Positions 1-64,000 of a stretch of 64,000 nucleotides of DNA are shown here, in pieces. The stretch is from positions 558,001 through 622,000 of the forward strand of contig NZ_CP042163.1 of the NCBI RefSeq assembly GCF_007725405.1, in the 5' to 3' direction. Positions within the stretch are counted from its first letter, which is position 1. Each line of letters begins with the position of its first letter. Below the pieces are notes generated by a model, which saw only the letters and a list, made by a program, of their open reading frames with translations, did not search any database and was not told the DNA's origin. The position numbers and the translations under genes are program-made. The stretch comes from Shouchella miscanthi. Its GTDB lineage: Bacteria; Bacillota; Bacilli; Bacillales; Bacillaceae_D.

Positions 1-43
1 TAAGGATGATAACTATTATCGGGCATTCCGATTAGTCGATTAA
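1..43 (+). CDS. 3' end of an upstream gene, probably brxB
   Basis: Frame 2 is open from the window edge and ends at a TAA at 41-43, giving the C-terminal tail KDDNYYRAFRLVD. The stop lies 17 bases before brxC, and brxB (DUF1788) normally sits directly upstream of brxC in type 1 BREX. The identity is inferred from position; the 13 residues alone cannot prove it. Confidence 0.5.
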   Translation, partial: KDDNYYRAFRLVD

Positions 44-60
44 TGAGGTAGGGGATAAAG

Positions 61-3000
61 ATGATCATTAAAGATATGTTTCAGAAAGATATTGAACGTG
101 ATATTCGTGGGGTCATAAAAGTAGCTCAACAGGACGAAGAAAACATCTATCAGGAATTAGATGAGTATGTTGTTACTCGTGAATTACAAAAACACCTTTC
201 TAAGTTTTACGAGAATTATCAGAAAGGGATTAATGGTGCAACTGATAAAATGGGGGTTTGGATTTCAGGTTTCTTCGGTTCTGGTAAGTCACACTTTTTG
301 AAGATACTCGCTTATTTGCTTGAAAATAACAATGTTAAAGGGAAGCAAGCCATTGAGTTCTTTCAAGATAAAGTACAAGATCCACTTGTCTATGCGAATA
401 TGCAAAGAACGGCTGATGTGGAAACAGAAGTCATCCTGTTTAATATAGATTCAAAAGGGTCACTTGATAATAAATCCAAAGAAGATGCCATACTTCGTGT
501 CTTTATGAAGGTATTTTATGAACACCGTGGCTATTATGGAGATATACCTGGTGTAGCTGAAATGGAAAAGTATTTAGATAAACAAGGGATCTATGGTGCT
601 TTTAAAGAAGAATTTGAAGTCGCGGCTGGTGAATCATGGGAAGAACGCCGTAATAGCTTTTATTTTGATGCAGATTTTGTAATTGCTGCCTTAACAAAAG
701 TCACCGACATGTCGGAAGAATCGGCTCGTAATTGGTTTGAAAACGGTGTTAATAATTTTGAAATTAGTATTGAAAAGTTTGCGAAGGACGTAAATGAGTA
801 CATAACAAGTAAGGGGAAAGATTTTCACCTCATTTTTCTTGTGGACGAGATAGGCCAATACATTGGAGATAACCGTAATTTGATGTTGAACTTGCAGACA
901 GTAGCAGAAGACCTAGGAACCCATTGTAAGGGGAAGGTTTGGATTATGGTGACTTCCCAAGAGAGTATTGATAGCATTATCAAAGTCAAAGGCGATGACT
1001 TCTCACGTATTCAAGGGAGGTTCGATACAAGGCTTTCTCTATCCTCTATCTCAGTTGACGAAGTAATTAAAAAACGTATTCTATTGAAGAAAGATTATGC
1101 TCATGACAAATTGAAGGTTCTACATCCTGAAAAAAGTGCTATTTTAAAGAACTTGATTAGTTTCAGGGGAAGTACAGCAGATTTACGTGGTTATGATAAT
1201 GAACAGGAATTTGCTGATGTTTACCCGTTCATTCCTTATCAATTCAAATTGTTACAAAGCGTATTTGAGCAAGTAAGAAAACATGGTTCTTCTGGTAAGC
1301 ATTTATCTGAAGGGGAGCGTTCTATGTTATCGGCTTTTAAAGAAGCTGGTCTTCAATATAAAAATGCTGAAGAAGGGACACTCATTCCATTTTATGCTTT
1401 CTACGACACAATTAAGGAATTCCTGAGTCCTTCAATATCGAGAGTGATTGAAGGGGCCTATGAGAATCCTATGTTAAAAGATACTGATATTAATGTGGAT
1501 CTATTGAAGGTTCTATTCATGATTAAGTATGTAAAAGAACTTCCAGCAAATCTCGACAACATTGCCACTTTAATGGTTACACATATAGACGAAGACAAGT
1601 TGCAACTTAAAGAAAAATTAAAAGTCTCTTTAAGAAAATTAATCTCTCAAACGTTGGTACAGAAAAATGGCGATCATTATATCTTTTTAACAGATGATGA
1701 ACAAGACATTAATAGGGAAATTAAATCTTTAAATATTGATGAGGACATCGTTAAGCGAGAGTTAGCTAACTACATTTTCCAAGATTTATACGATGAAAAA
1801 CGTTTTCGTTACAACAGTGAATACTCATTTACTTATAACCAGAAAATGGATGAGAAAAACTATGGAAATCAAACATCTAACATTGGAATGCAAATTCTTT
1901 CTCCATTATCTGACCATTATCATAAGTCTGAGCAGGAACTCATGATGATGACTTCTGGAAACGGAGAGATGACCATTAAACTTGGTGGAAATGAAGCTTA
2001 TATTGAGGAAATCGGAGAAGCGTTACGAATTGAGGAATTCCGAAAGAAAACAAATATCACGCAACTAGCAGAAAACATCCAAAATATCTTAAATAATAAA
2101 CAAGCCGAGGTACGTGAAAGGCGTAGAAGAGCACGTGAGCTCTTAGAAGAAGCGATTAAGAATAGTGCATTCTTTATCAATGGTGACCAAGTAGAGATTA
2201 AAGGTTCGACTGTTCGTGAGAAAATGAATACTGCCTTTACATTATTAGTTGATAATGTTTATACAAAGCTTAGTTATGTGAAGGAACACGTAGAAAATGA
2301 AAGGGAATTAATATCAGTCCTTGCTTCAAACGATGAACAATTGACATTAGCTAATACCTTTAAAGATCCAAATGACTTGGCAATGAGAGAAATGTCTGAA
2401 TTTATTAGCTTACAAGATGAATCGAAAAAGCAAATACGTGTCAAAATCTTATTTGATCGTTTTGGAGATAAACCATATGGATGGAAAATCCTTGATATAG
2501 CAGGAGTGGTAGCACAACTACTTAAAGAACAGCGAATTCGGATTCGTTTTAATTCGGCATACTTAGAGCCAGAAGAGGATGTTAATACGCTCATTACGGT
2601 TTTCACTAAGATGCAAGAAGCAGATAGTGCAATTGTAGTAAGGAGAGTAAAGGTAGATGAAAAGTTAATTAAAGTAGCCAAAAATATATGTTCGGATGTT
2701 TTCAAGAAAACCGATTTAGCCGATGATGAAGATGGGTTGCTGAAGGATATACGACAACTTGTTGAAAAGCAAATTGACGAAATCAAGGGATATAAAGCCC
2801 GTTATGAAGGTAGAACATATCCTGGGATGAGCTTACTTGATAAAGGGTTAGAATACTTTGAGAAATTCCATAATGGCTTAGATAATGTATCTTATTTCAA
2901 TAAGTTAAAAGAATTAGAAGACGACTTACTGGATTGGGAAGAGGATATTGTCTATGTTAAAAGTTTCTTTGGCACCGATCAGAAAAAGATTTTTGATGAT

Positions 3001-3636
3001 GGATTAGCAGCCATCAAAAAGCATAATGAAAATAAAACGTATTTAATAGGTGCAGATGTAGAACCAATTATTGAAAAGCTCCAGGCAATCATTCGAGATC
3101 CGATTCCTTATAAAAAGATAAAAGAGATTCCTGAGCTTATATATGCATTAGATAAACAAATTAATACTGTTTTGAATGAGAAAAGAGAAAATGCTCAAAA
3201 CAAAATAAAAGATGATAGTGATTACTTGTCATTATTGACAACACAATACGGTGTTTCAAATAACACGAAAGAACGAATCAATCGTTACTATCAAGAACTT
3301 ACTGTTAACGTAAATAATTTTACAGATATTTATAAAGTAGATGCAACCGTTCCGCAAAGCACGAGCTTTAAAGAAAAAATGGAAAGAGACATCGATAGAG
3401 AAATAGAAGAATGGCAACAGAAAAATGTAAAAGAAGAGACAGATCAAGTTGGTGAAACAGAGGTTGGGCCCATTGTATCAACACGAACTATTCAAAAGCA
3501 GCCTGTTAAAGTATCTAAGCTAGTTAATGTTAGAAGCCTATCGACAGAAGAAGAAGTCGATAAATACATCAATGCACTATCAGGTAAGTTAAAACAAATT
3601 ATTAAAGAAAATAAACAAATCGAATTTATTGAGTAA
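61..3636 (+). CDS. brxC: BREX system P-loop protein BrxC
   Basis: BrxC/PglY is the large ATPase of BREX phage-defence systems and works in the cytoplasm with PglX, PglZ, BrxB and BrxL; its exact step is unsettled. The 1191-residue length fits the family. A Walker A motif, GFFGSGKS, lies at residues 70-77 and a Walker B segment, LIFLVDEIGQ, at 257-266. The C-terminal half is charged and helical, with likely coiled coils around residues 690-760 and 880-1150. The ATG follows a GAGGTAGGGG ribosome site. The next gene starts 14 bases after the stop, so the two are one operon. No frameshift or missing motif is visible. Confidence 0.95.
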   Translation: MIIKDMFQKDIERDIRGVIKVAQQDEENIYQELDEYVVTRELQKHLSKFYENYQKGINGATDKMGVWISGFFGSGKSHFLKILAYLLENNNVKGKQAIEFFQDKVQDPLVYANMQRTADVETEVILFNIDSKGSLDNKSKEDAILRVFMKVFYEHRGYYGDIPGVAEMEKYLDKQGIYGAFKEEFEVAAGESWEERRNSFYFDADFVIAALTKVTDMSEESARNWFENGVNNFEISIEKFAKDVNEYITSKGKDFHLIFLVDEIGQYIGDNRNLMLNLQTVAEDLGTHCKGKVWIMVTSQESIDSIIKVKGDDFSRIQGRFDTRLSLSSISVDEVIKKRILLKKDYAHDKLKVLHPEKSAILKNLISFRGSTADLRGYDNEQEFADVYPFIPYQFKLLQSVFEQVRKHGSSGKHLSEGERSMLSAFKEAGLQYKNAEEGTLIPFYAFYDTIKEFLSPSISRVIEGAYENPMLKDTDINVDLLKVLFMIKYVKELPANLDNIATLMVTHIDEDKLQLKEKLKVSLRKLISQTLVQKNGDHYIFLTDDEQDINREIKSLNIDEDIVKRELANYIFQDLYDEKRFRYNSEYSFTYNQKMDEKNYGNQTSNIGMQILSPLSDHYHKSEQELMMMTSGNGEMTIKLGGNEAYIEEIGEALRIEEFRKKTNITQLAENIQNILNNKQAEVRERRRRARELLEEAIKNSAFFINGDQVEIKGSTVREKMNTAFTLLVDNVYTKLSYVKEHVENERELISVLASNDEQLTLANTFKDPNDLAMREMSEFISLQDESKKQIRVKILFDRFGDKPYGWKILDIAGVVAQLLKEQRIRIRFNSAYLEPEEDVNTLITVFTKMQEADSAIVVRRVKVDEKLIKVAKNICSDVFKKTDLADDEDGLLKDIRQLVEKQIDEIKGYKARYEGRTYPGMSLLDKGLEYFEKFHNGLDNVSYFNKLKELEDDLLDWEEDIVYVKSFFGTDQKKIFDDGLAAIKKHNENKTYLIGADVEPIIEKLQAIIRDPIPYKKIKEIPELIYALDKQINTVLNEKRENAQNKIKDDSDYLSLLTTQYGVSNNTKERINRYYQELTVNVNNFTDIYKVDATVPQSTSFKEKMERDIDREIEEWQQKNVKEETDQVGETEVGPIVSTRTIQKQPVKVSKLVNVRSLSTEEEVDKYINALSGKLKQIIKENKQIEFIE

Positions 3637-3650
3637 TCGGGGTGAAATAG

Positions 3651-6600
3651 ATGAATAAATCTGCACTAAAGACTTTTGCTACGAATGCACGCAGAGAGTT
3701 GTTGAAAAAAGTCGAAGCAAGAGCTATGAAGCTAGGTATTACAGAAGAAAATATAAAAAAAACGGATATTGAGAGCTCGGATGCCATCTTTATTGATGGC
3801 AAACAGCTTTTAAGAGAAGAAAGAATTCAAAGAGAAAGATTAATTGACCGAATTAATCAAATCGGATTTAAACGTGTAATTGATGAAGTTGCTTATACTT
3901 GGTTTAACCGCTTTACGGCTTTACGTTTTATGGAGGTGAACAACTATTTACCAACGAAAGTGAGAGTGCTCTCGTCTTCCAATTCTGTTAGCACCGAACC
4001 AGACATGATGAAGGAAGCATTATCGTTAGATTTAGATTTGGATAAGGAATATATATATGATCTAAAAATGAACAATAACTCTGAGGAACTGTTCAAATAT
4101 CTTATTATTAAACATTGTAATGATCTGAATCGGTATATGCCTTTCATGTTTGAAACAATTGATGACTATAGAGAGATACTATTTCCAGAAGGACTTCTTG
4201 CAACGGATTCCTTTGTACGTCAAATGACAAATACTGATATTATTCCAGAAGATAACTGGGAAGAGGTTGAGATTGTTGGTTGGATGTATCAATACTATAT
4301 AGCAGAAGAGAACGAGCGTGTTATTCAAGCTAAGAAGAGGTATAAAACAGAGGAAATACCATTTGCAACTCAGTTATTTACACCTGAATGGATTGTAAGC
4401 TATATGGTTCAAAATGCATTGGGACGTTATTGGATTGAATCGCATCCAGAACATCGAGATCTTATAAAGGAATGGAAATTCTATCTTGAAAATCCAGACT
4501 CAGAGCCAACTCATAGTGAAGAACTGAATCCTTATATCAACAAGGAATTAAAGATAGAGGATATTAAGTGTATTGATCCAGCGATGGGAAGCGGGCATAT
4601 CCTTATCTACATGTTCGATGTGTTATTTGAAATTTATAGTAAATGTGGATATATAGAACGTGATATACCAAGGTTAATTATAGAAAATAATATATATGGT
4701 CTAGATATTGACGATCGTGCTTATCAATTGGCAAGTTTTTCACTAATTATGAAGGCACTAAAATATGATAGACGTTTTTTGAGAAGTATAGAACGTTCTG
4801 GATTGAAGATAAATTTAGTATCTTTACAAGAGACTAATGCTATAACAGAAGAAGAAATAGAATTTTTCGCTGGAGGAACTCTAGGTGATAAGTTCGAAAG
4901 AATAGAAAAGTTTATTAAACAGTTTCAAAATGCAAAGACAATTGGTTCCCTTATTCAACTTGAATTCAATGACTTTGAATTTATAAAAGAATGTATTGAA
5001 GAAATTGAACAACAAGATGGAAATTTGTTTGAAGTGGATATGAAACAAAGACTCCTTCCACAATTAAAGAACCTGATAAAACAGACAGCTATAATGAGAC
5101 AACAATATGATGTTTTCATTACAAACCCACCTTATGCTGGGAGTCGATATTTACCATCCGAAGTGACATCATATTTAACAAAGAATTACCCTAAGGTAAA
5201 ATCAGACCTTTACTCTGCATTTATGGAATGCAGTTTTCATTATACGAAACAAGGTGGTCAAATCGGTTTTATCACTCCATATGTGTGGATGTTTATTTCA
5301 TCTTATGAATATATAAGAAAGAGAATAGTGGAAGAAAAAAGCATTACTTCCCTAGTTCAACTTGAATATAATGGGTTTGAAGCTGCAATGGTACCCGTAT
5401 GTTTATTCACATTAAGGAACTATCATATAAGAGCAAAAGGTGACTATATTAGATTGTCAGAATTTAAAGGGATTGGGAATCAGTCTATAAAAACATTAGA
5501 AGCTGTGAAAAATCCTTCTGTTAAGTACCGTTACTCCTTTGATCAGGAAAACCTTAATGAAATTCCTGGAAGTCCTATAGCATATTGGGCAAGCGAGAGT
5601 GTTATTAAGATTTATGATTCAAGTCAGATGATTAGTGATGTGGGTTTTTCGAAAAAAGGTCTAGATACAAGCAATAATAATCTATATCTACGTATGTGGT
5701 TCGAAATAGATTACAACAAGAAAAATAGAAAATGGATACCTCTTAATAAAGGAGGTTCATTTCGAAAATGGTATGGCAACCAAGATTACTTAATTAATTG
5801 GGAAAATAACGGAGAATCTTTAAAATCACTTCCAAAAGCAAACATCAGGAATGAAAAGTTTTACTTTAAAGAAGGCCTAAGTTGGTCTGATCTAACGTCA
5901 GGGAGTTTTGGGGCCCGTTTTTTCCCTGAAGGATTTATATTTGAAGCTACTGGTCCATGTTACTTTGGTGAAAATACTTTTGAAATGTTAGCGTATATGA
6001 ATAGTAAAGTTTTTAATTATTTGGCACAGTTTACAATGTCTACAATGCATTATACAAATGGTGCTGTTGCTAATATGCCATACAAAGATATTAAAGTTAA
6101 TGTAGATCAAATCAAAGATATAGTTTTTATCTCAAAGAATGATTGGGATTCATTTGAAACTTCGTGGGGGTTTGAAAAACATCCCTTCTTGAAATCGGCA
6201 TCTCAAACAATAGAATCTTCATTTATAGAATGGAAACATTTTGCAAATGAGCGATTTATCCAATTAAAAGAATATGAAGAAGAAATTAATCGTTTCTTTA
6301 TTGAAATCTATAGTCTTCAAGAAGATCTCTCCAGCGAAGTTGAAGATAAGGACATTACAATCCGCAAAGCTAATTTAAAACGTGACATAAAGAGTTTTAT
6401 ATCCTATGCTATTGGATGTTCGTTTGGACGTTATTCATTAGACGAAGATGGCCTGATATATGCAGGTGGGGTGTTTGATGCTTCCCGATTTAAGACTTTC
6501 ACTGCAGATCAGGATAATATCCTACCAATACTTTCAGGTAAATACTTTGAAGATGATGTTGTTTCTAAATTTGTTGAATTTGTTAGAGTAATATATGGTG

Positions 6601-7091
6601 AGGAAACACTTTCTAAAAACCTTGACTTTATAGCTGATGCTCTTGGCAGAAAGAAATCCGAAACGGCGAAAGAAACTTTACGTCGCTATTTCTTGAATGA
6701 TTTCTACAAAGAGCATGTAAGGACGTATAGTAAGCGGCCAATATACTGGTTGTTTACCTCAGGTAAAGAGAAGGCGTTTAACTGCCTTATCTACATGCAT
6801 CGTTATAATAAAACAACTTTATCTCGTATTCGTACTGATTACTTACATGACTATCAGGTTCGTCTAGATGCTGAAAAGAAAGATTTGTTAAATATTATTG
6901 ATGGTGACTCCACAGTGAAAGAAATAAGTAATGCGAAGAAAGAGCTTAAATCTCTTGATAAGAAGATTGATGAACTTAAAGAATATGATGAGTTACTTCA
7001 CCATATGGCAGATATGCAAATTGAAATAGATTTAGATGATGGAGTTAAAGTTAATTATGAAAAGTTTAATGGACTTGTTGCAAAGATATAA
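3651..7091 (+). CDS. pglX: BREX-1 adenine-specific DNA methyltransferase PglX
   Basis: PglX is the site-specific N6-adenine DNA methyltransferase that marks host DNA in BREX and is also needed to block phage. At 1146 residues it has the expected size. The SAM-binding motif DPAMGSGH is at residues 309-316 and the catalytic NPPY at 492-495. The regions before and after these are the helical N-terminal domain and the target-recognition part; the middle section is AT-rich, as target-recognition regions often are. The start has GGGGTG upstream. It follows brxC by 14 bases and is followed by about 100 bases without a gene, so the next gene may have its own transcription signal. Confidence 0.95.
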   Translation: MNKSALKTFATNARRELLKKVEARAMKLGITEENIKKTDIESSDAIFIDGKQLLREERIQRERLIDRINQIGFKRVIDEVAYTWFNRFTALRFMEVNNYLPTKVRVLSSSNSVSTEPDMMKEALSLDLDLDKEYIYDLKMNNNSEELFKYLIIKHCNDLNRYMPFMFETIDDYREILFPEGLLATDSFVRQMTNTDIIPEDNWEEVEIVGWMYQYYIAEENERVIQAKKRYKTEEIPFATQLFTPEWIVSYMVQNALGRYWIESHPEHRDLIKEWKFYLENPDSEPTHSEELNPYINKELKIEDIKCIDPAMGSGHILIYMFDVLFEIYSKCGYIERDIPRLIIENNIYGLDIDDRAYQLASFSLIMKALKYDRRFLRSIERSGLKINLVSLQETNAITEEEIEFFAGGTLGDKFERIEKFIKQFQNAKTIGSLIQLEFNDFEFIKECIEEIEQQDGNLFEVDMKQRLLPQLKNLIKQTAIMRQQYDVFITNPPYAGSRYLPSEVTSYLTKNYPKVKSDLYSAFMECSFHYTKQGGQIGFITPYVWMFISSYEYIRKRIVEEKSITSLVQLEYNGFEAAMVPVCLFTLRNYHIRAKGDYIRLSEFKGIGNQSIKTLEAVKNPSVKYRYSFDQENLNEIPGSPIAYWASESVIKIYDSSQMISDVGFSKKGLDTSNNNLYLRMWFEIDYNKKNRKWIPLNKGGSFRKWYGNQDYLINWENNGESLKSLPKANIRNEKFYFKEGLSWSDLTSGSFGARFFPEGFIFEATGPCYFGENTFEMLAYMNSKVFNYLAQFTMSTMHYTNGAVANMPYKDIKVNVDQIKDIVFISKNDWDSFETSWGFEKHPFLKSASQTIESSFIEWKHFANERFIQLKEYEEEINRFFIEIYSLQEDLSSEVEDKDITIRKANLKRDIKSFISYAIGCSFGRYSLDEDGLIYAGGVFDASRFKTFTADQDNILPILSGKYFEDDVVSKFVEFVRVIYGEETLSKNLDFIADALGRKKSETAKETLRRYFLNDFYKEHVRTYSKRPIYWLFTSGKEKAFNCLIYMHRYNKTTLSRIRTDYLHDYQVRLDAEKKDLLNIIDGDSTVKEISNAKKELKSLDKKIDELKEYDELLHHMADMQIEIDLDDGVKVNYEKFNGLVAKI

Positions 7092-7208
7092 GTAGATTAA
7101 ATTTGAGTGAATACATTGGCGATGGATAATGCATCTTACTTCTGATAATTAAAGGTTTTACTGTTAAGGTATTTATAGAAATTGTTTATATAGGTGGGTT
7201 GGGGTTTA

Positions 7209-7757
7209 ATGAAGGTTGGTTTACTTTATTTAGATGGGGCAATTCCAGGTGAAGATATTGAAGACTTTAAAAGACTAATGAAGGAACATGATCTTGATTT
7301 TAAAGCACATGATTATGCAGGAAGCCCACAAGCAAGTTTTGATGAAATTAGTGGGGTAATATCAATTCTCCTCGGAACATCGCTTGTATCAACATTTGTC
7401 CAATCAATTGGAACTAATGCGACCTGGGATGCAATAAAGATTATGGTTAAAAAGGTTTGGCTTACAACTCATGGACAAAAATATTCAAAAGTAACCTCAA
7501 GAGGTGTTGAAGAAAAAGAGGTTACTATCAGTGTAAGGGCGAACCTCAAAACCGACGAATACTTTTTTAAAATTGATGGATTGAAGGATTCTGACGAATT
7601 AGATAGAGCAATGGACAAAATATTGACACACTTAGAAGCACAGAAATCAAAGAATGATAATAATAAAGTCTTTGAAGTGAATTTTGATGGGGAAAATAAG
7701 GAATGGATTTCAAAAGACTTTTTGAAAGAAATAATGGAGAAAAAGAAAAAAGAGTAA
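7209..7757 (+). CDS. Small unrecognised protein inside the BREX operon
   Basis: I do not recognise this 182-residue protein. It sits between pglX and pglZ, where type 1 BREX normally has no gene. After an N-terminal alpha/beta-looking stretch (KVGLLYLDGAIPGEDI), it has a hydrophobic Gly/Ser-rich segment around residues 47-67 that could be one membrane helix. The rest is polar and ends in a run of Lys and Glu. ATG 7209 is preferred; an in-frame GTG at 7194 would add five residues but lies within the AGGTGG ribosome site. The protein is encoded in the same direction, 48-57 bases before pglZ. A single membrane segment and charged tail could suit an accessory effector, but no catalytic motif is visible. 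Confidence 0.8.
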   Translation: MKVGLLYLDGAIPGEDIEDFKRLMKEHDLDFKAHDYAGSPQASFDEISGVISILLGTSLVSTFVQSIGTNATWDAIKIMVKKVWLTTHGQKYSKVTSRGVEEKEVTISVRANLKTDEYFFKIDGLKDSDELDRAMDKILTHLEAQKSKNDNNKVFEVNFDGENKEWISKDFLKEIMEKKKKE

Positions 7758-7804
7758 CTAAGATTTTATGGAGATTAATCAATTTTATTTGAGGTAGAAA
7801 GTAG

Positions 7805-10372
7805 GTGAAGGGCATGAATATAAATCAAATTGAGTCCACATTATCAAATATATTTAATGAGCAATTAAAAGATGGGGAAGAGCGGAAAATTGTGTTCTGG
7901 ATGGACAAGGATAATGAGTTCTCAGCGGACATTGGAAATCTATCCATTAATAAGGTAAAGGTTCATATGCTTACTGAGAGTAATCAGTTTCAAACGAAAT
8001 ATTTGCTTGAAGAAGAAGATCCTATGTCTCCCTATTTAATTTATACAAACATGGAATTAGGTGTGGAAGACAACTGGTTAGCGGATACGGTTTTTTATTC
8101 GAAAACGTTTTATGCAGATCGAATTTCTCTCATTTTAAGTGAATTGCAAATAGACCCGTCGCTTCGTGCTGTTATTAAAAAGTATGAACGTTTTTTCAAT
8201 AACAAGGAACGATTTAAAAAGTTTTCAGCATTGAATATTGAAGATTATTCAGAGGGAATCATTGAACTCGCTATTATGAGTGTTTTATGTAACATTAAAA
8301 CGCCAGATTTTGAAGAAGTGTTAAAGGCTGTTCTTATGGATACGTTGGATGACAATGAGAATAGATACTTGTCCCTTCTTGAGAAGTTCTTTGATATTAA
8401 AGTGTTCTGGAATTATGTTTCTAATCACTACGGTTATGAACATGAGAAGAAAAGTCTAAAAACATTATTTATCCATCTAGTAGTAACGGCATTTAGCCAA
8501 TCCATTACTAAAGCGGATATATGGGACTTAGAAGTCTTTATATCCAATCGAAATAAAACGAATGCCGTAGTGTTTATTGACCATTGGATGCACCATAAGA
8601 CAGACTATGTGATTTTTGATGAATATGCAGAAATGGCTGAACAGGAAATTCAACTTTCGAACATAATGAATGATTTGCCAATTGGAAGTTTTAAACAGGC
8701 AGATATTTTCCCTTATATCGACCGGGCAATCATCATTTACATAGCTAACGGTTTAGTCACGCAGCTAGAGGATTATGAGGATTACACGAAGCTTATTAAA
8801 ATGAGAAGAGCAAAGCATTATTATGATAAATTTGCTTCTGTATATGAAGCACTATACTACACAGTGAAGATGCAAGAGTTTTATAAAGGACATCGTCAAG
8901 GTATTCCACAGGGACGTGCTATTGATTTGTATCAAGCATATGTAAATGAATATCACTTAATGGATACATATTATCGTAAGTTCTATGTTGCTTATGATGA
9001 AGAGAGTAATCATGAACTATTAAAAAAGTTAAAAGTTCTAGTTGAAAATTTATATACGAATTGGTATATGGGAGAGTTAAGTGCTCATTGGTCACAAGCA
9101 GTAGAGTCTGAAATGACGCAGAATTGGTCATTGCCAGGCGTGAAAAATCAGCCAGACTTTTATCCCTCCTTTATTGATTCTAAAGTTCGAAATGGAGAAC
9201 GTGTTTTTGTTATTATTTCAGATGCAATGCGTTATGAAATCGGTGTAGAGTTAGCAGAGCGTCTTAATACTGAGACGATGGGTATTTGTGATGTGGAAAC
9301 AATGCTTGGGGTAGTGCCTTCTATTACAAAGCTAGGAATGCCATCCCTCTTACCACACAAAGAAATTGATCTAGATTCAAATGGTCGGGTATTTGTTGAT
9401 GGCAAAGATTCTTCAGGTTTAGAAAACAGGAAAAAGATCATTGAATCGAGGGTGTCTGACAGCATTGCCGTTCATTTTCAGGACGTACTATCAATGAATA
9501 AAGCTGGTCGAAGAGACACCTTTAAGGGTAAGAAGCTCGTATACATTTATCATGATACGATTGATGCAATGGGAGATAAGGCTTCAACAGAAGTTTATAC
9601 GTTCAATGCAGTAGAAACAGCATTAAATCAACTTTACAATTTAGTGAAAATGATTCGGGATGATCTAAGCGGCTCGAATGTATTGATTACGGCTGATCAT
9701 GGCTTTCTATATCAAAGGGATAAAGTAGAGGAGAGCGATAAAATTGGACAAGAACTAGACGACACTGTAGAAGTGAAACGCAGATATATTCTTTCAAAAG
9801 AGAATCGAGAAGTTCCGGGGCAATTAGCCATTAACCTCTCGTCTTATTTAAAAAATGAGCAACAACTAACGGCTTATTTACCTAAAGCAACACTTAGAAA
9901 CAAAATTCAAGGCTCGGGTATAAATTTTGTGCATGGTGGTGCAAGTCTTCAAGAGGTTGTTGTTCCTCTGCTTTCGTTTAAAAATAAACGCTCCGGGCAA
10001 AAAGGTGCAAAGGCTATTCAAAAGGTTGATATTAAATTAACTAATGCTACTCGCAAGATAACGAATAGTATTTTTCACCTTGAATTTTTCCAAACTGAAA
10101 AAGTAAAAGATAAGGTCATTCCTCGAACTGTTATCATTTATATGGCGGGTGAGGAAGGGAACGTCATCTCTAATGAAGAAACACTTATTGGAGATCGAAC
10201 GTTTGATAATCCAGCTGAGCGTACTTTCAAATTAAGATTTGCCCTCAAGGGTATTCCTTATGAACGAAATAAAACGTATTATCTAATGATTAAAGACACA
10301 GAGACAAGTGTTGTAGTGGAGAAAATCCCATTTACGATTAACCTAGGTATAATCAGTGATTTCGACTTCTAG
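7805..10372 (+). CDS. pglZ: BREX-1 phosphatase-domain protein PglZ
   Basis: PglZ carries an alkaline-phosphatase-superfamily domain and is a core BREX component required for both methylation and defence. The protein is 855 residues from GTG 7805, or 852 from the ATG at 7814; a GAGGT site about ten bases before the GTG favours the longer form. Two metal-binding signatures of the PglZ fold are present: ISDAMRYE around residue 473 and TADHGFLY around residue 630. The C-terminal 150 residues are beta-rich, as expected. The stop is followed directly by the brxL ribosome site. The family identity is secure; the substrate of the phosphatase domain is not known. Confidence 0.95.
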   Translation: MKGMNINQIESTLSNIFNEQLKDGEERKIVFWMDKDNEFSADIGNLSINKVKVHMLTESNQFQTKYLLEEEDPMSPYLIYTNMELGVEDNWLADTVFYSKTFYADRISLILSELQIDPSLRAVIKKYERFFNNKERFKKFSALNIEDYSEGIIELAIMSVLCNIKTPDFEEVLKAVLMDTLDDNENRYLSLLEKFFDIKVFWNYVSNHYGYEHEKKSLKTLFIHLVVTAFSQSITKADIWDLEVFISNRNKTNAVVFIDHWMHHKTDYVIFDEYAEMAEQEIQLSNIMNDLPIGSFKQADIFPYIDRAIIIYIANGLVTQLEDYEDYTKLIKMRRAKHYYDKFASVYEALYYTVKMQEFYKGHRQGIPQGRAIDLYQAYVNEYHLMDTYYRKFYVAYDEESNHELLKKLKVLVENLYTNWYMGELSAHWSQAVESEMTQNWSLPGVKNQPDFYPSFIDSKVRNGERVFVIISDAMRYEIGVELAERLNTETMGICDVETMLGVVPSITKLGMPSLLPHKEIDLDSNGRVFVDGKDSSGLENRKKIIESRVSDSIAVHFQDVLSMNKAGRRDTFKGKKLVYIYHDTIDAMGDKASTEVYTFNAVETALNQLYNLVKMIRDDLSGSNVLITADHGFLYQRDKVEESDKIGQELDDTVEVKRRYILSKENREVPGQLAINLSSYLKNEQQLTAYLPKATLRNKIQGSGINFVHGGASLQEVVVPLLSFKNKRSGQKGAKAIQKVDIKLTNATRKITNSIFHLEFFQTEKVKDKVIPRTVIIYMAGEEGNVISNEETLIGDRTFDNPAERTFKLRFALKGIPYERNKTYYLMIKDTETSVVVEKIPFTINLGIISDFDF

Positions 10373-10390
10373 GTGAGAGGAGGAACCAAG

Positions 10391-12448
10391 GTGGAAGAAA
10401 AAATGAACGAGGGGTTGACCGTTGACTTGGATAGCAAGCTGAATGACGTTTTTGCTGGAAGAGTTGTTCGTAAGGATTTAACAAATCTTATTAAAGAAGG
10501 GGCTAATGTTCCTGTCTATGTGCTTGAGTATTTACTTGGAATGTATGCTGCAACGGATGATGAAGATAGTATTCGTGAGGGGTTAGAACGGGTAAAGAAA
10601 ATTCTTTCAGAAAACTTTGTTCGTCCTGATGAAGCTGAAAAGATTAAGTCGCGTATTCGTGAATATGGTCAGTACTCGGTCATCGATAAAGTGACAGTAA
10701 CGTTAAATCCAAAAATTGATACTTACGAGGCGGAATTCTCAAACCTTGGTTTAAAGGGTGTCCCCATTGCTTCTATGTACGTGAAGGAGTACGACAAGCT
10801 CCTTGTAGGCGGTATATGGTGTATGGTCAAAGTTGATTATTTTTATAATGAAGAGGTTCGAAATTCGAACCCTTTTCATGTAGGCAGCTTACAACCGATT
10901 CAGATGCCGAATATGAATATACATGAGGTTTTCGAAGGTAGAAAGAGTTTTACAAAAGATGAATGGATTGATATTTTAGTTCGTTCGACTGGTATGGAAC
11001 CTACCCAGTTAGAGGAAAGAACAAAGTGGCATTTATTGCTACGGTTAGTTCCTCTAGTCGAAAACAATTATAACATGTGTGAACTTGGGCCTCGTGGTAC
11101 AGGAAAATCTCATGTTTATAAGGAATTATCACCAAACTCTATTCTCGTTTCAGGAGGTCAAACCACTGTAGCAAACCTTTTTTATAACATGTCTACTCGA
11201 AAAATTGGACTTGTTGGGATGTGGGATTGTGTTACATTTGATGAAGTGGCTGGCATTCGTTTTAAAGATAAAGATGGTATTCAAATCATGAAAGATTATA
11301 TGGCATCTGGTTCGTTTGCTAGAGGCAAAGAAGAAAAGAATGCTTCTGCTTCTATGGTGTTTGTCGGTAATGTGAACCAAAGTGTTGACACATTAATTAA
11401 AACATCGCATCTATTCGCTCCCTTCCCTGAAGAAATGGCAAATGACACGGCATTTTTTGACCGGATGCACTATTATCTACCTGGTTGGGAAATCCCCAAA
11501 TTGCGTTCAGACCTTATTACTGAGAAATATGGATTTATCGTGGATTACATTGCAGAATTTTTTAGAGAAATGCGGAAGCGTACTTTCAGTGATGCCATTG
11601 ATCGCTATTTTAAATTAGGCAATAATCTAAACCAACGTGATACGAATGGGGTAAGAAAAACCATATCTGGTATGTTAAAACTACTTTATCCACATGGCGA
11701 ATTTACTAAAGGAGAAGTTAGTGAAGTATTGGAATATGCTCTAGAAGGTCGTCGTCGAGTTAAGGAGCAGTTGAAGAAAATAGGTGGCATGGAGTTTTAT
11801 GATGTGATGTTTTCTTATATTGATAAAGAAACACTTGAAGAGCATTACGTATCCGTTCCTGAACAAGGTGGAGGTAAACTAATCCCAGAAGGAATGGGGA
11901 AGCCGGGTCATGTGTATGTAGCAGGGCATGGTCATTCTGGGATGATTGGTATTTATAAGATCGAAAATCAAGTTGTTAGTGGCACTGGTAAGTTTGATAA
12001 ATCAGGTGTTGGTTCAAATCGTGAGGCAAAAGAAAGTCTAGACACCGCCTTTCGTTTCTTTACAGCTAATAGTAAAAGTATAAGTAATGCAATTAGCACA
12101 AAGACAAAAGACTATCTGATGCACATCAGCGATCTACAAGGAATAGGTTTAACAGATGAACTAGCTATTGCTGAGTTAATTGGTCTTTGCTCCAGTGCAT
12201 TAGGAAAGCCAACGCAAGAAAGTTTAGTTGTCATTGGCAATATGACAGTAGGTGGCACGATTTCCAAAGTAGAAGAGTTTGCGAACATGCTACAAGTATG
12301 CGTAGATGCAGGTGCTAAAAAAGTATTAATACCTGCAGCATCAGTGATGGACTTACAGACAGTTCCACCAGACTTATTGGTAAAGGTACAGCCAGTGTTT
12401 TATTCTGACCCTATAGATGCAGTGTTTAAGGCGTTAGGAGTTAGTTAA
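10391..12448 (+). CDS. brxL: BREX-1 Lon-like protein BrxL
   Basis: BrxL is the AAA+ ATPase with a Lon-protease-like C-terminal domain found in type 1 BREX; it assembles into rings on DNA. The 685-residue protein has Walker A GPRGTGKS at residues 233-240, a VTFDEVAG Walker B and a GNVNQS sensor-like segment. The C-terminal Lon-like part includes ESLVVIGNMTVGG and KKVLIPAAS. The open frame begins at 10373, but AGAGGAGG at 10376-10383 marks the GTG at 10391 as the real start. It is the last BREX gene. The sequence after it holds a truncated regulator on the other strand, which marks the edge of the BREX cassette. Confidence 0.94.
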   Translation: MEEKMNEGLTVDLDSKLNDVFAGRVVRKDLTNLIKEGANVPVYVLEYLLGMYAATDDEDSIREGLERVKKILSENFVRPDEAEKIKSRIREYGQYSVIDKVTVTLNPKIDTYEAEFSNLGLKGVPIASMYVKEYDKLLVGGIWCMVKVDYFYNEEVRNSNPFHVGSLQPIQMPNMNIHEVFEGRKSFTKDEWIDILVRSTGMEPTQLEERTKWHLLLRLVPLVENNYNMCELGPRGTGKSHVYKELSPNSILVSGGQTTVANLFYNMSTRKIGLVGMWDCVTFDEVAGIRFKDKDGIQIMKDYMASGSFARGKEEKNASASMVFVGNVNQSVDTLIKTSHLFAPFPEEMANDTAFFDRMHYYLPGWEIPKLRSDLITEKYGFIVDYIAEFFREMRKRTFSDAIDRYFKLGNNLNQRDTNGVRKTISGMLKLLYPHGEFTKGEVSEVLEYALEGRRRVKEQLKKIGGMEFYDVMFSYIDKETLEEHYVSVPEQGGGKLIPEGMGKPGHVYVAGHGHSGMIGIYKIENQVVSGTGKFDKSGVGSNREAKESLDTAFRFFTANSKSISNAISTKTKDYLMHISDLQGIGLTDELAIAELIGLCSSALGKPTQESLVVIGNMTVGGTISKVEEFANMLQVCVDAGAKKVLIPAASVMDLQTVPPDLLVKVQPVFYSDPIDAVFKALGVS

Positions 12449-12474
12449 TTTAGTGTGGATAAATGACCAGCACA

Positions 12475-12600
12475 CTATTTAAACCTCAATATCTCATTCA
12501 TATCTTCAATCCCTAAAGCATCAGCAATCTTTTCTATATGTTCTAACTGAATCCGTTCGCGCTTCCCATTAGCCATTTCACTCAGGGTAGCGCGGCGGAT
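12475..12600 (-). pseudogene. Truncated Xre-type helix-turn-helix regulator
   Basis: Read on the minus strand, this stretch encodes RRATLSEMANGKRERI, then LEHIEKIADALGIED and a stop at 12475. That is the recognition helix and C-terminal helices of a Cro/CI-type DNA-binding domain. The frame runs upstream only to a stop at about 12620, with no start codon and no N-terminal helices. The first half has therefore been lost, and the gene points toward brxL. It is probably a leftover regulator cut by the rearrangement that placed the following genes next to BREX. Confidence 0.7.
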
Positions 12601-12702
12601 TTATTTTTGTGGGTAATTTTTAAAAGATGTACCCTTATGCGTACAACTTTCATGACTGATTGCCTTTATAATAATGTAAATGTCTTTTTTTGAGGTGATT
12701 CA

Positions 12703-13236
12703 ATGTTCCCCCGACAACAGTTTGTTTCTAATTTAATGAATGAAGTGAATAGCACCATTTCAAACACAATCAAAGCAAACACCATCACATTACAATCCGA
12801 AGTCTATACATTGATTCAACGCATCGTGACAGACGCTTATCCATCTGACATCCTCTGTTTTCCACACCAAGAAGTTGCTTTAAATGCTATCCATCCAACC
12901 TGGTTGCTATCACTGAACCCTTATTACTATGGCTCAAAAGCATCCTATGTTTTATCCATCTTAATCGTGAAAGATAGAATGCCAATACATGGCTGGGTCT
13001 ATGATAATCTTTCAAGTAAGCTTTTCCATGCAGAAAAAGGATGCGGTGCTTACCTGAATGGCAAAAGAATCTTTCGTCAAGAGTTAATGAGTCTAAGAGA
13101 GGCAGAAATTCGGATTCACTCATCTTTTTTAAGAAAAGAACAGCCTCAACATCCTGCTTATCAACGAGTAAGGATGGCAGAGCAACCAACAGCGCTTGAA
13201 ATCTGTAAAGTTGCTGAAGGGAATACCGATATATAA
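12703..13236 (+). CDS. Inositol-monophosphatase-like protein, copy A, C-terminally truncated
   Basis: The order of segments matches the inositol monophosphatase fold: VALNAIHPTWLL, SYVLSILIVKDRMPIHGWVYDN and LFHAEKGCGAYLNGKRI. The catalytic DPxDGT motif is replaced by LNPYY, and the GEE metal site by HQE, so phosphatase activity is doubtful. Copy A has 177 residues and stops at NTDI, about 46 residues before the end of copy B, losing the last part of the fold. The ATG follows GAGGTGATTC. Its TAA overlaps the ATG of copy B by one base (TAATG). Bases 12703-12924 are identical to 13236-13457. It may be a non-catalytic relic or a coupled leader for copy B. Confidence 0.7.
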   Translation: MFPRQQFVSNLMNEVNSTISNTIKANTITLQSEVYTLIQRIVTDAYPSDILCFPHQEVALNAIHPTWLLSLNPYYYGSKASYVLSILIVKDRMPIHGWVYDNLSSKLFHAEKGCGAYLNGKRIFRQELMSLREAEIRIHSSFLRKEQPQHPAYQRVRMAEQPTALEICKVAEGNTDI

Positions 13237-13907
13237 TGTTCCCCCGACAACAGTTTGTTTCTAATTTAATGAATGAAGTGAATAGCACCATTTCAAACAC
13301 AATCAAAGCAAACACCATCACATTACAATCCGAAGTCTATACATTGATTCAACGCATCGTGACAGACGCTTATCCATCTGACATCCTCTGTTTTCCACAC
13401 CAAGAAGTTGCTTTAAATGCTATCCATCCAACCTGGTTGCTATCACTGAACCCTTATCACTATGACTCAAAAGCGGCTTATGTTTTATCTATTTTAATAG
13501 TGAAAGATAGATTGCCAATACATGGATGGGTCTATGATAATCTATCAAGCAACCTGCTCCATGCTGAAATGGGGAGAGGCACTTACTTGAATGGTAAAAG
13601 AGTCTTTCGGGATGAATTAATGAGTTTAAGAGAAGCCGAAATTCGCATTCACTCTTCTTTTCTACGGCATTCGCAACCTCAAAATCCTGCCTATCAACGA
13701 GTAAGACAAGCAAAACTGCCAACAGCGCTTGAGATTTGTGGAGTTGCTGAAGGAAATACTGATATATTCTTATCAATAAATCAAACGCCTTATGAATTTG
13801 CTGCAGCAAGTTTAATTGCAAAAGAAGCTGGGGTAGAGGTAATGACGTTAGAAGGAGAAGAACTGAGTTGGGGTGAAAACTCGAGCGTATGGTGTGGAAT
13901 GGTTTGA
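13236..13907 (+). CDS. Inositol-monophosphatase-like protein, copy B
   Basis: This 223-residue protein is the fuller copy of the tandem pair. It keeps the family layout through the C-terminal PYEFAAASLIAKEAG, which matches the third motif (WDxAAG), with the Asp replaced by Glu. As in copy A, the DPxDGT motif is LNPYH and the GEE site is HQE, so the usual metal ligands are missing. It has no convincing ribosome site of its own; the ATG overlaps the stop of copy A, so translation probably depends on reinitiation. A terminator follows. Its place between BREX and the McrBC-like pair suggests a nucleotide- or phosphate-binding role in defence, but that is only inference. Confidence 0.75.
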   Translation: MFPRQQFVSNLMNEVNSTISNTIKANTITLQSEVYTLIQRIVTDAYPSDILCFPHQEVALNAIHPTWLLSLNPYHYDSKAAYVLSILIVKDRLPIHGWVYDNLSSNLLHAEMGRGTYLNGKRVFRDELMSLREAEIRIHSSFLRHSQPQNPAYQRVRQAKLPTALEICGVAEGNTDIFLSINQTPYEFAAASLIAKEAGVEVMTLEGEELSWGENSSVWCGMV

Positions 13908-13934
13908 TTCTTATATATAAATATGATAGATCTG

Positions 13935-13962
13935 GAACCGTTTAAGTGAACGGTTCTTTTTT
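13935..13962 (+). terminator. Intrinsic terminator after the IMPase-like pair
   Basis: GAACCGTT (13935-13942) pairs with AACGGTTC (13949-13956) around a 6-base loop, followed by a T-rich run. It ends transcription before the McrB-like gene. Confidence 0.85.
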
Positions 13963-13993
13963 GTGTTTTAAATTTCAATAAATAAGCTTCTAT

Positions 13994-14022
13994 TTTAACT
14001 CATGGCTAAGGTCCTATATAAT
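13994..14022 (+). promoter_or_regulatory. Possible sigma-A promoter for the McrBC-like pair
   Basis: TATAAT at 14017-14022 is a perfect -10 box. TTTAAC at 13994-13999 is a weak -35 at 17 bases spacing. It lies between the terminator at 13935-13962 and the TTG start at 14062. Confidence 0.5.
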
Positions 14023-14061
14023 AGATAGAAAGGTTAAGAGATTAGTAGAGGTGTTGATCAT

Positions 14062-16593
14062 TTGTTTGAACAGTTTTTGAATGAGTATCTCAAAAGTGAG
14101 CCCAGTATGTTTTTGTTAAAGGGCAATATACGAATAACTGTTAAATTAGTCAATGTTAATTCAGTAGAATTCAGTTTAGAAAATGGAAAGTCTGAATCAA
14201 CTCAATATAATGAACTTCTTAAAGCTTATAAACAATTATTAAATGAGGGGTCATATTCAATAAATGAAGATGTGTTAGTGGCGAGTTTGTTGGCTAGCCT
14301 TCCATTTGCAGAGGCTTACGTTGAAGAAGGTGTAATTCGATTAACGTCATTTGATACAGAAGAATTGCCTGTCAGTACAGTTAAAGATGTAACAATACTT
14401 CTAGAAGAGTTGGCTGCTGGAACGTACAAAGCTGATCGACTTAGCGAACAATTAGCAGGGAATCAAAATCTTTTTCGACGAAAATCAAATGCACGTCAAA
14501 ACCTAAGAATGCTCGGCATTTTGGATAAAGAACATTATGAACAGAACAGTTTCTTTGAGAGATATCGTGGCTCATCCAATAAAGATGAGCGAGACGAATT
14601 GCTTAAAACTCAAATCCTATCCAACGTTTTTTTTCAAATGGTTTTACATGTCTTATCTTATACGGGAGTAAATAAGGCAGCAAGAAAGCAATTATTGTTT
14701 GAACTTGTACGGAAGATCGTATGGAATTCTCGGGGTGCAAATCAAATTACGAAATCCGTTGCAGAGGATAGACTATCGCATACACTAAATTGGCTTTCCT
14801 ATTTTCATTTAATTGATGAAAATTATTTACCGATTCATGATATTGAAAACAGTCAGGAGCGCTTACCGTTGAATACAAGGTTAAGAGAGACATTTATAAG
14901 TATATTAAACAATTATTCGTCTGCAAGGAAGGAAAAGTTTTCAAAAGACAATGAGATGTATCAACTTGTGAATGAAACCGCGGCTAATGAGCTAAAAAAA
15001 TTACCGTTTATTCATGATCAATTCAAAATAAAGACATCTGTTGGTCAGGGGAATTGGACATTTACACCATGGATTGCTTTTTTACATAAGGATATTACAC
15101 GTTCAACTCAAAATGGCTTTTACATTGTGTATTTGTTTCATGAAGATATGAGTAAATTGTTTCTAGCGTTTGGACAAGGGGTGACGAATACGGATTCGCA
15201 AACGATGGCAAACGTGAAGCAAGAAATACGCGAGAACATCGAAATGGATGCTAGGATTAATAAGAACGATTTACTTAATATGGGTGCAGGGAAGACGGCT
15301 AAGGGTTATGCGGAATCTACAGCTGCATACATTGAGTACGATCGTGAACAAATGCCTTTGGAAGAGACGTTGATAGAAGATTTAAAGCTCATGATTGGTT
15401 ATTACCAGTCCTATATTCAATTTTTGAATAAGAAAGACACATATGAGCTTCCTCAGTCTGGAGCGGAAATGGTGCAGGAATCGATGGTAGAGTGGGAGCC
15501 AATACGTGTGGTAGATCACATCCATACCTATATTAGCGGTAAGGGGTTTTACTATGAAAAAGAAGAAGTAACCAACCTTTACCTGTCTCTCAAAACAAAG
15601 CCGTTTGTTATCTTATCAGGAATCTCAGGAACGGGGAAAACCATGGTTGTTCGTTGGTTCGCGGAGAGTCTTGGGGCGATTGAAGAAAATGGTCAATTTA
15701 CCGTTATACCAGTTCGTCCAGATTGGAACGATGGGACCGATTTAATAGGATTTGAAGATTTAAAAGGAGAATTTCAAAAGGGGCCGTTAACCGATGTGCT
15801 GCTTTGTGCTATTGAAGATCCAACCCGACCCTATTTCGTTTTATTGGATGAAATGAATTTAGCTCGTGTTGAATATTACTTTAGTGATTTATTGAGTGTC
15901 ATGGAAAGCAAGAAGTGGCAAGATGGGAAACAGGTGAGTTCAAGGGTACTACCATTTCAAGTTGAGAGTCAAGATGTGTATTTACCGGCAAATGTCTACT
16001 TAATTGGTACAGTCAATATGGACGAGACGACTTTTCCTTTCAGTAAGAAAGTATTAGATCGAGCAAATACAATTGAATTTAATCGTGTCCGTCTTGATCA
16101 CTTATCTTTTTTAACTGAATTAGAGGAACAAGCACCAATCGCTCTCCACAATAAGCGTTTAGAAGCAGAGTTCTTAACCCTTAAAGATGTTTATGCATTA
16201 AACCCGAGCTTAATAAATGAAGTGACAGAGCTTCTTGTACGTGTAAATGAAGCACTTAAATTAAATGGCTCTCATATTGGCTATCGAATAAGAGACGAAA
16301 TTTGTTTTTATTTGGTCTATAATGAGCGCGATCGTTTGTTATCCCAGAACGATGCGTTTGATTTGTGTTTGTTGCAGAAGATATTGCCTAGGTTAACAGG
16401 TAGCGATGCGCGAATGAGAGATGTTCTACTAGCATTATTTGACGTGTTAACAGGAAAGCGAATTCAACAGTATGCGGATATTGTTGCAGAGGATATAGAG
16501 CTAGCAAACTATCGAAAAAGCACGGAGAAAGTGGCTGAGATGTTGAGGGGGCTGGAACAAGATGGCTTTACATCCTTCTGGATCAGCTCGTGA
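14062..16593 (+). CDS. McrB-like AAA+ NTPase of a type IV-like restriction system
   Basis: McrB family proteins are AAA+ motors that drive a McrC nuclease, usually against modified DNA. The 843-residue protein has a long unassigned N-terminal part (1-490), likely the target-sensing domain. The AAA core follows: Walker A GISGTGKT at 520-527, Walker B LLDEMN at 594-599, the McrB-type signature VNMDET around 651-656 and the arginine-rich KKVLDRAN. The start is a TTG with AGAGGTG upstream. The downstream gene begins inside this one (32-base overlap), so the two are made together. The N-terminus is not EcoMcrB-like, so the recognised modification is unknown. Confidence 0.88.
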   Translation: MFEQFLNEYLKSEPSMFLLKGNIRITVKLVNVNSVEFSLENGKSESTQYNELLKAYKQLLNEGSYSINEDVLVASLLASLPFAEAYVEEGVIRLTSFDTEELPVSTVKDVTILLEELAAGTYKADRLSEQLAGNQNLFRRKSNARQNLRMLGILDKEHYEQNSFFERYRGSSNKDERDELLKTQILSNVFFQMVLHVLSYTGVNKAARKQLLFELVRKIVWNSRGANQITKSVAEDRLSHTLNWLSYFHLIDENYLPIHDIENSQERLPLNTRLRETFISILNNYSSARKEKFSKDNEMYQLVNETAANELKKLPFIHDQFKIKTSVGQGNWTFTPWIAFLHKDITRSTQNGFYIVYLFHEDMSKLFLAFGQGVTNTDSQTMANVKQEIRENIEMDARINKNDLLNMGAGKTAKGYAESTAAYIEYDREQMPLEETLIEDLKLMIGYYQSYIQFLNKKDTYELPQSGAEMVQESMVEWEPIRVVDHIHTYISGKGFYYEKEEVTNLYLSLKTKPFVILSGISGTGKTMVVRWFAESLGAIEENGQFTVIPVRPDWNDGTDLIGFEDLKGEFQKGPLTDVLLCAIEDPTRPYFVLLDEMNLARVEYYFSDLLSVMESKKWQDGKQVSSRVLPFQVESQDVYLPANVYLIGTVNMDETTFPFSKKVLDRANTIEFNRVRLDHLSFLTELEEQAPIALHNKRLEAEFLTLKDVYALNPSLINEVTELLVRVNEALKLNGSHIGYRIRDEICFYLVYNERDRLLSQNDAFDLCLLQKILPRLTGSDARMRDVLLALFDVLTGKRIQQYADIVAEDIELANYRKSTEKVAEMLRGLEQDGFTSFWISS

Positions 16594-19021
16594 GGAAGTT
16601 GAATTACTTCAGATTGAAACAGCTTACTTTTCTTTTATTGTTAAAGGGAGGCCGTATCACCCTCTTTATGAAGGGTTAAAGACATATCGGAGTTTGGATT
16701 TTCATGATGAGATGGAATGTAAAGCGGACGGGAAAGAAGTAGAATCGATTAAGGTATATGACGTCGATCATCAACAGTTAGTGTTACTTGAAGAAGGGCC
16801 TTTCCGGCCGATTTTCTTTGAACAAACGACCTACCAATTCTTAATCATTCCAAAAAATGAACGAAAGGTTTCGTTTCATCATGAATTCCACTTATTTAGA
16901 AATGCCGTAAGTGAGTTAAATGTTGGTTCACAGTCTTTACTAATGGGGCAACTCAATTTCGGGAGTGAGGTTGGGTTGTCAACGTTTGAAGTGAGGTCAG
17001 AAACGGAAACGCTTTTGACGACAACCATAGAGATATTTCCAGCTAAATTAGACTATAAAGAAGATTATCGACAATTATTAAATGAAGTAAATGATGAAAT
17101 TTATAATTTAGCTTATCATTTTTTACGGAAAACACACTTAGGTGCGACGATTAAAATAGATGGGCAGCCAACGATGTCGGAGTTCTATCGGTTATTTACC
17201 TATCATTTTGACTCATTTGTTAAAGCGATTACTAGAATTGAGGTACAGCCTCATCACAACTTGCAAAAAACGTACGAGTGGGAACGCGCCGATAAAGTGA
17301 AGCGGCTAGATTCATATGGTCGAAGACAATTAAGAAAGAATGGTCGACTTTTTGTAGAGCATCCAATGGGATTGGATGTCAATGGCAAGACCCTTATTCC
17401 GTCAAAAGCGTTAAACCGGCAAATGTATGTTGTGTACAATACGCCAGAAAATCAATATATAAAGTGGATGATGGAAAGGTTGGTTGAGAAATTAATTGAC
17501 CTTACGAAACAGTTGTCCAGTCGGAGTCGATACCAAGCAGTTGATGAATTTGCGGTTGTTCGCAGTGAAGTAATGGAAAAATTAAATGCTTTAAAACATA
17601 AACTCAGGACACAGTTCTGGCAAGGAATTAAAGCAACTCCGATGACGCAATTTAGCACGGTTTTACAAATGGCACCTGGGTATCGTGATGTGTTACACAT
17701 TTATTTGACGGTTTCAAAAGGATTAGCTCTATTTGGCCAACAGTACCAAATGTCGGTTAAAAATGTTGCTGAGTTGTATGAATACTGGACATTTTTAAAG
17801 GTTGGACAGATTTTAAGCAAACGCTACCTATCAATTAGTCAAGATGTTGTGTCTGCCACATCAAACGGATTGTTTGTAAATTTAGATGCGAGCAAAAGTG
17901 CATCTAGACTCTTTGAACATCCCCTTACCGGGGAAAAAATGAAGCTAACTTATCAAAAACGTGAATGGAATCCGACCACAACCCAATTGCCAGACATTGT
18001 CCTTAGTGTTACGAAAAAAGGAATGAAGCAATCTTTTAATTATGTGTTTGACGCGAAGTATCGAATTGATTTTGCTGCAGAGGAAAGTTACTACGGGCTT
18101 AAATATCAGATTCCAGGGCCTATGGAGGAAGACATTAACACAATGCACCGTTACCGAGATGCAATTGTTCACAAACGTCAAGGTCCATATGAACAAACAG
18201 CTTTGGGTGCATATGTATTGTTTCCCTTTGGGTTTGAAGAGGGATATCGGGAACACCAATTTTTTAAAAGTATTGAAGAAGTCAACATCGGGGGACTACC
18301 TTTTCTTCCTTCAACTACAAAGTTAGTTGAAGAACTAATTGAAAATATCGTAGAAAAAAGTCCGTCAGAACTCCATGATGAAGGCATTTTACCTCAAGGT
18401 ACAAAGCACAAGTGGCAGTCGGAGTTAGATGAATTTGTACTCATTACAAATGTCTCAACAATTGATAATTATAAAGAAAGCTTACATAAGAAGGAGTATA
18501 AGATCCCCATTCATACGTTACCTCGAGACTGGCGTAAAGCAACGCATCTGGCTCTTTATGTAGGTAAAAAGGTTAATGAGACAAATGGTGTGGTTTGTTA
18601 TGGAAGAATTGAAGATATTTCAATTAGAGATCAGCAAATGACTTTTTGCATGGAGTCTTGGCAATCAATTGATCCCATTAAACCCGTGCGCTATGGAATC
18701 GCGAATACAATGATGACAACGTTAACTCAACTAAGAGAAGCGAATGAACTACCGGAACTCTTTATGAAATCCAAAGAAGAGGCGCTCATTTGGAAACTAC
18801 TAAGAAGAGTGTCGGATAAAGTGAAAATAGAATTAACCGAAAATGAACTTGATCAAGCTACAGGAATAAGGCATTTTACGGTTAAGGATATAGAAGTGAA
18901 GGTTAAAGGGACTAAGGTTCAATTCAGACGAGCGGGAGTAATAAAGATATTTGAACGAGATGAATTAACCAAATCGCTCTATAAAATATTCCGGAGCCTG
19001 GTTACGATGATGAAAGAATAG
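16562..19021 (+). CDS. McrC-like DUF2357 protein with PD-(D/E)xK nuclease domain
   Basis: This 819-residue protein is the nuclease partner of the McrB-like gene it overlaps. The N-terminal 250 residues are beta-rich and match the DUF2357 layout. The nuclease core shows LPDIVLS at about 476-482 and YVFDAKYR around 494-501, supplying the D and the D-x-K of the PD-(D/E)xK active site. A C-terminal extension of about 280 residues after the nuclease is predicted to be mixed alpha/beta and is unassigned; it may contact DNA. The ATG follows GGGGCTGG inside the upstream gene. Together with BREX it forms a second, independent restriction-type defence. Confidence 0.85.
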   Translation: MALHPSGSAREEVELLQIETAYFSFIVKGRPYHPLYEGLKTYRSLDFHDEMECKADGKEVESIKVYDVDHQQLVLLEEGPFRPIFFEQTTYQFLIIPKNERKVSFHHEFHLFRNAVSELNVGSQSLLMGQLNFGSEVGLSTFEVRSETETLLTTTIEIFPAKLDYKEDYRQLLNEVNDEIYNLAYHFLRKTHLGATIKIDGQPTMSEFYRLFTYHFDSFVKAITRIEVQPHHNLQKTYEWERADKVKRLDSYGRRQLRKNGRLFVEHPMGLDVNGKTLIPSKALNRQMYVVYNTPENQYIKWMMERLVEKLIDLTKQLSSRSRYQAVDEFAVVRSEVMEKLNALKHKLRTQFWQGIKATPMTQFSTVLQMAPGYRDVLHIYLTVSKGLALFGQQYQMSVKNVAELYEYWTFLKVGQILSKRYLSISQDVVSATSNGLFVNLDASKSASRLFEHPLTGEKMKLTYQKREWNPTTTQLPDIVLSVTKKGMKQSFNYVFDAKYRIDFAAEESYYGLKYQIPGPMEEDINTMHRYRDAIVHKRQGPYEQTALGAYVLFPFGFEEGYREHQFFKSIEEVNIGGLPFLPSTTKLVEELIENIVEKSPSELHDEGILPQGTKHKWQSELDEFVLITNVSTIDNYKESLHKKEYKIPIHTLPRDWRKATHLALYVGKKVNETNGVVCYGRIEDISIRDQQMTFCMESWQSIDPIKPVRYGIANTMMTTLTQLREANELPELFMKSKEEALIWKLLRRVSDKVKIELTENELDQATGIRHFTVKDIEVKVKGTKVQFRRAGVIKIFERDELTKSLYKIFRSLVTMMKE

Positions 19022-19128
19022 TGGATCTTGTTGACTACATTCAACTGGAATATGTAACGACACCCATGTAAATGAACGAATGAATTTATAAATTTATAGA
19101 ATTTGTTAACTGCATTAGGAATGATCTT

Positions 19129-19481
19129 TTGCGTTACTCTATATTAACTTTTACAATTCTTTTAACGTTGTCTAGCTGTACTTTTGGTAAAGAACAATCG
19201 GTTTTTAACTTGGAATTTATCGTATCTGAAAATAAAGCGACTCAAAATGAGTACATGTTAGAAATGATCCTTTTGGAAGAGATGCAAACCTTTATTTAAC
19301 TGAAAACAGATCTGTAAATGTGCCAGTGGAAATAGATATGCGTTATTCCATCACTGTATTTGAAACCACGTTAACAGAAATAGGGGAGGAAATGAATTTG
19401 CATCAAAACAAGGGCAATCCATTATGGGTAGGAGAAGTTCTAATAAATGATGATACGAAACAATTGATAGACTTAAATTGA
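19129..19481 (+). pseudogene. Frameshifted lipoprotein gene
   Basis: A TTG at 19129 with AGGAA upstream opens a lipoprotein signal peptide ending in LSSC, then FGKEQSVFNLEFIVS. This frame stops at about 19300. A second frame starting near 19260 continues with NDPFGRDANLYLTENRSV and EIDMRYSITVFETT, ending at 19481. Joined by a one-base shift near 19262, they make a plausible lipoprotein of roughly 115 residues. It is either a recent pseudogene or a sequencing error. Confidence 0.6.
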
Positions 19482-19586
19482 TGCGGGTAGTAAGAATTTA
19501 AAGGAACGAACGTGCATGGATAGTCAAAAAAGGTAGACTGTAGAGGGTCTGAAAATAAGATTGCTTGAAAGAGAGAAGGGGTTGTT

Positions 19587-20324
19587 ATGAGGGGAATGCA
19601 AATAAGCAATAGAGAGAAATGGATCAAATGCATAGGCTGGATAGCCATTATCCATGTTGTATTTATCCTTATCTGGTTGATCATAAATATCATACTTTCG
19701 ATTACCGTTCCAGCTACATTTGACCAAGGTGTTCCCTCGATGGAAGCAGGATTAGAGTATCACTCGACATTGGTTGGCTATGTAGCAATGGATCATGGGA
19801 GTAAATCAATTGTTATGCTAGTAACAATCCTTGTTCCAATAGGTATGTATTTTCTTTTACCGAACAAGTCCTTTGCCAGTGTGACGGGTCTGATTGCTGG
19901 TGTGTCGGGTTTTCTTATCTATTCGGTTTCATTCATGTTACAAGCGGTAAGTGTGGCTTATGCCATTAACCTGTATCAGACTCATACAACGGAGTACGGA
20001 AGGCAGTTTGCGATGCACGTATTTGAGTGGACGATGCTGGAAGGTGGGTTTTCAACAAGTCTTTACGTGCTGTCGAATTTGTTACTGGCAGGCTGGGTCA
20101 TTCTTTATTCAAAACAGCTTTTTAACGAGAACAAACGGTTACGTTTATTTGGTTACATTGTAGGTGGATCACTTATTATTGGTTATCTCACTTCGTGGGT
20201 CTTTTTGATGTTCGGGCATCATGCGTTACATCTAGTAACCGAAACCATTGGTATGTTGTTTTTACTCTGGTTAGGATTAATCGGAATGAGGCTTGTCAGA
20301 GGTCAAGTGAATTTGAATTCATGA
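19587..20324 (+). CDS. Multi-spanning membrane protein
   Basis: I do not recognise a precise family. The 245 residues contain about six or seven hydrophobic segments, at roughly 13-40, 62-88, 92-118, 152-172, 182-206 and 214-236. Short polar loops separate them, and no signal peptide is evident. The ATG has GAAGGGG upstream. There is no obvious operon partner: the gene before it is a decayed lipoprotein and the one after is on the other strand. A short, decayed DNA stretch at 24709-24770 resembles bases 19665-19727 of this gene, so a second copy once existed nearby. Confidence 0.8.
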   Translation: MRGMQISNREKWIKCIGWIAIIHVVFILIWLIINIILSITVPATFDQGVPSMEAGLEYHSTLVGYVAMDHGSKSIVMLVTILVPIGMYFLLPNKSFASVTGLIAGVSGFLIYSVSFMLQAVSVAYAINLYQTHTTEYGRQFAMHVFEWTMLEGGFSTSLYVLSNLLLAGWVILYSKQLFNENKRLRLFGYIVGGSLIIGYLTSWVFLMFGHHALHLVTETIGMLFLLWLGLIGMRLVRGQVNLNS

Positions 20325-20383
20325 CGAATATAGGTAATCATATTTATGATGGCTGCGGGTTTGCTTTAAAATTATGAAAAAGG

Positions 20384-20414
20384 TTAGAATATAAAAGTAA
20401 ATCTTATATTCTAA
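20384..20414 (-). terminator. Hairpin at the end of the small minus-strand gene
   Basis: TTAGAATATAA (20384-20394) and TTATATTCTAA (20404-20414) are perfect 11-base arms. On the minus strand the hairpin is followed by CCTTTTTCAT. It overlaps the stop of the gene at 20411-20560 and faces the end of the gene at 20324, so it may serve both strands. Confidence 0.6.
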
Positions 20415-20560
20415 TCTGTTAAACCTTTTATCAGCCCAAATAATGCAACTCCTACAATACCCGCAATTAAGAAGGGTATTATTTCGCCGAAACTAAACGA
20501 CCCAAACCAAAATATTAGAATAAAAACAATGATAATTAAGATTGTTATAATTGATTTCAT
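20411..20560 (-). CDS. Small 49-residue membrane protein
   Basis: The minus strand encodes a 49-residue protein starting MKSIITILIIIVFILIFW and continuing FGSFSFGEIIPFLIAG to a stop at 20411. Two hydrophobic helices (about 3-18 and 24-43) are joined by a short polar turn. A GGGGAGAG ribosome site lies about eight bases before the ATG, and a hairpin follows the stop. Function is unknown; it could be a small membrane-stress peptide. Confidence 0.7.
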   Translation of the reverse strand: MKSIITILIIIVFILIFWFGSFSFGEIIPFLIAGIVGVALFGLIKGLTD

Positions 20561-20606
20561 GATGTTCTCTCCCCTAACTAATATTTTTCTTTATTAATGC
20601 TATTCT

Positions 20607-20640
20607 AAAAAAGAAGATGATGCAAACCATCTTCTTTTTT
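20607..20640. terminator. Bidirectional intrinsic terminator
   Basis: AAAAAAGAAGATG and CATCTTCTTTTTT form 13-base arms around an 8-base loop, with A and T runs suited to either direction. On the minus strand it lies directly after the secreted-protein gene ending at 20649. Confidence 0.85.
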
Positions 20641-20648
20641 AGAACGAA

Positions 20649-21371
20649 TTATTCATAGATATTGAAATAATAGAAAACTTCTTCTTCATTTAAAAGATCA
20701 GTCAATTGGGCGTCTGAGAATGCTCTAACATCCATTCTATGTTGATCAATTGAGCCGAAGTGAGTACTCCATGAATTAGACCATGCAGTATGGGAAATCC
20801 AAATAGAATCGTAGTTAAAGAATCTGTTAGTTACCATTCCAGTAATTCCAGATACTAAAATTGATGCAGTTACACCAAGACCACCGGCTCTACTTGCAAC
20901 CCCACTTGCTATAGCTGATACCCAACTAACGGCATCGGGTTCAATATAGGATTCAAATGAACCAGTATCGACCATATTCCAAATCGGATTTGGCGGTAGA
21001 TCTGGATGTTGACCCGAAGCGATAGCCATTATACTAATGTCATCATTTTGGAAATTATTAACAGAACCGGTTTTGAGATTAGTATTTGTTCTATCTGTCA
21101 TTCTTTCATTTTTATAAGACTCAATAATAACCTCATCTTCTGTAGATCCTTCATAAATTAAAAGATGAGCTTCCTCATTAATTATTACTTTGTTACCTTC
21201 AGTTGTTGGTACAATATCCCCAGTTGTTGCTAATTCTTCATCGGTAACTACATTAACGTTTGGGTTATTATAATCTGTGTTAGGTAAATTTTGAGCATTT
21301 GCATTATTGCTACTAAAGATCGTACCAGAGATAAGAGCAATAGAACAGAATACGGGTAAGTATTTTTTCAT
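20649..21371 (-). CDS. Secreted protein with Gly/Ala-rich hydrophobic core
   Basis: I do not recognise the family. The 240 residues start with a clear signal peptide, MKKYLPVFCSIALISG followed by SNNANAQ. An acidic, pro-region-like part (about 28-125) comes next, then a mature-looking C-terminal part. That part has a hydrophobic Gly/Ala/Ser-rich segment around residues 145-175 (AIASGVASRAGGLGVTASIL) and an aromatic stretch SIWISHTAWSNSWSTHFG. This layout resembles precursors of large bacteriocins or pore-forming proteins, but that is analogy only. ATG 21371 is chosen over an in-frame ATG 14 codons upstream because AAAGGAG precedes it. The helicase gene diverges from it. Confidence 0.8.
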   Translation of the reverse strand: MKKYLPVFCSIALISGTIFSSNNANAQNLPNTDYNNPNVNVVTDEELATTGDIVPTTEGNKVIINEEAHLLIYEGSTEDEVIIESYKNERMTDRTNTNLKTGSVNNFQNDDISIMAIASGQHPDLPPNPIWNMVDTGSFESYIEPDAVSWVSAIASGVASRAGGLGVTASILVSGITGMVTNRFFNYDSIWISHTAWSNSWSTHFGSIDQHRMDVRAFSDAQLTDLLNEEEVFYYFNIYE

Positions 21372-21587
21372 ATAATGATCTCCTTTAGAATTTAAATTTG
21401 TTGTATTATACAACTATGTAATTTAATACCACAAAAGGATAAATTTAAACACGAAAAGGATCAAAAAATATAAAATTTTAAATTTATATTAAAAATTATG
21501 TTAGAGATCAAAACTAAAAATGTATGCCTGCATCACGAATCAGGTTGTGGAAAAGTAGTGAACAGATACATACATTCAGGGGGACAC

Positions 21588-24500
21588 ATGAATAAAAGAA
21601 ATGATATTTTAGATGCATGGATCATGGTCGAACAGCTGTCGGAAGGTTCTATTAATAAAAAAGATTCTTCTTTAGTGCCATTACGTACTCAAGAAGAAGA
21701 CTGGCATAGCTTTTTCTTACGCTTTTTAGAAAAGCAAAAAGTAGAACGAAACATTACTGAAAAGGGCTTTAAGAAATCGGGTCTCGTACTTTATTTTGGC
21801 ATTTTCAATTTTGAAGAAGTAATTGAATTGTTGAGAAGTCAATTTAAGATTGAAAAATCGTATGAAGAGGTGAGTAAATCTGACAAGTTCACCTTCTTAT
21901 TAAGCTTTGATAACGAACTCAATTTCAAAGAAGACGAGTTATTCTTTACAATGAGTGGCTATATTCAACAATACAAAAAATTCCCTAAAAACTTCACCGG
22001 GTTTGAAGATAATTTTAAAGCGGATTTGAAAAAGAGATTTGAAGAAGACTTTAATCAAACCATGAAGGAACTTTTTACGAAATACGTGGTGTCTAAGGAA
22101 CATTTTCGTTATCAATTCGTGAACGATGTCACGAATAGTGATCCTAATCTCCATTCGTTTTTTATAGAGGATTTGAATAAGGCAAAGAAAAAATCGAATC
22201 AGAACTTGGATCGCTATTTTAAAGGGTTTGTAGGATCTCGCCAGAATCTTGACAGTAATAAAGAGTCCCCTCACTTTAATCCAAGTGCTTTTGAGAGTAT
22301 TTTACAGCCGAAATTTTATCCTCTTGGACGTTTCCCGAGTAATCCGAAGTTTGCGTTGTCCTTTATGCAACAGGTTGCGGTTAATCTCGCCTCAAATGAT
22401 CGTAACCCCATTCGTAGTGTAAATGGTCCACCAGGTACAGGTAAAACCACCTTACTTAAAGATATTTTTGCGGATTTAGTTGTACAGCAAGCATCGGAAA
22501 TCGTCGCTTTATCTACAAAACGTATAGACGGTAGCTTACCGTACTGGAAAAATGCCAAATTGGGTGTTTTGCCACACATTATTTCTGAGAAGAATCTCGT
22601 TGTTGCCAGTTCAAATAACGGTGCGGTTCAAAATATTGTTAGAGAATTGCCGAAGAACGAGCAAATCTCAGAAGAATTTCAAAATCAGCTTGCTGAGGCC
22701 GATTATTTTAAGCAATTATCCAACTCTAAAGTAAAGGTGGAAGGGGTTGGAAAGAATCGTGCTCTTACCCTTGAACATGTAGAAGATGAGAATTGGGGGA
22801 CCTTTTCATTGGAGGGTGGCACCTCAAAAAATATGAATAACGTTCTCTTACATATCGAATCAATTGAGGAAAATTTAGAAGATGACTACCAAACGAATGA
22901 AGATGCCTATAAGGAATTTATGCGTCTTACTGAACGATTAAAAAAAGAAAGAGAAACGATACAACAATTCAGTGAAAAGGTATCTCTTTTTCAAAAGGTA
23001 ACCATTGACTATACTGAGCAACTTGCTGCTTTTAATGAAAAAGAAAAGCAGAAGCATGAAGCCTTAGCGTCCGTTAAGAAAAGAGAGAGAGACGACATGG
23101 AAAGAGTCGAACAGGAAATGGCTCATCTTAAAAAGGAACATGATAGCACATCTATCGAACTCGAAGATCTAAAGAATGTACAAGCTCAAGCTGAAAGGAA
23201 TTATGATGTCATTAGGGCAAAAAAGCCGAGCCTTTTCTGGGTGAAAAAACTGTTAAAGGTGCCGGAAATGAACGAATACATGAAAGAGCTTACAAGCGCA
23301 AATGACAAACTGAATCAGATGACTCAACAGCAAACAGACTTAAAAAAGACGCAGTCGAAGTTGGAGAAGCAACTACATAATTATGAAAAAAGAGTAAAGA
23401 GCGCAGTGAAAAGGATTGAAGAATCACAGGCTGAATTCAATCAATGGATTAGTACTGAACAAACGATTTTGCGAAATTTAGAGCAGCAAATAACAGCCTT
23501 GAGAGAAGATTTGGTGAAAAGTGATAGGAAGGTACTTGATTTTTCACTCTCCTATGATCAACTCCAAAAATCCAACCCATGGTTTTCTGATCATTTCCGT
23601 ACCTTACAATCAGAGCTCTTTATTTCAGCGTTAAAAGTAAGGAAACAATTTCTTTATGAAAACAGAAAGAATGTAAAAAAGGCGAGGATGATTTGGCAAA
23701 AGCAGTCTGATTACATTGCAAAAGAAAATGGGCTTCTAATACTTGCTGAGTCGTGGCAATGGATCAACTTTACGATCCCTGTCATTAGCACAACGTTTGC
23801 TAGTTTTGGTCGGATGTTTAAACACCTGAATGAAAACTCAATCGGGAATTTATTTATAGACGAAGCGGGCCAAGCACTGCCGCAAGCGAGTGTCGGGGCC
23901 ATCTTAAGAAGTAAAAAGGTGATGGTCGTGGGAGACCCATCGCAAATCAAGCCTGTATTAACATTAGATTCGCCTGTTTTGAGCTTGATAGGGAGGCATT
24001 ACAAAGTAGATGAAACCTTTGTCTCCGCTGATGCATCGACTCAAACGCTTGTTGATGCAACGAGTCAGTTTGGCTTTCAAAAAGACGATGAAGAATGGAT
24101 TGGTATCCCTCTTTGGGTGCATCGACGGTCAAATTACCCGATGTTTACCATTTCAAATGAGATCTCGTATAACAACTTAATGGTTCAAGGTAAAGAAGGG
24201 GATGCCGCACAGGGGAAATCAGATTGGTTTGATTCAACAGGAAATGCCATTGACAAGTATGTGAAAGAACAAGCTCTCTTACTTAAAAAGCTAATTACGA
24301 ATCGTTTGCAAGATAACCCGGAGTTAGCTGAAGAGATCTACGTCATCACGCCATTTAGAAACGTTGCTTTTAAAGTGGCACGTGTGTTAGATGACATTGA
24401 TTTTACAAAAAGAGAAAATGGAAAGCCAGTCAATGTCGGTACAGTACATACGTTTCAAGGGAAAGAAGCAAAGATAGTTTACTTTGTGCTAGGGGCAGAT

Positions 24501-24692
24501 TCTACTAGCAGTGGTGCAGCTAGTTGGGCCGTTTCTGAAGCCAATATTATGAATGTGGCAGCAACTCGTGCGAAAGAGGAATTTTACGTCATCGGTGATA
24601 AGGACTTATATGGATCTCTCGGAAGTAACGTGGCAGATAGTACTATCTCCATTATTGAGAAGTATAACGAAAAGGCACAACAGCTTACTTAA
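21588..24692 (+). CDS. COG1112-like superfamily 1 helicase
   Basis: This 1034-residue protein is a UPF1-like SF1 DNA/RNA helicase. Walker A GPPGTGKT lies at 280-287. Further on come motif II FIDEAGQALPQ, motif III VVGDPSQIKPV, motif V VGTVHTFQGKEA and motif VI VAATRAKEEFYVIGD near the C-terminus. Between motifs I and II is a long charged coiled coil, about residues 420-650. The N-terminal 250 residues are unassigned. ATG 21588 follows AGGGGGA; the longer frame from 21498 lacks a ribosome site. Helicases of this group occur in defence systems such as Mokosh, but no phospholipase-D motif or partner gene is seen here, so it is either a stand-alone factor or an undescribed system. Confidence 0.88.
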   Translation: MNKRNDILDAWIMVEQLSEGSINKKDSSLVPLRTQEEDWHSFFLRFLEKQKVERNITEKGFKKSGLVLYFGIFNFEEVIELLRSQFKIEKSYEEVSKSDKFTFLLSFDNELNFKEDELFFTMSGYIQQYKKFPKNFTGFEDNFKADLKKRFEEDFNQTMKELFTKYVVSKEHFRYQFVNDVTNSDPNLHSFFIEDLNKAKKKSNQNLDRYFKGFVGSRQNLDSNKESPHFNPSAFESILQPKFYPLGRFPSNPKFALSFMQQVAVNLASNDRNPIRSVNGPPGTGKTTLLKDIFADLVVQQASEIVALSTKRIDGSLPYWKNAKLGVLPHIISEKNLVVASSNNGAVQNIVRELPKNEQISEEFQNQLAEADYFKQLSNSKVKVEGVGKNRALTLEHVEDENWGTFSLEGGTSKNMNNVLLHIESIEENLEDDYQTNEDAYKEFMRLTERLKKERETIQQFSEKVSLFQKVTIDYTEQLAAFNEKEKQKHEALASVKKRERDDMERVEQEMAHLKKEHDSTSIELEDLKNVQAQAERNYDVIRAKKPSLFWVKKLLKVPEMNEYMKELTSANDKLNQMTQQQTDLKKTQSKLEKQLHNYEKRVKSAVKRIEESQAEFNQWISTEQTILRNLEQQITALREDLVKSDRKVLDFSLSYDQLQKSNPWFSDHFRTLQSELFISALKVRKQFLYENRKNVKKARMIWQKQSDYIAKENGLLILAESWQWINFTIPVISTTFASFGRMFKHLNENSIGNLFIDEAGQALPQASVGAILRSKKVMVVGDPSQIKPVLTLDSPVLSLIGRHYKVDETFVSADASTQTLVDATSQFGFQKDDEEWIGIPLWVHRRSNYPMFTISNEISYNNLMVQGKEGDAAQGKSDWFDSTGNAIDKYVKEQALLLKKLITNRLQDNPELAEEIYVITPFRNVAFKVARVLDDIDFTKRENGKPVNVGTVHTFQGKEAKIVYFVLGADSTSSGAASWAVSEANIMNVAATRAKEEFYVIGDKDLYGSLGSNVADSTISIIEKYNEKAQQLT

Positions 24693-24708
24693 CCTACGTT
24701 AGTCTCAT

Positions 24709-24770
24709 TCACATCTGGTTGATAAAAATTTCATGATTTCGATTACGGTTCCATATACATGTACTAGATT
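24709..24770 (+). pseudogene. Decayed fragment of a membrane-protein paralogue
   Basis: The bases ATCTGGTTGAT, TTTCGATTAC and GTTCCA occur in the same order and spacing as at 19665-19727 in the membrane gene at 19587-20324, with small changes between. There is no start or frame on either side. It is best read as the remnant of a second copy. Confidence 0.5.
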
Positions 24771-24821
24771 GATGTGATTCTCAGTCAACACATAGCTAAG
24801 CAAAATATGGATATAAATACT

Positions 24822-25100
24822 GAGGCTGGGACAAAAGTCGATAGATAGACAGACCAAAATGACGAACATTCCTGAAAATAGGAATGTTCGTCGTTTATTT
24901 TATATGAAAAATAGCGGAAGGAGAATCCGAAGACTCCTGGGGGATCAGCACGTGTCTGAAGACTCTGGAGTGGCGGTTTTCCACGGAGGAGGCTGAGGCC
25001 GTGTCCCCGGAAAGCGAAGGATTCTCCTGTAGCGGTGCTACTCAGCATATTTTAGACTATTCGTTTTTTCAAATACTACTTTTCGTTATGTCCCAGCCTC
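24822..25100. repeat. 279-bp Bacillaceae repeat with terminal inverted repeats
   Basis: GAGGCTGGGACA at 24822-24833 is the exact inverse of TGTCCCAGCCTC at 25089-25100. Inside is a 13-base-arm hairpin, GACGAACATTCCT (24861-24873) with AGGAATGTTCGTC (24880-24892). A GC-rich block is itself bounded by AGGAGAATCC and GGATTCTCCT (about 24919-25030). No protein is encoded. The layout is that of a non-autonomous mobile or structured-RNA repeat of a type seen scattered between genes in Bacillaceae. Confidence 0.8.
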
Positions 25101-25335
25101 TTTTATAAAATGTAAAAAGCTCAAGATGAGCTGTAAACCGATCAAGATTGATTCATATCTGATTTTCCCCGTGACACTCTGAATTGCTTGTACCACTCTG
25201 GCTATATCGTTAAGTATACTTATTAAGTTACTTATTCTTTGAGAAATAGAACTAATCCATATTCGTAAATTCTGAATAAACTTTTTATATCAGGGTAAGT
25301 GATTCTAAAGACAATTTTTAAAGGGAATGGTGACG

Positions 25336-25521
25336 ATGCCTGGTCATTGGGGAAAGTACGTAGTGTTACTGATTCTATACATTCTTATTGGTATTGGGAT
25401 GTATTACTTTTTTGATGGAAATCCATTTCCGATAGTCTTTTTATCGTTAGGAATAGCTTTTTGGTTGATAATATTTATATGGATAAAAATAAGCCGAAAA
25501 AAGGCTCAAAGAAAGCGTTAG
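25336..25521 (+). CDS. Small two-helix membrane protein
   Basis: The 61-residue protein begins MPGHWGKYVVLLILYILI and has two hydrophobic helices, about 7-23 and 30-52, with a basic tail (KISRKKAQRKR). ATG 25336 is preferred because AAGGGAATGG just upstream supplies a ribosome site; an in-frame ATG at 25327 adds three residues. It ends 54 bases before the phosphopantetheinyl transferase and may be cotranscribed with it. Function is unknown. Confidence 0.65.
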   Translation: MPGHWGKYVVLLILYILIGIGMYYFFDGNPFPIVFLSLGIAFWLIIFIWIKISRKKAQRKR

Positions 25522-25575
25522 ACAATTTGTTTCATTTTAATTTGAACGGCACACACACTAATCAAAGGAGAACAT

Positions 25576-26238
25576 ATGACTATATCGATCGTGTATGGAA
25601 AGACAGAAAATGTCATGAACAATTTAAGTGGGATGGATATAAGACTGAATCAAGAGGAAATGGAAAACTACAATCGATTCCGGTTTCCTAATGATCAGAG
25701 AGATTACCTAGCCGCTCATTTACTTGCTCGTTACTGTATACACCATCTTACGGGTGTAGCGATTCATGAAATAGAATTGACTCAGCATTGTGCCACTTGT
25801 GGTGGGAATCATGGCAAACCAGAAGTGATGTATCCTGCAACGACGTTTGTCTCTTGGTCACATACGAGTGGTTATGTGGCAAGTATTTCAGCTCATAAAC
25901 CAGTAGGCATTGATATTGAGAAAATGGCATCATTGGATAGAGCATTTGGAGACTCATTCTTATCCCCATTGGAGAAGGAAGCGATTTCTTTAGCAGATGG
26001 GGATGAAATCAGCTCTACCTTATACAAGTTGTGGGTTAAGAAAGAAAGCATAATTAAGCTAGGGTTGTTTCGAATTGATGAGATGAGAGACATCTGTTTG
26101 GCTTCTAGTAACAGTTTTTATTCTCATAATAGAAAGAAATACGCGTTTATTGATATTCATTCGAATCCCTTGATGGGAGCTGCTGTATACGAAATAGAAG
26201 ATGGTGCCATAGAAAAGGTCTCGCTCACACATTTATAA
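25576..26238 (+). CDS. Sfp-type 4'-phosphopantetheinyl transferase
   Basis: The enzyme moves 4'-phosphopantetheine from CoA to the conserved Ser of a carrier domain. The family signatures are VGIDIE at residues 110-115 and WVKKESIIK at 153-161, where consensus is W-x-K-K-E-A-x-x-K. The length, 220 residues, is typical of the Sfp class that serves peptide synthetases. The ATG has AAAGGAG upstream. The next gene, 168 bases on, contains exactly the kind of carrier domain this enzyme activates, so the pair probably works together. The protein could also serve other carriers in the cell. Confidence 0.92.
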   Translation: MTISIVYGKTENVMNNLSGMDIRLNQEEMENYNRFRFPNDQRDYLAAHLLARYCIHHLTGVAIHEIELTQHCATCGGNHGKPEVMYPATTFVSWSHTSGYVASISAHKPVGIDIEKMASLDRAFGDSFLSPLEKEAISLADGDEISSTLYKLWVKKESIIKLGLFRIDEMRDICLASSNSFYSHNRKKYAFIDIHSNPLMGAAVYEIEDGAIEKVSLTHL

Positions 26239-26406
26239 ATCGTCTACCTGACTCACTTCCTGTTCCTTTGCGTCATCGGTAAATGACACATTTCCCAATA
26301 TCGGTCTAGCATATTGAAAGGTATACTTGTTAAAAGGTACAAATAGAAGCAATGAGATGCAGTATCTTTGGGAACGTGTATGTTAAAAACAAAAAGGAGC
26401 TATTTT

Positions 26407-29406
26407 ATGATGCAGCGCAGTCTAAAGGAAATTTTCTCAATGCAGGTAGACGAAAGACCAGAGGATATCGCGTTAACGTTTGGTCATTCGCACATGACGT
26501 ATGGAGAGCTAGATCAAGCTAGTAATCGTCTCGCCAATTATCTTCTGGATCAAGGTGTGAAGAAGGGTCAATTAATCGGACTGTCCCTAGATCGATCGCC
26601 TCAACTGATTGTAGCGATAGTAGCTACAATCAAGATTGGTTGTGTTTATGTCCCTATTGATTCAAAATACCCTCAAGAACGTATTGAATATATGATCGGT
26701 GATTCATGCGTCACGACTCTTATCACGACATCTACCACTCTAGCCCAAATGCCTTACCTTCAAATAGCTACCATCTTACTTGATCAAGAAGCAAGTCAAA
26801 TTGATTTAATAAAAGCAACTCCTCCAGCTATGAACGTTGAACCACTTGATTTGGCTTATATTATGTACACTTCTGGATCGACTGGAACACCAAAGGGTGT
26901 AGCGATCCCACATCAAGCTATTATACGACTAGTGAAAGAAACAAATTATTTTCAAATTGATCACCAGCAAACCGTCGGTCACTTTGCGTCCACTTCTTTT
27001 GATGCAGCCACCTTTGAGATATGGGGGGCTTTATTAAATGGTGCGAAGTTAGCCATTAGTAACCCGGAACCAATTACACCGGAAAGTGTTGCTAAGGTGG
27101 TACGTGATCACAATGTATCGATTCTGTTTTTAACCACAGGCTTGTTTAACCTCATGGTTGATGAAAGGATAGACGATTTAATCGATGTTAAATATTTAAT
27201 CAGTGGTGGGGAAGTGATGTCGCCTACCATTGCCAAAAAAGCTGTGGAACGATTGCCAAATACTCGGGTTTTTAATGCTTATGGTCCAACGGAAAACTGT
27301 GTCTTTAGTACGGCATTTGAATTGACGAATCGAACCAATTTCGATACGAGCATTCCGATTGGTAAGGTTCTCAATGGAACCTCCATGATAGTCGTAAATG
27401 AGGAGTTGAACATTGTCGATGATGGTCAAATTGGTGAACTTCTTCTAGGCGGTCTCGGTCTTGCGAGTGGTTATTGGAATCGTGAGGATGTCACAAAAGA
27501 AATGTTTATTTACTTGAATCGTGAGCGTTTTTATAGAACAGGGGATCTCGTACGTAAGCTTCCAGATGGAACTATTGAGTATTTAGGTAGGATGGATCAT
27601 CAAGTTAAAATTCGTGGTTTTCGAATAGAGCTTAATGAGATCGAAAATCACATTATACTAAATGATGAGATTAAGCATTGTTCCGTTAGTATTCAAGAAA
27701 ATACGCCAGGAGATAAACGCCTTGTGTCCTATCTTGTCCCGTTGAATCAAAAAACCTTTCACCTTAAAAATTTAACAGCCTATCTAAAGCAAAAATTACC
27801 TGAATATATGATCCCCTCTAATTATGTCATACTAGATAGCTTACCCTTAACAACTAATGGGAAAGTAGATCGCGCGGCATTGTCGAATACACTGTTCACT
27901 CGTCCCAACTTTGGCGTGCCTTATAAAGCGCCACAAACAGAAAGGGAGCAACAGCTGGTACACATATGGCAAGATCTATTACAAGTCGATCAGGTCGGCG
28001 TGGACGATGATTTTTTTGAACTTGGAGGAAACTCTCTTCTTGCAGCTCGAGCGATAATTCGTATGAAAGAAGCACTCGACACTTTCTTACCGTCAAGCGC
28101 GTTGTATAAGTATTCCACCATTTTCAAGCTAGCTAGCTTCCTAAAGAATCAATCTACAGAAACCGATTTAACTACAGTAAATTTAGCCAATGAGATTCAA
28201 TTAGACGAACGCATTTCACCATCAACTACATTCAGCCCTTCATTCTATAAACAAAAAGCCATTTTCTTAACAGGAGCAACTGGATTTTTAGGGGCATTTT
28301 TAATCAAAGAATTTCTGGAGCATGATGAGGAAGCGAATATTTACTGTCTAGTTCGTGCATCTAGTGTAGCAGAAGGTCTTCGACGCATTAAACAGAATAT
28401 GGAAAAGTATCATATTTGGTCTGATGCGTATGAGCCGAAGATTCTACCGATTCCTGGTCACTTAGATCGACCAATGTTCGGGCTAACCCGAGAGGAATTC
28501 GATCAATTAGCGAAAACCATTGACGTCATTTATCATAATGGGGCAAAAGTAAACTATGTTCAAGCTTACGATTTGCACAAAAGTGCAAACGTAACTGGTA
28601 CACAAATAATCCTTGAACTTGCATGCACGTCAACTCTCAAACCGGTTCATTATGTATCAACGATTTCTGTATTTGGTCCGATTGGTTATTTTACGGATGT
28701 TAAAGAATTAAAAGAGGATAGTCGTTTGGAGATAAGTGAACCTTTTGTTTATAAAGACATGGGTTATGCGCAAAGCAAATGGGTTGCTGAAAGCGTAATG
28801 TGGGAAGCAAACAAAAGGGGTATTCCTATGACGGTGTTTCGTCCAGGCTTTATCATGGGTGATCGTCATACAGGTGTAAATAACACCGAAGATTACGTTG
28901 CTCGAATGATCAAAGGTTGCATCCAATTAGGGACTTATCCTCATTTACCTAGACAAAGAAAAGAATTTGTACCTGTAGATTTTGTGGCTAAAGCGGTACG
29001 AGAAATTTGTCTCGATCCAATTAACTTTGGAAAAGCATACCATCTAACGCCGCCGACAGATAGTATGGATCTTGAAGATTTCTTTGCAGAAATGAATACC
29101 ACACTCGGCTATTCCCTTAAGGTGGTTCCTTATAAAGACTGGGTTCAGCAACTTATCGAGGAAACAAAGAATTCGAGCGATAATGCGTTGACACCATTTC
29201 TTACACTTCTCTCTGAAGAGCTTTATAATGGGAAGACAGCCTTTGAGCTTTATGAAAATATGCCCACGTACAATTCGAACAATGTGGAAAAGGCTCTTAG
29301 CGAGAGCGGGCTGACTTTTCCCATAATGGACAAGAAGTTGTTACGCACTTACTTTCATTATATGAAGAAGATAGGGTTTATTCCAGCACCACTAGTACGA
29401 GTTTAA
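26407..29406 (+). CDS. Single-module adenylation-carrier-reductase enzyme
   Basis: This 999-residue enzyme should activate a carboxylic or amino acid with ATP, load it on its carrier, and release it by NADPH reduction to an aldehyde or alcohol. The adenylation domain (about 1-490) shows YTSGSTGTPKG, NAYGPTE, YRTGDL and NGKVDR. The carrier domain follows, with FELGGNSL (Ser543). The thioester-reductase domain starts with LTGATGFLG (621-629) and has the catalytic Tyr787-x3-Lys791 (YAQSK). There is no condensation domain. The substrate pocket begins FDAATFEIW, suggesting a hydrophobic substrate, but I do not assign one. AAGGAG seven bases before ATG 26407 sets the start. It is preceded by its likely activating transferase. 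Confidence 0.92.
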   Translation: MMQRSLKEIFSMQVDERPEDIALTFGHSHMTYGELDQASNRLANYLLDQGVKKGQLIGLSLDRSPQLIVAIVATIKIGCVYVPIDSKYPQERIEYMIGDSCVTTLITTSTTLAQMPYLQIATILLDQEASQIDLIKATPPAMNVEPLDLAYIMYTSGSTGTPKGVAIPHQAIIRLVKETNYFQIDHQQTVGHFASTSFDAATFEIWGALLNGAKLAISNPEPITPESVAKVVRDHNVSILFLTTGLFNLMVDERIDDLIDVKYLISGGEVMSPTIAKKAVERLPNTRVFNAYGPTENCVFSTAFELTNRTNFDTSIPIGKVLNGTSMIVVNEELNIVDDGQIGELLLGGLGLASGYWNREDVTKEMFIYLNRERFYRTGDLVRKLPDGTIEYLGRMDHQVKIRGFRIELNEIENHIILNDEIKHCSVSIQENTPGDKRLVSYLVPLNQKTFHLKNLTAYLKQKLPEYMIPSNYVILDSLPLTTNGKVDRAALSNTLFTRPNFGVPYKAPQTEREQQLVHIWQDLLQVDQVGVDDDFFELGGNSLLAARAIIRMKEALDTFLPSSALYKYSTIFKLASFLKNQSTETDLTTVNLANEIQLDERISPSTTFSPSFYKQKAIFLTGATGFLGAFLIKEFLEHDEEANIYCLVRASSVAEGLRRIKQNMEKYHIWSDAYEPKILPIPGHLDRPMFGLTREEFDQLAKTIDVIYHNGAKVNYVQAYDLHKSANVTGTQIILELACTSTLKPVHYVSTISVFGPIGYFTDVKELKEDSRLEISEPFVYKDMGYAQSKWVAESVMWEANKRGIPMTVFRPGFIMGDRHTGVNNTEDYVARMIKGCIQLGTYPHLPRQRKEFVPVDFVAKAVREICLDPINFGKAYHLTPPTDSMDLEDFFAEMNTTLGYSLKVVPYKDWVQQLIEETKNSSDNALTPFLTLLSEELYNGKTAFELYENMPTYNSNNVEKALSESGLTFPIMDKKLLRTYFHYMKKIGFIPAPLVRV

Positions 29407-29450
29407 AGATCGACTAAAGCCCAATTTGCTTTAGAAGAAGTGTTACGTTA

Positions 29451-29478
29451 ACGACCAGATAAAAGTCTGGTCGTTTTA
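29451..29478 (+). terminator. Intrinsic terminator after the reductase gene
   Basis: ACGACCAGA (29451-29459) pairs with TCTGGTCGT (29466-29474), followed by TTTATT. It closes the phosphopantetheinyl transferase/reductase unit. Confidence 0.85.
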
Positions 29479-29581
29479 TTGATTTTTGACGTGCTTAAGG
29501 AGGATAGATGATTTACTGTTAAGTTTAAACGTGCCAATGAATACACTAGAAGTAACGTAACACTGGGAGGTTTTTTAGAAG

Positions 29582-29869
29582 GTGATTACGTGGAAGTCTT
29601 ATAGTATTTTAATCACAAGTCTGTTCTTATTGTTGCATGTCATTTTTTTAGATGCAGTATCCCAAATAAGTTTTATATATGATGGGATCTTGTGGTACTT
29701 GTATACCAGTTATATACCGATCTCGGTTATTGTAATGCTTCTATTAATTATTAAAAGCTTGAGATCAAGTAGTGAAAATAAAGTGATCCCCATTATTGGC
29801 CTTTCGTTGTTGTTCGTATTAGCCATGATTTTCATGTTTTTTGCCTATCTTGGTGCTAATTTTGCTTAA
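29582..29869 (+). CDS. Small three-helix membrane protein
   Basis: The 95-residue protein has three hydrophobic segments, at about 7-24, 35-58 and 68-92, with short loops and one charged link (KSLRSSSENK). The start is GTG 29582; GGGAGG lies about 12 bases upstream and AGAAGG closer. It stands alone between a terminator and a convergent DinB gene. I do not recognise a family. Confidence 0.65.
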   Translation: MITWKSYSILITSLFLLLHVIFLDAVSQISFIYDGILWYLYTSYIPISVIVMLLLIIKSLRSSSENKVIPIIGLSLLFVLAMIFMFFAYLGANFA

Positions 29870-29964
29870 CAAGAAGAGTCCTTTAAGCTACTCTCTAAAT
29901 GTAAAGAACTGACGTCCACCATTAAACATATTGGGATGGCGTTTAAGACCACCAAGTAGTTCAA

Positions 29965-30423
29965 TTAAATGTGTTTGGAAATGGTATGAATCGTTTGAAA
30001 GTGTATTCCTTCATGAAAAATGGTTCGAATTAAAACTTGTTCGATGGTTTGCATGCCCATTTCAATAGGCGGATGAACGTCTTCTAGACGATCTTTATAC
30101 CTTTCCATGATCAAATCTGGCTGCGAACGAAGCAATTCTTTTAATTCTTGATAGGAAGGGGTTTCAGTAGAAAAATGACTTGGATTTGTCCCATAACCAA
30201 ACCATTTATGATAAGCATGTGGATAGGGTATTTTTTCCTTTATTAATGTCTCGATCCACACATATTGATCGAGGTAAAGATGCCCCAAATTCCATCTAAT
30301 ATTATTATGAAAGCCATTGGGTACGATGTCAGCCTCTTCTGCACTTACACTGTTTAAACTAGTTAGAGTCTCTTCTCGGTAAGTCTTTAATTGTTTAAAA
30401 AGATTTTCATGAAATTTTTTCAC
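29965..30423 (-). CDS. DinB-like four-helix metal-binding protein
   Basis: DinB/YfiT superfamily proteins are four-helix bundles that usually bind a metal through three His; many act as thiol transferases, often with bacillithiol. This 152-residue protein shows WNLGHLYLDQYVW near residue 43 and IFHEGIHFQTIH near the C-terminus, which supply the expected His residues. The start is GTG at 30423 with AGGAGAG seven bases before it. No partner gene is adjacent, and the substrate is unknown. Confidence 0.8.
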   Translation of the reverse strand: MKKFHENLFKQLKTYREETLTSLNSVSAEEADIVPNGFHNNIRWNLGHLYLDQYVWIETLIKEKIPYPHAYHKWFGYGTNPSHFSTETPSYQELKELLRSQPDLIMERYKDRLEDVHPPIEMGMQTIEQVLIRTIFHEGIHFQTIHTISKHI

Positions 30424-30663
30424 TTTATCTCTCTCCTGTCAGATTATTCTGTATTGTTATCTAATTATACCGTTAGAGGAATAAAAAAGCTTCACTTCCT
30501 TAAATGCATAAGGTCGCTGAATGGAACGAATGAGCATTAGCAACCCAAAAAACGGCGATGACACGCAAAAAATGAAAAGTGCAACCAGGAATGGCGAGGT
30601 TGCAACCGCTGGTAGGTAGAGGGAAAGTGGTCATTGGATTACGATAAGAATGAGGTGAGGAGA

Positions 30664-31578
30664 ATGGAATTTTATCAAAAACTAAAAAAATTGAGAGCCC
30701 AAAAAGGATGGTCTCAAGAGGAATTTGCTGAAAAGCTTCAAGTCTCAAGACAGGCAATCAGTAAATGGGAGAATGGTCAAGGGTTTCCAGAAACAGAAAA
30801 ACTGGTGAAGATGAGTAGGTTATTTCACGTTTCCCTGGATTACCTATTAAAGGAGGAAGATCAATCTTTTGGAGAACAAGGAACGGAAGAAGGTTACTAT
30901 GCCAGTCAGGAAGTCGTGGAAGCCTATCTTCTAAATAAGAGGCAGGGCGCTAAAAAAATCGCAACTGGAGTGGCGATTCTTATAGCTTCGGTCTTATTAC
31001 CGATGTATTTTCAACATGCGTTTAGCTATGTGTTGTTTATCGTAGTGATTGCTAGTGGAGTAGCCATCTTGGTATGGCAAGGATTAAGTGTGAAAGCATA
31101 TGAAGAACTCGAAACACAACCATTAATTTTTGATGATTCGTTTATTCAACAGTTTAAACAGAAAAGCTTGGCTAATCGTAAAAAGTTTGGACTCTTAATT
31201 GTCACGGGAATTGTCATCATCATATTAAGTTTTGGGATACCTTTTTTAGCTAGCGACACAAGTCATGCAAACAGAGATCCCCTCTTAGCATTAATGCCGT
31301 TAATATGGGCCTTTGCTGTGTATTTGTTTATTATTGCTGGTTCTGCAATGGACGGGGAGCGGTTGGTTACCCACAATAAAGAATACCTAAAGGAATATAA
31401 AGAATATGAGGAATCAACTAAACATGAGTGGATTCATGCGGTCATGTGGCCATTGGCAACGGTTGTTTTTTTGGCCATCGGTTTTATTTGGGATGCCTGG
31501 CATCCTGGATGGTTAGTATACTTGGCTGCAGCAGTTGTTACAGTCGCTTATACGACTTGGAAAAGTAGTAAAGAGTAA
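30664..31578 (+). CDS. Xre-type regulator with C-terminal membrane domain
   Basis: Residues 1-65 form a helix-turn-helix DNA-binding domain (KLRAQKGWSQEEFAEKLQVS, then RQAISKWENG). After a polar linker the protein has about five membrane helices between residues 95 and 300. Such membrane-tethered Xre proteins are common in Firmicutes and often control a linked transporter or stress gene. The 304-residue start at ATG 30664 is set by GAGGTGAGGAGA; the open frame extends ten codons further upstream through this site. No cognate transporter lies next to it, so its target is unknown. Confidence 0.85.
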   Translation: MEFYQKLKKLRAQKGWSQEEFAEKLQVSRQAISKWENGQGFPETEKLVKMSRLFHVSLDYLLKEEDQSFGEQGTEEGYYASQEVVEAYLLNKRQGAKKIATGVAILIASVLLPMYFQHAFSYVLFIVVIASGVAILVWQGLSVKAYEELETQPLIFDDSFIQQFKQKSLANRKKFGLLIVTGIVIIILSFGIPFLASDTSHANRDPLLALMPLIWAFAVYLFIIAGSAMDGERLVTHNKEYLKEYKEYEESTKHEWIHAVMWPLATVVFLAIGFIWDAWHPGWLVYLAAAVVTVAYTTWKSSKE

Positions 31579-32016
31579 AAGGATTGCACAAATTTTGTTG
31601 TTGGTATAAGAATCCCATCTTGCCCATTCGCTCGGGGTGTTGTATAGAAAAGAATCGCACTTTACTCTACAATTAGGTGCTGGAACATGTCTCTACCCTG
31701 TGACATCTCCCTTATGAAGAAAAGTAGTTAAAAAAGCTATGAGGAATAGGTTTCCTCATAGCTATGCTAACGTTTCAAGGAGGTTCGGAAATGGGAAATT
31801 CATAAGAAAATCGTAATGTCACAGATGTCTTAAGTAACAGTTTGATGTTTATTCTCTATTAATGTCAGCTCTTCAGATTGATTTTCTACTTACTCCAAGA
31901 TAATTGGATTAGAGAACTATGTTAAATGAAAAATTTAACACTTTATTGTGTAACGTAACTCCATATAGTGTTAACATTAGCTTTGTTGATACTACATATT
32001 GATATGGGGGATGGAT
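31579..32016. other. Gene-free stretch with one strong hairpin
   Basis: I find no supported gene in these 438 bases. The only clear structure is the hairpin at 31735-31763, listed separately. Confidence 0.6.
31735..31763 (-). terminator. Orphan minus-strand terminator-like hairpin
   Basis: AGCTATGAGGAA (31735-31746) and TTCCTCATAGCT (31752-31763) are perfect 12-base arms. The T run lies on the minus strand (TTTTTTAACT), yet no minus-strand gene precedes it. A lost gene or an unrecognised small RNA ending here would explain it. Confidence 0.55.
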
Positions 32017-32340
32017 ATGACGAGTGAAGAGTTTCAAAATTGGATTCAAACTTATTATGAAGAACGAGGCTGGCACGATTTAGATATTTTTATTCGAATT
32101 GGTTTTCTATCTGAAGAAACTGGAGAAGTAGCTAGAGCAATTAGAGCTCTTGAAATTGGTAGAGATAGACCGGAAGAGGAAAGAGGAGATTATCAACAAA
32201 ATAAGGTGGCTCTTACTGAAGAACTAGGGGATGTTTTAGGCAATATAGCAGTCATTGCTAATAAATATAATATCTCTTTAGAGGATGTTTTTACAGTACA
32301 TAGAAATAAATTAGAGGAAAGATACGCGGAAAAAGGCTAA
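32017..32340 (+). CDS. MazG-like nucleotide pyrophosphohydrolase
   Basis: The protein belongs to the all-alpha NTP pyrophosphohydrolase (MazG) superfamily, which splits NTPs to NMP and pyrophosphate. The metal-binding pattern is visible: FLSEETGEVARA (E-E-x-x-E) and EELGDVLGNIA (E-x-x-D). It is about 107 residues from ATG 32017, a single-domain size. GGGGGATGG precedes the start; ATG 32011 is an alternative two codons upstream. The exact substrate, whether a canonical or damaged nucleotide, cannot be told. It stands alone before an SRPBCC gene 56 bases downstream. Confidence 0.85.
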   Translation: MTSEEFQNWIQTYYEERGWHDLDIFIRIGFLSEETGEVARAIRALEIGRDRPEEERGDYQQNKVALTEELGDVLGNIAVIANKYNISLEDVFTVHRNKLEERYAEKG

Positions 32341-32396
32341 CACTAATTGAAAGTTGATCGAGTAAAGGCAAGGAACAAAATAAGGAGGATTTTATT

Positions 32397-32873
32397 ATGG
32401 CTCATGTGTCAGGTAACAGGAGAACAGATTCTGCTTCAAGAATAATAGTGGCATCACCACAAACCATTTATCAGTCATTCTTGCATGCAGAAGCACTCGT
32501 TTCGTGGCTTCCACCGGAAGGGATGTCGGGTCATATTGACATGTTTGATCCTCGCGAAGGCGGAACGTATCGATTGACCCTCACGTACGAAATGGATCAC
32601 TCGAACCCTGGCAAGACATCAGAAAACACCGATGTGTCCCAAGTGAAGTTTTTAGAGTTGGTTCCGAACAAGCGAATTGTTCAATCAGTAAAATTCCATT
32701 CCGATGATCAAGAATTTTTAGGTGAGATGAAACAGACATGGCTCTTAGAATCCATTTCGGAAGGCACAAAGGTCACGATTATTTGTGAGAACGTACCTGA
32801 AGGTATTCGTAAGGAAGATCACGACACGGGTTTACGGTCCACTTTAGAGAATCTAGCTACCTTTACTGAATGA
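32397..32873 (+). CDS. SRPBCC-fold protein (AHSA1-like)
   Basis: This 158-residue protein matches the START/Bet-v1-like fold used by AHSA1-type proteins to bind small hydrophobic ligands. The N-terminal pattern ASRIIVASPQTIYQSF and SWLPPEGMSG are typical, as is the late KQTWLLESISEGTKVTI strand pair. The ATG follows AAGGAGG. Ligand and role are unknown. It may share a transcript with the MazG gene, 56 bases upstream. Confidence 0.8.
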   Translation: MAHVSGNRRTDSASRIIVASPQTIYQSFLHAEALVSWLPPEGMSGHIDMFDPREGGTYRLTLTYEMDHSNPGKTSENTDVSQVKFLELVPNKRIVQSVKFHSDDQEFLGEMKQTWLLESISEGTKVTIICENVPEGIRKEDHDTGLRSTLENLATFTE

Positions 32874-33056
32874 CAAACTGTAAAAGCCATTTTTGATACC
32901 CTTCTTTATAGAAAGCATTGTTATTAGCAATCAGACGTCCTGAGGAATGATGTAGAGCAAAATCAGCTATTCCTTTGAAAATTTAATTGATTAAATAATT
33001 AGACTGATCCATATCGAGTTCAAAAGTTTTGTATAGACGAGAAGAAAGAAGTTCTG

Positions 33057-33310
33057 ATGCTTAAGCTTAATCCCATGATTATAGGTGTTTCACTCGTCTG
33101 CTCTACAATGATTTTTGAGAATACGACAACTACAACAATATATACAATGCTAATACAATGATTTCCAACCAACCAGGCTTTGCTTTTTCACTGTTATTCC
33201 GCTCCTATTTGCTATTTACTTCTTACCCTTTTTAAAGTTACTCAGTAAAAAGAATATGGCAGGAATTTTTAGTGGAATAGGAAAAGAGCCTAGACAGAGG
33301 ACTAGGCTCT
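33057..33310 (+). pseudogene. Decayed small membrane-protein gene
   Basis: From ATG 33057 the first frame gives MLKLNPMIIGVSLVCSTMIF and stops at 33161. A second frame carries NANTMISNQPGFAF, and a third carries FFTVIPLLFAIYFLPFLKLL then SKKNMAGIFSGIGK up to the terminator at 33284. Two one-base shifts would be needed to join them. The hydrophobic, coherent pieces suggest a dead membrane-protein gene. Confidence 0.4.
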
Positions 33311-33316
33311 TTCTTA
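33284..33316 (+). terminator. Intrinsic terminator
   Basis: AAGAGCCTAG (33284-33293) pairs with CTAGGCTCTT (33302-33311) around an 8-base loop, with TTCTTAT after it. It follows the decayed membrane gene and faces the minus-strand gene ending at 33381. Confidence 0.75.
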
Positions 33317-33380
33317 TGATAGCAATCATATGTACGAGTCAACACCATTTGTTATGGAGCGGAGGAGATGTGCTAACTAA

Positions 33381-33800
33381 TTAATCTGGTGCAAACTTAA
33401 TAAATTCCTTTAATTCACTATCTGAGATAAACCGGCGTTTGTAGTCTAACACTGTGTATTTACTATAATCGTTTCCTGGTATGCGGATTGTCATATGGAT
33501 TAACGTATAAGGTGGGTTCATAGGTCCTTCATATCCGATCACTCTCAGAGTAATATCATAAAAATCATTGGCTTCATTTCGAGTGATTTTTTCAATACGA
33601 GGTGCGAAATAGAGTTGATTATCGCCTTTTGTGGACATGATCTCCAAAATGATATTTGTACCAAGTTCTCTAGGGAAAGCCCGTTCTAAAATGCTTGGTT
33701 GCTGTTTCTGATCAATTGTTTGTGTTTCTGCACTTGCGGGGTGAACGTTAGTCATAAATAAGAAACAAATCACAACCATAATTGAAATTGACTTCCACAA
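33381..33800 (-). CDS. Secreted DUF3888-like protein
   Basis: A signal peptide, SISIMVVICFLFMTNV then HPASAE, leads a 139-residue protein. The C-terminal half, with GYEGPMNPPYTLIHMTIRIP and YTVLDYKRRFISDSELKEF, resembles the Bacillus DUF3888 family, whose function is unknown. The start is a TTG at 33800 with AAGAGGT nine bases before it; no ATG or GTG is available in a better position. The GNAT gene diverges from it. Confidence 0.75.
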   Translation of the reverse strand: MWKSISIMVVICFLFMTNVHPASAETQTIDQKQQPSILERAFPRELGTNIILEIMSTKGDNQLYFAPRIEKITRNEANDFYDITLRVIGYEGPMNPPYTLIHMTIRIPGNDYSKYTVLDYKRRFISDSELKEFIKFAPD

Positions 33801-33947
33801 AGGACATACCTCTTTTCACTTTAATTAGTTACTAATTTGCTTCAAAACAACATCAATTATGTAAACTTAGTTTTTAGTCAGTCTGATCATTAAAACAATA
33901 TAACGAAAGAATGCCTTATGTTACTATTAATTGGAAGGGGTGTTAGA

Positions 33948-34421
33948 ATGATTATTCGCAACGTGGTCAGCACAGATTACTATACATTATCGCCATTAAT
34001 TAATGAATGGTGGGGTGGTAGAGACATGTCTGGTATGTTACCAAAATTATTTTTTAATCATTTCAACAATACAAGTTTTGTAGCCGTAGATAAGGACATG
34101 ATTATAGGATTTTTAATTGGCTTTCTGTCTCAATCTCACCCAGAGGAGGCATATATCCATTTTGTAGGTGTTCATCCAAACTATCGTAAACAAAGAGTTG
34201 GTGAGAGCCTTTATCAAGCCTTTTTTGAAGAAATTCGCAATGAAAACCGTTCAAAAGTTCGATGTATTACTTCCCCAGTAAATAGAACATCTATTGCCTA
34301 TCATACAAAAATAGGTTTTTCTATTGAAGCAGGCGATAAAATCGTTGATGGGATATCCGTACAATCAAATTATGATGGCCCCGGGCAAAACAGAGTGCTT
34401 TTTATGAAAGAACTTACTTAA
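33948..34421 (+). CDS. GNAT-family N-acetyltransferase
   Basis: The 157-residue protein has the GNAT fold for moving an acetyl group from acetyl-CoA to an amine. The acetyl-CoA loop is in VGVHPNYRKQRVGESLYQAF (motif A, R/Q-x-x-G-x-G/A, here RKQRVG). It is preceded by the DMIIGFLIGFLS strand and followed by VNRTSIAYHTKIGF. ATG 33948 has GGAAGGGG upstream; the frame extends ten codons further without a ribosome site. The substrate is unknown. Confidence 0.88.
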   Translation: MIIRNVVSTDYYTLSPLINEWWGGRDMSGMLPKLFFNHFNNTSFVAVDKDMIIGFLIGFLSQSHPEEAYIHFVGVHPNYRKQRVGESLYQAFFEEIRNENRSKVRCITSPVNRTSIAYHTKIGFSIEAGDKIVDGISVQSNYDGPGQNRVLFMKELT

Positions 34422-34486
34422 ATGATTTATTATTTGAACTTTTTCAGATAATTAAAGCGTAAGAAGTTAAATTTAGGAGGGATTCT

Positions 34487-34717
34487 TTGAAGGTTAAATT
34501 AACTTTTGATAATGGCATTAATGAGATGATTACACCAAAAGGTAGTAGAGCTGATGTTATAGCCTTCTTATATTTAATGATAACTAAAATTGAAGATAAC
34601 GCTAGAATTGGAGTCATTGATAGTGAAGATACGTTTTCAGAAACGACATGGCAAAACGTTAAGTCTATAGAAATTGAAATTGATGAAAATGACAAGATGA
34701 CTTCTTTATTAAGGTAA
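34487..34717 (+). CDS. Small hypothetical protein
   Basis: A TTG start six bases after TAGGAGGG opens a 76-residue acidic protein (KVKLTFDNGINEMITP, then EDTFSETTWQNVKSIEIEID). It has alternating strands and one helix and no signal or membrane segment. Its end overlaps the decayed frame that follows, and a one-base shift near 34700 would extend it, so the present C-terminus may itself be altered. No family is recognised. Confidence 0.55.
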   Translation: MKVKLTFDNGINEMITPKGSRADVIAFLYLMITKIEDNARIGVIDSEDTFSETTWQNVKSIEIEIDENDKMTSLLR

Positions 34718-34943
34718 ACGACGAGTTATCAATTATAGAGTATTATACCGAATCTGCTCAGCGTGGAAAGGTTGAAACAAAAGTTGAACCCCCCCCATAC
34801 GGGTCAGAGATTGTAGGTACACCAGTTTCAGAGGTTGTACGGAAGAAATGCTATGATACATAAGTGATAGCTGTGAGGAAAAATGGTATGGAAGAATTAT
34901 ACTTACTATATATCCCGATGGCAACCTTAGCCTAAGAAAATAA
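34714..34943 (+). pseudogene. Frameshifted remnant with a C8 run
   Basis: One frame reads FFIKVNDELSIIEYYTES and later KVETKVEPPPYGSEIVG to a stop at 34861. A frame shifted by one then reads CEEKWYGRIILTIYPDGNLS to a stop at 34941-34943. No start codon with a ribosome site is present. A run of eight C at 34789-34796 is a likely slip site. The pieces look like one dead gene, perhaps once joined to the gene before it. Confidence 0.4.
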
Positions 34944-34956
34944 GGTGGGTTTTATT

Positions 34957-35106
34957 ATGTTAAGATATGGCATAATTGCAATTGGTGTTTTTCTGCTAAT
35001 TAAGCTATCTGATAAATCAAAAGTAACATGGAGAGATACAATTATATGCATGATAGCTTTTAGTGTTATTAATCGTGTGAGAGATGTTTATTTTCGCCTA
35101 ATATAA
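34957..35106 (+). CDS. Small 49-residue protein with hydrophobic segments
   Basis: ATG 34957, with AAGGTGGG upstream, encodes LRYGIIAIGVFLLIKL, then a basic segment SDKSKVTWRD, then TIICMIAFSVINRVRDVYF. There are two hydrophobic helices. The terminator at 35134-35170 follows. The good ribosome site and terminator support a real gene; function unknown. Confidence 0.6.
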   Translation: MLRYGIIAIGVFLLIKLSDKSKVTWRDTIICMIAFSVINRVRDVYFRLI

Positions 35107-35133
35107 ATGAAATAGAATAGGCTTAGATACAAC

Positions 35134-35170
35134 AAAAAGGTGCAAGTTAATATTAGAATCGCACCTTTTT
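35134..35170 (+). terminator. Intrinsic terminator
   Basis: AAAAAGGTGC (35134-35143) pairs with GCACCTTTTT (35161-35170). It ends the small gene at 34957-35106. Confidence 0.85.
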
Positions 35171-35235
35171 AGTAGGGTTAAAAGTTGTAAAAAAATACAA
35201 GCTTATACTACCCTATATAGAACTTAAATGAAAAA

Positions 35236-35269
35236 ATCTCAAAACTAAGATTAGTTAAAATTTTGAGAT
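35236..35269 (-). terminator. Minus-strand terminator after the phr-like gene
   Basis: ATCTCAAAA (35236-35244) and TTTTGAGAT (35261-35269) are 9-base arms. On the minus strand a TTTTTT run follows. It sits 16 bases past the phr-like stop. Confidence 0.75.
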
Positions 35270-35285
35270 ATAATAAAATTTATTT

Positions 35286-35414
35286 TTAACCTAAGTCTGT
35301 TTTACTTTTCGTATCAAGAGTTGAATTGTCACTTGAATTTGCACTTATATCCATTGAGACAGGTGTTACTGTTAACAAAGTAATTGTAAAAAGGGCAATC
35401 AAATACTTTTTCAT
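35286..35414 (-). CDS. Phr-like secreted signalling peptide precursor
   Basis: This 42-residue precursor has a Lys-containing start and a hydrophobic signal helix (MKKYLIALFTITLLTVTPVS), then a short polar tail, DISANSSDNSTLDTKSKTDL. That is the layout of Phr peptides, whose processed C-terminal fragment is re-imported and inhibits a Rap phosphatase. GGAGATGG precedes the ATG. The start overlaps the TGA that closes the decayed rap frame (ATGA), as is usual for rap-phr pairs. The Rap partner is dead here, so the peptide may be useless or may act on a Rap encoded elsewhere. Confidence 0.7.
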   Translation of the reverse strand: MKKYLIALFTITLLTVTPVSMDISANSSDNSTLDTKSKTDLG

Positions 35415-35540
35415 CCTTGACCATCTCCAATCATTTCAGGTTTTAGTTTCGCATTATAAGCAATCTCAAAGTATATTATTACAGCTATACCACTCTACGA
35501 TCTTAGCACCAACTTGCGATGATGGTATTTTGTCGTTCAT
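35411..35540 (-). pseudogene. Rap phosphatase gene reduced to its two ends
   Basis: ATG 35540 on the minus strand encodes NDKIPSSQVGAKIVEWYS, which matches the conserved N-terminus of Rap proteins (IPSSxVGxKIxEWY). It stops after 24 residues at 35466. A different frame then gives IYFEIAYNAKLKPEMIGDGQ and a TGA overlapping the phr start, as a Rap C-terminus would. Intact Rap proteins have about 370 residues, so roughly 330 codons are missing through an internal deletion. Confidence 0.75.
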
Positions 35541-35761
35541 ATGTTCAACTACTTCACCTATTGTTAACTAACTAGGATAATATTACCATATAAAGGGGAT
35601 TATGTGTCGAGATTAACTTATTTCCCAACATATAGATATGAGTTGGGAAACATAAAAAATAGATGCCTAAATGCTTATAAGTGTATTTTTGAAATAAATC
35701 GCAATACACCTTTTATTTTCCAATAAAGCCGGGTATCTGAACACAAAGGAGATGGTGGCGT

Positions 35762-36712
35762 GTGTACAAGATGAGTGTATTGTTCTTATTAGTGTTTTTA
35801 GTTGCTGGTTGTCAAGGTTCTAATGATGAATTGAATGGGCAAAATCAAGATACGATTGAAACGGAGGAAGGAGAATTAGAAGAACTAGATACTGAAAGTG
35901 AAGCCTTGGAGTATAAAAAAATCGAAGTGGACGAAAGATATGTACTTAATACTCATTTGATAGATGAGGATCAGGCGTTTTATACGGCTTTCTCTATTAA
36001 TCGCAACGAAAGTGAAGAGATAGATTCATTGGAAAAGCAAGTAACAAATTCCCTTACTGATAGCGATCCGTCTGAACAAGATATTTTGAGCTCTTTTACA
36101 AGTTTATCTCTTGAATCACGAGAGTTAACCATCCAATTTAATGAAGAGGGAAATCAATTATCCACAACAACAGCACAAACGACGTTGTTTTATGACTCGT
36201 TGTTTGGGATTAGTGACCTCTATGGGATAAAAGAGATTGTTTTTATCAATCCTGACGGTGGAACAGATATCATCGTTGCAGAAAGAGAGGTTAATAAACC
36301 TCTAGTAGTTGAAGAAGAAAGAGAGGCAACACGTGGGTATTATACAGTCTATGATGAAGCGTTAGAGGAGACTTTATTTTTAGCTGGCCAGGCACTTGAA
36401 GAACAGGTTGTAAATGAAGAGGGTGAGCTTTTATCGTTTTCAGACACTGTGGATAAGATGGAAATCATTGATGAAGAAGGTGCATTTTACGCTTCTGCCG
36501 TTGTGAAGGGAATTGACATTGTAAATGCAACACTCGTTAATGGAAGGGCATCTGTTCAGTATACAATGGACGAAGATATGGTAACAGACGCGGATCGTGT
36601 TGTGTTCGAAAATGCCATCCAGCTTGCCGCACTTGATTTCCAAGCGTCAAAAGTCGAATTGGTCAATGATACGTTAGAAGAGCATGTGATCTATTCATTA
36701 ATTGAAGAGTGA
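35762..36712 (+). CDS. Acidic lipoprotein, possibly GerMN-like
   Basis: A lipoprotein signal (SVLFLLVFLVAGC, lipobox VAGC) anchors a 316-residue acidic protein to the outer face of the membrane. A Glu/Asp-rich linker is followed by two alpha/beta repeats, about 60-175 and 200-316. The stretch SRELTIQFNEEGNQLS and then GIKEIVFINPDGG resembles GerMN domains of sporulation and germination proteins; this match is tentative. The start is GTG 35762 with AAAGGAG eight bases upstream. No operon partner is evident, and the exosporium collagen gene follows 390 bases later. Confidence 0.75.
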   Translation: MYKMSVLFLLVFLVAGCQGSNDELNGQNQDTIETEEGELEELDTESEALEYKKIEVDERYVLNTHLIDEDQAFYTAFSINRNESEEIDSLEKQVTNSLTDSDPSEQDILSSFTSLSLESRELTIQFNEEGNQLSTTTAQTTLFYDSLFGISDLYGIKEIVFINPDGGTDIIVAEREVNKPLVVEEEREATRGYYTVYDEALEETLFLAGQALEEQVVNEEGELLSFSDTVDKMEIIDEEGAFYASAVVKGIDIVNATLVNGRASVQYTMDEDMVTDADRVVFENAIQLAALDFQASKVELVNDTLEEHVIYSLIEE

Positions 36713-40426
<3,714 letters not shown>

Positions 40427-40433
40427 CGATACC

Positions 40434-40470
40434 AAACAAACTGCTGGAGATAAGTCCAGCAGTTTGTTTC
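40434..40470 (+). terminator. Strong terminator after the collagen-like gene
   Basis: AAACAAACTGCTGGA (40434-40448) pairs perfectly with TCCAGCAGTTTGTTT (40455-40469). It also lies 33 bases past the end of the convergent PadR gene and could serve both. Confidence 0.85.
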
Positions 40471-40502
40471 TTTATGTTTCTGTATGGTTTCATTCTCGTC
40501 GT

Positions 40503-41039
40503 TTAGTGCAATGATCTTTCTTCTATTAATTGCTTGGCCCACTGACACCATTCTATATACATTTTTGCGTACCGAATGCCGTATTCAACAGTTAATAGAG
40601 CCCCAAGGTCTTGCTTGTTTTCTTGTTTGAAATGGTCTCTCCACGCTTCTGTCTTTTCTAACGTAATGCGTTCCCTTTCTATCACCTCATCTAAAAGAGT
40701 GAGCACTTCTTTGTGAGTTAAGATTGGGAAGATAGTGGTTTTAATAAGAAATTCATCTTTTATTTTGGCTGACTTTAATGGTTCTTCTACAGCCCATCTA
40801 ATGAGTTCTTTTCTCCCTTTATCGGTAAGGGAATAAATTTTTTTATTAGGCGACGATTCTTGAATCACAAGCTCGTGGTCTACGAGTTCTTCTTTTTCCA
40901 TTTTGTGAAGCTCTGTATAGATTTGACTGTGGGTTGAACCCCAAAAATGAACCATCTGTTGCTTAAAAATGTGGACAACATCATAACCAGTCACGCGTTG
41001 TTTGGAAATGATTCCTAAAAGGGCATATCGCAGACTCAT
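40503..41039 (-). CDS. PadR-family transcriptional regulator
   Basis: PadR proteins are winged-helix repressors with a C-terminal dimerisation helix. This 178-residue protein has the signature YALLGIISKQRVTGYDVVHI and the wing QIYTELHKMEKEELVDHELV, then a long C-terminal helical part, as in the AphA-like subgroup. Its gene diverges from the YisL-hydrolase-CtaA operon, and a perfect palindrome lies in that operon's leader at 41133-41154. It therefore probably represses that operon and possibly itself. The inducing ligand is unknown. Confidence 0.9.
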   Translation of the reverse strand: MSLRYALLGIISKQRVTGYDVVHIFKQQMVHFWGSTHSQIYTELHKMEKEELVDHELVIQESSPNKKIYSLTDKGRKELIRWAVEEPLKSAKIKDEFLIKTTIFPILTHKEVLTLLDEVIERERITLEKTEAWRDHFKQENKQDLGALLTVEYGIRYAKMYIEWCQWAKQLIEERSLH

Positions 41040-41092
41040 ATCTTATTCATTCCTTAAAGTTTGTCAATATAAAGAAACTATACCATATCTTC

Positions 41093-41121
41093 TTGACCAA
41101 TGTCTGACGAGTGTTTATTAT
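41093..41121 (+). promoter_or_regulatory. Sigma-A promoter of the yisL-like operon
   Basis: TTGACC (41093-41098) and TATTAT (41116-41121) are 17 bases apart, close to the sigma-A consensus. The palindrome at 41133-41154 lies just after the expected transcription start. Confidence 0.75.
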
Positions 41122-41132
41122 TACTATAGTTT

Positions 41133-41154
41133 CATATGTCAAAAAAGACATATG
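41133..41154. promoter_or_regulatory. Palindromic operator, likely for the divergent PadR protein
   Basis: CATATGTC (41133-41140) and GACATATG (41147-41154) are perfect 8-base arms around AAAAAA. The arms contain the ATGT/ACAT half-sites typical of PadR operators. The position just downstream of the promoter suits repression. Confidence 0.7.
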
Positions 41155-41173
41155 GTGCAGAGGGGAGATTCAT

Positions 41174-41503
41174 ATGGATAACGTTCTTTATCAAACGCAC
41201 ATTGGAACATGGGCGATTCTATTATTAGTCGTAATCGTCAGTCTGTTCTATCGTTCTTTCTATTTAAAGATCTTCTTTAGAGTTCTTGCAGTGTTGATGT
41301 TAACAAGTGGAATTGGTTTAGCCATTTCTCTTTCTTTCCCACTCGTCTTCGTAATGAAGTTGATTATAGCTGTACTGTGTATAGGCTTAGTAGAAATGTT
41401 GTTAAAGCGAGAGAAGCCTATTAAATCCTACGTTCTGTTAGGTTCAACCTTTATCAGCTTTTTATTGTTATGCCTGATCGGTTTTGGGGTGATTCGATTC
41501 TAA
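41174..41503 (+). CDS. YisL-like (DUF1516) membrane protein
   Basis: The 109-residue protein has four hydrophobic segments. It matches the pattern of B. subtilis YisL: an early HIGTW motif, FRVLAVLMLTSGIGL in the middle, and KLIIAVLCIGLVEMLLKREK before the last helix. Function of the family is unknown. AGGGGAG precedes ATG 41174; the open frame runs 21 codons upstream through the operator and lacks a ribosome site. Its stop overlaps the start of the hydrolase (TAATG), so the two are translationally coupled. Confidence 0.82.
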   Translation: MDNVLYQTHIGTWAILLLVVIVSLFYRSFYLKIFFRVLAVLMLTSGIGLAISLSFPLVFVMKLIIAVLCIGLVEMLLKREKPIKSYVLLGSTFISFLLLCLIGFGVIRF

Positions 41504-42228
41504 TGAAGAAAAAAAGAATGAAACTCGTATTGCTCATTATCCTCGCTCTTATTATATCTAGTATTCTAGGCTTTTATATCTGGTCACAAAATACGTATAG
41601 TGCTATTGGAGACCTTCCTGAAAGCGTAAAGGAACAAGATGGTTGGCTTTTATTTGAAGCGGATGATCCGCAAAATGGGCTCGTCCTCTATCCAGGAGCC
41701 AAAGTAGAACCAGATGCTTACGCCTTTTTAGGTGAGGAATTAGCCAGCCAAGGCATCACGGTAGCCATTCCATCTGTCCGCTTGAATTTACCTATTTTTG
41801 ACCTTTCTAAAGCGGATGAGTTATTTCAAAGGGAGGGCGTTGACTCGTTGAACTGGTATATAGGTGGTCATTCCATGGGAGGAGCGGCAGCTGCTATGTA
41901 TGCAGATGCAAACTTGGATAAGGTTTCTGGTTTAGTGTTACTAGGTGCTTACGCTGCTGATAATGATTACTTACGAACGTCTCAGCTTCCGGTTCTGTCG
42001 ATTAGTGGTTCTGAAGACGGCTTAAGTACACCTGAAAAAATCAATCAGTATCGCCCAAATCTTCCTGATACTGCTCAATTTATTGAGATAGAAGGAGGAA
42101 ATCACGCTCAGTTCGGGGTATATGGGCCACAATCTGGAGATAATGAAGCCGCTATTTCTGTTGATGAGCAACAAGAGATGATTCTAACAACTATTTTAGA
42201 GTGGATAGACGATCAGGGGGATGTATGA
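41503..42228 (+). CDS. Membrane-anchored alpha/beta hydrolase
   Basis: An N-terminal membrane helix (LVLLIILALIISSILGFYIW) anchors an alpha/beta-hydrolase domain facing outside. The nucleophile elbow is GGHSMGGAA (about residues 126-134), the acid Asp is in ISGSEDGL, and the base His is in GGNHAQFG. This matches the compact Abhydrolase_5 type. The 241-residue protein starts at ATG 41503, overlapping the previous stop, and its own stop overlaps the ctaA-like start (ATGA). The substrate is unknown; coupling to heme A and isoprenoid genes may hint at a lipid role. Confidence 0.88.
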   Translation: MKKKRMKLVLLIILALIISSILGFYIWSQNTYSAIGDLPESVKEQDGWLLFEADDPQNGLVLYPGAKVEPDAYAFLGEELASQGITVAIPSVRLNLPIFDLSKADELFQREGVDSLNWYIGGHSMGGAAAAMYADANLDKVSGLVLLGAYAADNDYLRTSQLPVLSISGSEDGLSTPEKINQYRPNLPDTAQFIEIEGGNHAQFGVYGPQSGDNEAAISVDEQQEMILTTILEWIDDQGDV

Positions 42229-43112
42229 AGAAGCTACGAATTTTTGCCATCGTAACAACTATTGTTGTACTGTTTGTGCTACTTCAAGGTTCCATTGTCA
42301 CGAAGACCGGCTCCGGGCAGGGATGTGGAACAACCTGGCCGCTCTGTTTTGGCGATGTTATTCCGTACAATCCAACGTTAGAAACCATTATTGAGTACAC
42401 ACACCGCTTACTATCCAGTATTGCCGGCATGCTTGTGTTCATCTTATCCTTTTGGTCTTGGAAACAGTTATCCTATGTAAAAGAGATTCGCTTTTTTGCT
42501 CTTTTAGCTTCAGCGGCTATTTTACTTCAAGGCTTAATGGGAGCTGGTCAAGTTGTTTATGGGCAACCGCCGTTAATTATGGCTCTTCATTTCGGTTTTT
42601 CTGCCATTTCATTAGCGGCTGTTTCTGTTATTACGCTGTTTACATTTGAGAAGCGGTGGAATCCAGTTAAGGTGACTGTAGGAAAAGCATTTCTTCGGTA
42701 TGTGATAGCCCTCACCATTTATTCGTACTTGGTTATTTATACAGGGGCATTTGTGAAGCATATGGGTGCTGCGACGGCATGCTCTGGATTTCCATTATGT
42801 AATGGTGAATGGATCCTTTTTAGTGAAGGGACGATTGTGTTTGCCCAAATGTTTCATCGGCTTGCAGGAATGACGTTAGCCTTGCTCGTACTTCTGTTTG
42901 CCGTTTGGGCCATTCGTATGTACAAAAAGCAACGATCCCTCGTTATCATTAGTTTGATCAGTATAGGGCTGATCGGCATTCAACTTGCCAGTGGGGTTGG
43001 AATGGTACTGACGTATAATCAAAACTTAACAATTGGAATAATCCATGCGCTAACGATTTCTCTTTTATTTGCTTTGTTTACGTATACCATCGTTTTATCG
43101 AGAAGAGGATGA
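42225..43112 (+). CDS. ctaA: CtaA/Cox15-type heme A synthase
   Basis: Heme A synthase oxidises the methyl group of heme O to form heme A for aa3 oxidases. The 295-residue membrane protein has eight helices in two similar halves. Four conserved His are visible: EYTHRLLSS, MALHFGFSA, MFHRLAGM and IIHALTIS. Two extracellular Cys pairs are present (GCGTTWPLC and CSGFPLC), as in Bacillus CtaA. ATG 42225 overlaps the upstream stop and has CAGGGGGAT before it. CtaA is normally beside ctaB; here it is in an operon with a hydrolase and an isoprenoid synthase, so it may be a second copy. Confidence 0.9.
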   Translation: MKKLRIFAIVTTIVVLFVLLQGSIVTKTGSGQGCGTTWPLCFGDVIPYNPTLETIIEYTHRLLSSIAGMLVFILSFWSWKQLSYVKEIRFFALLASAAILLQGLMGAGQVVYGQPPLIMALHFGFSAISLAAVSVITLFTFEKRWNPVKVTVGKAFLRYVIALTIYSYLVIYTGAFVKHMGAATACSGFPLCNGEWILFSEGTIVFAQMFHRLAGMTLALLVLLFAVWAIRMYKKQRSLVIISLISIGLIGIQLASGVGMVLTYNQNLTIGIIHALTISLLFALFTYTIVLSRRG

Positions 43113-43118
43113 TTGAAG

Positions 43119-43985
43119 ATGACTGATTTAGATGATGCCTATGCGCTATGCTATGAAAGAATGAAAACACATTCTGCTACGTTTTCGAAAGCTTTTCATT
43201 TTCTGCCAGTAAAGCAGAGAAGAGCTGTTTGGGCGATTTATGCTTTTTGCAGACAAGCAGATGACATTGTTGACGATGAAGGCGAGATGTTTACGAAAAG
43301 GCGTAAACTAAAAGCGTTTGAGCAACAGTTCGATCAGATGCTTGTAGATAAAGATGTTTCCCAGCCCGAGTGGCTAGCGCTAAAAGATGTGTTTAACCAG
43401 TTTCATGTGAATCCATCCGATTTTAAAGATCAACTAAAAGGACAAGCGTTCGATTTGCGAACAAAGCGGATCGTCACTGTAGAAGAGTTGGAGCAGTATT
43501 CGTACTTTGTAGCCAGTACTGTCGGGTTAATGCTCTTACCTATTCTTGCGCCAAAGGATCATCACGCATTGAGGGAAAGCGCTATTGCCCTTGGAAAAGG
43601 AATGCAGCTTACGAACATCCTACGTGATGTGGGAGAGGACCTTCAAAGAGGCAAAATTTACTTGCCTCTTGATCTGATGAATGAGTACGGGGTGACCGAG
43701 GAGCAGTTAAAAGCAGGGGGTGTCGACCAATCGTTTATTGATCTGTGGGAAGCAGTAGCTAGAAAAGCTGAACACTACTATGACCAGTCTTTAGAACAGT
43801 TGGATGTGTATCCTAATGAAGCTAGATTTAGTGTATATGGCGCTACTATCATGTACAGAGAAATTTTACAAGCAATTCGAATGGAAAAGTACGATGTGTT
43901 TTCCCGTAAGATTTATGTAGATGACCAGCGCAAAAAAGAGATATTAGCCGAGTTACGATTAACGAAAGATGAGCATTCCTTGTGA
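43119..43985 (+). CDS. Squalene/phytoene synthase family protein
   Basis: The enzyme joins two prenyl diphosphates head to head; in Bacillaceae this usually gives a C30 product for carotenoids. Both Asp-rich motifs are intact: ADDIVDDEGE with Asp48, 49, 52 and 53, and NILRDVGED with Asn166, Asp170 and Asp174. The 288-residue length fits CrtM/CrtB. ATG 43119 has AGAGG upstream; TTG 43113 is an alternative. It follows the ctaA-like stop by six bases, so it is in the same operon. No desaturase gene is nearby, so the final product is unclear. Confidence 0.88.
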   Translation: MTDLDDAYALCYERMKTHSATFSKAFHFLPVKQRRAVWAIYAFCRQADDIVDDEGEMFTKRRKLKAFEQQFDQMLVDKDVSQPEWLALKDVFNQFHVNPSDFKDQLKGQAFDLRTKRIVTVEELEQYSYFVASTVGLMLLPILAPKDHHALRESAIALGKGMQLTNILRDVGEDLQRGKIYLPLDLMNEYGVTEEQLKAGGVDQSFIDLWEAVARKAEHYYDQSLEQLDVYPNEARFSVYGATIMYREILQAIRMEKYDVFSRKIYVDDQRKKEILAELRLTKDEHSL

Positions 43986-44139
43986 AGGGGATGCTCTTTA
44001 CTATTGAAGTCAGCGAATTGATGGGAACATCGTTTTAAGATTTTGTAAAGTTCCTCTTAATAAGAAGGATTTCGTATACTGTCGTGATAGTATTTTAAGA
44101 TACATTGTAACAAAAAGCTTTCGCAAGAGGTGATTGTGG

Positions 44140-45333
44140 TTGAATCACAATAAAGAAAAAAGCAAGGTCCATACGTGGTGGGAGATCCTCGTTGTGTCCA
44201 CAAAGTTAGGGCTAACCTCATTCGGAGGGCCTATTGCTCATTTAGGGTATTTTCACGAGGAATATGTACGGCGAAAAAAGTGGATCAATGAAAAAAGCTA
44301 TGCAGATTTAGTCGCATTGTCTCAATTCCTTCCTGGTCCTGCCAGTAGCCAAGTAGGGATTGGAATTGGCGTCCTTCGTGGTGGCGTTCTAGGAGGGGTT
44401 CTATCGTTCCTCGGCTTTACACTTCCGTCTGTTTTTGTTCTTATTCTGTTCGCTCTATTTATGCAAACAATTGGTGTTGAGTTGACTGGTTGGATTCATG
44501 GTCTTAAATTGGTGGCAGTAGCAATTGTAGCTCATGCCATCATAGGAATGGCGAAAAATTTAACCCCCGATTTAAAAAGAAAAGCGATTGCCCTTCTCGC
44601 GTTGGTCGTTACCTTATTGTGGCATACACTGGCTGCACAAGTTGGTATCATACTGTTGGCTGCTTGTCTAGGTTATGTGATGTACAAGCATCAAGACGAT
44701 CATGTGAAGTCTGAGATGTCCTTTCCGTTATCGCGTCGATTTGGCATGATTTGCTTATCACTCTTTGGGGGCTTGCTTCTACTATTACCGCTAGTAAGAG
44801 AACTAACGTCCATACAATGGATTGACATGTTTGATCGTTTTTATCGATCAGGTTCATTGGTTTTCGGCGGTGGCCATGTGGTACTGCCTTTACTGGAACG
44901 AGAATTGGTGCCAACTGGATTGGTAAGTGAAGAGGCATTCCTTGCTGGGTATGGAGTGACCCAAGCCGTACCGGGACCATTGTTTACGTTCGCTGCTTAT
45001 TTAGGAGCCACAATGAACGGATGGCTAGGCGGCTTAATCGCAACAGTGGCTATATTCTTACCAGCATTTCTTTTAATACTAGGGGCGATTCCATTTTGGG
45101 ATCAGTTAAGACGAAATCCTAAAGTAAACGGTGCATTAATGGGTGTAAATGCAGCTGTTGTTGGTCTTTTACTTTCTGCTTTTTATCAACCGATTTGGAT
45201 AAGTGCTGTTTTTGAACCAATTGATTTTGCGCTTGTAGCGATTTTGTTTAGCATGTTGGTTTATTGGAAGCTACCGCCTTGGGTGATTGTTGTAACAGGG
45301 GCAATCTGTGGTGCTATAGTAAGTGTCCTCTAA
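44140..45333 (+). CDS. chrA: Chromate transporter family protein ChrA
   Basis: ChrA proteins export chromate across the cell membrane. The 397-residue protein consists of two homologous halves, the long form. Family motifs include FGGPIAHLGYFHEEYVRRKKW and LSQFLPGPASSQVGIGIG in the first half, and FGGGHVVLPLLERELV and VTQAVPGPLFTFAAYLGA in the second. About ten membrane helices are present. The frame opens at 44134, but AAGAGGTGA fits the TTG at 44140. A terminator follows. Chromate itself has not been shown as the substrate for every member. Confidence 0.92.
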   Translation: MNHNKEKSKVHTWWEILVVSTKLGLTSFGGPIAHLGYFHEEYVRRKKWINEKSYADLVALSQFLPGPASSQVGIGIGVLRGGVLGGVLSFLGFTLPSVFVLILFALFMQTIGVELTGWIHGLKLVAVAIVAHAIIGMAKNLTPDLKRKAIALLALVVTLLWHTLAAQVGIILLAACLGYVMYKHQDDHVKSEMSFPLSRRFGMICLSLFGGLLLLLPLVRELTSIQWIDMFDRFYRSGSLVFGGGHVVLPLLERELVPTGLVSEEAFLAGYGVTQAVPGPLFTFAAYLGATMNGWLGGLIATVAIFLPAFLLILGAIPFWDQLRRNPKVNGALMGVNAAVVGLLLSAFYQPIWISAVFEPIDFALVAILFSMLVYWKLPPWVIVVTGAICGAIVSVL

Positions 45334-45377
45334 CTAGTGAACACCCTTTTGTCATGTTTAAGTGAAGAGCTGCATCT

Positions 45378-45407
45378 AAGCCAAGGCTGTGAAGTCTTGG
45401 CTTTATT
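45378..45407 (+). terminator. Intrinsic terminator after chrA
   Basis: AAGCCAAG (45378-45385) pairs with CTTGGCTT (45396-45403), followed by TATT. Confidence 0.75.
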
Positions 45408-45458
45408 GATGTATTCCTTCTTAATGTGGTCCTAAGAGAATTATTTTTAAAAATAGTA

Positions 45459-45488
45459 TTGACAATAGAAGACGGTTCATCCTATATT
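45459..45488 (+). promoter_or_regulatory. Sigma-A promoter of the marR-nitroreductase operon
   Basis: TTGACA (45459-45464) is a perfect -35 and TATATT (45483-45488) a good -10, 18 bases apart. The MarR operator lies just downstream. Confidence 0.85.
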
Positions 45489-45497
45489 ATTGATACG

Positions 45498-45523
45498 TCA
45501 ATCATTTCAATATCAATGATTGA
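45498..45523. promoter_or_regulatory. Palindromic MarR-type operator
   Basis: TCAATCATT (45498-45506) and AATGATTGA (45515-45523) are perfect 9-base arms around 8 bases. The site begins about ten bases past the -10 box and 25 bases before marR, fitting autorepression. Confidence 0.8.
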
Positions 45524-45547
45524 GTAGTCAAGTAAAGGAGGCCATTA

Positions 45548-46003
45548 ATGAATTCGTGTGCACTTAAAGTAGAGCTGTTCTTAAAGTTACAGTCTGTAAA
45601 TAAAGAGTTAAGTTCAGGTTTTGAATCTTGTTTTGGAGCCAGTACGTCACGTATTCAAATACTGCATGCCCTTCTTGAAGAAAACGAAATTCTTCAAGCG
45701 GACTTGCAGAAGCAATTGAATATAGATCCTGCCGCCATTACGAGACATTTAAAGCAATTGGAAAAATCGGGTGTCATTAGTCGGTATCGAAAAGATAACG
45801 ACCAACGTGCCACATGGGTTAAGTTAGAAGAGGTAGCAAAGATAGAGATAGAGAAGTCATACAAGGAAAAGAAAGAGTTTATTGATCAACTGTTTGATCG
45901 CTTTACAGAGGAAGAATTAAGTTTGTTCCATAAAATGATACAGCGCGTCGAGCTGAACATTGAAGAAGCCGTTCGTGCAAAGGAGAGTAATGAAAATGGA
46001 TAA
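45548..46003 (+). CDS. MarR-family transcriptional regulator
   Basis: This 151-residue winged-helix regulator has the recognition helix region IDPAAITRHLKQLEKSGVIS and the wing RYRKDNDQRATWVKLEE. C-terminal helices form the dimer. It is the first gene of a two-gene operon with a nitroreductase whose start lies inside its end, and a 26-base palindrome lies between its promoter and start. It therefore probably represses both genes and is released by an oxidant, a quinone or a nitro compound. An AAAGGAGG ribosome site sets the ATG. Confidence 0.92.
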   Translation: MNSCALKVELFLKLQSVNKELSSGFESCFGASTSRIQILHALLEENEILQADLQKQLNIDPAAITRHLKQLEKSGVISRYRKDNDQRATWVKLEEVAKIEIEKSYKEKKEFIDQLFDRFTEEELSLFHKMIQRVELNIEEAVRAKESNENG

Positions 46004-46646
46004 AGTGAAAAACGAAATGACAACGAAGGAACACTTTTTAAACGTACTTGAAAGTAGAAAATCCATTCGTATTTATGACGAGAACGTTAAAATCTCAAAA
46101 GAAGAAATGACTGAACTATTGGCAGCAGCTGTGAAAGCACCTTCTTCTGTTAACTTACAACCTTGGCGATTTGTTGTAATTGAAAGCGACGAAGCGAAAT
46201 CAACATTAGCACCACTTGCTTCATTTAACCAAAACCAAGTAAAGACGTCGTCAGCGGTCATTGCCGTTTTTGCTGATATGAATAATTTAGATTATCTTGA
46301 AGAGATCTATGGCAAAGCGGTTGAACTAGGGCTGATGCCTGAAGAGGTGAAAGAAAATCAAGTTCCAGCTATCAGAGGTCTTTTATCAGGCATAAGTGAC
46401 CAACAAAACAAGGAAAGCATCTTAATCGATGGCGGACTCGTTTCGATGCAAATTATGCTAACAGCGAAAGCCTTTGGCTATGACACCAATCCAATTGGCG
46501 GGTTCGATAAAGAGAATATTGCTGAAGCATTTGGCTTAGAAAAAGAACGATACGTTCCGGTTATGTTAATTTCGATCGGTAAAGCGAACGAAGCTGGGTA
46601 TAAATCGTACAGAATGCCAGTTGAACAAGTAACAGAATGGAAATAA
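45996..46646 (+). CDS. Nitroreductase family protein
   Basis: The 216-residue protein is an FMN-dependent NAD(P)H oxidoreductase of the nitroreductase fold. It shows SRKSIRIYDENVKISKEE and APSSVNLQPWRFVVIES, which bind FMN, and a late GGFDKENIAEAFGLEKE. ATG 45996 lies eight bases after AGGAGAG, inside the 3' end of marR; ATG 45990 is too close to that site. Such enzymes act on quinones or nitroaromatics, which fits control by the upstream MarR protein. A terminator follows. Confidence 0.92.
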   Translation: MDKVKNEMTTKEHFLNVLESRKSIRIYDENVKISKEEMTELLAAAVKAPSSVNLQPWRFVVIESDEAKSTLAPLASFNQNQVKTSSAVIAVFADMNNLDYLEEIYGKAVELGLMPEEVKENQVPAIRGLLSGISDQQNKESILIDGGLVSMQIMLTAKAFGYDTNPIGGFDKENIAEAFGLEKERYVPVMLISIGKANEAGYKSYRMPVEQVTEWK

Positions 46647-46655
46647 GCTTCAATA

Positions 46656-46685
46656 AAAAGGACGTCCTCTAGGAGCGTTCTTTTT
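46656..46685 (+). terminator. Intrinsic terminator after the nitroreductase gene
   Basis: AAAAGGACG (46656-46664) pairs with CGTTCTTTT (46676-46684) with one G-U pair, running into a T tract. Confidence 0.75.
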
Positions 46686-46797
46686 GTGTTAGCGATTAAC
46701 GTGACGGTAATCTGTAAATGTATAAACATCGGAAAGAAAGGGTACAGACAAAAGAGAACCCTAATTTGTTTAGTGAAAACGGAAGGAGTTACGTGAC

Positions 46798-47694
46798 ATG
46801 AATACACAGCAGATGGAAAAAATCAAAACCGGTAAAGGATTTATAGCGGCTCTTGATCAGAGTGGCGGGAGTACACCAAAAGCGTTAGCTGAATACGGTG
46901 TACCAGAAGAAACGTATGCTTCAGAGGAGGAGATGTTTGACCTCGTTCATGAAATGAGAACCCGCATTATTAAGTCTTCTGCCTTTCATTCTGATAAGAT
47001 TCTTGGGGCGATTCTGTTTGAACAAACAATGGACCGTAAGATTGACGGTGATTATACAGCCGATTATCTCGCAAATAAAAAAGGCATTGTTCCTTTTCTA
47101 AAAGTGGATAAGGGATTAGCAGATGAAAAAGATGGCGTTCAATTAATGAAGCCAATCGATCATCTTGAGGAAACCCTCAAGCGTGCGAATGAGCGGCATA
47201 TGTTTGGTACAAAGATGCGTTCTGTTATCAAAGAGGCCAATCAAGAGGGGATTCACAAGGTTGTCGAGCAGCAGTTTGAAATGGGGAAGACCATTATGGG
47301 AGCAGGACTTGTCCCGATCATTGAACCAGAGGTGGACATTCATAGCGCTGATAAAGAAACGATAGAGAGCCAATTAAAAGAAGAGCTACTCACCCACTTG
47401 AACATGCTACGTGACGATGAACAGGTAATGTTGAAGCTCACCATTCCATCAAAAGAGGGATTTTATCAAGAGCTGGTTGATCATGATCGTGTCGTTCGTG
47501 TTGTCGTTCTTTCTGGAGGGTACTCTCGTGATGAAGCCAACACGAAGCTGAAACGTAATCAAGGGTTGATCGCGAGTTTTTCCAGAGCTCTTAGCCAAGA
47601 TCTAAACGCCGATCAGTCTGAATCGGAATTTACCCATGCGCTACAAACAGCTGTTGATTCTATTTATGATGCTTCAGTAAACAAAACACAGTAA
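46798..47694 (+). CDS. fda: Class I fructose-bisphosphate aldolase
   Basis: Class I aldolase cleaves fructose 1,6-bisphosphate to two triose phosphates through a Lys Schiff base, without a metal. The 298-residue protein starts [20 protein letters not shown], the characteristic N-terminus. It contains [27 protein letters not shown] and [13 protein letters not shown]. The ATG follows GGAAGGAG. Many Bacillaceae carry this together with a class II enzyme for glycolysis or gluconeogenesis. It is monocistronic, closed by a strong terminator. Confidence 0.93.
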
Positions 47695-47702
47695 AAGGTC
47701 GG

Positions 47703-47733
47703 AACCCCATGCTCTCAGTGCATGGGGTTTTTT
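47703..47733 (+). terminator. Strong terminator after the aldolase gene
   Basis: AACCCCATGC (47703-47712) pairs with GCATGGGGTT (47720-47729), followed by TTTT. Confidence 0.9.
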
Positions 47734-47873
47734 CGTGAAGGTTTGAATCTGCTACATCGTTCTTTACGTATAGAGAAATGTATGGATGGAATTGCCCTTA
47801 ATCCACACCTAAGCCAATGGTTATGTAAAAAAAATATAAAGGCGTTGAAATCTAGAGAAGGAGTGGAACGAAC

Positions 47874-48170
47874 ATGATAGTAGAAGCTGCACTATTACAA
47901 GTTATCCCAGGGAAAGAAAAGGAGTATGAAGAGGCCTTTCGAGAAGCGTCTGTTCTTATTTCTTCAATGAAAGGTTACCTGTCACATGAATTGCAACGTT
48001 GTCATGAAGTAAAAGGTAAATACTTGTTACTTGTGAAATGGGAAACCATAGAAGATCATACCATTGGATTTAGACAGTCGCTTGAATATATTCAGTGGAA
48101 GCAACTCCTTCATCATTTTTATGACCCGTTTCCGGTTGTGGAGCATTTTGAGGCTGTCTCGCTAAATTGA
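47874..48170 (+). CDS. Antibiotic-biosynthesis-monooxygenase-fold protein
   Basis: The 98-residue protein is a dimeric alpha/beta ferredoxin-like ABM-domain protein. It shows VEAALLQVIPGKEKEYEEAF, SSMKGYLSHELQRC, KYLLLVKWETIEDH and a C-terminal VVEHFEAV. Family members include heme-degrading and quinol monooxygenases, but many have no known activity. AGAAGGAG precedes the ATG. A small membrane gene follows 33 bases downstream. Confidence 0.85.
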   Translation: MIVEAALLQVIPGKEKEYEEAFREASVLISSMKGYLSHELQRCHEVKGKYLLLVKWETIEDHTIGFRQSLEYIQWKQLLHHFYDPFPVVEHFEAVSLN

Positions 48171-48203
48171 AGTAGAAATTTGTGTAAAAAGAGGAGCGAG
48201 GTT

Positions 48204-48389
48204 ATGGAAGAAGTGAAACCTTTACAAAAGAGGTCATACCCTTTTTGGTCTACTATTTGTTTTTTGCTGTGTGTAGCTGTTTGGGTTCCTAATATCGTTT
48301 TTCAAGTGGCAAGTCCGTTATTTCTCCTAACGTTTATTATTGGACCAGTTGGCATGATTCTAGCTCTGTGGAGAAAGTATTTTTACTAG
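48204..48389 (+). CDS. Small two-helix membrane protein
   Basis: ATG 48204, preceded by AGAGGAG, encodes 61 residues: a basic N-terminus (EEVKPLQKRS), then two hydrophobic segments (FWSTICFLLCVAVWVP and FLLTFIIGPVGMILAL) and a basic tail. It lies 33 bases after the ABM gene and is probably on the same transcript. I do not recognise a function. Confidence 0.65.
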   Translation: MEEVKPLQKRSYPFWSTICFLLCVAVWVPNIVFQVASPLFLLTFIIGPVGMILALWRKYFY

Positions 48390-48894
48390 CTGCTCTCAAT
48401 CTATTTGGGACGTTAAGTTTTTTTATCCTTATGTTTCTTGTATACTGGTTAAATTCATTCTGAAAAGAAGCATCTTAAAAAACGTATAAGAATGGAACGA
48501 ATTTACTACCCTGATTTAACAGGGACACTTGTTGGAAGTGTTTAATCGAATTAACAGAATTTACTCGATATGAATAGAAAGATAGTCTGAAAGCAAACAG
48601 TGAGGAGCGGGTGATGTTATATTTGAGGTTCGCATCTCCTGTTTGGCTTTACCTGTCAGCATAAACGTCGAAGGGTGGTGAAAAAAGTTCAGGAAGGCAA
48701 ATAGACATAGATTGAAACAGTATTGAATTTGGCATATCTTTACTCATGCGTTAATCCAATTTTTTTTAAAAAGATAAGTCAATTAAGATAAAAGTAGTCA
48801 GCAAATTGATCTTTTTGACAACTATAAATATTTATCATTTTTTTTTTCGCAATAAATTCATGTGATTCATTTTAAATTTTGGAGTGTGTGTAAA
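48390..48894 (+). other. Gene-free stretch
   Basis: I see no supported gene, terminator or repeat in these 505 bases. Only short open stretches without ribosome sites occur, such as one near 48612. The last 120 bases are very AT-rich and may hold the promoter of the lipoprotein gene. Confidence 0.5.
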
Positions 48895-49296
48895 ATGTTG
48901 AAGAAACTAGTTGGTATTTTAGTGTGTGCTTCCTTTCTTACAGCTTGTAGCTCATCGGATGAACAATTATCAATTGGAAAGTACGATAATGAAAATAATG
49001 TGGTATTCTCAGATGTGGTTACCAATGAAGAAGATATTAACCAGTTTAAGTCGATTATAAATGAAGCAGAAAGTTTAGGTAATCAACCTAATGAAATACC
49101 TAATGAAGAACCTGTTCGTGTTGTTATGGTTAATAATCATGCTGATTCAACAATGGTAATGTATGTATCTATTTGGGAGATCGATGATAATACGGTTGTA
49201 ATTTCTAGAGGTTTCAATACCAATGAAGATAGTTATTTACTATTGAATGCGGATTCTACAAAACAATTAAATGAGGTAATAAAAATAAATGACTAG
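48895..49296 (+). CDS. Small lipoprotein
   Basis: A lipoprotein signal (KKLVGILVCASFLTAC, lipobox LTAC) leads a 133-residue acidic protein. The body, with VVFSDVVTNEEDINQFKSII and VRVVMVNNHADSTMVMYVSI, has alternating strands and looks like a small secreted alpha/beta domain. ATG 48895 is chosen over the upstream in-frame start at 48862 because GGAG lies about 11 bases before it and the signal begins there. No family is recognised. Confidence 0.8.
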   Translation: MLKKLVGILVCASFLTACSSSDEQLSIGKYDNENNVVFSDVVTNEEDINQFKSIINEAESLGNQPNEIPNEEPVRVVMVNNHADSTMVMYVSIWEIDDNTVVISRGFNTNEDSYLLLNADSTKQLNEVIKIND

Positions 49297-49604
49297 TAAC
49301 CATTATCCACCCGGTAGTTACGCTTCATTAAGTTGTAGGTAGAAGCAAGCACTGCCAAGAAGTTCGTTAGCTGTTCTTGCTGCTACCAGTGGGTTTAGAT
49401 AGTGAACATTAAATAAAGAAAGACCTATAAAATGTAGTTTTACAGTTTGGTCTAACAGCATATTTCACTCTGTAAGATCTCTTTAACGATGGGAGCTTCG
49501 AGGTAGGCTCCTAGCCATAGAGCTCGCACTCATGCTGTGAAGTCATTGGGTAGTTGATATAGAAACAAGTGGATGGGACCGTGAAGAATGAGGAGTGACG
49601 ATTA
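49297..49604. other. Gene-free stretch with a weak minus-strand frame
   Basis: I see no firm gene. A 47-codon minus-strand frame at 49318-49461 ends NELLGSACFYLQLNEA but lacks a convincing ribosome site and could be chance. Confidence 0.4.
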
Positions 49605-49644
49605 AAAAATAGCCCTGACAGCTTACGTTCAGAGGGCTATTTTT
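49605..49644. terminator. Bidirectional terminator beside doxX
   Basis: AAAAATAGCCCT (49605-49616) pairs with AGGGCTATTTTT (49633-49644). On the minus strand it follows the DoxX gene end by 18 bases. Confidence 0.85.
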
Positions 49645-49662
49645 CGTGTGTGCGTGGCGTGT

Positions 49663-50172
49663 TTATGAAGTGGCTAGGGTATCTTTATTGCCATAGTCTT
49701 TTTTTACTTTTTGTTTAATGGTAGGGGTGAAGCGGTCTATTCCAAGTTGTCCGGCGTTTTGTTTACTGATAAGAAGGATAATGGCCATAATAAGCATGAG
49801 CGGATTCGTTGATACGGTTCCTGCTAAGAGGAAAGAGGTATTCATCATACCACCGAAAAACGCTGCGCTTTTTGTGAAGAGACCAACAATAAGGGCGATT
49901 CCGATGAGGACTTCTCCCCACATAACGAGAAAGCTAAAAAGGTCGGCATAAGGGATGGCTACATGTTCTAAAAAAGCGACGTATAGCGGGTAGGCGACAT
50001 CTTCCCCTTTGAGCACAGGATTTGCTGCAGCAGCCTGTAAAAATCCACCTGCATGAAACTCTCCCCCAACTACTTTTCCAATACCAGAACTAAACCACAT
50101 CCAGCCAAGTGATACACGAAGAATGGTTAAAAGCAACTGCGCCATTTTAGATGATTGTAAAAAATGTAACAT
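49663..50172 (-). CDS. DoxX-family membrane protein
   Basis: DoxX-family proteins are four-helix membrane proteins linked to quinone-dependent sulfur oxidation or redox stress. The 169-residue protein has helices near 12-30, 62-92, 98-116 and 120-140. Family segments include LRVSLGWMWFSSGIGK and FLVMWGEVLIGIALIVGLFT. AAGGAGG precedes the ATG. On the minus strand, TTCACA and TATACT (16 bases apart) form the promoter. A Rex-like site overlaps the -35, and a second lies just downstream of the start of transcription, so repression by NADH-sensing Rex is likely. Confidence 0.88.
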   Translation of the reverse strand: MLHFLQSSKMAQLLLTILRVSLGWMWFSSGIGKVVGGEFHAGGFLQAAAANPVLKGEDVAYPLYVAFLEHVAIPYADLFSFLVMWGEVLIGIALIVGLFTKSAAFFGGMMNTSFLLAGTVSTNPLMLIMAIILLISKQNAGQLGIDRFTPTIKQKVKKDYGNKDTLATS

Positions 50173-50189
50173 AGGAAACCCTCCTTAGT

Positions 50190-50207
50190 TTGTGAATGTT
50201 TTCACAT
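50190..50207. promoter_or_regulatory. Rex-like operator 1 upstream of doxX
   Basis: TTGTGAATGTTTTCACAT fits the Rex consensus TTGTGAA-N4-TTCACAA except for the last base. It lies between the doxX promoter and its ribosome site. Confidence 0.65.
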
Positions 50208-50222
50208 TATCTTTATACTCTT

Positions 50223-50250
50223 AGTATACACCTGATTATTTAATTGTGAA
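50223..50250 (-). promoter_or_regulatory. doxX promoter
   Basis: On the minus strand TTCACA (50245-50250) and TATACT (50223-50228) are separated by 16 bases. The -35 lies inside Rex-like site 2. Confidence 0.55.
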
Positions 50251-50261
50251 GTATTTCACAA
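50244..50261. promoter_or_regulatory. Rex-like operator 2 upstream of doxX
   Basis: TTGTGAAGTATTTCACAA matches the Rex consensus TTGTGAA-N4-TTCACAA at every fixed base and overlaps the doxX -35 box. Confidence 0.75.
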
Positions 50262-50378
50262 ACTAATTCACCGATTGTTCATATTTTGAATAGAGCGTTA
50301 GTACAAAGAGGCTTAAGTGGTTTCCTACAGACTCCACAGGAGCTGTTTTCAAATAGACGATCTTGCTCCTTTGTGTTA

Positions 50379-50408
50379 TTGTAAACCAAATAATTTATAA
50401 GTTTACAA
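50379..50408. promoter_or_regulatory. BirA-type biotin operator
   Basis: TTGTAAAC (50379-50386) and GTTTACAA (50401-50408) are perfect inverted arms 14 bases apart. This is the layout of Firmicute BirA boxes (TTGTTAAC-N14/15-GTTAACAA), with one symmetric base change. It lies 24 bases before the acyl-CoA ligase start, over the expected promoter. The B. subtilis yhfUTS homologues are in the BirA regulon. Confidence 0.75.
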
Positions 50409-50431
50409 TTGAATGGAGAGGCGGTTTTTTC

Positions 50432-51832
50432 GTGTATATTGGGAAACAGATTCATCATCATGCTTTGGCGCTACCAGACAAAATCGCTGTTATCTACAAT
50501 AAAAAACAGATTACTTACAGTATGCTTCAAGAAAAAGTGGAGCAATACCGTGGAGAATTATATTGTGAAGCGCTAAAAGATCAGAAGAAAGGTCTCTTAT
50601 CAGTGGCAATTGATGTGATGCAACAAGATGAGCAATTGTACTGGTTTTTAGCGGTGACAAGCCTTGGCTGGAATGGCGTACTTTGTCATCCGAATTGGTC
50701 TGAATGTGATGTGATTAAAATGGCTAAAAAAGCGACAGCAGACGTTATTTTGAGCAATCGTTTCCAAACAGCAGAAGCGGACATCCCCATTTGGAGAATG
50801 TCTAGTTTCGCTACGTCAGACGAAAAACAAGCTATTCCGTATGCAAAAGGAACGGAACCGTTTTACACAGGGTTTACCTCTGGAAGCACTGGGGAACCTA
50901 AAGCCTTTGTTCGGAACCATTTGTCGTGGTCAGGGAGCTTTGACGATGTGCAACAAGGTTTTGCGCTAAGCCAGTCAGATCGTGTTTGCATACCAGGATT
51001 GCTCTTTCATTCATTGTTTTTATTTGCAACCATTCATACACTCCATATTGGGGCAACGGTTTGTTTAGAGCAAGAATTTCAAGTGAAACAAACAAAGAAT
51101 ACAATTGAAGCTTTTAGAGTGAACGTTATTTATGGAGTGCCAACAATGCTGTATGCCCTGTCCCTGGAGGGAATAGATGCACAGCTTGTTGAAAAAGTCA
51201 TTGTTTCTGGAGCGGAATGGCATGAAACGAATCGAGCTCAAGTAAAAGCGATCTTTAACCAAGCAACGCTTTATGAGTTTTACGGTGCATCAGAACTAAG
51301 TTTTGTTTCGTACCTAAACCATTCAAATGGAAAACAGCTGAATGCTGCTGTTGGGGAACTTTTTCCCAGTGTAGAGGTTGAAGTAAAACGAGGTGGCCAA
51401 CTTGTTGTTCGTAGCCCATATTTATTTACTGGCTATGTAGGACAAGCGCCAATTGGGGAATCATTTTCAGTTGGGGACATCGGCTATTTCGACGAACACA
51501 ACATCTTACATGTTAAAGGGAGAATAGGGAATATGCTGACGATTGGGGGCCATAATGTCTACCCAGAAGAGACGGAAAGAGTGGTAAAAGCGTTGCCGTT
51601 TGTAGAAGAAGCGGTAGCGGTTGGAACGTATCATAGGTATTGGGGTAATCAAATGGTGCTTTTCGTGCAAACTGCTCAAGCTCAGGAGTTTGCATTGGTA
51701 CAGATAAAAGCAAGACTGAAAGAATGTTTACCTACACTCAAACGTCCAAGAAGGATTTACGTCGTAGAAGCATTGCCCTTATTAGCAAATGGAAAAGTCG
51801 ATCGACAAGCGTTGGTAGGTGAAACGAGATGA
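50432..51832 (+). CDS. Acyl-CoA ligase of the YhfT/VraA type
   Basis: The enzyme should activate a fatty acid with ATP and load it on CoA. The 466-residue protein has the adenylate-forming motifs FTSGSTGEPKAFV, EFYGASELSF, GDIGYFDE and the C-terminal NGKVDRQAL with its catalytic Lys. Order and size match B. subtilis YhfT and S. aureus VraA. The start is GTG 50432, with GGAGAGGCGG upstream; the open frame extends through the BirA-like box and is not used. Its stop overlaps the thiolase start (ATGA). Biotin control suggests a role in supplying or recovering a biotin precursor acyl chain. Confidence 0.88.
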   Translation: MYIGKQIHHHALALPDKIAVIYNKKQITYSMLQEKVEQYRGELYCEALKDQKKGLLSVAIDVMQQDEQLYWFLAVTSLGWNGVLCHPNWSECDVIKMAKKATADVILSNRFQTAEADIPIWRMSSFATSDEKQAIPYAKGTEPFYTGFTSGSTGEPKAFVRNHLSWSGSFDDVQQGFALSQSDRVCIPGLLFHSLFLFATIHTLHIGATVCLEQEFQVKQTKNTIEAFRVNVIYGVPTMLYALSLEGIDAQLVEKVIVSGAEWHETNRAQVKAIFNQATLYEFYGASELSFVSYLNHSNGKQLNAAVGELFPSVEVEVKRGGQLVVRSPYLFTGYVGQAPIGESFSVGDIGYFDEHNILHVKGRIGNMLTIGGHNVYPEETERVVKALPFVEEAVAVGTYHRYWGNQMVLFVQTAQAQEFALVQIKARLKECLPTLKRPRRIYVVEALPLLANGKVDRQALVGETR

Positions 51833-52941
51833 ATGCAGTCTATGTGGTGAAAGCAAAACGAACGGTTATTGGCAAAAAAGGGGGCATCCATAAGAAGGTT
51901 ACACCTGAAAAGTTAGCGGCGGCAGTTTTGGCAGAACTAGGGAAGGCGCTACCAGTTGATGGGGTTATAATGGGTAATGCAGTTGGCGAAGGAGGGAATA
52001 TCGCCCGGCATTCGTTACTTGAAGCAGGCTTTCATCCTAGCGTTCCCGGATTGACTGTCGATAGTCAGTGTGGAGCAGGATTAGAAGCCATTGTTACCGC
52101 TGCTCGTTTTATTCAAGCAGGTGCTGGAGATTGTTATCTAGCTGGTGGTGTGGAAAGTACGAGTTTTGAGCCTGCTCGCTTTCGAGTTGGAGAAAAAACG
52201 CCAATTCCCCGGGCCTCGTTTGCCCCTGCCGACATCGGTGATCCTGATATGGCAGCATCCGCTGAAAGAGTGGCCGAGGGATTTCGTATTTCCAGAGCTC
52301 AGCAAGATGCGTATGCACTAGAAAGCTATAGGCGGGCTTATGAAGGGGATCTGGAAGGTCGCTTTGACGAAGAAAAAATTTTAGCACATCAAGGGATACG
52401 AGATGAAGGCATACGTAAGCTTTCGGAGAGGTTAGTTAAAAGAATGCCGCCTCTTACAATGCCATCTGGTACCATTACGGCGGCAAACTCGTGTGAAAAA
52501 TCAGATGGGGCAGCAGCAGTGATCCTGATGTCTGAAAAAGCCTGTCGAGAAGCAGGTGTGAAACCGTGGCTTCAATTCGTTGATAGCGTAAGCGCAGGTG
52601 ATGATCCAAATTACGCTAGTATAAGTCCAATTCGTGCAATTCAAAAACTTCTCTATCGGAACTCTTTGCACATAGATGCTATCGGACGAATGGAATTTAA
52701 TGAGGCCTACGCGGCGCAACTGATTGCTTGTGGAAAACACATCCCACTCTCATTTAGCCGAGTGAATGTATCAGGCGGTGCTCTGACTCTTGGTCACCCA
52801 TATGGTGCTTCTGGTGCAATCAATGTCTGTCGCTTGTTTCATGAATTACCCCGCTGTAACATGAAGTATGGCATCGCCACAGTCGGTGCTGCTGGTGGTG
52901 TTGGAACGGCGGCTCTTTTTAAGAAGGTTTCAGTTACATGA
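51829..52941 (+). CDS. Thiolase of the YhfS/VraB type
   Basis: Thiolases condense or split acyl-CoA. The 370-residue protein has the nucleophile in VDSQCGAGLEAI (Cys81), EFNEAYAAQ, and the His motif GGALTLGHPYGASGA. The usual second Cys (C-x-G near the C-terminus) is absent: the stretch reads ATVGAAGGVGTAALF. Either another residue serves, or the reaction is altered. The gene overlaps the acyl-CoA ligase by four bases, as in YhfT/YhfS and VraA/VraB pairs. Its end overlaps the convergent membrane gene by eight bases. Confidence 0.88.
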   Translation: MNAVYVVKAKRTVIGKKGGIHKKVTPEKLAAAVLAELGKALPVDGVIMGNAVGEGGNIARHSLLEAGFHPSVPGLTVDSQCGAGLEAIVTAARFIQAGAGDCYLAGGVESTSFEPARFRVGEKTPIPRASFAPADIGDPDMAASAERVAEGFRISRAQQDAYALESYRRAYEGDLEGRFDEEKILAHQGIRDEGIRKLSERLVKRMPPLTMPSGTITAANSCEKSDGAAAVILMSEKACREAGVKPWLQFVDSVSAGDDPNYASISPIRAIQKLLYRNSLHIDAIGRMEFNEAYAAQLIACGKHIPLSFSRVNVSGGALTLGHPYGASGAINVCRLFHELPRCNMKYGIATVGAAGGVGTAALFKKVSVT

Positions 52942-53311
52942 GCAAAATCGCTAAACATAAAATGAACGCCAAACCAGAAAGCGGCGTCATGACCTTTCTT
53001 TCTTTTGCGCTTTTAGAAGCGAAGTTGGCTAATGTATTTACTGCCAGAAATAGTGTAAATAGCCAAGCAAGTAAATGAACAGGCAAAAAAGCAAAGCCAG
53101 TTAACACGTTTGTGTACGTTAAAAAGGTGACGGCCATCACGAGCAAGATCAATGCATTGGCAACACTAACAACACGCATGGGAAGTGGTAATACGCGATA
53201 GAAACCACCCATTGCATAGGCACCTAGCGGGAAACCTAAAGCTAAGAAGATTTGAAAAACACTAATAATAATGAAGAGAATGCTCACTAATATGGCTAAA
53301 ATAACGTCCAA
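52934..53311 (-). CDS. Four-helix membrane protein
   Basis: The minus-strand frame is open from 53377, but AAAGGAGG lies about 11 bases before a TTG at 53311, which starts just ahead of the first helix (DVILAILVSILFIIIS). The 125-residue product has four membrane helices, with the conserved-looking link LGFPLGAYAMGGFYRVLPLP between the first two. I do not recognise a named family; B. subtilis and relatives have many such small integral proteins. It converges on, and overlaps by eight bases, the thiolase gene. Confidence 0.7.
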   Translation of the reverse strand: MDVILAILVSILFIIISVFQIFLALGFPLGAYAMGGFYRVLPLPMRVVSVANALILLVMAVTFLTYTNVLTGFAFLPVHLLAWLFTLFLAVNTLANFASKSAKERKVMTPLSGLAFILCLAILLM

Positions 53312-53449
53312 TGTTTTTTCTGCCTCCTTTAAAAACAAATTGTATTTCCCTTGTCGGTGTGATACGATCATAAGCATTCGAGGTGAGTATGGATGTTACT
53401 ATACCAAATGAAAATACCTGTAAGCTCACAACTTCATCATCATAACAAG

Positions 53450-53548
53450 TAGTCTTGCTAGCCGATTTCTAAAAAATCGCACATAGGAAGACTATTTCTC
53501 ATGAAACCGTATTTGATTAAGTGTACCACTAATCAAGTGCGGTTTTTT
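53450..53548 (+). promoter_or_regulatory. Structured leader with attenuator before hisS
   Basis: TAGTCTT (53450-53456) pairs with AAGACTA (53488-53494). Inside, CGATTT (53463-53468) pairs with AAATCG (53474-53479), leaving an internal loop. Then AACCGTATTTGATTA (53505-53519) pairs along its full length, with two G-U pairs, with TAATCAAGTGCGGTT (53530-53544), followed by TTTT. That terminator lies 29 bases before hisS, so it must be bypassed for expression. No T-box sequence (TGGNACC) is present, so this is not a standard tRNA-sensing T-box. Confidence 0.75.
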
Positions 53549-53577
53549 ATGTTTACTAAAAAAAGGAGGAAAGAAAA

Positions 53578-54849
53578 ATGAAGAAAATGGATTACCAAAA
53601 TGTAAGAGGCACACAGGATTATTTACCAGCAGCGGAAGGTATACGACGGAATATGAAGAGAACCCTTGAGGACGTGTTTAGTCAATATGGCTGTAAACCG
53701 CTAGAAACACCTATTTTGAACTATACCGATTTAATGGCTTCTAAATACGGTGGAGGCGCCGAAATTTTAGAAGAAATGTACACGTTAACAGACCGAGGAA
53801 AGCGTGATTTGGCACTGCGATACGATTTAACCATTCCGTTTGCAAAGGTAGTGGCGATGAATCCAACGTTGACCATGCCATTTAAACGTTATGAGATTGG
53901 GAAAGTTTTTCGAGATGGTCCTATTAAAGCTGGGAGATTTCGGGAATTTACCCAATGTGATGTCGATATTGTTGGCGTTGACACCCAAGTTGCAGAAGCA
54001 GAATGCATGTTAATGGCGGTGGATGCGTGTGAAAAACTCGGATTACCAATGGTGATTCACTATAACAACCGTAAGCTGTTAACAGGTATGCTTGCATGTA
54101 TAGGAGTAGAAAAGGAAAAACAAAGCAGAGTGATCCTCACTATCGACAAATTGGAGAAGATTGGTGCGAGCAACATTGTGAAGGAGTTACACGCGCAAGG
54201 CCTATCTCAACAGGTAACAGCCACGATTGAGGCGTTTTTACAAGCAGGACATTCAATGGACTACTTCAAACGATACGCGGAAGAAAGTGTAGACGTGCAA
54301 CAGGGAATAGCAGAAATAGAAGCACTACAGTCGTTTCTTACATCTTTAGCCATTGAGAAACAATGTGTCTTTAATCCTTTTCTTGCTAGAGGACTAGAAA
54401 TCTACACGAGTACGGTATACGAGCTATTTTTAGAAGATGGAACGATTACGTCAAGTATTGGCAGTGGTGGTAGATATGATCAAGCGATTGGTGGATTAAT
54501 TGGTACAGATGAAACGTTCTCAACAGTTGGCATATCCTTTGGCCTTGATGTTATGTATGAAGCGATTCGTTCTATGAACCAGCCAACTACTCCATTAGTG
54601 GATTATTACATTGTTCCATTAGGCAGGCAAACAGAAGCTCTGTTAGTAGCGCGTGAATTACGAGAACAGGGCTACCGTGTTGAATGTGAATGGACCAATA
54701 AGAATCTTCGAAAAGCCTTAACGAAAGCGAATAAAGAGGGAGTAAAGTATGTCATTATCATTGGGGAAGAGGAAGTGGAACAGAATCAGTACAAAAGAAA
54801 AGATATGCAATCAGGTGAAGAACAGAGGATTGCCTTTCGATTTGCGTAA
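53578..54849 (+). CDS. hisS: Histidyl-tRNA synthetase, paralogous type
   Basis: The enzyme charges tRNA-His. The 423-residue protein has class II motifs: YEIGKVFRDGPIKAGRFREF with TQCDVD (motif 2), LARGLEIYT (the HisA segment, commonly LVRGLDYYT) and IGSGGRYD (motif 3). A C-terminal anticodon-binding domain includes DYYIVPLGRQTEALLVARE. Motif 2 and HisA are closer to the archaeal/eukaryotic-like group than to the usual Bacillus HisS, as in the second HisRS of B. cereus relatives. The ATG follows AAAAGGAGG. It stands alone behind an attenuator. A standard hisS next to aspS probably exists elsewhere. Confidence 0.88.
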   Translation: MKKMDYQNVRGTQDYLPAAEGIRRNMKRTLEDVFSQYGCKPLETPILNYTDLMASKYGGGAEILEEMYTLTDRGKRDLALRYDLTIPFAKVVAMNPTLTMPFKRYEIGKVFRDGPIKAGRFREFTQCDVDIVGVDTQVAEAECMLMAVDACEKLGLPMVIHYNNRKLLTGMLACIGVEKEKQSRVILTIDKLEKIGASNIVKELHAQGLSQQVTATIEAFLQAGHSMDYFKRYAEESVDVQQGIAEIEALQSFLTSLAIEKQCVFNPFLARGLEIYTSTVYELFLEDGTITSSIGSGGRYDQAIGGLIGTDETFSTVGISFGLDVMYEAIRSMNQPTTPLVDYYIVPLGRQTEALLVARELREQGYRVECEWTNKNLRKALTKANKEGVKYVIIIGEEEVEQNQYKRKDMQSGEEQRIAFRFA

Positions 54850-54923
54850 ACTGGACCTACGTATACAATCCATTTGGTCGCTATGGAGACAGAGTTAGAT
54901 CAATTAGTGTGTATCCATCTAAG

Positions 54924-54954
54924 AAAAGAATGGTTTTGAAAACATTCTTTTTTA
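54924..54954 (+). terminator. Intrinsic terminator after hisS
   Basis: AAAAGAATG (54924-54932) pairs with CATTCTTTT (54943-54951), followed by TTT. Confidence 0.8.
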
Positions 54955-54993
54955 GTGGCTTTTTCCATCTATAAACAACGTAATTGATGTAAC

Positions 54994-55167
54994 TTAATAG
55001 TTGCTCAATTTAAAAGCCCATGATTTTAAATTTTCTTGCGTAATACCAATATAATCAAATGCCCAAGTAGTCGTCTCTTTGTTCTCTATTAATAATGCGT
55101 CTTTCTTGAAAGAACATCCAAATAGACAGATATGTAATATGAGAACAACAACAGAGAATTTCCTAAT
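54994..55167 (-). CDS. Small lipoprotein with a non-standard ATT start
   Basis: The minus-strand frame encodes a short lipoprotein: RKFSVVVLILHICLFGC (lipobox LFGC), then SFKKDALLIENKETTTW and a stop at 54994, about 57 residues. There is no ATG, GTG or TTG in frame before the upstream stop. AAGGAGAG lies seven bases before an ATT at 55167. The ATT overlaps the TAA of the upstream gene (TAATT), as an ATG would in TAATG coupling. Either ATT is used, as in infC, or the start codon has been lost by one substitution. Confidence 0.5.
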   Translation of the reverse strand: MRKFSVVVLILHICLFGCSFKKDALLIENKETTTWAFDYIGITQENLKSWAFKLSNY

Positions 55168-55775
55168 TATTCTTCTCTCCTTATCAAATTAGAATATTTC
55201 ATTGCAAATTCCTTATGTAATTTTTCATCATTAAACAGCAAAAACGCACCTCTATCATCATAAATGTGAAAAATTATACCTTTATCTTTATTAATAAAAA
55301 ATACTTCTGGATAAGTGCTCAGTAACTTATCGTTAAACCTGGGAGTTAGATCTTTAAAATCTTGATTACAGATTGCTTTTATAATCTTGTTGTAATGTAA
55401 AAATTTTTTTTGTGTTTGTAGTGAATACTGTACCAATCTACCAAATTCGTCGTTCTCTTCAAAAGTGTGGAGTTTGTATTGATTAATTCTATTTATAAAT
55501 TTATTAAAGAGTCCAATTGGTTTAGATATTGCTTTTTCACTTCGAGCAACTGTTACAAAAAACAACTGGTCTTCATTAATAAAAAGATCTTTAAATATGT
55601 CCGTTGCGCGGCTATAAATGGTATCAAAGTAATCAAAATTAATATTTCCTGAATCATCTAACTGATATAAGCTTTCTTGAAGTTCGATATGTAAGCTTAA
55701 GGGTAGGTCATGAAAAGTTGAGTTAATTAAATCAAGTTCTTTAAATTCATTCCGTAAATAGATTAAATGATTCAT
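55167..55775 (-). CDS. DUF3885-like protein
   Basis: The 202-residue protein starts MNHLIYLRNEFKELDLINST and ends with YDDRGAFLLFNDEKLHKEF. The end resembles the DUF3885 family of Bacillus, whose members often sit near toxin-immunity genes; its function is unknown. GGAAGGATAG precedes the ATG. It overlaps the small lipoprotein downstream by one base. The local sequence is AT-richer than the hisS and murE-like genes on either side, suggesting separate acquisition. Confidence 0.75.
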   Translation of the reverse strand: MNHLIYLRNEFKELDLINSTFHDLPLSLHIELQESLYQLDDSGNINFDYFDTIYSRATDIFKDLFINEDQLFFVTVARSEKAISKPIGLFNKFINRINQYKLHTFEENDEFGRLVQYSLQTQKKFLHYNKIIKAICNQDFKDLTPRFNDKLLSTYPEVFFINKDKGIIFHIYDDRGAFLLFNDEKLHKEFAMKYSNLIRREE

Positions 55776-55958
55776 GTATACTATCCTTCCAATGTTTAGG
55801 TTGATTATTGTCTTAATATTTTACCATCCTTACTCAAGGGGAAGCATACCGATATCTGAGAAAAAACGATTAGAGAGCCGTTAATGGCTGTGATCAAACC
55901 TCTAACTGTTTGTAGATAATGGAACGATTGTTTTATTTAAGAAAGAAAATAGAATGAG

Positions 55959-55988
55959 GACGACATCAATTCAGTAAAAGATGTCGTC
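55959..55988 (-). terminator. Hairpin after the murE-like gene
   Basis: GACGACATC (55959-55967) and GATGTCGTC (55980-55988) are perfect 9-base arms. The T tract on the minus strand is broken (CCTCATTCTATTTTC), so termination may be weak. Confidence 0.55.
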
Positions 55989-55996
55989 TGTATCGT

Positions 55997-57496
55997 TTAA
56001 GCGGAGGTTGTTTTGGTGTCTTGCTCAAGAAATAGATGAATGTGCTTGAGGTCATCATAGGGTAAGCGTTTTCCTTTAACGATCTGATAATTTTCCATGC
56101 AAATACCAGTAATGAGGATAAGATCGCCTTCATCTGCTAATGACAGTGCTTTTTGAATGGCTTCGCCTCTTTCTCCTACTAGGTGTAGGTGCTCAGGTTT
56201 ATTTATAAAACCAGAGATAACATCTGCCATGACGGTTTCTGGGTCTTCATCGCCAGGATGGTCAACAGTTACAACGATTTCATCCGCTTTTCCTTCAACA
56301 GCCTTTGCAATTTCTGGTCGTAAATAGGAAGGTCTGACGCCGATACCAGCAATAAGAAGTATTAATCGTTTATAGGAAAAGGGTTTTATGGTATGGAACA
56401 GTTTTTCAAAAGCGAAAGGACTATGAGCAAAGTCAAAAATTAACTGCCTTCCTGGATAATCGGTTAGTAATTGGAAGCGACCAGGAGCTCCTTTAACAAG
56501 TGGAAAACAACAAATAATTTCCTCTATAGCGTATCCTTTTACCAGACAAGTCGTGACGGCAGCTAAAAGGTTTGCAACATTGTGTTCTCCGAATATCGGT
56601 GCCATAACGGAGTAGCGTTTCCCATGGACGATTAAGTCGAATGAGGTACCGGATTGCTGCGTTTGTAGTTTTTGTGCCATGACGGTCGCTTCCTGTTCAA
56701 TGCTATAGGTCCAAAGCTCTCCTTGAAACGAGTTAATAATGGCAGCTGACATCCCTGCATCATCAAGGTTCACAACCGCTTTGTTTGCTTGTTGAAAAAG
56801 CTTCAGTTTTGCGTTTCGATAATGCTCCATAGTGTTGTGAAAATCAAGGTGCTCTGGTCGTAAGTTTGAATGAACCGCGATATCAAACTGTAATCCATGA
56901 AGGCGCCCTTGTTCAAGGGCAATGGACGTGGCTTCCATCGCAACGTGAGTTGTTTTGTTTTCTCTAAGTTGATCAAAGAGCGTATAAAGATCAGATGATT
57001 CTGGTGTAGTAGGTGTGGTTGTCTCTACATTGACTTTTCCGTATTGATCCCAAACTCCTGCTGTTCCAATGGATGCGGTTGGCTCTCCAAGCGCGTTGAC
57101 TAATGAGCGTATGTAAGCCGTAATGGTTGTTTTTCCGTTTGTGCCGGTAATTCCCGTTAAGGCAAGTTCCTTATGTTTGTTTTGATAAAAAGCAGATGCA
57201 AAGCTAGCCAGCGCTTTTTTGCTATCATGAACCACTACAAATGTACGGTCAGGTCGTTTGAAATACCAATCCATCATAAGTTCTTTTTCACTTCCAACGA
57301 TAACTTGAGCGCCATTTTTTATGGCAGAGTCTATATATTGATGACCATCCACGTGCTGTCCTTTTATACAAATAAAACAGCTATTGGTTGTGACTTTCCG
57401 TGAATCGTACGTGATAGAATGAACGGTGGCAGGGGAGGGGCCGACAACAAAAGCGATGGTTTCAAGCACGTTTGACTGTTTAAATAAATTCTCCAA
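55997..57496 (-). CDS. MurE-like UDP-MurNAc-tripeptide ligase paralogue
   Basis: Mur ligases join an amino acid to a UDP-MurNAc peptide with ATP. The 499-residue protein has the three MurE domains. The ATP loop GITGTNGKTT lies near 118-124, followed by HSNLRPEHLDFHNTMEHYRN. In the C-terminal domain the motif that selects the third amino acid (DNPR for diaminopimelate, DDPN-like for Lys) reads DHPG at 412-415. Substrate choice is therefore probably different from the housekeeping MurE. A TTG at 57496 after ATGGAGG is chosen; the open frame extends 16 codons further. It stands alone, outside any cell-wall cluster. Confidence 0.85.
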   Translation of the reverse strand: MENLFKQSNVLETIAFVVGPSPATVHSITYDSRKVTTNSCFICIKGQHVDGHQYIDSAIKNGAQVIVGSEKELMMDWYFKRPDRTFVVVHDSKKALASFASAFYQNKHKELALTGITGTNGKTTITAYIRSLVNALGEPTASIGTAGVWDQYGKVNVETTTPTTPESSDLYTLFDQLRENKTTHVAMEATSIALEQGRLHGLQFDIAVHSNLRPEHLDFHNTMEHYRNAKLKLFQQANKAVVNLDDAGMSAAIINSFQGELWTYSIEQEATVMAQKLQTQQSGTSFDLIVHGKRYSVMAPIFGEHNVANLLAAVTTCLVKGYAIEEIICCFPLVKGAPGRFQLLTDYPGRQLIFDFAHSPFAFEKLFHTIKPFSYKRLILLIAGIGVRPSYLRPEIAKAVEGKADEIVVTVDHPGDEDPETVMADVISGFINKPEHLHLVGERGEAIQKALSLADEGDLILITGICMENYQIVKGKRLPYDDLKHIHLFLEQDTKTTSA

Positions 57497-57666
57497 AAAA
57501 GTACCTCCATAATTAGGTAATGAGTGAGTCGTGCTTGTAGTCAATAGACTAGTACCTACTCATACCTTTTAAAAGGTAATTTGAAACCCGATTTATTAAA
57601 ATAATTATTTATGGAGAGAAAGTAGAGGAAAAAAATAGAGGGAGGTTGAAGAGGATATGGTATCTA

Positions 57667-58449
57667 TTAGGACCTTTCTAACGATACTAGATGTTTCATA
57701 ATTAGGTTGTTCACCTGTACAGGATTATCAAGATTTGTCGCATGGTGAGCGTTTTCGATGTAAACAAGTGTTGCTTGAGGAATCTTATTTGCCATTTCTT
57801 TTTGTTGGCGCGCTGTCATCGTATCATGATCCCCTTGTAGAATAAGGGTAGGGCAGCTTACTTTGTGAAGATCCTCCTTGCTTTCCATTCTGGATACGGC
57901 ATCCCAAATACGTACCCACTGCTTATGTGGGATAGAAAGAACGGATTTTTTGATATAGTCAGCATTATTCTTATTAAAGGTTGATAGGGTTTTTGCTTGT
58001 ATAGAAGCCATTAGGCTCATGGGGATGAACCTACTAGAAAGGCGGTTAAGCGGAATAGCTAGTTTTTCGAACCAGTTATACGTATTGGTAAAGGGCGTGC
58101 CGATTAATAGTAAGGATTGTACGTAAGAAGGATAACGAATAGCTGTGTGCAACGAAATATGGCCCCCCATAGATAAACCGCAAAGGTGGGCTTGCTTTAT
58201 ACCTAAATGTTGGAGAAGCGCGATTAAATCACTGCTAAATTCTTCAGAGTCCACTTTTCTATCCGGTAAAGTAGATTTTCCATGTCCCCGTACATCCCAA
58301 ACGATTGTTTTGTAGTCATTAGAGAGGTCCTCTACTTGTGGTCGCCACTGTGCATGATCCCATGAAGCCCCATGGGTAAAAAGAATTGCGTCACCAGAAC
58401 CAGCGACTTCATAATAAATCTCGCTATTATTATGAGAAAAAAATGGCAT
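57667..58449 (-). CDS. Alpha/beta hydrolase
   Basis: The 260-residue protein has an alpha/beta-hydrolase fold with nucleophile elbow HLCGLSMGGHIS (about residues 89-100), acid Asp in ILQGDHDTMTA and base His in IENAHHATNLDNP. An early GDAILFTHGASWDHAQW gives the oxyanion HG motif. CTAGGAGG precedes the ATG. Close relatives include 3-oxoadipate enol-lactonases and various esterases, so the substrate cannot be named. Confidence 0.9.
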   Translation of the reverse strand: MPFFSHNNSEIYYEVAGSGDAILFTHGASWDHAQWRPQVEDLSNDYKTIVWDVRGHGKSTLPDRKVDSEEFSSDLIALLQHLGIKQAHLCGLSMGGHISLHTAIRYPSYVQSLLLIGTPFTNTYNWFEKLAIPLNRLSSRFIPMSLMASIQAKTLSTFNKNNADYIKKSVLSIPHKQWVRIWDAVSRMESKEDLHKVSCPTLILQGDHDTMTARQQKEMANKIPQATLVYIENAHHATNLDNPVQVNNLIMKHLVSLERS

Positions 58450-59004
58450 AAAGACCTCCTAGATAATGTGTAGAGTAAATGAATAGAGTATGTATCTATC
58501 ATTACGTTTCGAAAGGGCTTTGTCAACGAGAATAAGCCATTTCAAATCATGATTGAATGAATCAAACGTTTAATTAATCGTGTATAACACCCTTCAAACG
58601 AATAAATTGCTAAACTATGAAACAATGTTTCTCATTCAAGGTTTTATTAGCTAATTTCGGGTAACTGAAAATAGCTAGTGGTTTTTTCATTTTTTGTAAA
58701 TGGTGGGTCATAGCACTAATCATCATTTTGAAGAACTTGTTTTTTTATGATTGGGTATTTTTAAGGTGAACCAGCGGTCATACCCAGTCATTTGAAGCTC
58801 GTATTTGATAAGAGCTATTGTCTAGACATTTTTGATCATGCTCGATTACACTGTAGTGACAGTGTAAAGGTTACGTTAAAGTTTGGTTAATGGAATTTCA
58901 TTACTATAGCGATTTTGATACGCTCTAAGAGTATTTAAGAGTGATTAAAAAATGGATACTTCATTCTTTTTATTAAAATGATTATTTTTTCTTCTCCCTA
59001 TTGA
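58450..59004 (+). other. Long regulatory gap before the aminotransferase operon
   Basis: No gene is visible in these 555 bases. The stretch holds the 22-base palindrome at 58846-58867 and ends at the promoter at 59005-59033. Confidence 0.5.
58846..58867. promoter_or_regulatory. Palindrome, possible operator of the downstream operon
   Basis: TTACACTG (58846-58853) and CAGTGTAA (58860-58867) are perfect 8-base arms around 6 bases. The shape suits a TetR- or GntR-type dimer. It lies about 140 bases before the -35 box, so it may instead control an unseen upstream promoter. Confidence 0.5.
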
Positions 59005-59033
59005 TTGACAGTTTTGGTTTTTATATTTATGAT
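59005..59033 (+). promoter_or_regulatory. Sigma-A promoter of the aminotransferase-reductase operon
   Basis: TTGACA (59005-59010) and TATGAT (59028-59033) are exactly 17 bases apart, near-consensus. The GTG start of the first gene is 59 bases further on. Confidence 0.85.
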
Positions 59034-59091
59034 ATTTTAAATAGTAGGTCAATTCTTTTTTTTGAAATAACATTTGAGAGGGGAAGCTTAT

Positions 59092-61806
59092 GTGAAAACG
59101 ATCAATCCTTCAATTTCCAAGATTATGACCATTTTTCATATGGATAAGACCTATATGAAAGGAAGGCGCAATCGGCTTTATGATGCGAATGAAACTGAAT
59201 ATGTGGACTATACCTCACAATACGGAGCACTACCTCTTGGTTACAACCCTGAAGAAATATGGCGGAGTATTAAGACTTTTAAAGAAAATCAATACCCAAG
59301 TTTGTGTCAGCCATCAGCCCCTTTTTTTGCAGAAGAATTAGCTATCCAACTAACTAACCTTTTTGTTGATGATCTTAATATTTGTACATTTGCACAAAGT
59401 GGTGCGGAATCGGTAGAAGCAGCAATAAAGTTAGCAAGAGCTTATTCGAAAAAAGAGAAAATTCTTTCTTGTCACAAAAGTTTTCATGGAAAAACACTTG
59501 GGGCCTTATCCGCTACTGGGCAAAAAGTGTATCAAGAGCCGTTCTTTATTCACCATGAATCCTATCCTAAAATTCCTTACAATGATCTTCAAAGCTTGTT
59601 AAAAGTGTTGGAAACGAGTGGGGACGAGATTGCTGCGTTCATTGTCGAACCAATACAAGGTGAAGGTGGCGTTAATATCCCGGACGCTGAATACCTATCA
59701 AAAGCCATTGCTTTGTGTCATTCCTACGATGTATTGGTCATTGTGGATGAAATTCAAACGGGTCTCGGTCGATTGGGCAATTGGGCGGTGACATCGGAAG
59801 AGAAGCTGTTGCCAGACATTGTTTTGTTATCGAAGGCGTTAGGTGGAGGGTTAGTACCGATCGCAGCTTGTATTAGTCGAGAAGTGCTATGGACGGATCG
59901 ATTTGGTTTAAATCACAGCTCTACGTTTGCGAATAACAATTTTACCTCATGCGTAAGTTTATCCTTTATTCAAGCGATAAAAAAACAAGATCATTTCTTC
60001 GAGAATGTGCTTGAACTAGGGGATGAACTTCGACGAAAGCTTGAGCGAGTAAAGGAAAAGTGGCCGGGTGTCATAAAAGAAATTCGAGGTAAAGGTCTTC
60101 TTTCAGCTATAGAGTTTGAGCCAATAGATGCAAGTGATTCCTTCGAAATGGCGAACCTCATTTCATTCGGCGGATATGGGTACATGATTTCAGGCTACTT
60201 ATTAAATGTCCATCATGTAAGGATCGTTCCTTTTTTAAATGATCCATTAACATTGAGGATGCAACCACCGTTGAACGTTGATCGAACCGATATTGATTTT
60301 TTCTGTGAAGCATTTGATCGTTTATGCGAAATCCTATGTAAAAAAGATTTCTATTTATTGTATCGCTATACAGTAGGGGATTGTCGAAAACCAGTTGAAG
60401 TAAACGATTATCGAGACCGAAACCTTCCGATTTTGTCATCAATGGTAGATGAGACGAGTCAGCTAGTAGGTTCGTTCGCGTTTCTTTGTCACTATCCTTC
60501 GACAAATGATTTGATAAAAAATACACCTTCGTTTGAACAGTTTAGTGAAGAAGAGTTAAAGGCCATTTTGAAATGGGAAGCAGACTTCTCCGGTGCAGGT
60601 GTCATTTGTAAATTGCCAGCAATCAAAGGGGCTGATGGCAATTATGCTGAAGGTTGGCTCATTGGCATTACATATGGCGGTGAAGAAATTCTTGAACGCC
60701 CAAAAGAAGAAGTCTTGAGCACGATTAAAGATGGTGTGAAGCTGGCAAAAGAGTTAGGGGCTGATGTCATTGGTTTAGGCGCATATACATCGATTGTTAC
60801 AAGGGGGGGCTATGATCTACTCGATGAGGGTGTCACCTTAACAACGGGGAATACACTCACGATGATTAATGCGACTGAAGCAATGCTAAAAGGAGCGAAT
60901 TTATTAAAGCATCGTGTTGCAGACTCCACTATTGGCGTAATCGGAGCGAACGGAGCTATTGGAAGAATTGGTTCATATCTATTAGCGAGGAAAACGTCAA
61001 AATTGACGCTAATCGGGAAAAATGGCAACAATCCTATTGCAAACTACAAGCGACTAAAGAAATTGGCTAATGGAATTTACCTTGATTGTCTAATGGAATG
61101 CAAAGAAAACACAGGAATTCGCAAGCGGTTGTTAGAGGTTCTCCATACTGCCCAACTGACAGACCGATTTGAAGAAGAAGTATTATTCCTGGATAAGTGG
61201 CTTGATGGTGCGTCTGTTACGAAATCATCTGTTCCAAATGTGATTGATCCAATCGAACGGCTTTTTGAGGAATTAAATGAACGAATTCCTATTAGGTACA
61301 GTGTTTATTTGGAAGAAGAATTAGCTGATATGGATCTCATTCTGACAGCGACGAGTTCAATGAGTGCGTTTGTTCCTGTTCAGTTAATTAAGGCAGGAGC
61401 CGTCATTTGCGATGTGTCTCAGCCTCCAAATGTCGGAAGGGATGTGCAAAAAGAACGGAAGGATGTTCTGATTATTGAAGGAGGACTTGTTCAGTATGCT
61501 GATCCAATTCGATTCGGACAAAACTTAGGCTATGAAGCAGGTCAGAACTTAGCTTGTTTGTCAGAGACGATGTTGCTTTCACTCGATCAAGCGAGTAAAA
61601 GTTATGGGATAGGCGGACGAATTCGAATGGAAGACGTGTATTACATTCAACGATTAGCAGAAAAACATCAATTTAAACTTGCAGATTTACAAAGCTTTGG
61701 GAAAAAAGTAACCAATGAAGAGATCTTGAACATTCGAGCAGAAATAGTGCTTCGTCAAGAAGAGATTGCTTATTCGTCTAGTACGATAAAGGAGGCTGGC
61801 AAATGA
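59092..61806 (+). CDS. Class III aminotransferase fused to an acyl-ACP-reductase-like domain
   Basis: Residues 1-430 are a class III PLP aminotransferase: FAQSGAESVEAAIKLARAYS, VIVDEIQTGLGRLG and the PLP Lys248 in LLSKALGGGLVP. Residues about 440-904 resemble the cyanobacterial fatty acyl-ACP reductase: GADVIGLGAYTSIVTRGGYD, TTGNTLTMINATEA and the NADPH loop GVIGANGAIGRIG (615-627). A Cys at 773 (VICDVSQPPNVG) is near, but not clearly at, the catalytic Cys of that enzyme. Together the halves would reduce an acyl thioester to an aldehyde and aminate it, as PigE does with the domains in the opposite order. GTG 59092 follows GAGAGGGG. The stop overlaps the next start (ATGA). Confidence 0.88.
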   Translation: MKTINPSISKIMTIFHMDKTYMKGRRNRLYDANETEYVDYTSQYGALPLGYNPEEIWRSIKTFKENQYPSLCQPSAPFFAEELAIQLTNLFVDDLNICTFAQSGAESVEAAIKLARAYSKKEKILSCHKSFHGKTLGALSATGQKVYQEPFFIHHESYPKIPYNDLQSLLKVLETSGDEIAAFIVEPIQGEGGVNIPDAEYLSKAIALCHSYDVLVIVDEIQTGLGRLGNWAVTSEEKLLPDIVLLSKALGGGLVPIAACISREVLWTDRFGLNHSSTFANNNFTSCVSLSFIQAIKKQDHFFENVLELGDELRRKLERVKEKWPGVIKEIRGKGLLSAIEFEPIDASDSFEMANLISFGGYGYMISGYLLNVHHVRIVPFLNDPLTLRMQPPLNVDRTDIDFFCEAFDRLCEILCKKDFYLLYRYTVGDCRKPVEVNDYRDRNLPILSSMVDETSQLVGSFAFLCHYPSTNDLIKNTPSFEQFSEEELKAILKWEADFSGAGVICKLPAIKGADGNYAEGWLIGITYGGEEILERPKEEVLSTIKDGVKLAKELGADVIGLGAYTSIVTRGGYDLLDEGVTLTTGNTLTMINATEAMLKGANLLKHRVADSTIGVIGANGAIGRIGSYLLARKTSKLTLIGKNGNNPIANYKRLKKLANGIYLDCLMECKENTGIRKRLLEVLHTAQLTDRFEEEVLFLDKWLDGASVTKSSVPNVIDPIERLFEELNERIPIRYSVYLEEELADMDLILTATSSMSAFVPVQLIKAGAVICDVSQPPNVGRDVQKERKDVLIIEGGLVQYADPIRFGQNLGYEAGQNLACLSETMLLSLDQASKSYGIGGRIRMEDVYYIQRLAEKHQFKLADLQSFGKKVTNEEILNIRAEIVLRQEEIAYSSSTIKEAGK

Positions 61807-62972
61807 GTGGAGTCGATACTATGCAGCGAACTCAAGCACCATCGGTAGAAGATAAGCTTAAAGAAAGTATTTATCAAGATGAGTGGCTTTTATACACAAC
61901 GAGTGATGAGGATTCGGATTCGGAAATAAGAGCACTTGATATTCAAAGAGACGATGTTGTTTTGTCTGTTACAGGCAGTGGTTGTCGAAGTTTAGCTCTA
62001 CTTATAAAGGAACCGAATAAGCTGATTTCAATTGATGCCAATCCTTATCAGAACTTTTTACTCGAACTTAAAATAGCAGCGATTCGGCATTTTAAAAGAG
62101 AGGACTGTTTAGCGTTTTTTGGTATAACGGAAAGTGAGAACCGCAAAGAGATGTTTCAACAGTTAAAAGAAGATTTATCCGAACAAGCACAAACATTTTG
62201 GGTTAGGCACATTGAAAAGATTGACACAGGATTTATTTACTTAGGTAAACATGAGATGTTCTACAAAAAGTATATGGGTTCATTTTTGTTTCGTTTTAGA
62301 CGGAAACAATTCAAAGAATTATTGGAATGCGAGACGATTGAACAGCAAAGAGACTATTACGAAAAAAACTGGAATAATTTTTTATGGAAACGAGCGGTTA
62401 AGCTGTTGAGTCAAAGAGTGTTCTTTGAAAAATTCTTAGGTGATCCAAGCTATTTTAATCAAGTCAAGAAAGACTTTTCCATAGGTGATTATTTATTGTC
62501 GAGGTTTGAACATACCTTTAAACACCATTTGGTCAAAGACAATCACTTTCTTACCTTTCTATTTTGTGGGCAATATCTAAATGAGAAGGGTCTTCCTGTC
62601 TATCTACTAGAAGAGAATTATGACATTATCAAACACAATCTTCATCGAGTCGAGATCGTTACTGACCGGATTGATCCTTATTTAGCATCCTTACCAGCGC
62701 AATCGATTGATAAGTATTCACTTTCTGATATCTCTGGGTGGATTCCGTTAGAAGAGTTTCGCTCTATTCTTGAGGATGTGAAGCGGACGATGAGTAAGAG
62801 CGGAAGGCTATGCTATCGTAATTTTCTAGCGAAGCGTACTCTTAGTGAGGTGAGTATTTCTGGACTACGGCAAGATCGTGCAATGATGAATGAATTAGAT
62901 GCGGCGGATCGTGCGTTTGCTTTTAGTTTTGAAGTCGCACAAAAGGAGGACACTCATGAATCCGTATTATGA
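61803..62972 (+). CDS. DUF3419/BtaA-like aminocarboxypropyl transferase
   Basis: BtaA-type enzymes move the 3-amino-3-carboxypropyl group of SAM to an acceptor, diacylglycerol in betaine-lipid synthesis. The 389-residue protein shows the SAM-site segment DVVLSVTGSGCRSLALL and LISIDANPYQNFLLELKIA, then the helical DUF3419 body. A late DKYSLSDISGWIPLEEF and GRLCYRNFLA close the Rossmann core. AAAGGAGG precedes the ATG, which overlaps the upstream stop. No BtaB N-methyltransferase is in the window, so the product may be non-betaine. With the upstream enzyme making an amine, the acceptor may be an amine rather than a lipid alcohol; this is inference. Confidence 0.87.
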   Translation: MSGVDTMQRTQAPSVEDKLKESIYQDEWLLYTTSDEDSDSEIRALDIQRDDVVLSVTGSGCRSLALLIKEPNKLISIDANPYQNFLLELKIAAIRHFKREDCLAFFGITESENRKEMFQQLKEDLSEQAQTFWVRHIEKIDTGFIYLGKHEMFYKKYMGSFLFRFRRKQFKELLECETIEQQRDYYEKNWNNFLWKRAVKLLSQRVFFEKFLGDPSYFNQVKKDFSIGDYLLSRFEHTFKHHLVKDNHFLTFLFCGQYLNEKGLPVYLLEENYDIIKHNLHRVEIVTDRIDPYLASLPAQSIDKYSLSDISGWIPLEEFRSILEDVKRTMSKSGRLCYRNFLAKRTLSEVSISGLRQDRAMMNELDAADRAFAFSFEVAQKEDTHESVL

Positions 62973-64000
62973 AGTTGAATGGTATGATGATGAAACAGAC
63001 ACTCGGGTTTTTATTGTAATTGATCAATTAATAGGTGGATTAGCTGCTGGAGGCATACGAATGAGTCCAACGGTAACAATGGAAGATATTCGTAGTCTTG
63101 CTCATTTGATGACGAAGAAAAACAGTGTGATGGGCATTCCACTTGGTGGTGCAAAGATAGGGATTGTTGGTGACCCGGAAGGTGTTGATAAAGAAGAGAA
63201 ATTAAAAGCATTTGGTCGCATGGCAGAATCTTTATTAAAAACAAAGCTTTTAATTGGAGAAGATATGGGAATATCCAGCCAAAACGTCAAATCAATCTAC
63301 GAATCCATTCAATTTAATCCAATTGAACTGGTTGCTCAAATAAGAAAACAACAAGGAATGCACATCCAGATGCCTGAAGGGAAAAGTATTGATGACTTAT
63401 TAAGTGAAGAGTTTATGGACTACCTTGCTGGCTTTGGTCTAATGGAGGCAATGGAAGAGGCTGCTCAACTGATAAATCTTGATCTGAACCAAGCTCAGGT
63501 CGGACTTCAAGGTTTTGGAACGGTGGGTAGTGGGATTGCGATGCTTTTGCTAGAGAAAGGGTCAACTATAACAGCGATTAGTGATGCCCATCGTTGTATG
63601 TACAGACAAACAGGTTTTTCTCTTGCTGAACTTCAAGTATTAAAAGAGCACGGAGGAGTCATACAGCCTGAGCTATTTAGAAATGTTAAGATCGTACCAT
63701 CTAGCGAGATCGTTGGATTACCTGTAGATATTTTTATACCTGCATCGATTTCAAATGCTATACACAGAGACAATGCAGGTAGTTTAAAGGCTAGCCTCAT
63801 TGTGGAAGCTGCGAATTTTCCAACAACGAATGAAGCAGAGCAAATTTTGTTGAAGATGCATAAGATGATCCTCCCTGATTTTGTTGTGAACGCCGGATCG
63901 GCGACAGGTTTTGGCTTACTAATAACAGGGCAAGCAGAGTATCAGGATGTCTTTCAAGCATGTGCTCAGCGAATTAGAGAAACAGTGAGAACAATTTTAA
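62956..64000 (+). CDS. Glu/Leu/Phe/Val dehydrogenase family enzyme, cut by window end
   Basis: These enzymes interconvert amino acids and 2-oxo acids with NAD(P)H and ammonia. The active-site signature LGGAKIGIVGDP lies at residues 63-74 with catalytic Lys67. The Rossmann motif is GLQGFGTVGSGIAML, and IPASISNAIHRDN and VVNAGSATGFG follow. ATG 62956 has AAAGGAGG six bases upstream and lies 17 bases inside the btaA-like gene. 348 codons are present and the frame is still open at base 64000. The substrate pocket differs from common leucine dehydrogenases, so the oxo acid is unknown. It may feed the aminotransferase or act on the pathway product. Confidence 0.9.
   Translation, partial: MNPYYEVEWYDDETDTRVFIVIDQLIGGLAAGGIRMSPTVTMEDIRSLAHLMTKKNSVMGIPLGGAKIGIVGDPEGVDKEEKLKAFGRMAESLLKTKLLIGEDMGISSQNVKSIYESIQFNPIELVAQIRKQQGMHIQMPEGKSIDDLLSEEFMDYLAGFGLMEAMEEAAQLINLDLNQAQVGLQGFGTVGSGIAMLLLEKGSTITAISDAHRCMYRQTGFSLAELQVLKEHGGVIQPELFRNVKIVPSSEIVGLPVDIFIPASISNAIHRDNAGSLKASLIVEAANFPTTNEAEQILLKMHKMILPDFVVNAGSATGFGLLITGQAEYQDVFQACAQRIRETVRTIL

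Follow-up and report, generated by a model that had tools for sequence, protein, structure and literature searches.

At the end of the window (the whole stretch of 64,000 nucleotides of Shouchella miscanthi DNA analysed here) lie three genes, A, B and C, which combine a class-III aminotransferase and thioester reductase fusion, a DUF3419 protein related to BtaA, and an amino-acid dehydrogenase (table 1). They belong to recognised families, conserve the catalytic residues of these, and stay linked over two orders of Bacilli. We judge the chances slightly better than even that the natural product of the cluster is an N-oxygenated alkylamine whose 3-amino-3-carboxypropyl arm derives from S-adenosylmethionine (SAM); if so, the route to such a nitrogen-containing small molecule would be undescribed. 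A first-pass annotation of this DNA had already proposed the combination of acyl reduction and amination, a BtaA-family protein and an amino-acid dehydrogenase, and both the families and the overlapping set are upheld. It knew of no named pathway with this set, and none was found in the open-licence literature.

Organisation and conservation of the locus

The three genes are real, co-directional, overlapping open reading frames, A and B sharing 4 nt and B and C 17 nt, the latter with C at its apparently most likely start. The first-pass description of overlapping starts and stops behind a near-consensus promoter is thus borne out. The promoter-like site, an 11/12 match to consensus, is the top of 19 such sites in 8.3 kb, a count that is not above chance (shuffles average 22.0), and a TTGACA box lies likewise 5' of A in the relatives L021 and L068, as it does for the 79%-identical homologue. 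For A itself the GTG start, 8 nt past the ribosome-binding-like GAGAGGGG, appears more likely from the sequence than the TTG alternative.

Table 1. Features of the A-B-C locus and of the unit that follows it (window positions unless marked as genome)
Feature	Position	Strand	Description
Promoter-like site	59005..59033	+	TTGACA-17-TATGAT; 11/12 consensus match only
Ribosome-binding-like GAGAGGGG	59076..59083	+	Read from sequence; precedes GTG start of A at 59092
Gene A	59092..61806 (alternative TTG 59074)	+	Class-III aminotransferase and acyl-ACP/thioester reductase fusion
A reductase-domain query, residues 430-910	60361..61803	+	Rossmann GANGAIG; invariant Cys828 in ACLSET
Gene B	61803..62972	+	DUF3419 (BtaA-like), putative SAM aminocarboxypropyl transferase
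Gene C	62956..64000, on to 64110 outside window	+	Glu/Leu/Phe/Val-type amino-acid dehydrogenase
D	genome 622214-622809		TetR regulator; outside window
E	genome 622849-623223		DUF5367 membrane protein; outside window
F	genome 623242-624357		VlmH-like flavoprotein, acyl-CoA-dehydrogenase-like; outside window

As had been anticipated, C continues past the window and more genes lie beyond it. The methyl- or acyltransferases that had been suggested to come next are ruled out as the next three genes, which are D, E and F instead; F is not part of the A-B-C operon and sits behind the TetR gene, in a second unit. A palindrome, TTAGTTATATAACTAA, was considered as an operator of A and rejected, because it precedes the TetR gene with or without A-B-C (6/6 Shouchella loci compared). 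At no more than 3 mismatches, its only other site in the 18-kb locus falls inside A.

Co-occurrence across genomes, put forward earlier as a check, supports the set. C directly follows B in all nine genomes found with this B subtype, in both orders, and A lies within the same gene run in seven of these; the nine are not independent, given that G012 and G719 share an identical B and that G000 and G288 are one species. Neither A nor C was found near the 10 other Bacillota DUF3419 loci examined (counted apart from G789, G821, G962 and G1010). Relatives of A at 41-45% occur in other Bacillota with neither B nor C nearby, and the neighbours common to these lone homologues are housekeeping-like where recognisable; a search for related loci using A alone returned S. 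oshimensis only. A major facilitator superfamily transporter accompanies the set in relatives.

Enzymes encoded by A, B and C

The N-terminal part of A matches Aminotran_3 (Pfam, E 8e-75), and its pyridoxal-phosphate (PLP) lysine, Lys254 in the numbering from TTG, is invariant in 16/16 aligned rows. For the C-terminal half Pfam yields just a sub-threshold Shikimate_DH (E 0.008). A profile of nine A-type C-terminal domains, run against crystal structures, matches acyl-ACP reductase (6jzq/6jzy, E 2e-31), in which the cysteine of FACFAEAMLL aligns with Cys828, and also PigE (4ppm, E 2e-49). The likeness extends to PtTamH, of tambjamine YP1 in Pseudoalteromonas tunicata, as well as to PigE, of prodigiosin: both, like A, unite a class-III aminotransferase and an acyl-ACP-reductase-type thioester reductase in one protein, with the catalytic Cys and the GxxGxxG. 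PtTamH, which in assays makes a fatty amine and prefers L-Glu as amine donor, also shares with A the order of aminotransferase first and reductase second (PMC9594044). That order, the reverse of PigE, had been regarded as a novelty of A, a claim we reject because PtTamH has it too (PMC9594044), as do full-length A relatives of Bacillota and Rhodobacterales. A would thus be a TamH-type enzyme converting acyl-ACP to alkylamine; unlike the systems of PtTamH and PigE, no pyrrole genes were recognised around it.

B falls clearly within DUF3419 (PF11899, E 1.2e-69; 236 bits against a cut-off of 28), the family to which BtaA belongs. Around its motif TGSGCRSLALL...SIDANPYQN the family profile gives a weak methyltransferase-like match (best E 0.03), and a phmmer search of B against the PDB gave nothing meaningful. 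With no close characterised relative, B is a putative SAM-using aminocarboxypropyl transferase; its acceptor we infer, because this cannot be read from the sequence.

C belongs to ELFV_dehydrog (Pfam, E 1e-35) and, with Lys55, Lys67 and Asp103 invariant in 6/6 rows, has the two catalytic lysines and the aspartate of GdhA, leucine dehydrogenase and ScyB. In contrast to these, it falls short of the cut-off in each of the 8 NCBIfam models matched, the highest profile scores being those against glutamate dehydrogenases. In the latter the lysine of the KGG motif has a role in binding the side-chain carboxylate; in C it is missing, the positions aligned to KGG of 2tmg reading AGG in four rows and TGG in the other two. 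These features bear on a scenario in which C stands off the product path and regenerates, by reductive amination, the amino donor for the A aminotransferase. We consider this doubtful. The preference of PtTamH for L-Glu (PMC9594044) and the scores against glutamate dehydrogenases are consistent with such a role, whereas the missing KGG lysine argues against it, and so does genome G719, which keeps B-C-DUF5367 and in which no reductase domain of A, F ortholog or X (see below) was found. In G719, B-C thus acts on something else, or the cluster has decayed; this genome also weighs against our preferred reading, as does the place of F outside the A-B-C operon.

N-oxygenation-type partners and rival products

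F is present in 4/4 Shouchella with A-B-C, and S. oshimensis DSM 18940 carries all of A to F. The A-less Shouchella tested (six, counted apart from G245, G302 and G303) hold distant members of the F family only, the best-scoring being 24-27% identical, at E values of 3e-14 or poorer. A tree of 15 rows places F together with four putative VlmH, a pair of Nostoc proteins and one Paraburkholderia protein (92/97), the Streptomyces rows being labelled VlmH from their gene context; on the opposite side lie the S. clavuligerus row and three more of acyl-CoA-dehydrogenase type. An earlier tree including a very long G719 row put F on the side of that row without settling its position, and in both trees the placings of long rows are flagged unsure. 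The grouping marks F, at the level of sequence, as a homologue of the proteins labelled VlmH, which are putative amine N-hydroxylases from clusters of the azoxy type. Moreover, in all 11 plasmid records in which a VlmB-like protein is annotated, several of them near copies, an F homologue (31-37% identity over at least 94% of F) lies no more than 3 kb away, and in the four records opened a flavin reductase and a DUF2156 protein sit beside it. On pBPHY01 of Paraburkholderia phymatum, homologues of A, VlmA, VlmO and VlmH are found within 12 kb.

Family f202 (3 of the 9 genomes only) has a different protein instead, a VlmB-type diiron protein, X, encoded between A and B. In the PDB, phmmer matches X to 6d9f, which is titled 'Putative VlmB homolog' (E 7e-20); the residues E, EARH, E and DE-RH align. 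X is absent from the window genome, and F and X never occur together in genomes of this set. Since VlmB is described as oxidising hydrazines (PMC11705231), the two may differ in job. That an N-hydroxylase-family F or a VlmB-family X travels with the set points to N-oxidised alkylamine chemistry; for azodyrecin (Ady), a logic leading from fatty aldehyde to amine to hydroxylamine has been proposed (PMC9379638).

The likeness to the azodyrecin and valanimycin (Vlm) systems, with VlmH-like F in Shouchella and VlmB-like X in f202, stops at the remaining components. With L164 proteins as queries (tblastn, E<=1e-3), VlmA and VlmO were not matched in the window and the loci compared (L003, L068, L111, L022, L162 and L146-L148); a VlmR homologue was undetected at these loci at the same threshold, and no VlmR-type flavin reductase was found near F. 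In place of these proteins stand B, of the DUF3419 family, and the amino-acid dehydrogenase C, and F and X do not co-occur. The first-pass annotation had allowed that downstream genes might place the set in a known pathway; F and X do fit the azoxy-type kit, but B and C do not. DUF5367, of which no mention was found in the open-licence literature, was tried as a stand-in for VlmO and rejected: its sequence contains no histidine, and VlmO has two histidine and two aspartate residues that are reported to be essential (PMC11705231).

Should B and C take over from VlmA and VlmO, the product could be an azoxy (N-N) compound in which the alkylhydroxylamine and the SAM-derived aminocarboxypropyl flank the N-N unit. 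It would then be a long-chain relative of the antifungal azoxybacilin, 2-amino-4-(methylazoxy)butanoate. The VlmH-like F, the VlmB-like X and the A-type enzyme within the P. phymatum azoxy-type cluster lend this some weight, but we hold it to be unlikely, given the undetected VlmA, VlmO and VlmR, a second nitrogen source that is not evident, and a window genome devoid of X.

The first-pass annotation had favoured a zwitterionic lipid or a nicotianamine-like metallophore, and neither fares well. A membrane lipid, with B building a betaine-lipid-like headgroup, would agree with the family that B shares with BtaA and with the long-chain amines that A would yield, yet it is very improbable. As a stand-in for BtaA we used a Rhizobium DUF3419 protein (L128), whose gene has a methyltransferase gene directly after it. 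B is 24% identical to this protein, from which the tree also sets it far apart (end branch 6.6, with the Rhizobium row flagged as unsure in its placing). No BtaB-like methyltransferase partner was found among the operon genes or the D-E-F unit; the partner of B is C, and the families that co-occur are of N-oxygenase type instead. Least probable of all is a nicotianamine- or opine-type metallophore: such compounds do use SAM-derived aminocarboxypropyl chemistry, but BtaA is apparently not homologous to NAS or CntL, according to the same review (PMC10491745), and neither an opine dehydrogenase nor a metal-linked gene could be made out among the genes of the operon and of the D-E-F unit, B being DUF3419 and C of ELFV type rather than a NAS/CntL-type transferase with an opine dehydrogenase.

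Proposed route and its meaning

For the N-oxygenated alkylamine that we prefer, the reactions would run as follows; all of them are inferred, most of all which acceptor B uses and in which direction C works, and with them the product and the substrates of B and C. Like PtTamH, A would take a fatty acyl thioester through the aldehyde to a primary alkylamine, the nitrogen of which F (in f202 the unrelated X) would oxygenate, most simply to an alkylhydroxylamine. B would transfer aminocarboxypropyl from SAM to N or O of the amine or hydroxylamine, releasing methylthioadenosine. C, NAD(P)-dependent and of the non-acidic amino acid type, would act on the alkyl amino acid from B, most likely oxidising its alpha-amine to a keto acid that could close on the N-OH. 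The TetR regulator and DUF5367, with the major facilitator superfamily transporter of relatives, may provide regulation and export or self-protection. A bolder version, which we put forward as rather speculative, envisages a SAM-based, tRNA-independent way of making natural products of aliphatic N-N or of cyclic N-O type, with the DUF3419 protein alkylating an alkylhydroxylamine and, together with the dehydrogenase, building either an amino acid like azoxybacilin or an N-alkyl isoxazolidine/pyrazolidine ring that is not a product of known enzyme sets.

If the preferred reading is true, DUF3419 gains a second job, in small-molecule biosynthesis, beside that of BtaA in betaine lipids, and the cluster would show a way of joining an alkylhydroxylamine to an amino-acid unit that does without aminoacyl-tRNA. 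The cluster resides in culturable Bacilli, and its product should be traceable by mass, as a fatty amine or hydroxylamine carrying an extra +101 Da. The cluster also ties TamH-type fatty-amine synthases to VlmH-type proteins, in Bacilli as well as in Paraburkholderia.

Gene layout and putative regulatory sites

The window (558001-622000) comes from a Shouchella genome of 4.25 Mb in one contig. As the first-pass annotation had described, three open reading frames overlap end to start, at 61803-61806 (A/B) and 62956-62972 (B/C): A is an aminotransferase and acyl-ACP-reductase-type fusion, B a DUF3419 (BtaA-like) protein and C a Glu/Leu/Phe/Val-type dehydrogenase. The predicted continuation past 64000 was borne out by the sequence beyond the window, where C ends and genes for a TetR protein, a DUF5367 protein and F, a VlmH-like flavoprotein, follow. 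The near-consensus promoter proposed before A stands as a match, while the 19 promoter-like sites in the region, against a shuffled mean of 22.0, are not above chance in number.

Features of the A-B-C-F region
Feature	Coordinates	Strand	Remarks
Promoter-like site	59005-59033		matches at 11 of 12 positions
Gene A	59092-61806	+	likely GTG start, preceded by GAGAGGGG
Gene B	61803-62972	+	start precedes end of A
Gene C	62956-64110	+	most likely start, preceding end of B; end past window
TetR gene	64214-64809		extended coordinates, beyond window
DUF5367 gene	64849-65223		extended coordinates, beyond window
Gene F	65242-66357		extended coordinates, beyond window

The TetR gene is preceded by a palindrome and a TTGACA box of its own; DUF5367 and F, which follow this gene, therefore probably form a second unit, apart from A-B-C. 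The perfect palindrome TTAGTTATATAACTAA 5' of the TetR gene (8176-8191 of the Shouchella locus L003) is conserved in six of six Shouchella loci (L003 and five relatives), with or without A-B-C, and is a probable TetR operator.

Linkage of the B subtype with A and C

DUF3419 is rare: within the order it was matched in 8 of 299 genomes, in a phylum sample in 3 of 398, in a class sample (queried with the protein of genome G719) in 12 of 398, and in the family of genome G012 in 3 of 41, one of these weak. Nine genomes carry the subtype of B (identity to B at least 44%): four Shouchella (G000, G288, G145, G300), G012 and G719 of family f12, which carry the same B protein, and G923, G762 and G1057 of family f202, from another order. 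In an 18-row DUF3419 tree the subtype forms one group (92/94), apart from a Rhizobium DUF3419 protein with an adjoining methyltransferase, a BtaA stand-in on a long, unsure branch. A passage of a SAM review names BtaA among transferases apparently unrelated to NAS, CntL and MccD (PMC10491745).

The association of the three families extends beyond the window: C lies directly 3' of B in all nine genomes (the G012 contig ends inside C), and in seven of them the gene run also includes A, directly before B in Shouchella and separated from it in f202 by X, a VlmB-type diiron protein. Neither A nor C is present within the fetched stretch of ten other Bacillota DUF3419 loci (L023-L026, L069, L070, L149-L152; 24-31% identical to B; G789, G821, G962 and G1010 left out), nor any gene of the set around a weak DUF3419 match in G718. 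B and C are likewise absent from the fetched stretch of 12 of 12 loci (L071-L082) with a full-length A relative (41-45% identity).

In the three f202 genomes the order is TetR, DUF5367-like (28-29%, E 9e-5 to 5e-4; without a DUF5367 Pfam match in G923), A, X, B, C, a major facilitator superfamily transporter and a histone-deacetylase-like protein. In G719, B-C-DUF5367 lies downstream of genes resembling comQ, comP and comA, and neither a reductase domain nor an ortholog of F nor X was found in that genome. B-C is directly 3' of ComP/ComA-like genes (by eye) in both G719 (L111, 4310-11272) and G012 (L022), with a ComQ-like gene, assigned by a polyprenyl-synthetase match, upstream in G719; judging by these neighbours, B-C of f12 may be under quorum-sensing control.

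Two other DUF3419 contexts were observed. A separate lineage (L023-L026, L150-L152) sits, by eye, beside acetyltransferase-like genes and a heme-oxygenase-like protein, possibly another DUF3419 plus N-oxygenase pairing. On Rhizobium/Shinella plasmids (L036, annotated; L130 and L132, by eye) DUF3419 shares a common set with ketoacyl synthase III, an NAD(P)-dependent oxidoreductase, a metallo-hydrolase and a CoF-synthetase-like ligase, which we regard as a lipid or signal cluster of unrecognised kind.

Predicted enzymes and N-oxygenase-type partners

Pfam recognises the aminotransferase half of A, and in the other half a sub-threshold Shikimate_DH match only. A profile of nine reductase domains matches the prodigiosin enzyme PigE (4ppm, E 2e-49) and cyanobacterial acyl-ACP reductase (6jzq/6jzy, E 2e-31); in the latter, FACFAEAMLL holds the Cys that aligns with that of ACLSET in A. 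This Cys, the PLP lysine and three glycines of the nucleotide motif are invariant in all 16 aligned rows. The domain order, noted earlier as the reverse of PigE, has a characterised precedent, since the fatty-amine-forming enzyme PtTamH also has aminotransferase first and reductase second; passages of the same source describe L-Glu as its preferred donor, conversion of C7-C14 aldehydes to amines, and activity with a TamA carrier-bound acyl group and not with C12-CoA (PMC9594044). Of 398 Bacillota sampled, 240 have matches to the reductase domain, many of them partial domains in proteins of ~360-400 residues without an aminotransferase. A relatives (37-39%) also lie near VPLPA-CTERM protein genes on Rhodobacterales plasmids (L032 and L033, the latter also with an exosortase), with neither B nor C in the fetched stretches.

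The C profile scores highest against glutamate dehydrogenases (2tmg, E 3e-54) and more weakly against leucine, tryptophan and phenylalanine dehydrogenases. All 6 of 6 rows share the catalytic residues, two lysines and the Asp of GED. Unlike glutamate dehydrogenase, whose KGG lysine binds the side-chain carboxylate, C has AAGG, SAGG or ATGG in place of AKGG; from these residues we infer that the side chain of the substrate is non-acidic, consistent with an alkylated diaminobutyrate.

F contains acyl-CoA-dehydrogenase domains (Pfam), presumably the fold of VlmH. Matches to F occur in 79 plasmid records; sorted by coverage times identity, the best 14 come from Nostoc (two), Streptomyces (eleven) and Paraburkholderia (one). 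The Streptomyces records coincide with the full set of eleven for which a VlmB-like protein is annotated, its gene at most 3 kb from the F homologue in 11 of 11; several records are near copies, so that independent cases are fewer than eleven. The Streptomyces homologues are 31-37% identical to F, with at least 94% of it covered, and the Paraburkholderia one 28%; the others among the best 40 of 79 reach 21-26% where most of F is covered and 24-32% where coverage is lower (S. clavuligerus, 32% over 58%). The four Streptomyces records opened encode DUF2156 (which we take to be the VlmA family), an acyl-CoA dehydrogenase family protein, a small protein, flavin reductase and a VlmB-like protein; one of the four, L164, further encodes acetolactate synthase, ketol-acid reductoisomerase, a decarboxylase and seryl-tRNA ligase, a content that fits valanimycin. 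Because this context matches the common azoxy-cluster set of VlmH/VlmR, VlmA, VlmB and VlmO given in a passage of PMC9379638, the Streptomyces acyl-CoA-dehydrogenase-like proteins are labelled VlmH by context, and it is with these, not with VlmH itself, that F was compared. They have 379-380 residues and F 371, the published VlmH 378 (a passage of PMC7347517).

A 15-row tree groups F with the Paraburkholderia protein, four from Streptomyces and two from Nostoc (92/97), apart from the S. clavuligerus protein and three further members of the family; an earlier tree including a very long G719 row gave no firm placing, F falling on that row's side. F is present in 4 of 4 A-B-C Shouchella, and the six A-less Shouchella tested (G299, G301, G304, G305, G306, G267; three further ones left out) have only distant family members (top matches 24-27% identical, E 3e-14 or worse). 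G012 carries F (48%) not on the contig of B-C but on a second one, with a class-III aminotransferase, a transporter-like protein and, by eye, an SRPBCC-like protein.

The f202 genomes have only distant F relatives (23-26%). X, not found in the six other B-subtype genomes, matches 6d9f, 'Putative VlmB homolog' (E 7e-20), and its E, EARH, E, DE-RH pattern aligns with three Streptomyces VlmB-like proteins. With F in Shouchella and X in f202, A-B-C thus has, in seven of seven cases, a companion from either of two unrelated families of N-oxygenase type.

Proposed pathway and relation to azoxy-type clusters

A would likely make an amine, whose nitrogen F would likely oxygenate; X might do the same, its role being less clear since VlmB oxidises hydrazines (a passage of PMC11705231). 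B could plausibly add an aminocarboxypropyl group and C plausibly oxidise the resulting amino acid; as a possible last step, the keto acid would close a ring on the N-OH. The aldehyde, amine, hydroxylamine logic proposed here for A and F is that of the azodyrecin proposal, as outlined in part of PMC9379638. An A-type enzyme does sit in an azoxy-type cluster, since Paraburkholderia phymatum plasmid pBPHY01 has homologues of A (33%), VlmO (55%), VlmA (41%) and VlmH (35%; the last three measured against L164 proteins) within 12 kb, a cluster in which VlmB was not found. VlmA and VlmO, the canonical N-N machinery, were not detected in the loci compared, and for this reason the product is not termed an azoxy compound here.

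The earlier view that no named pathway has this set agrees with the open-licence literature as listed, in which no paper on such a set was found and mentions of DUF3419 point to algae, plants and fungi. We regard the set as a variant of alkylamine N-oxidation pathways. A run on the Nostoc sp. C052 plasmid (L167), comprising nitric-oxide-synthase oxygenase, desaturase, class-III aminotransferase, SRPBCC and VlmH-like proteins, is a candidate for another N-oxidised alkylamine cluster.
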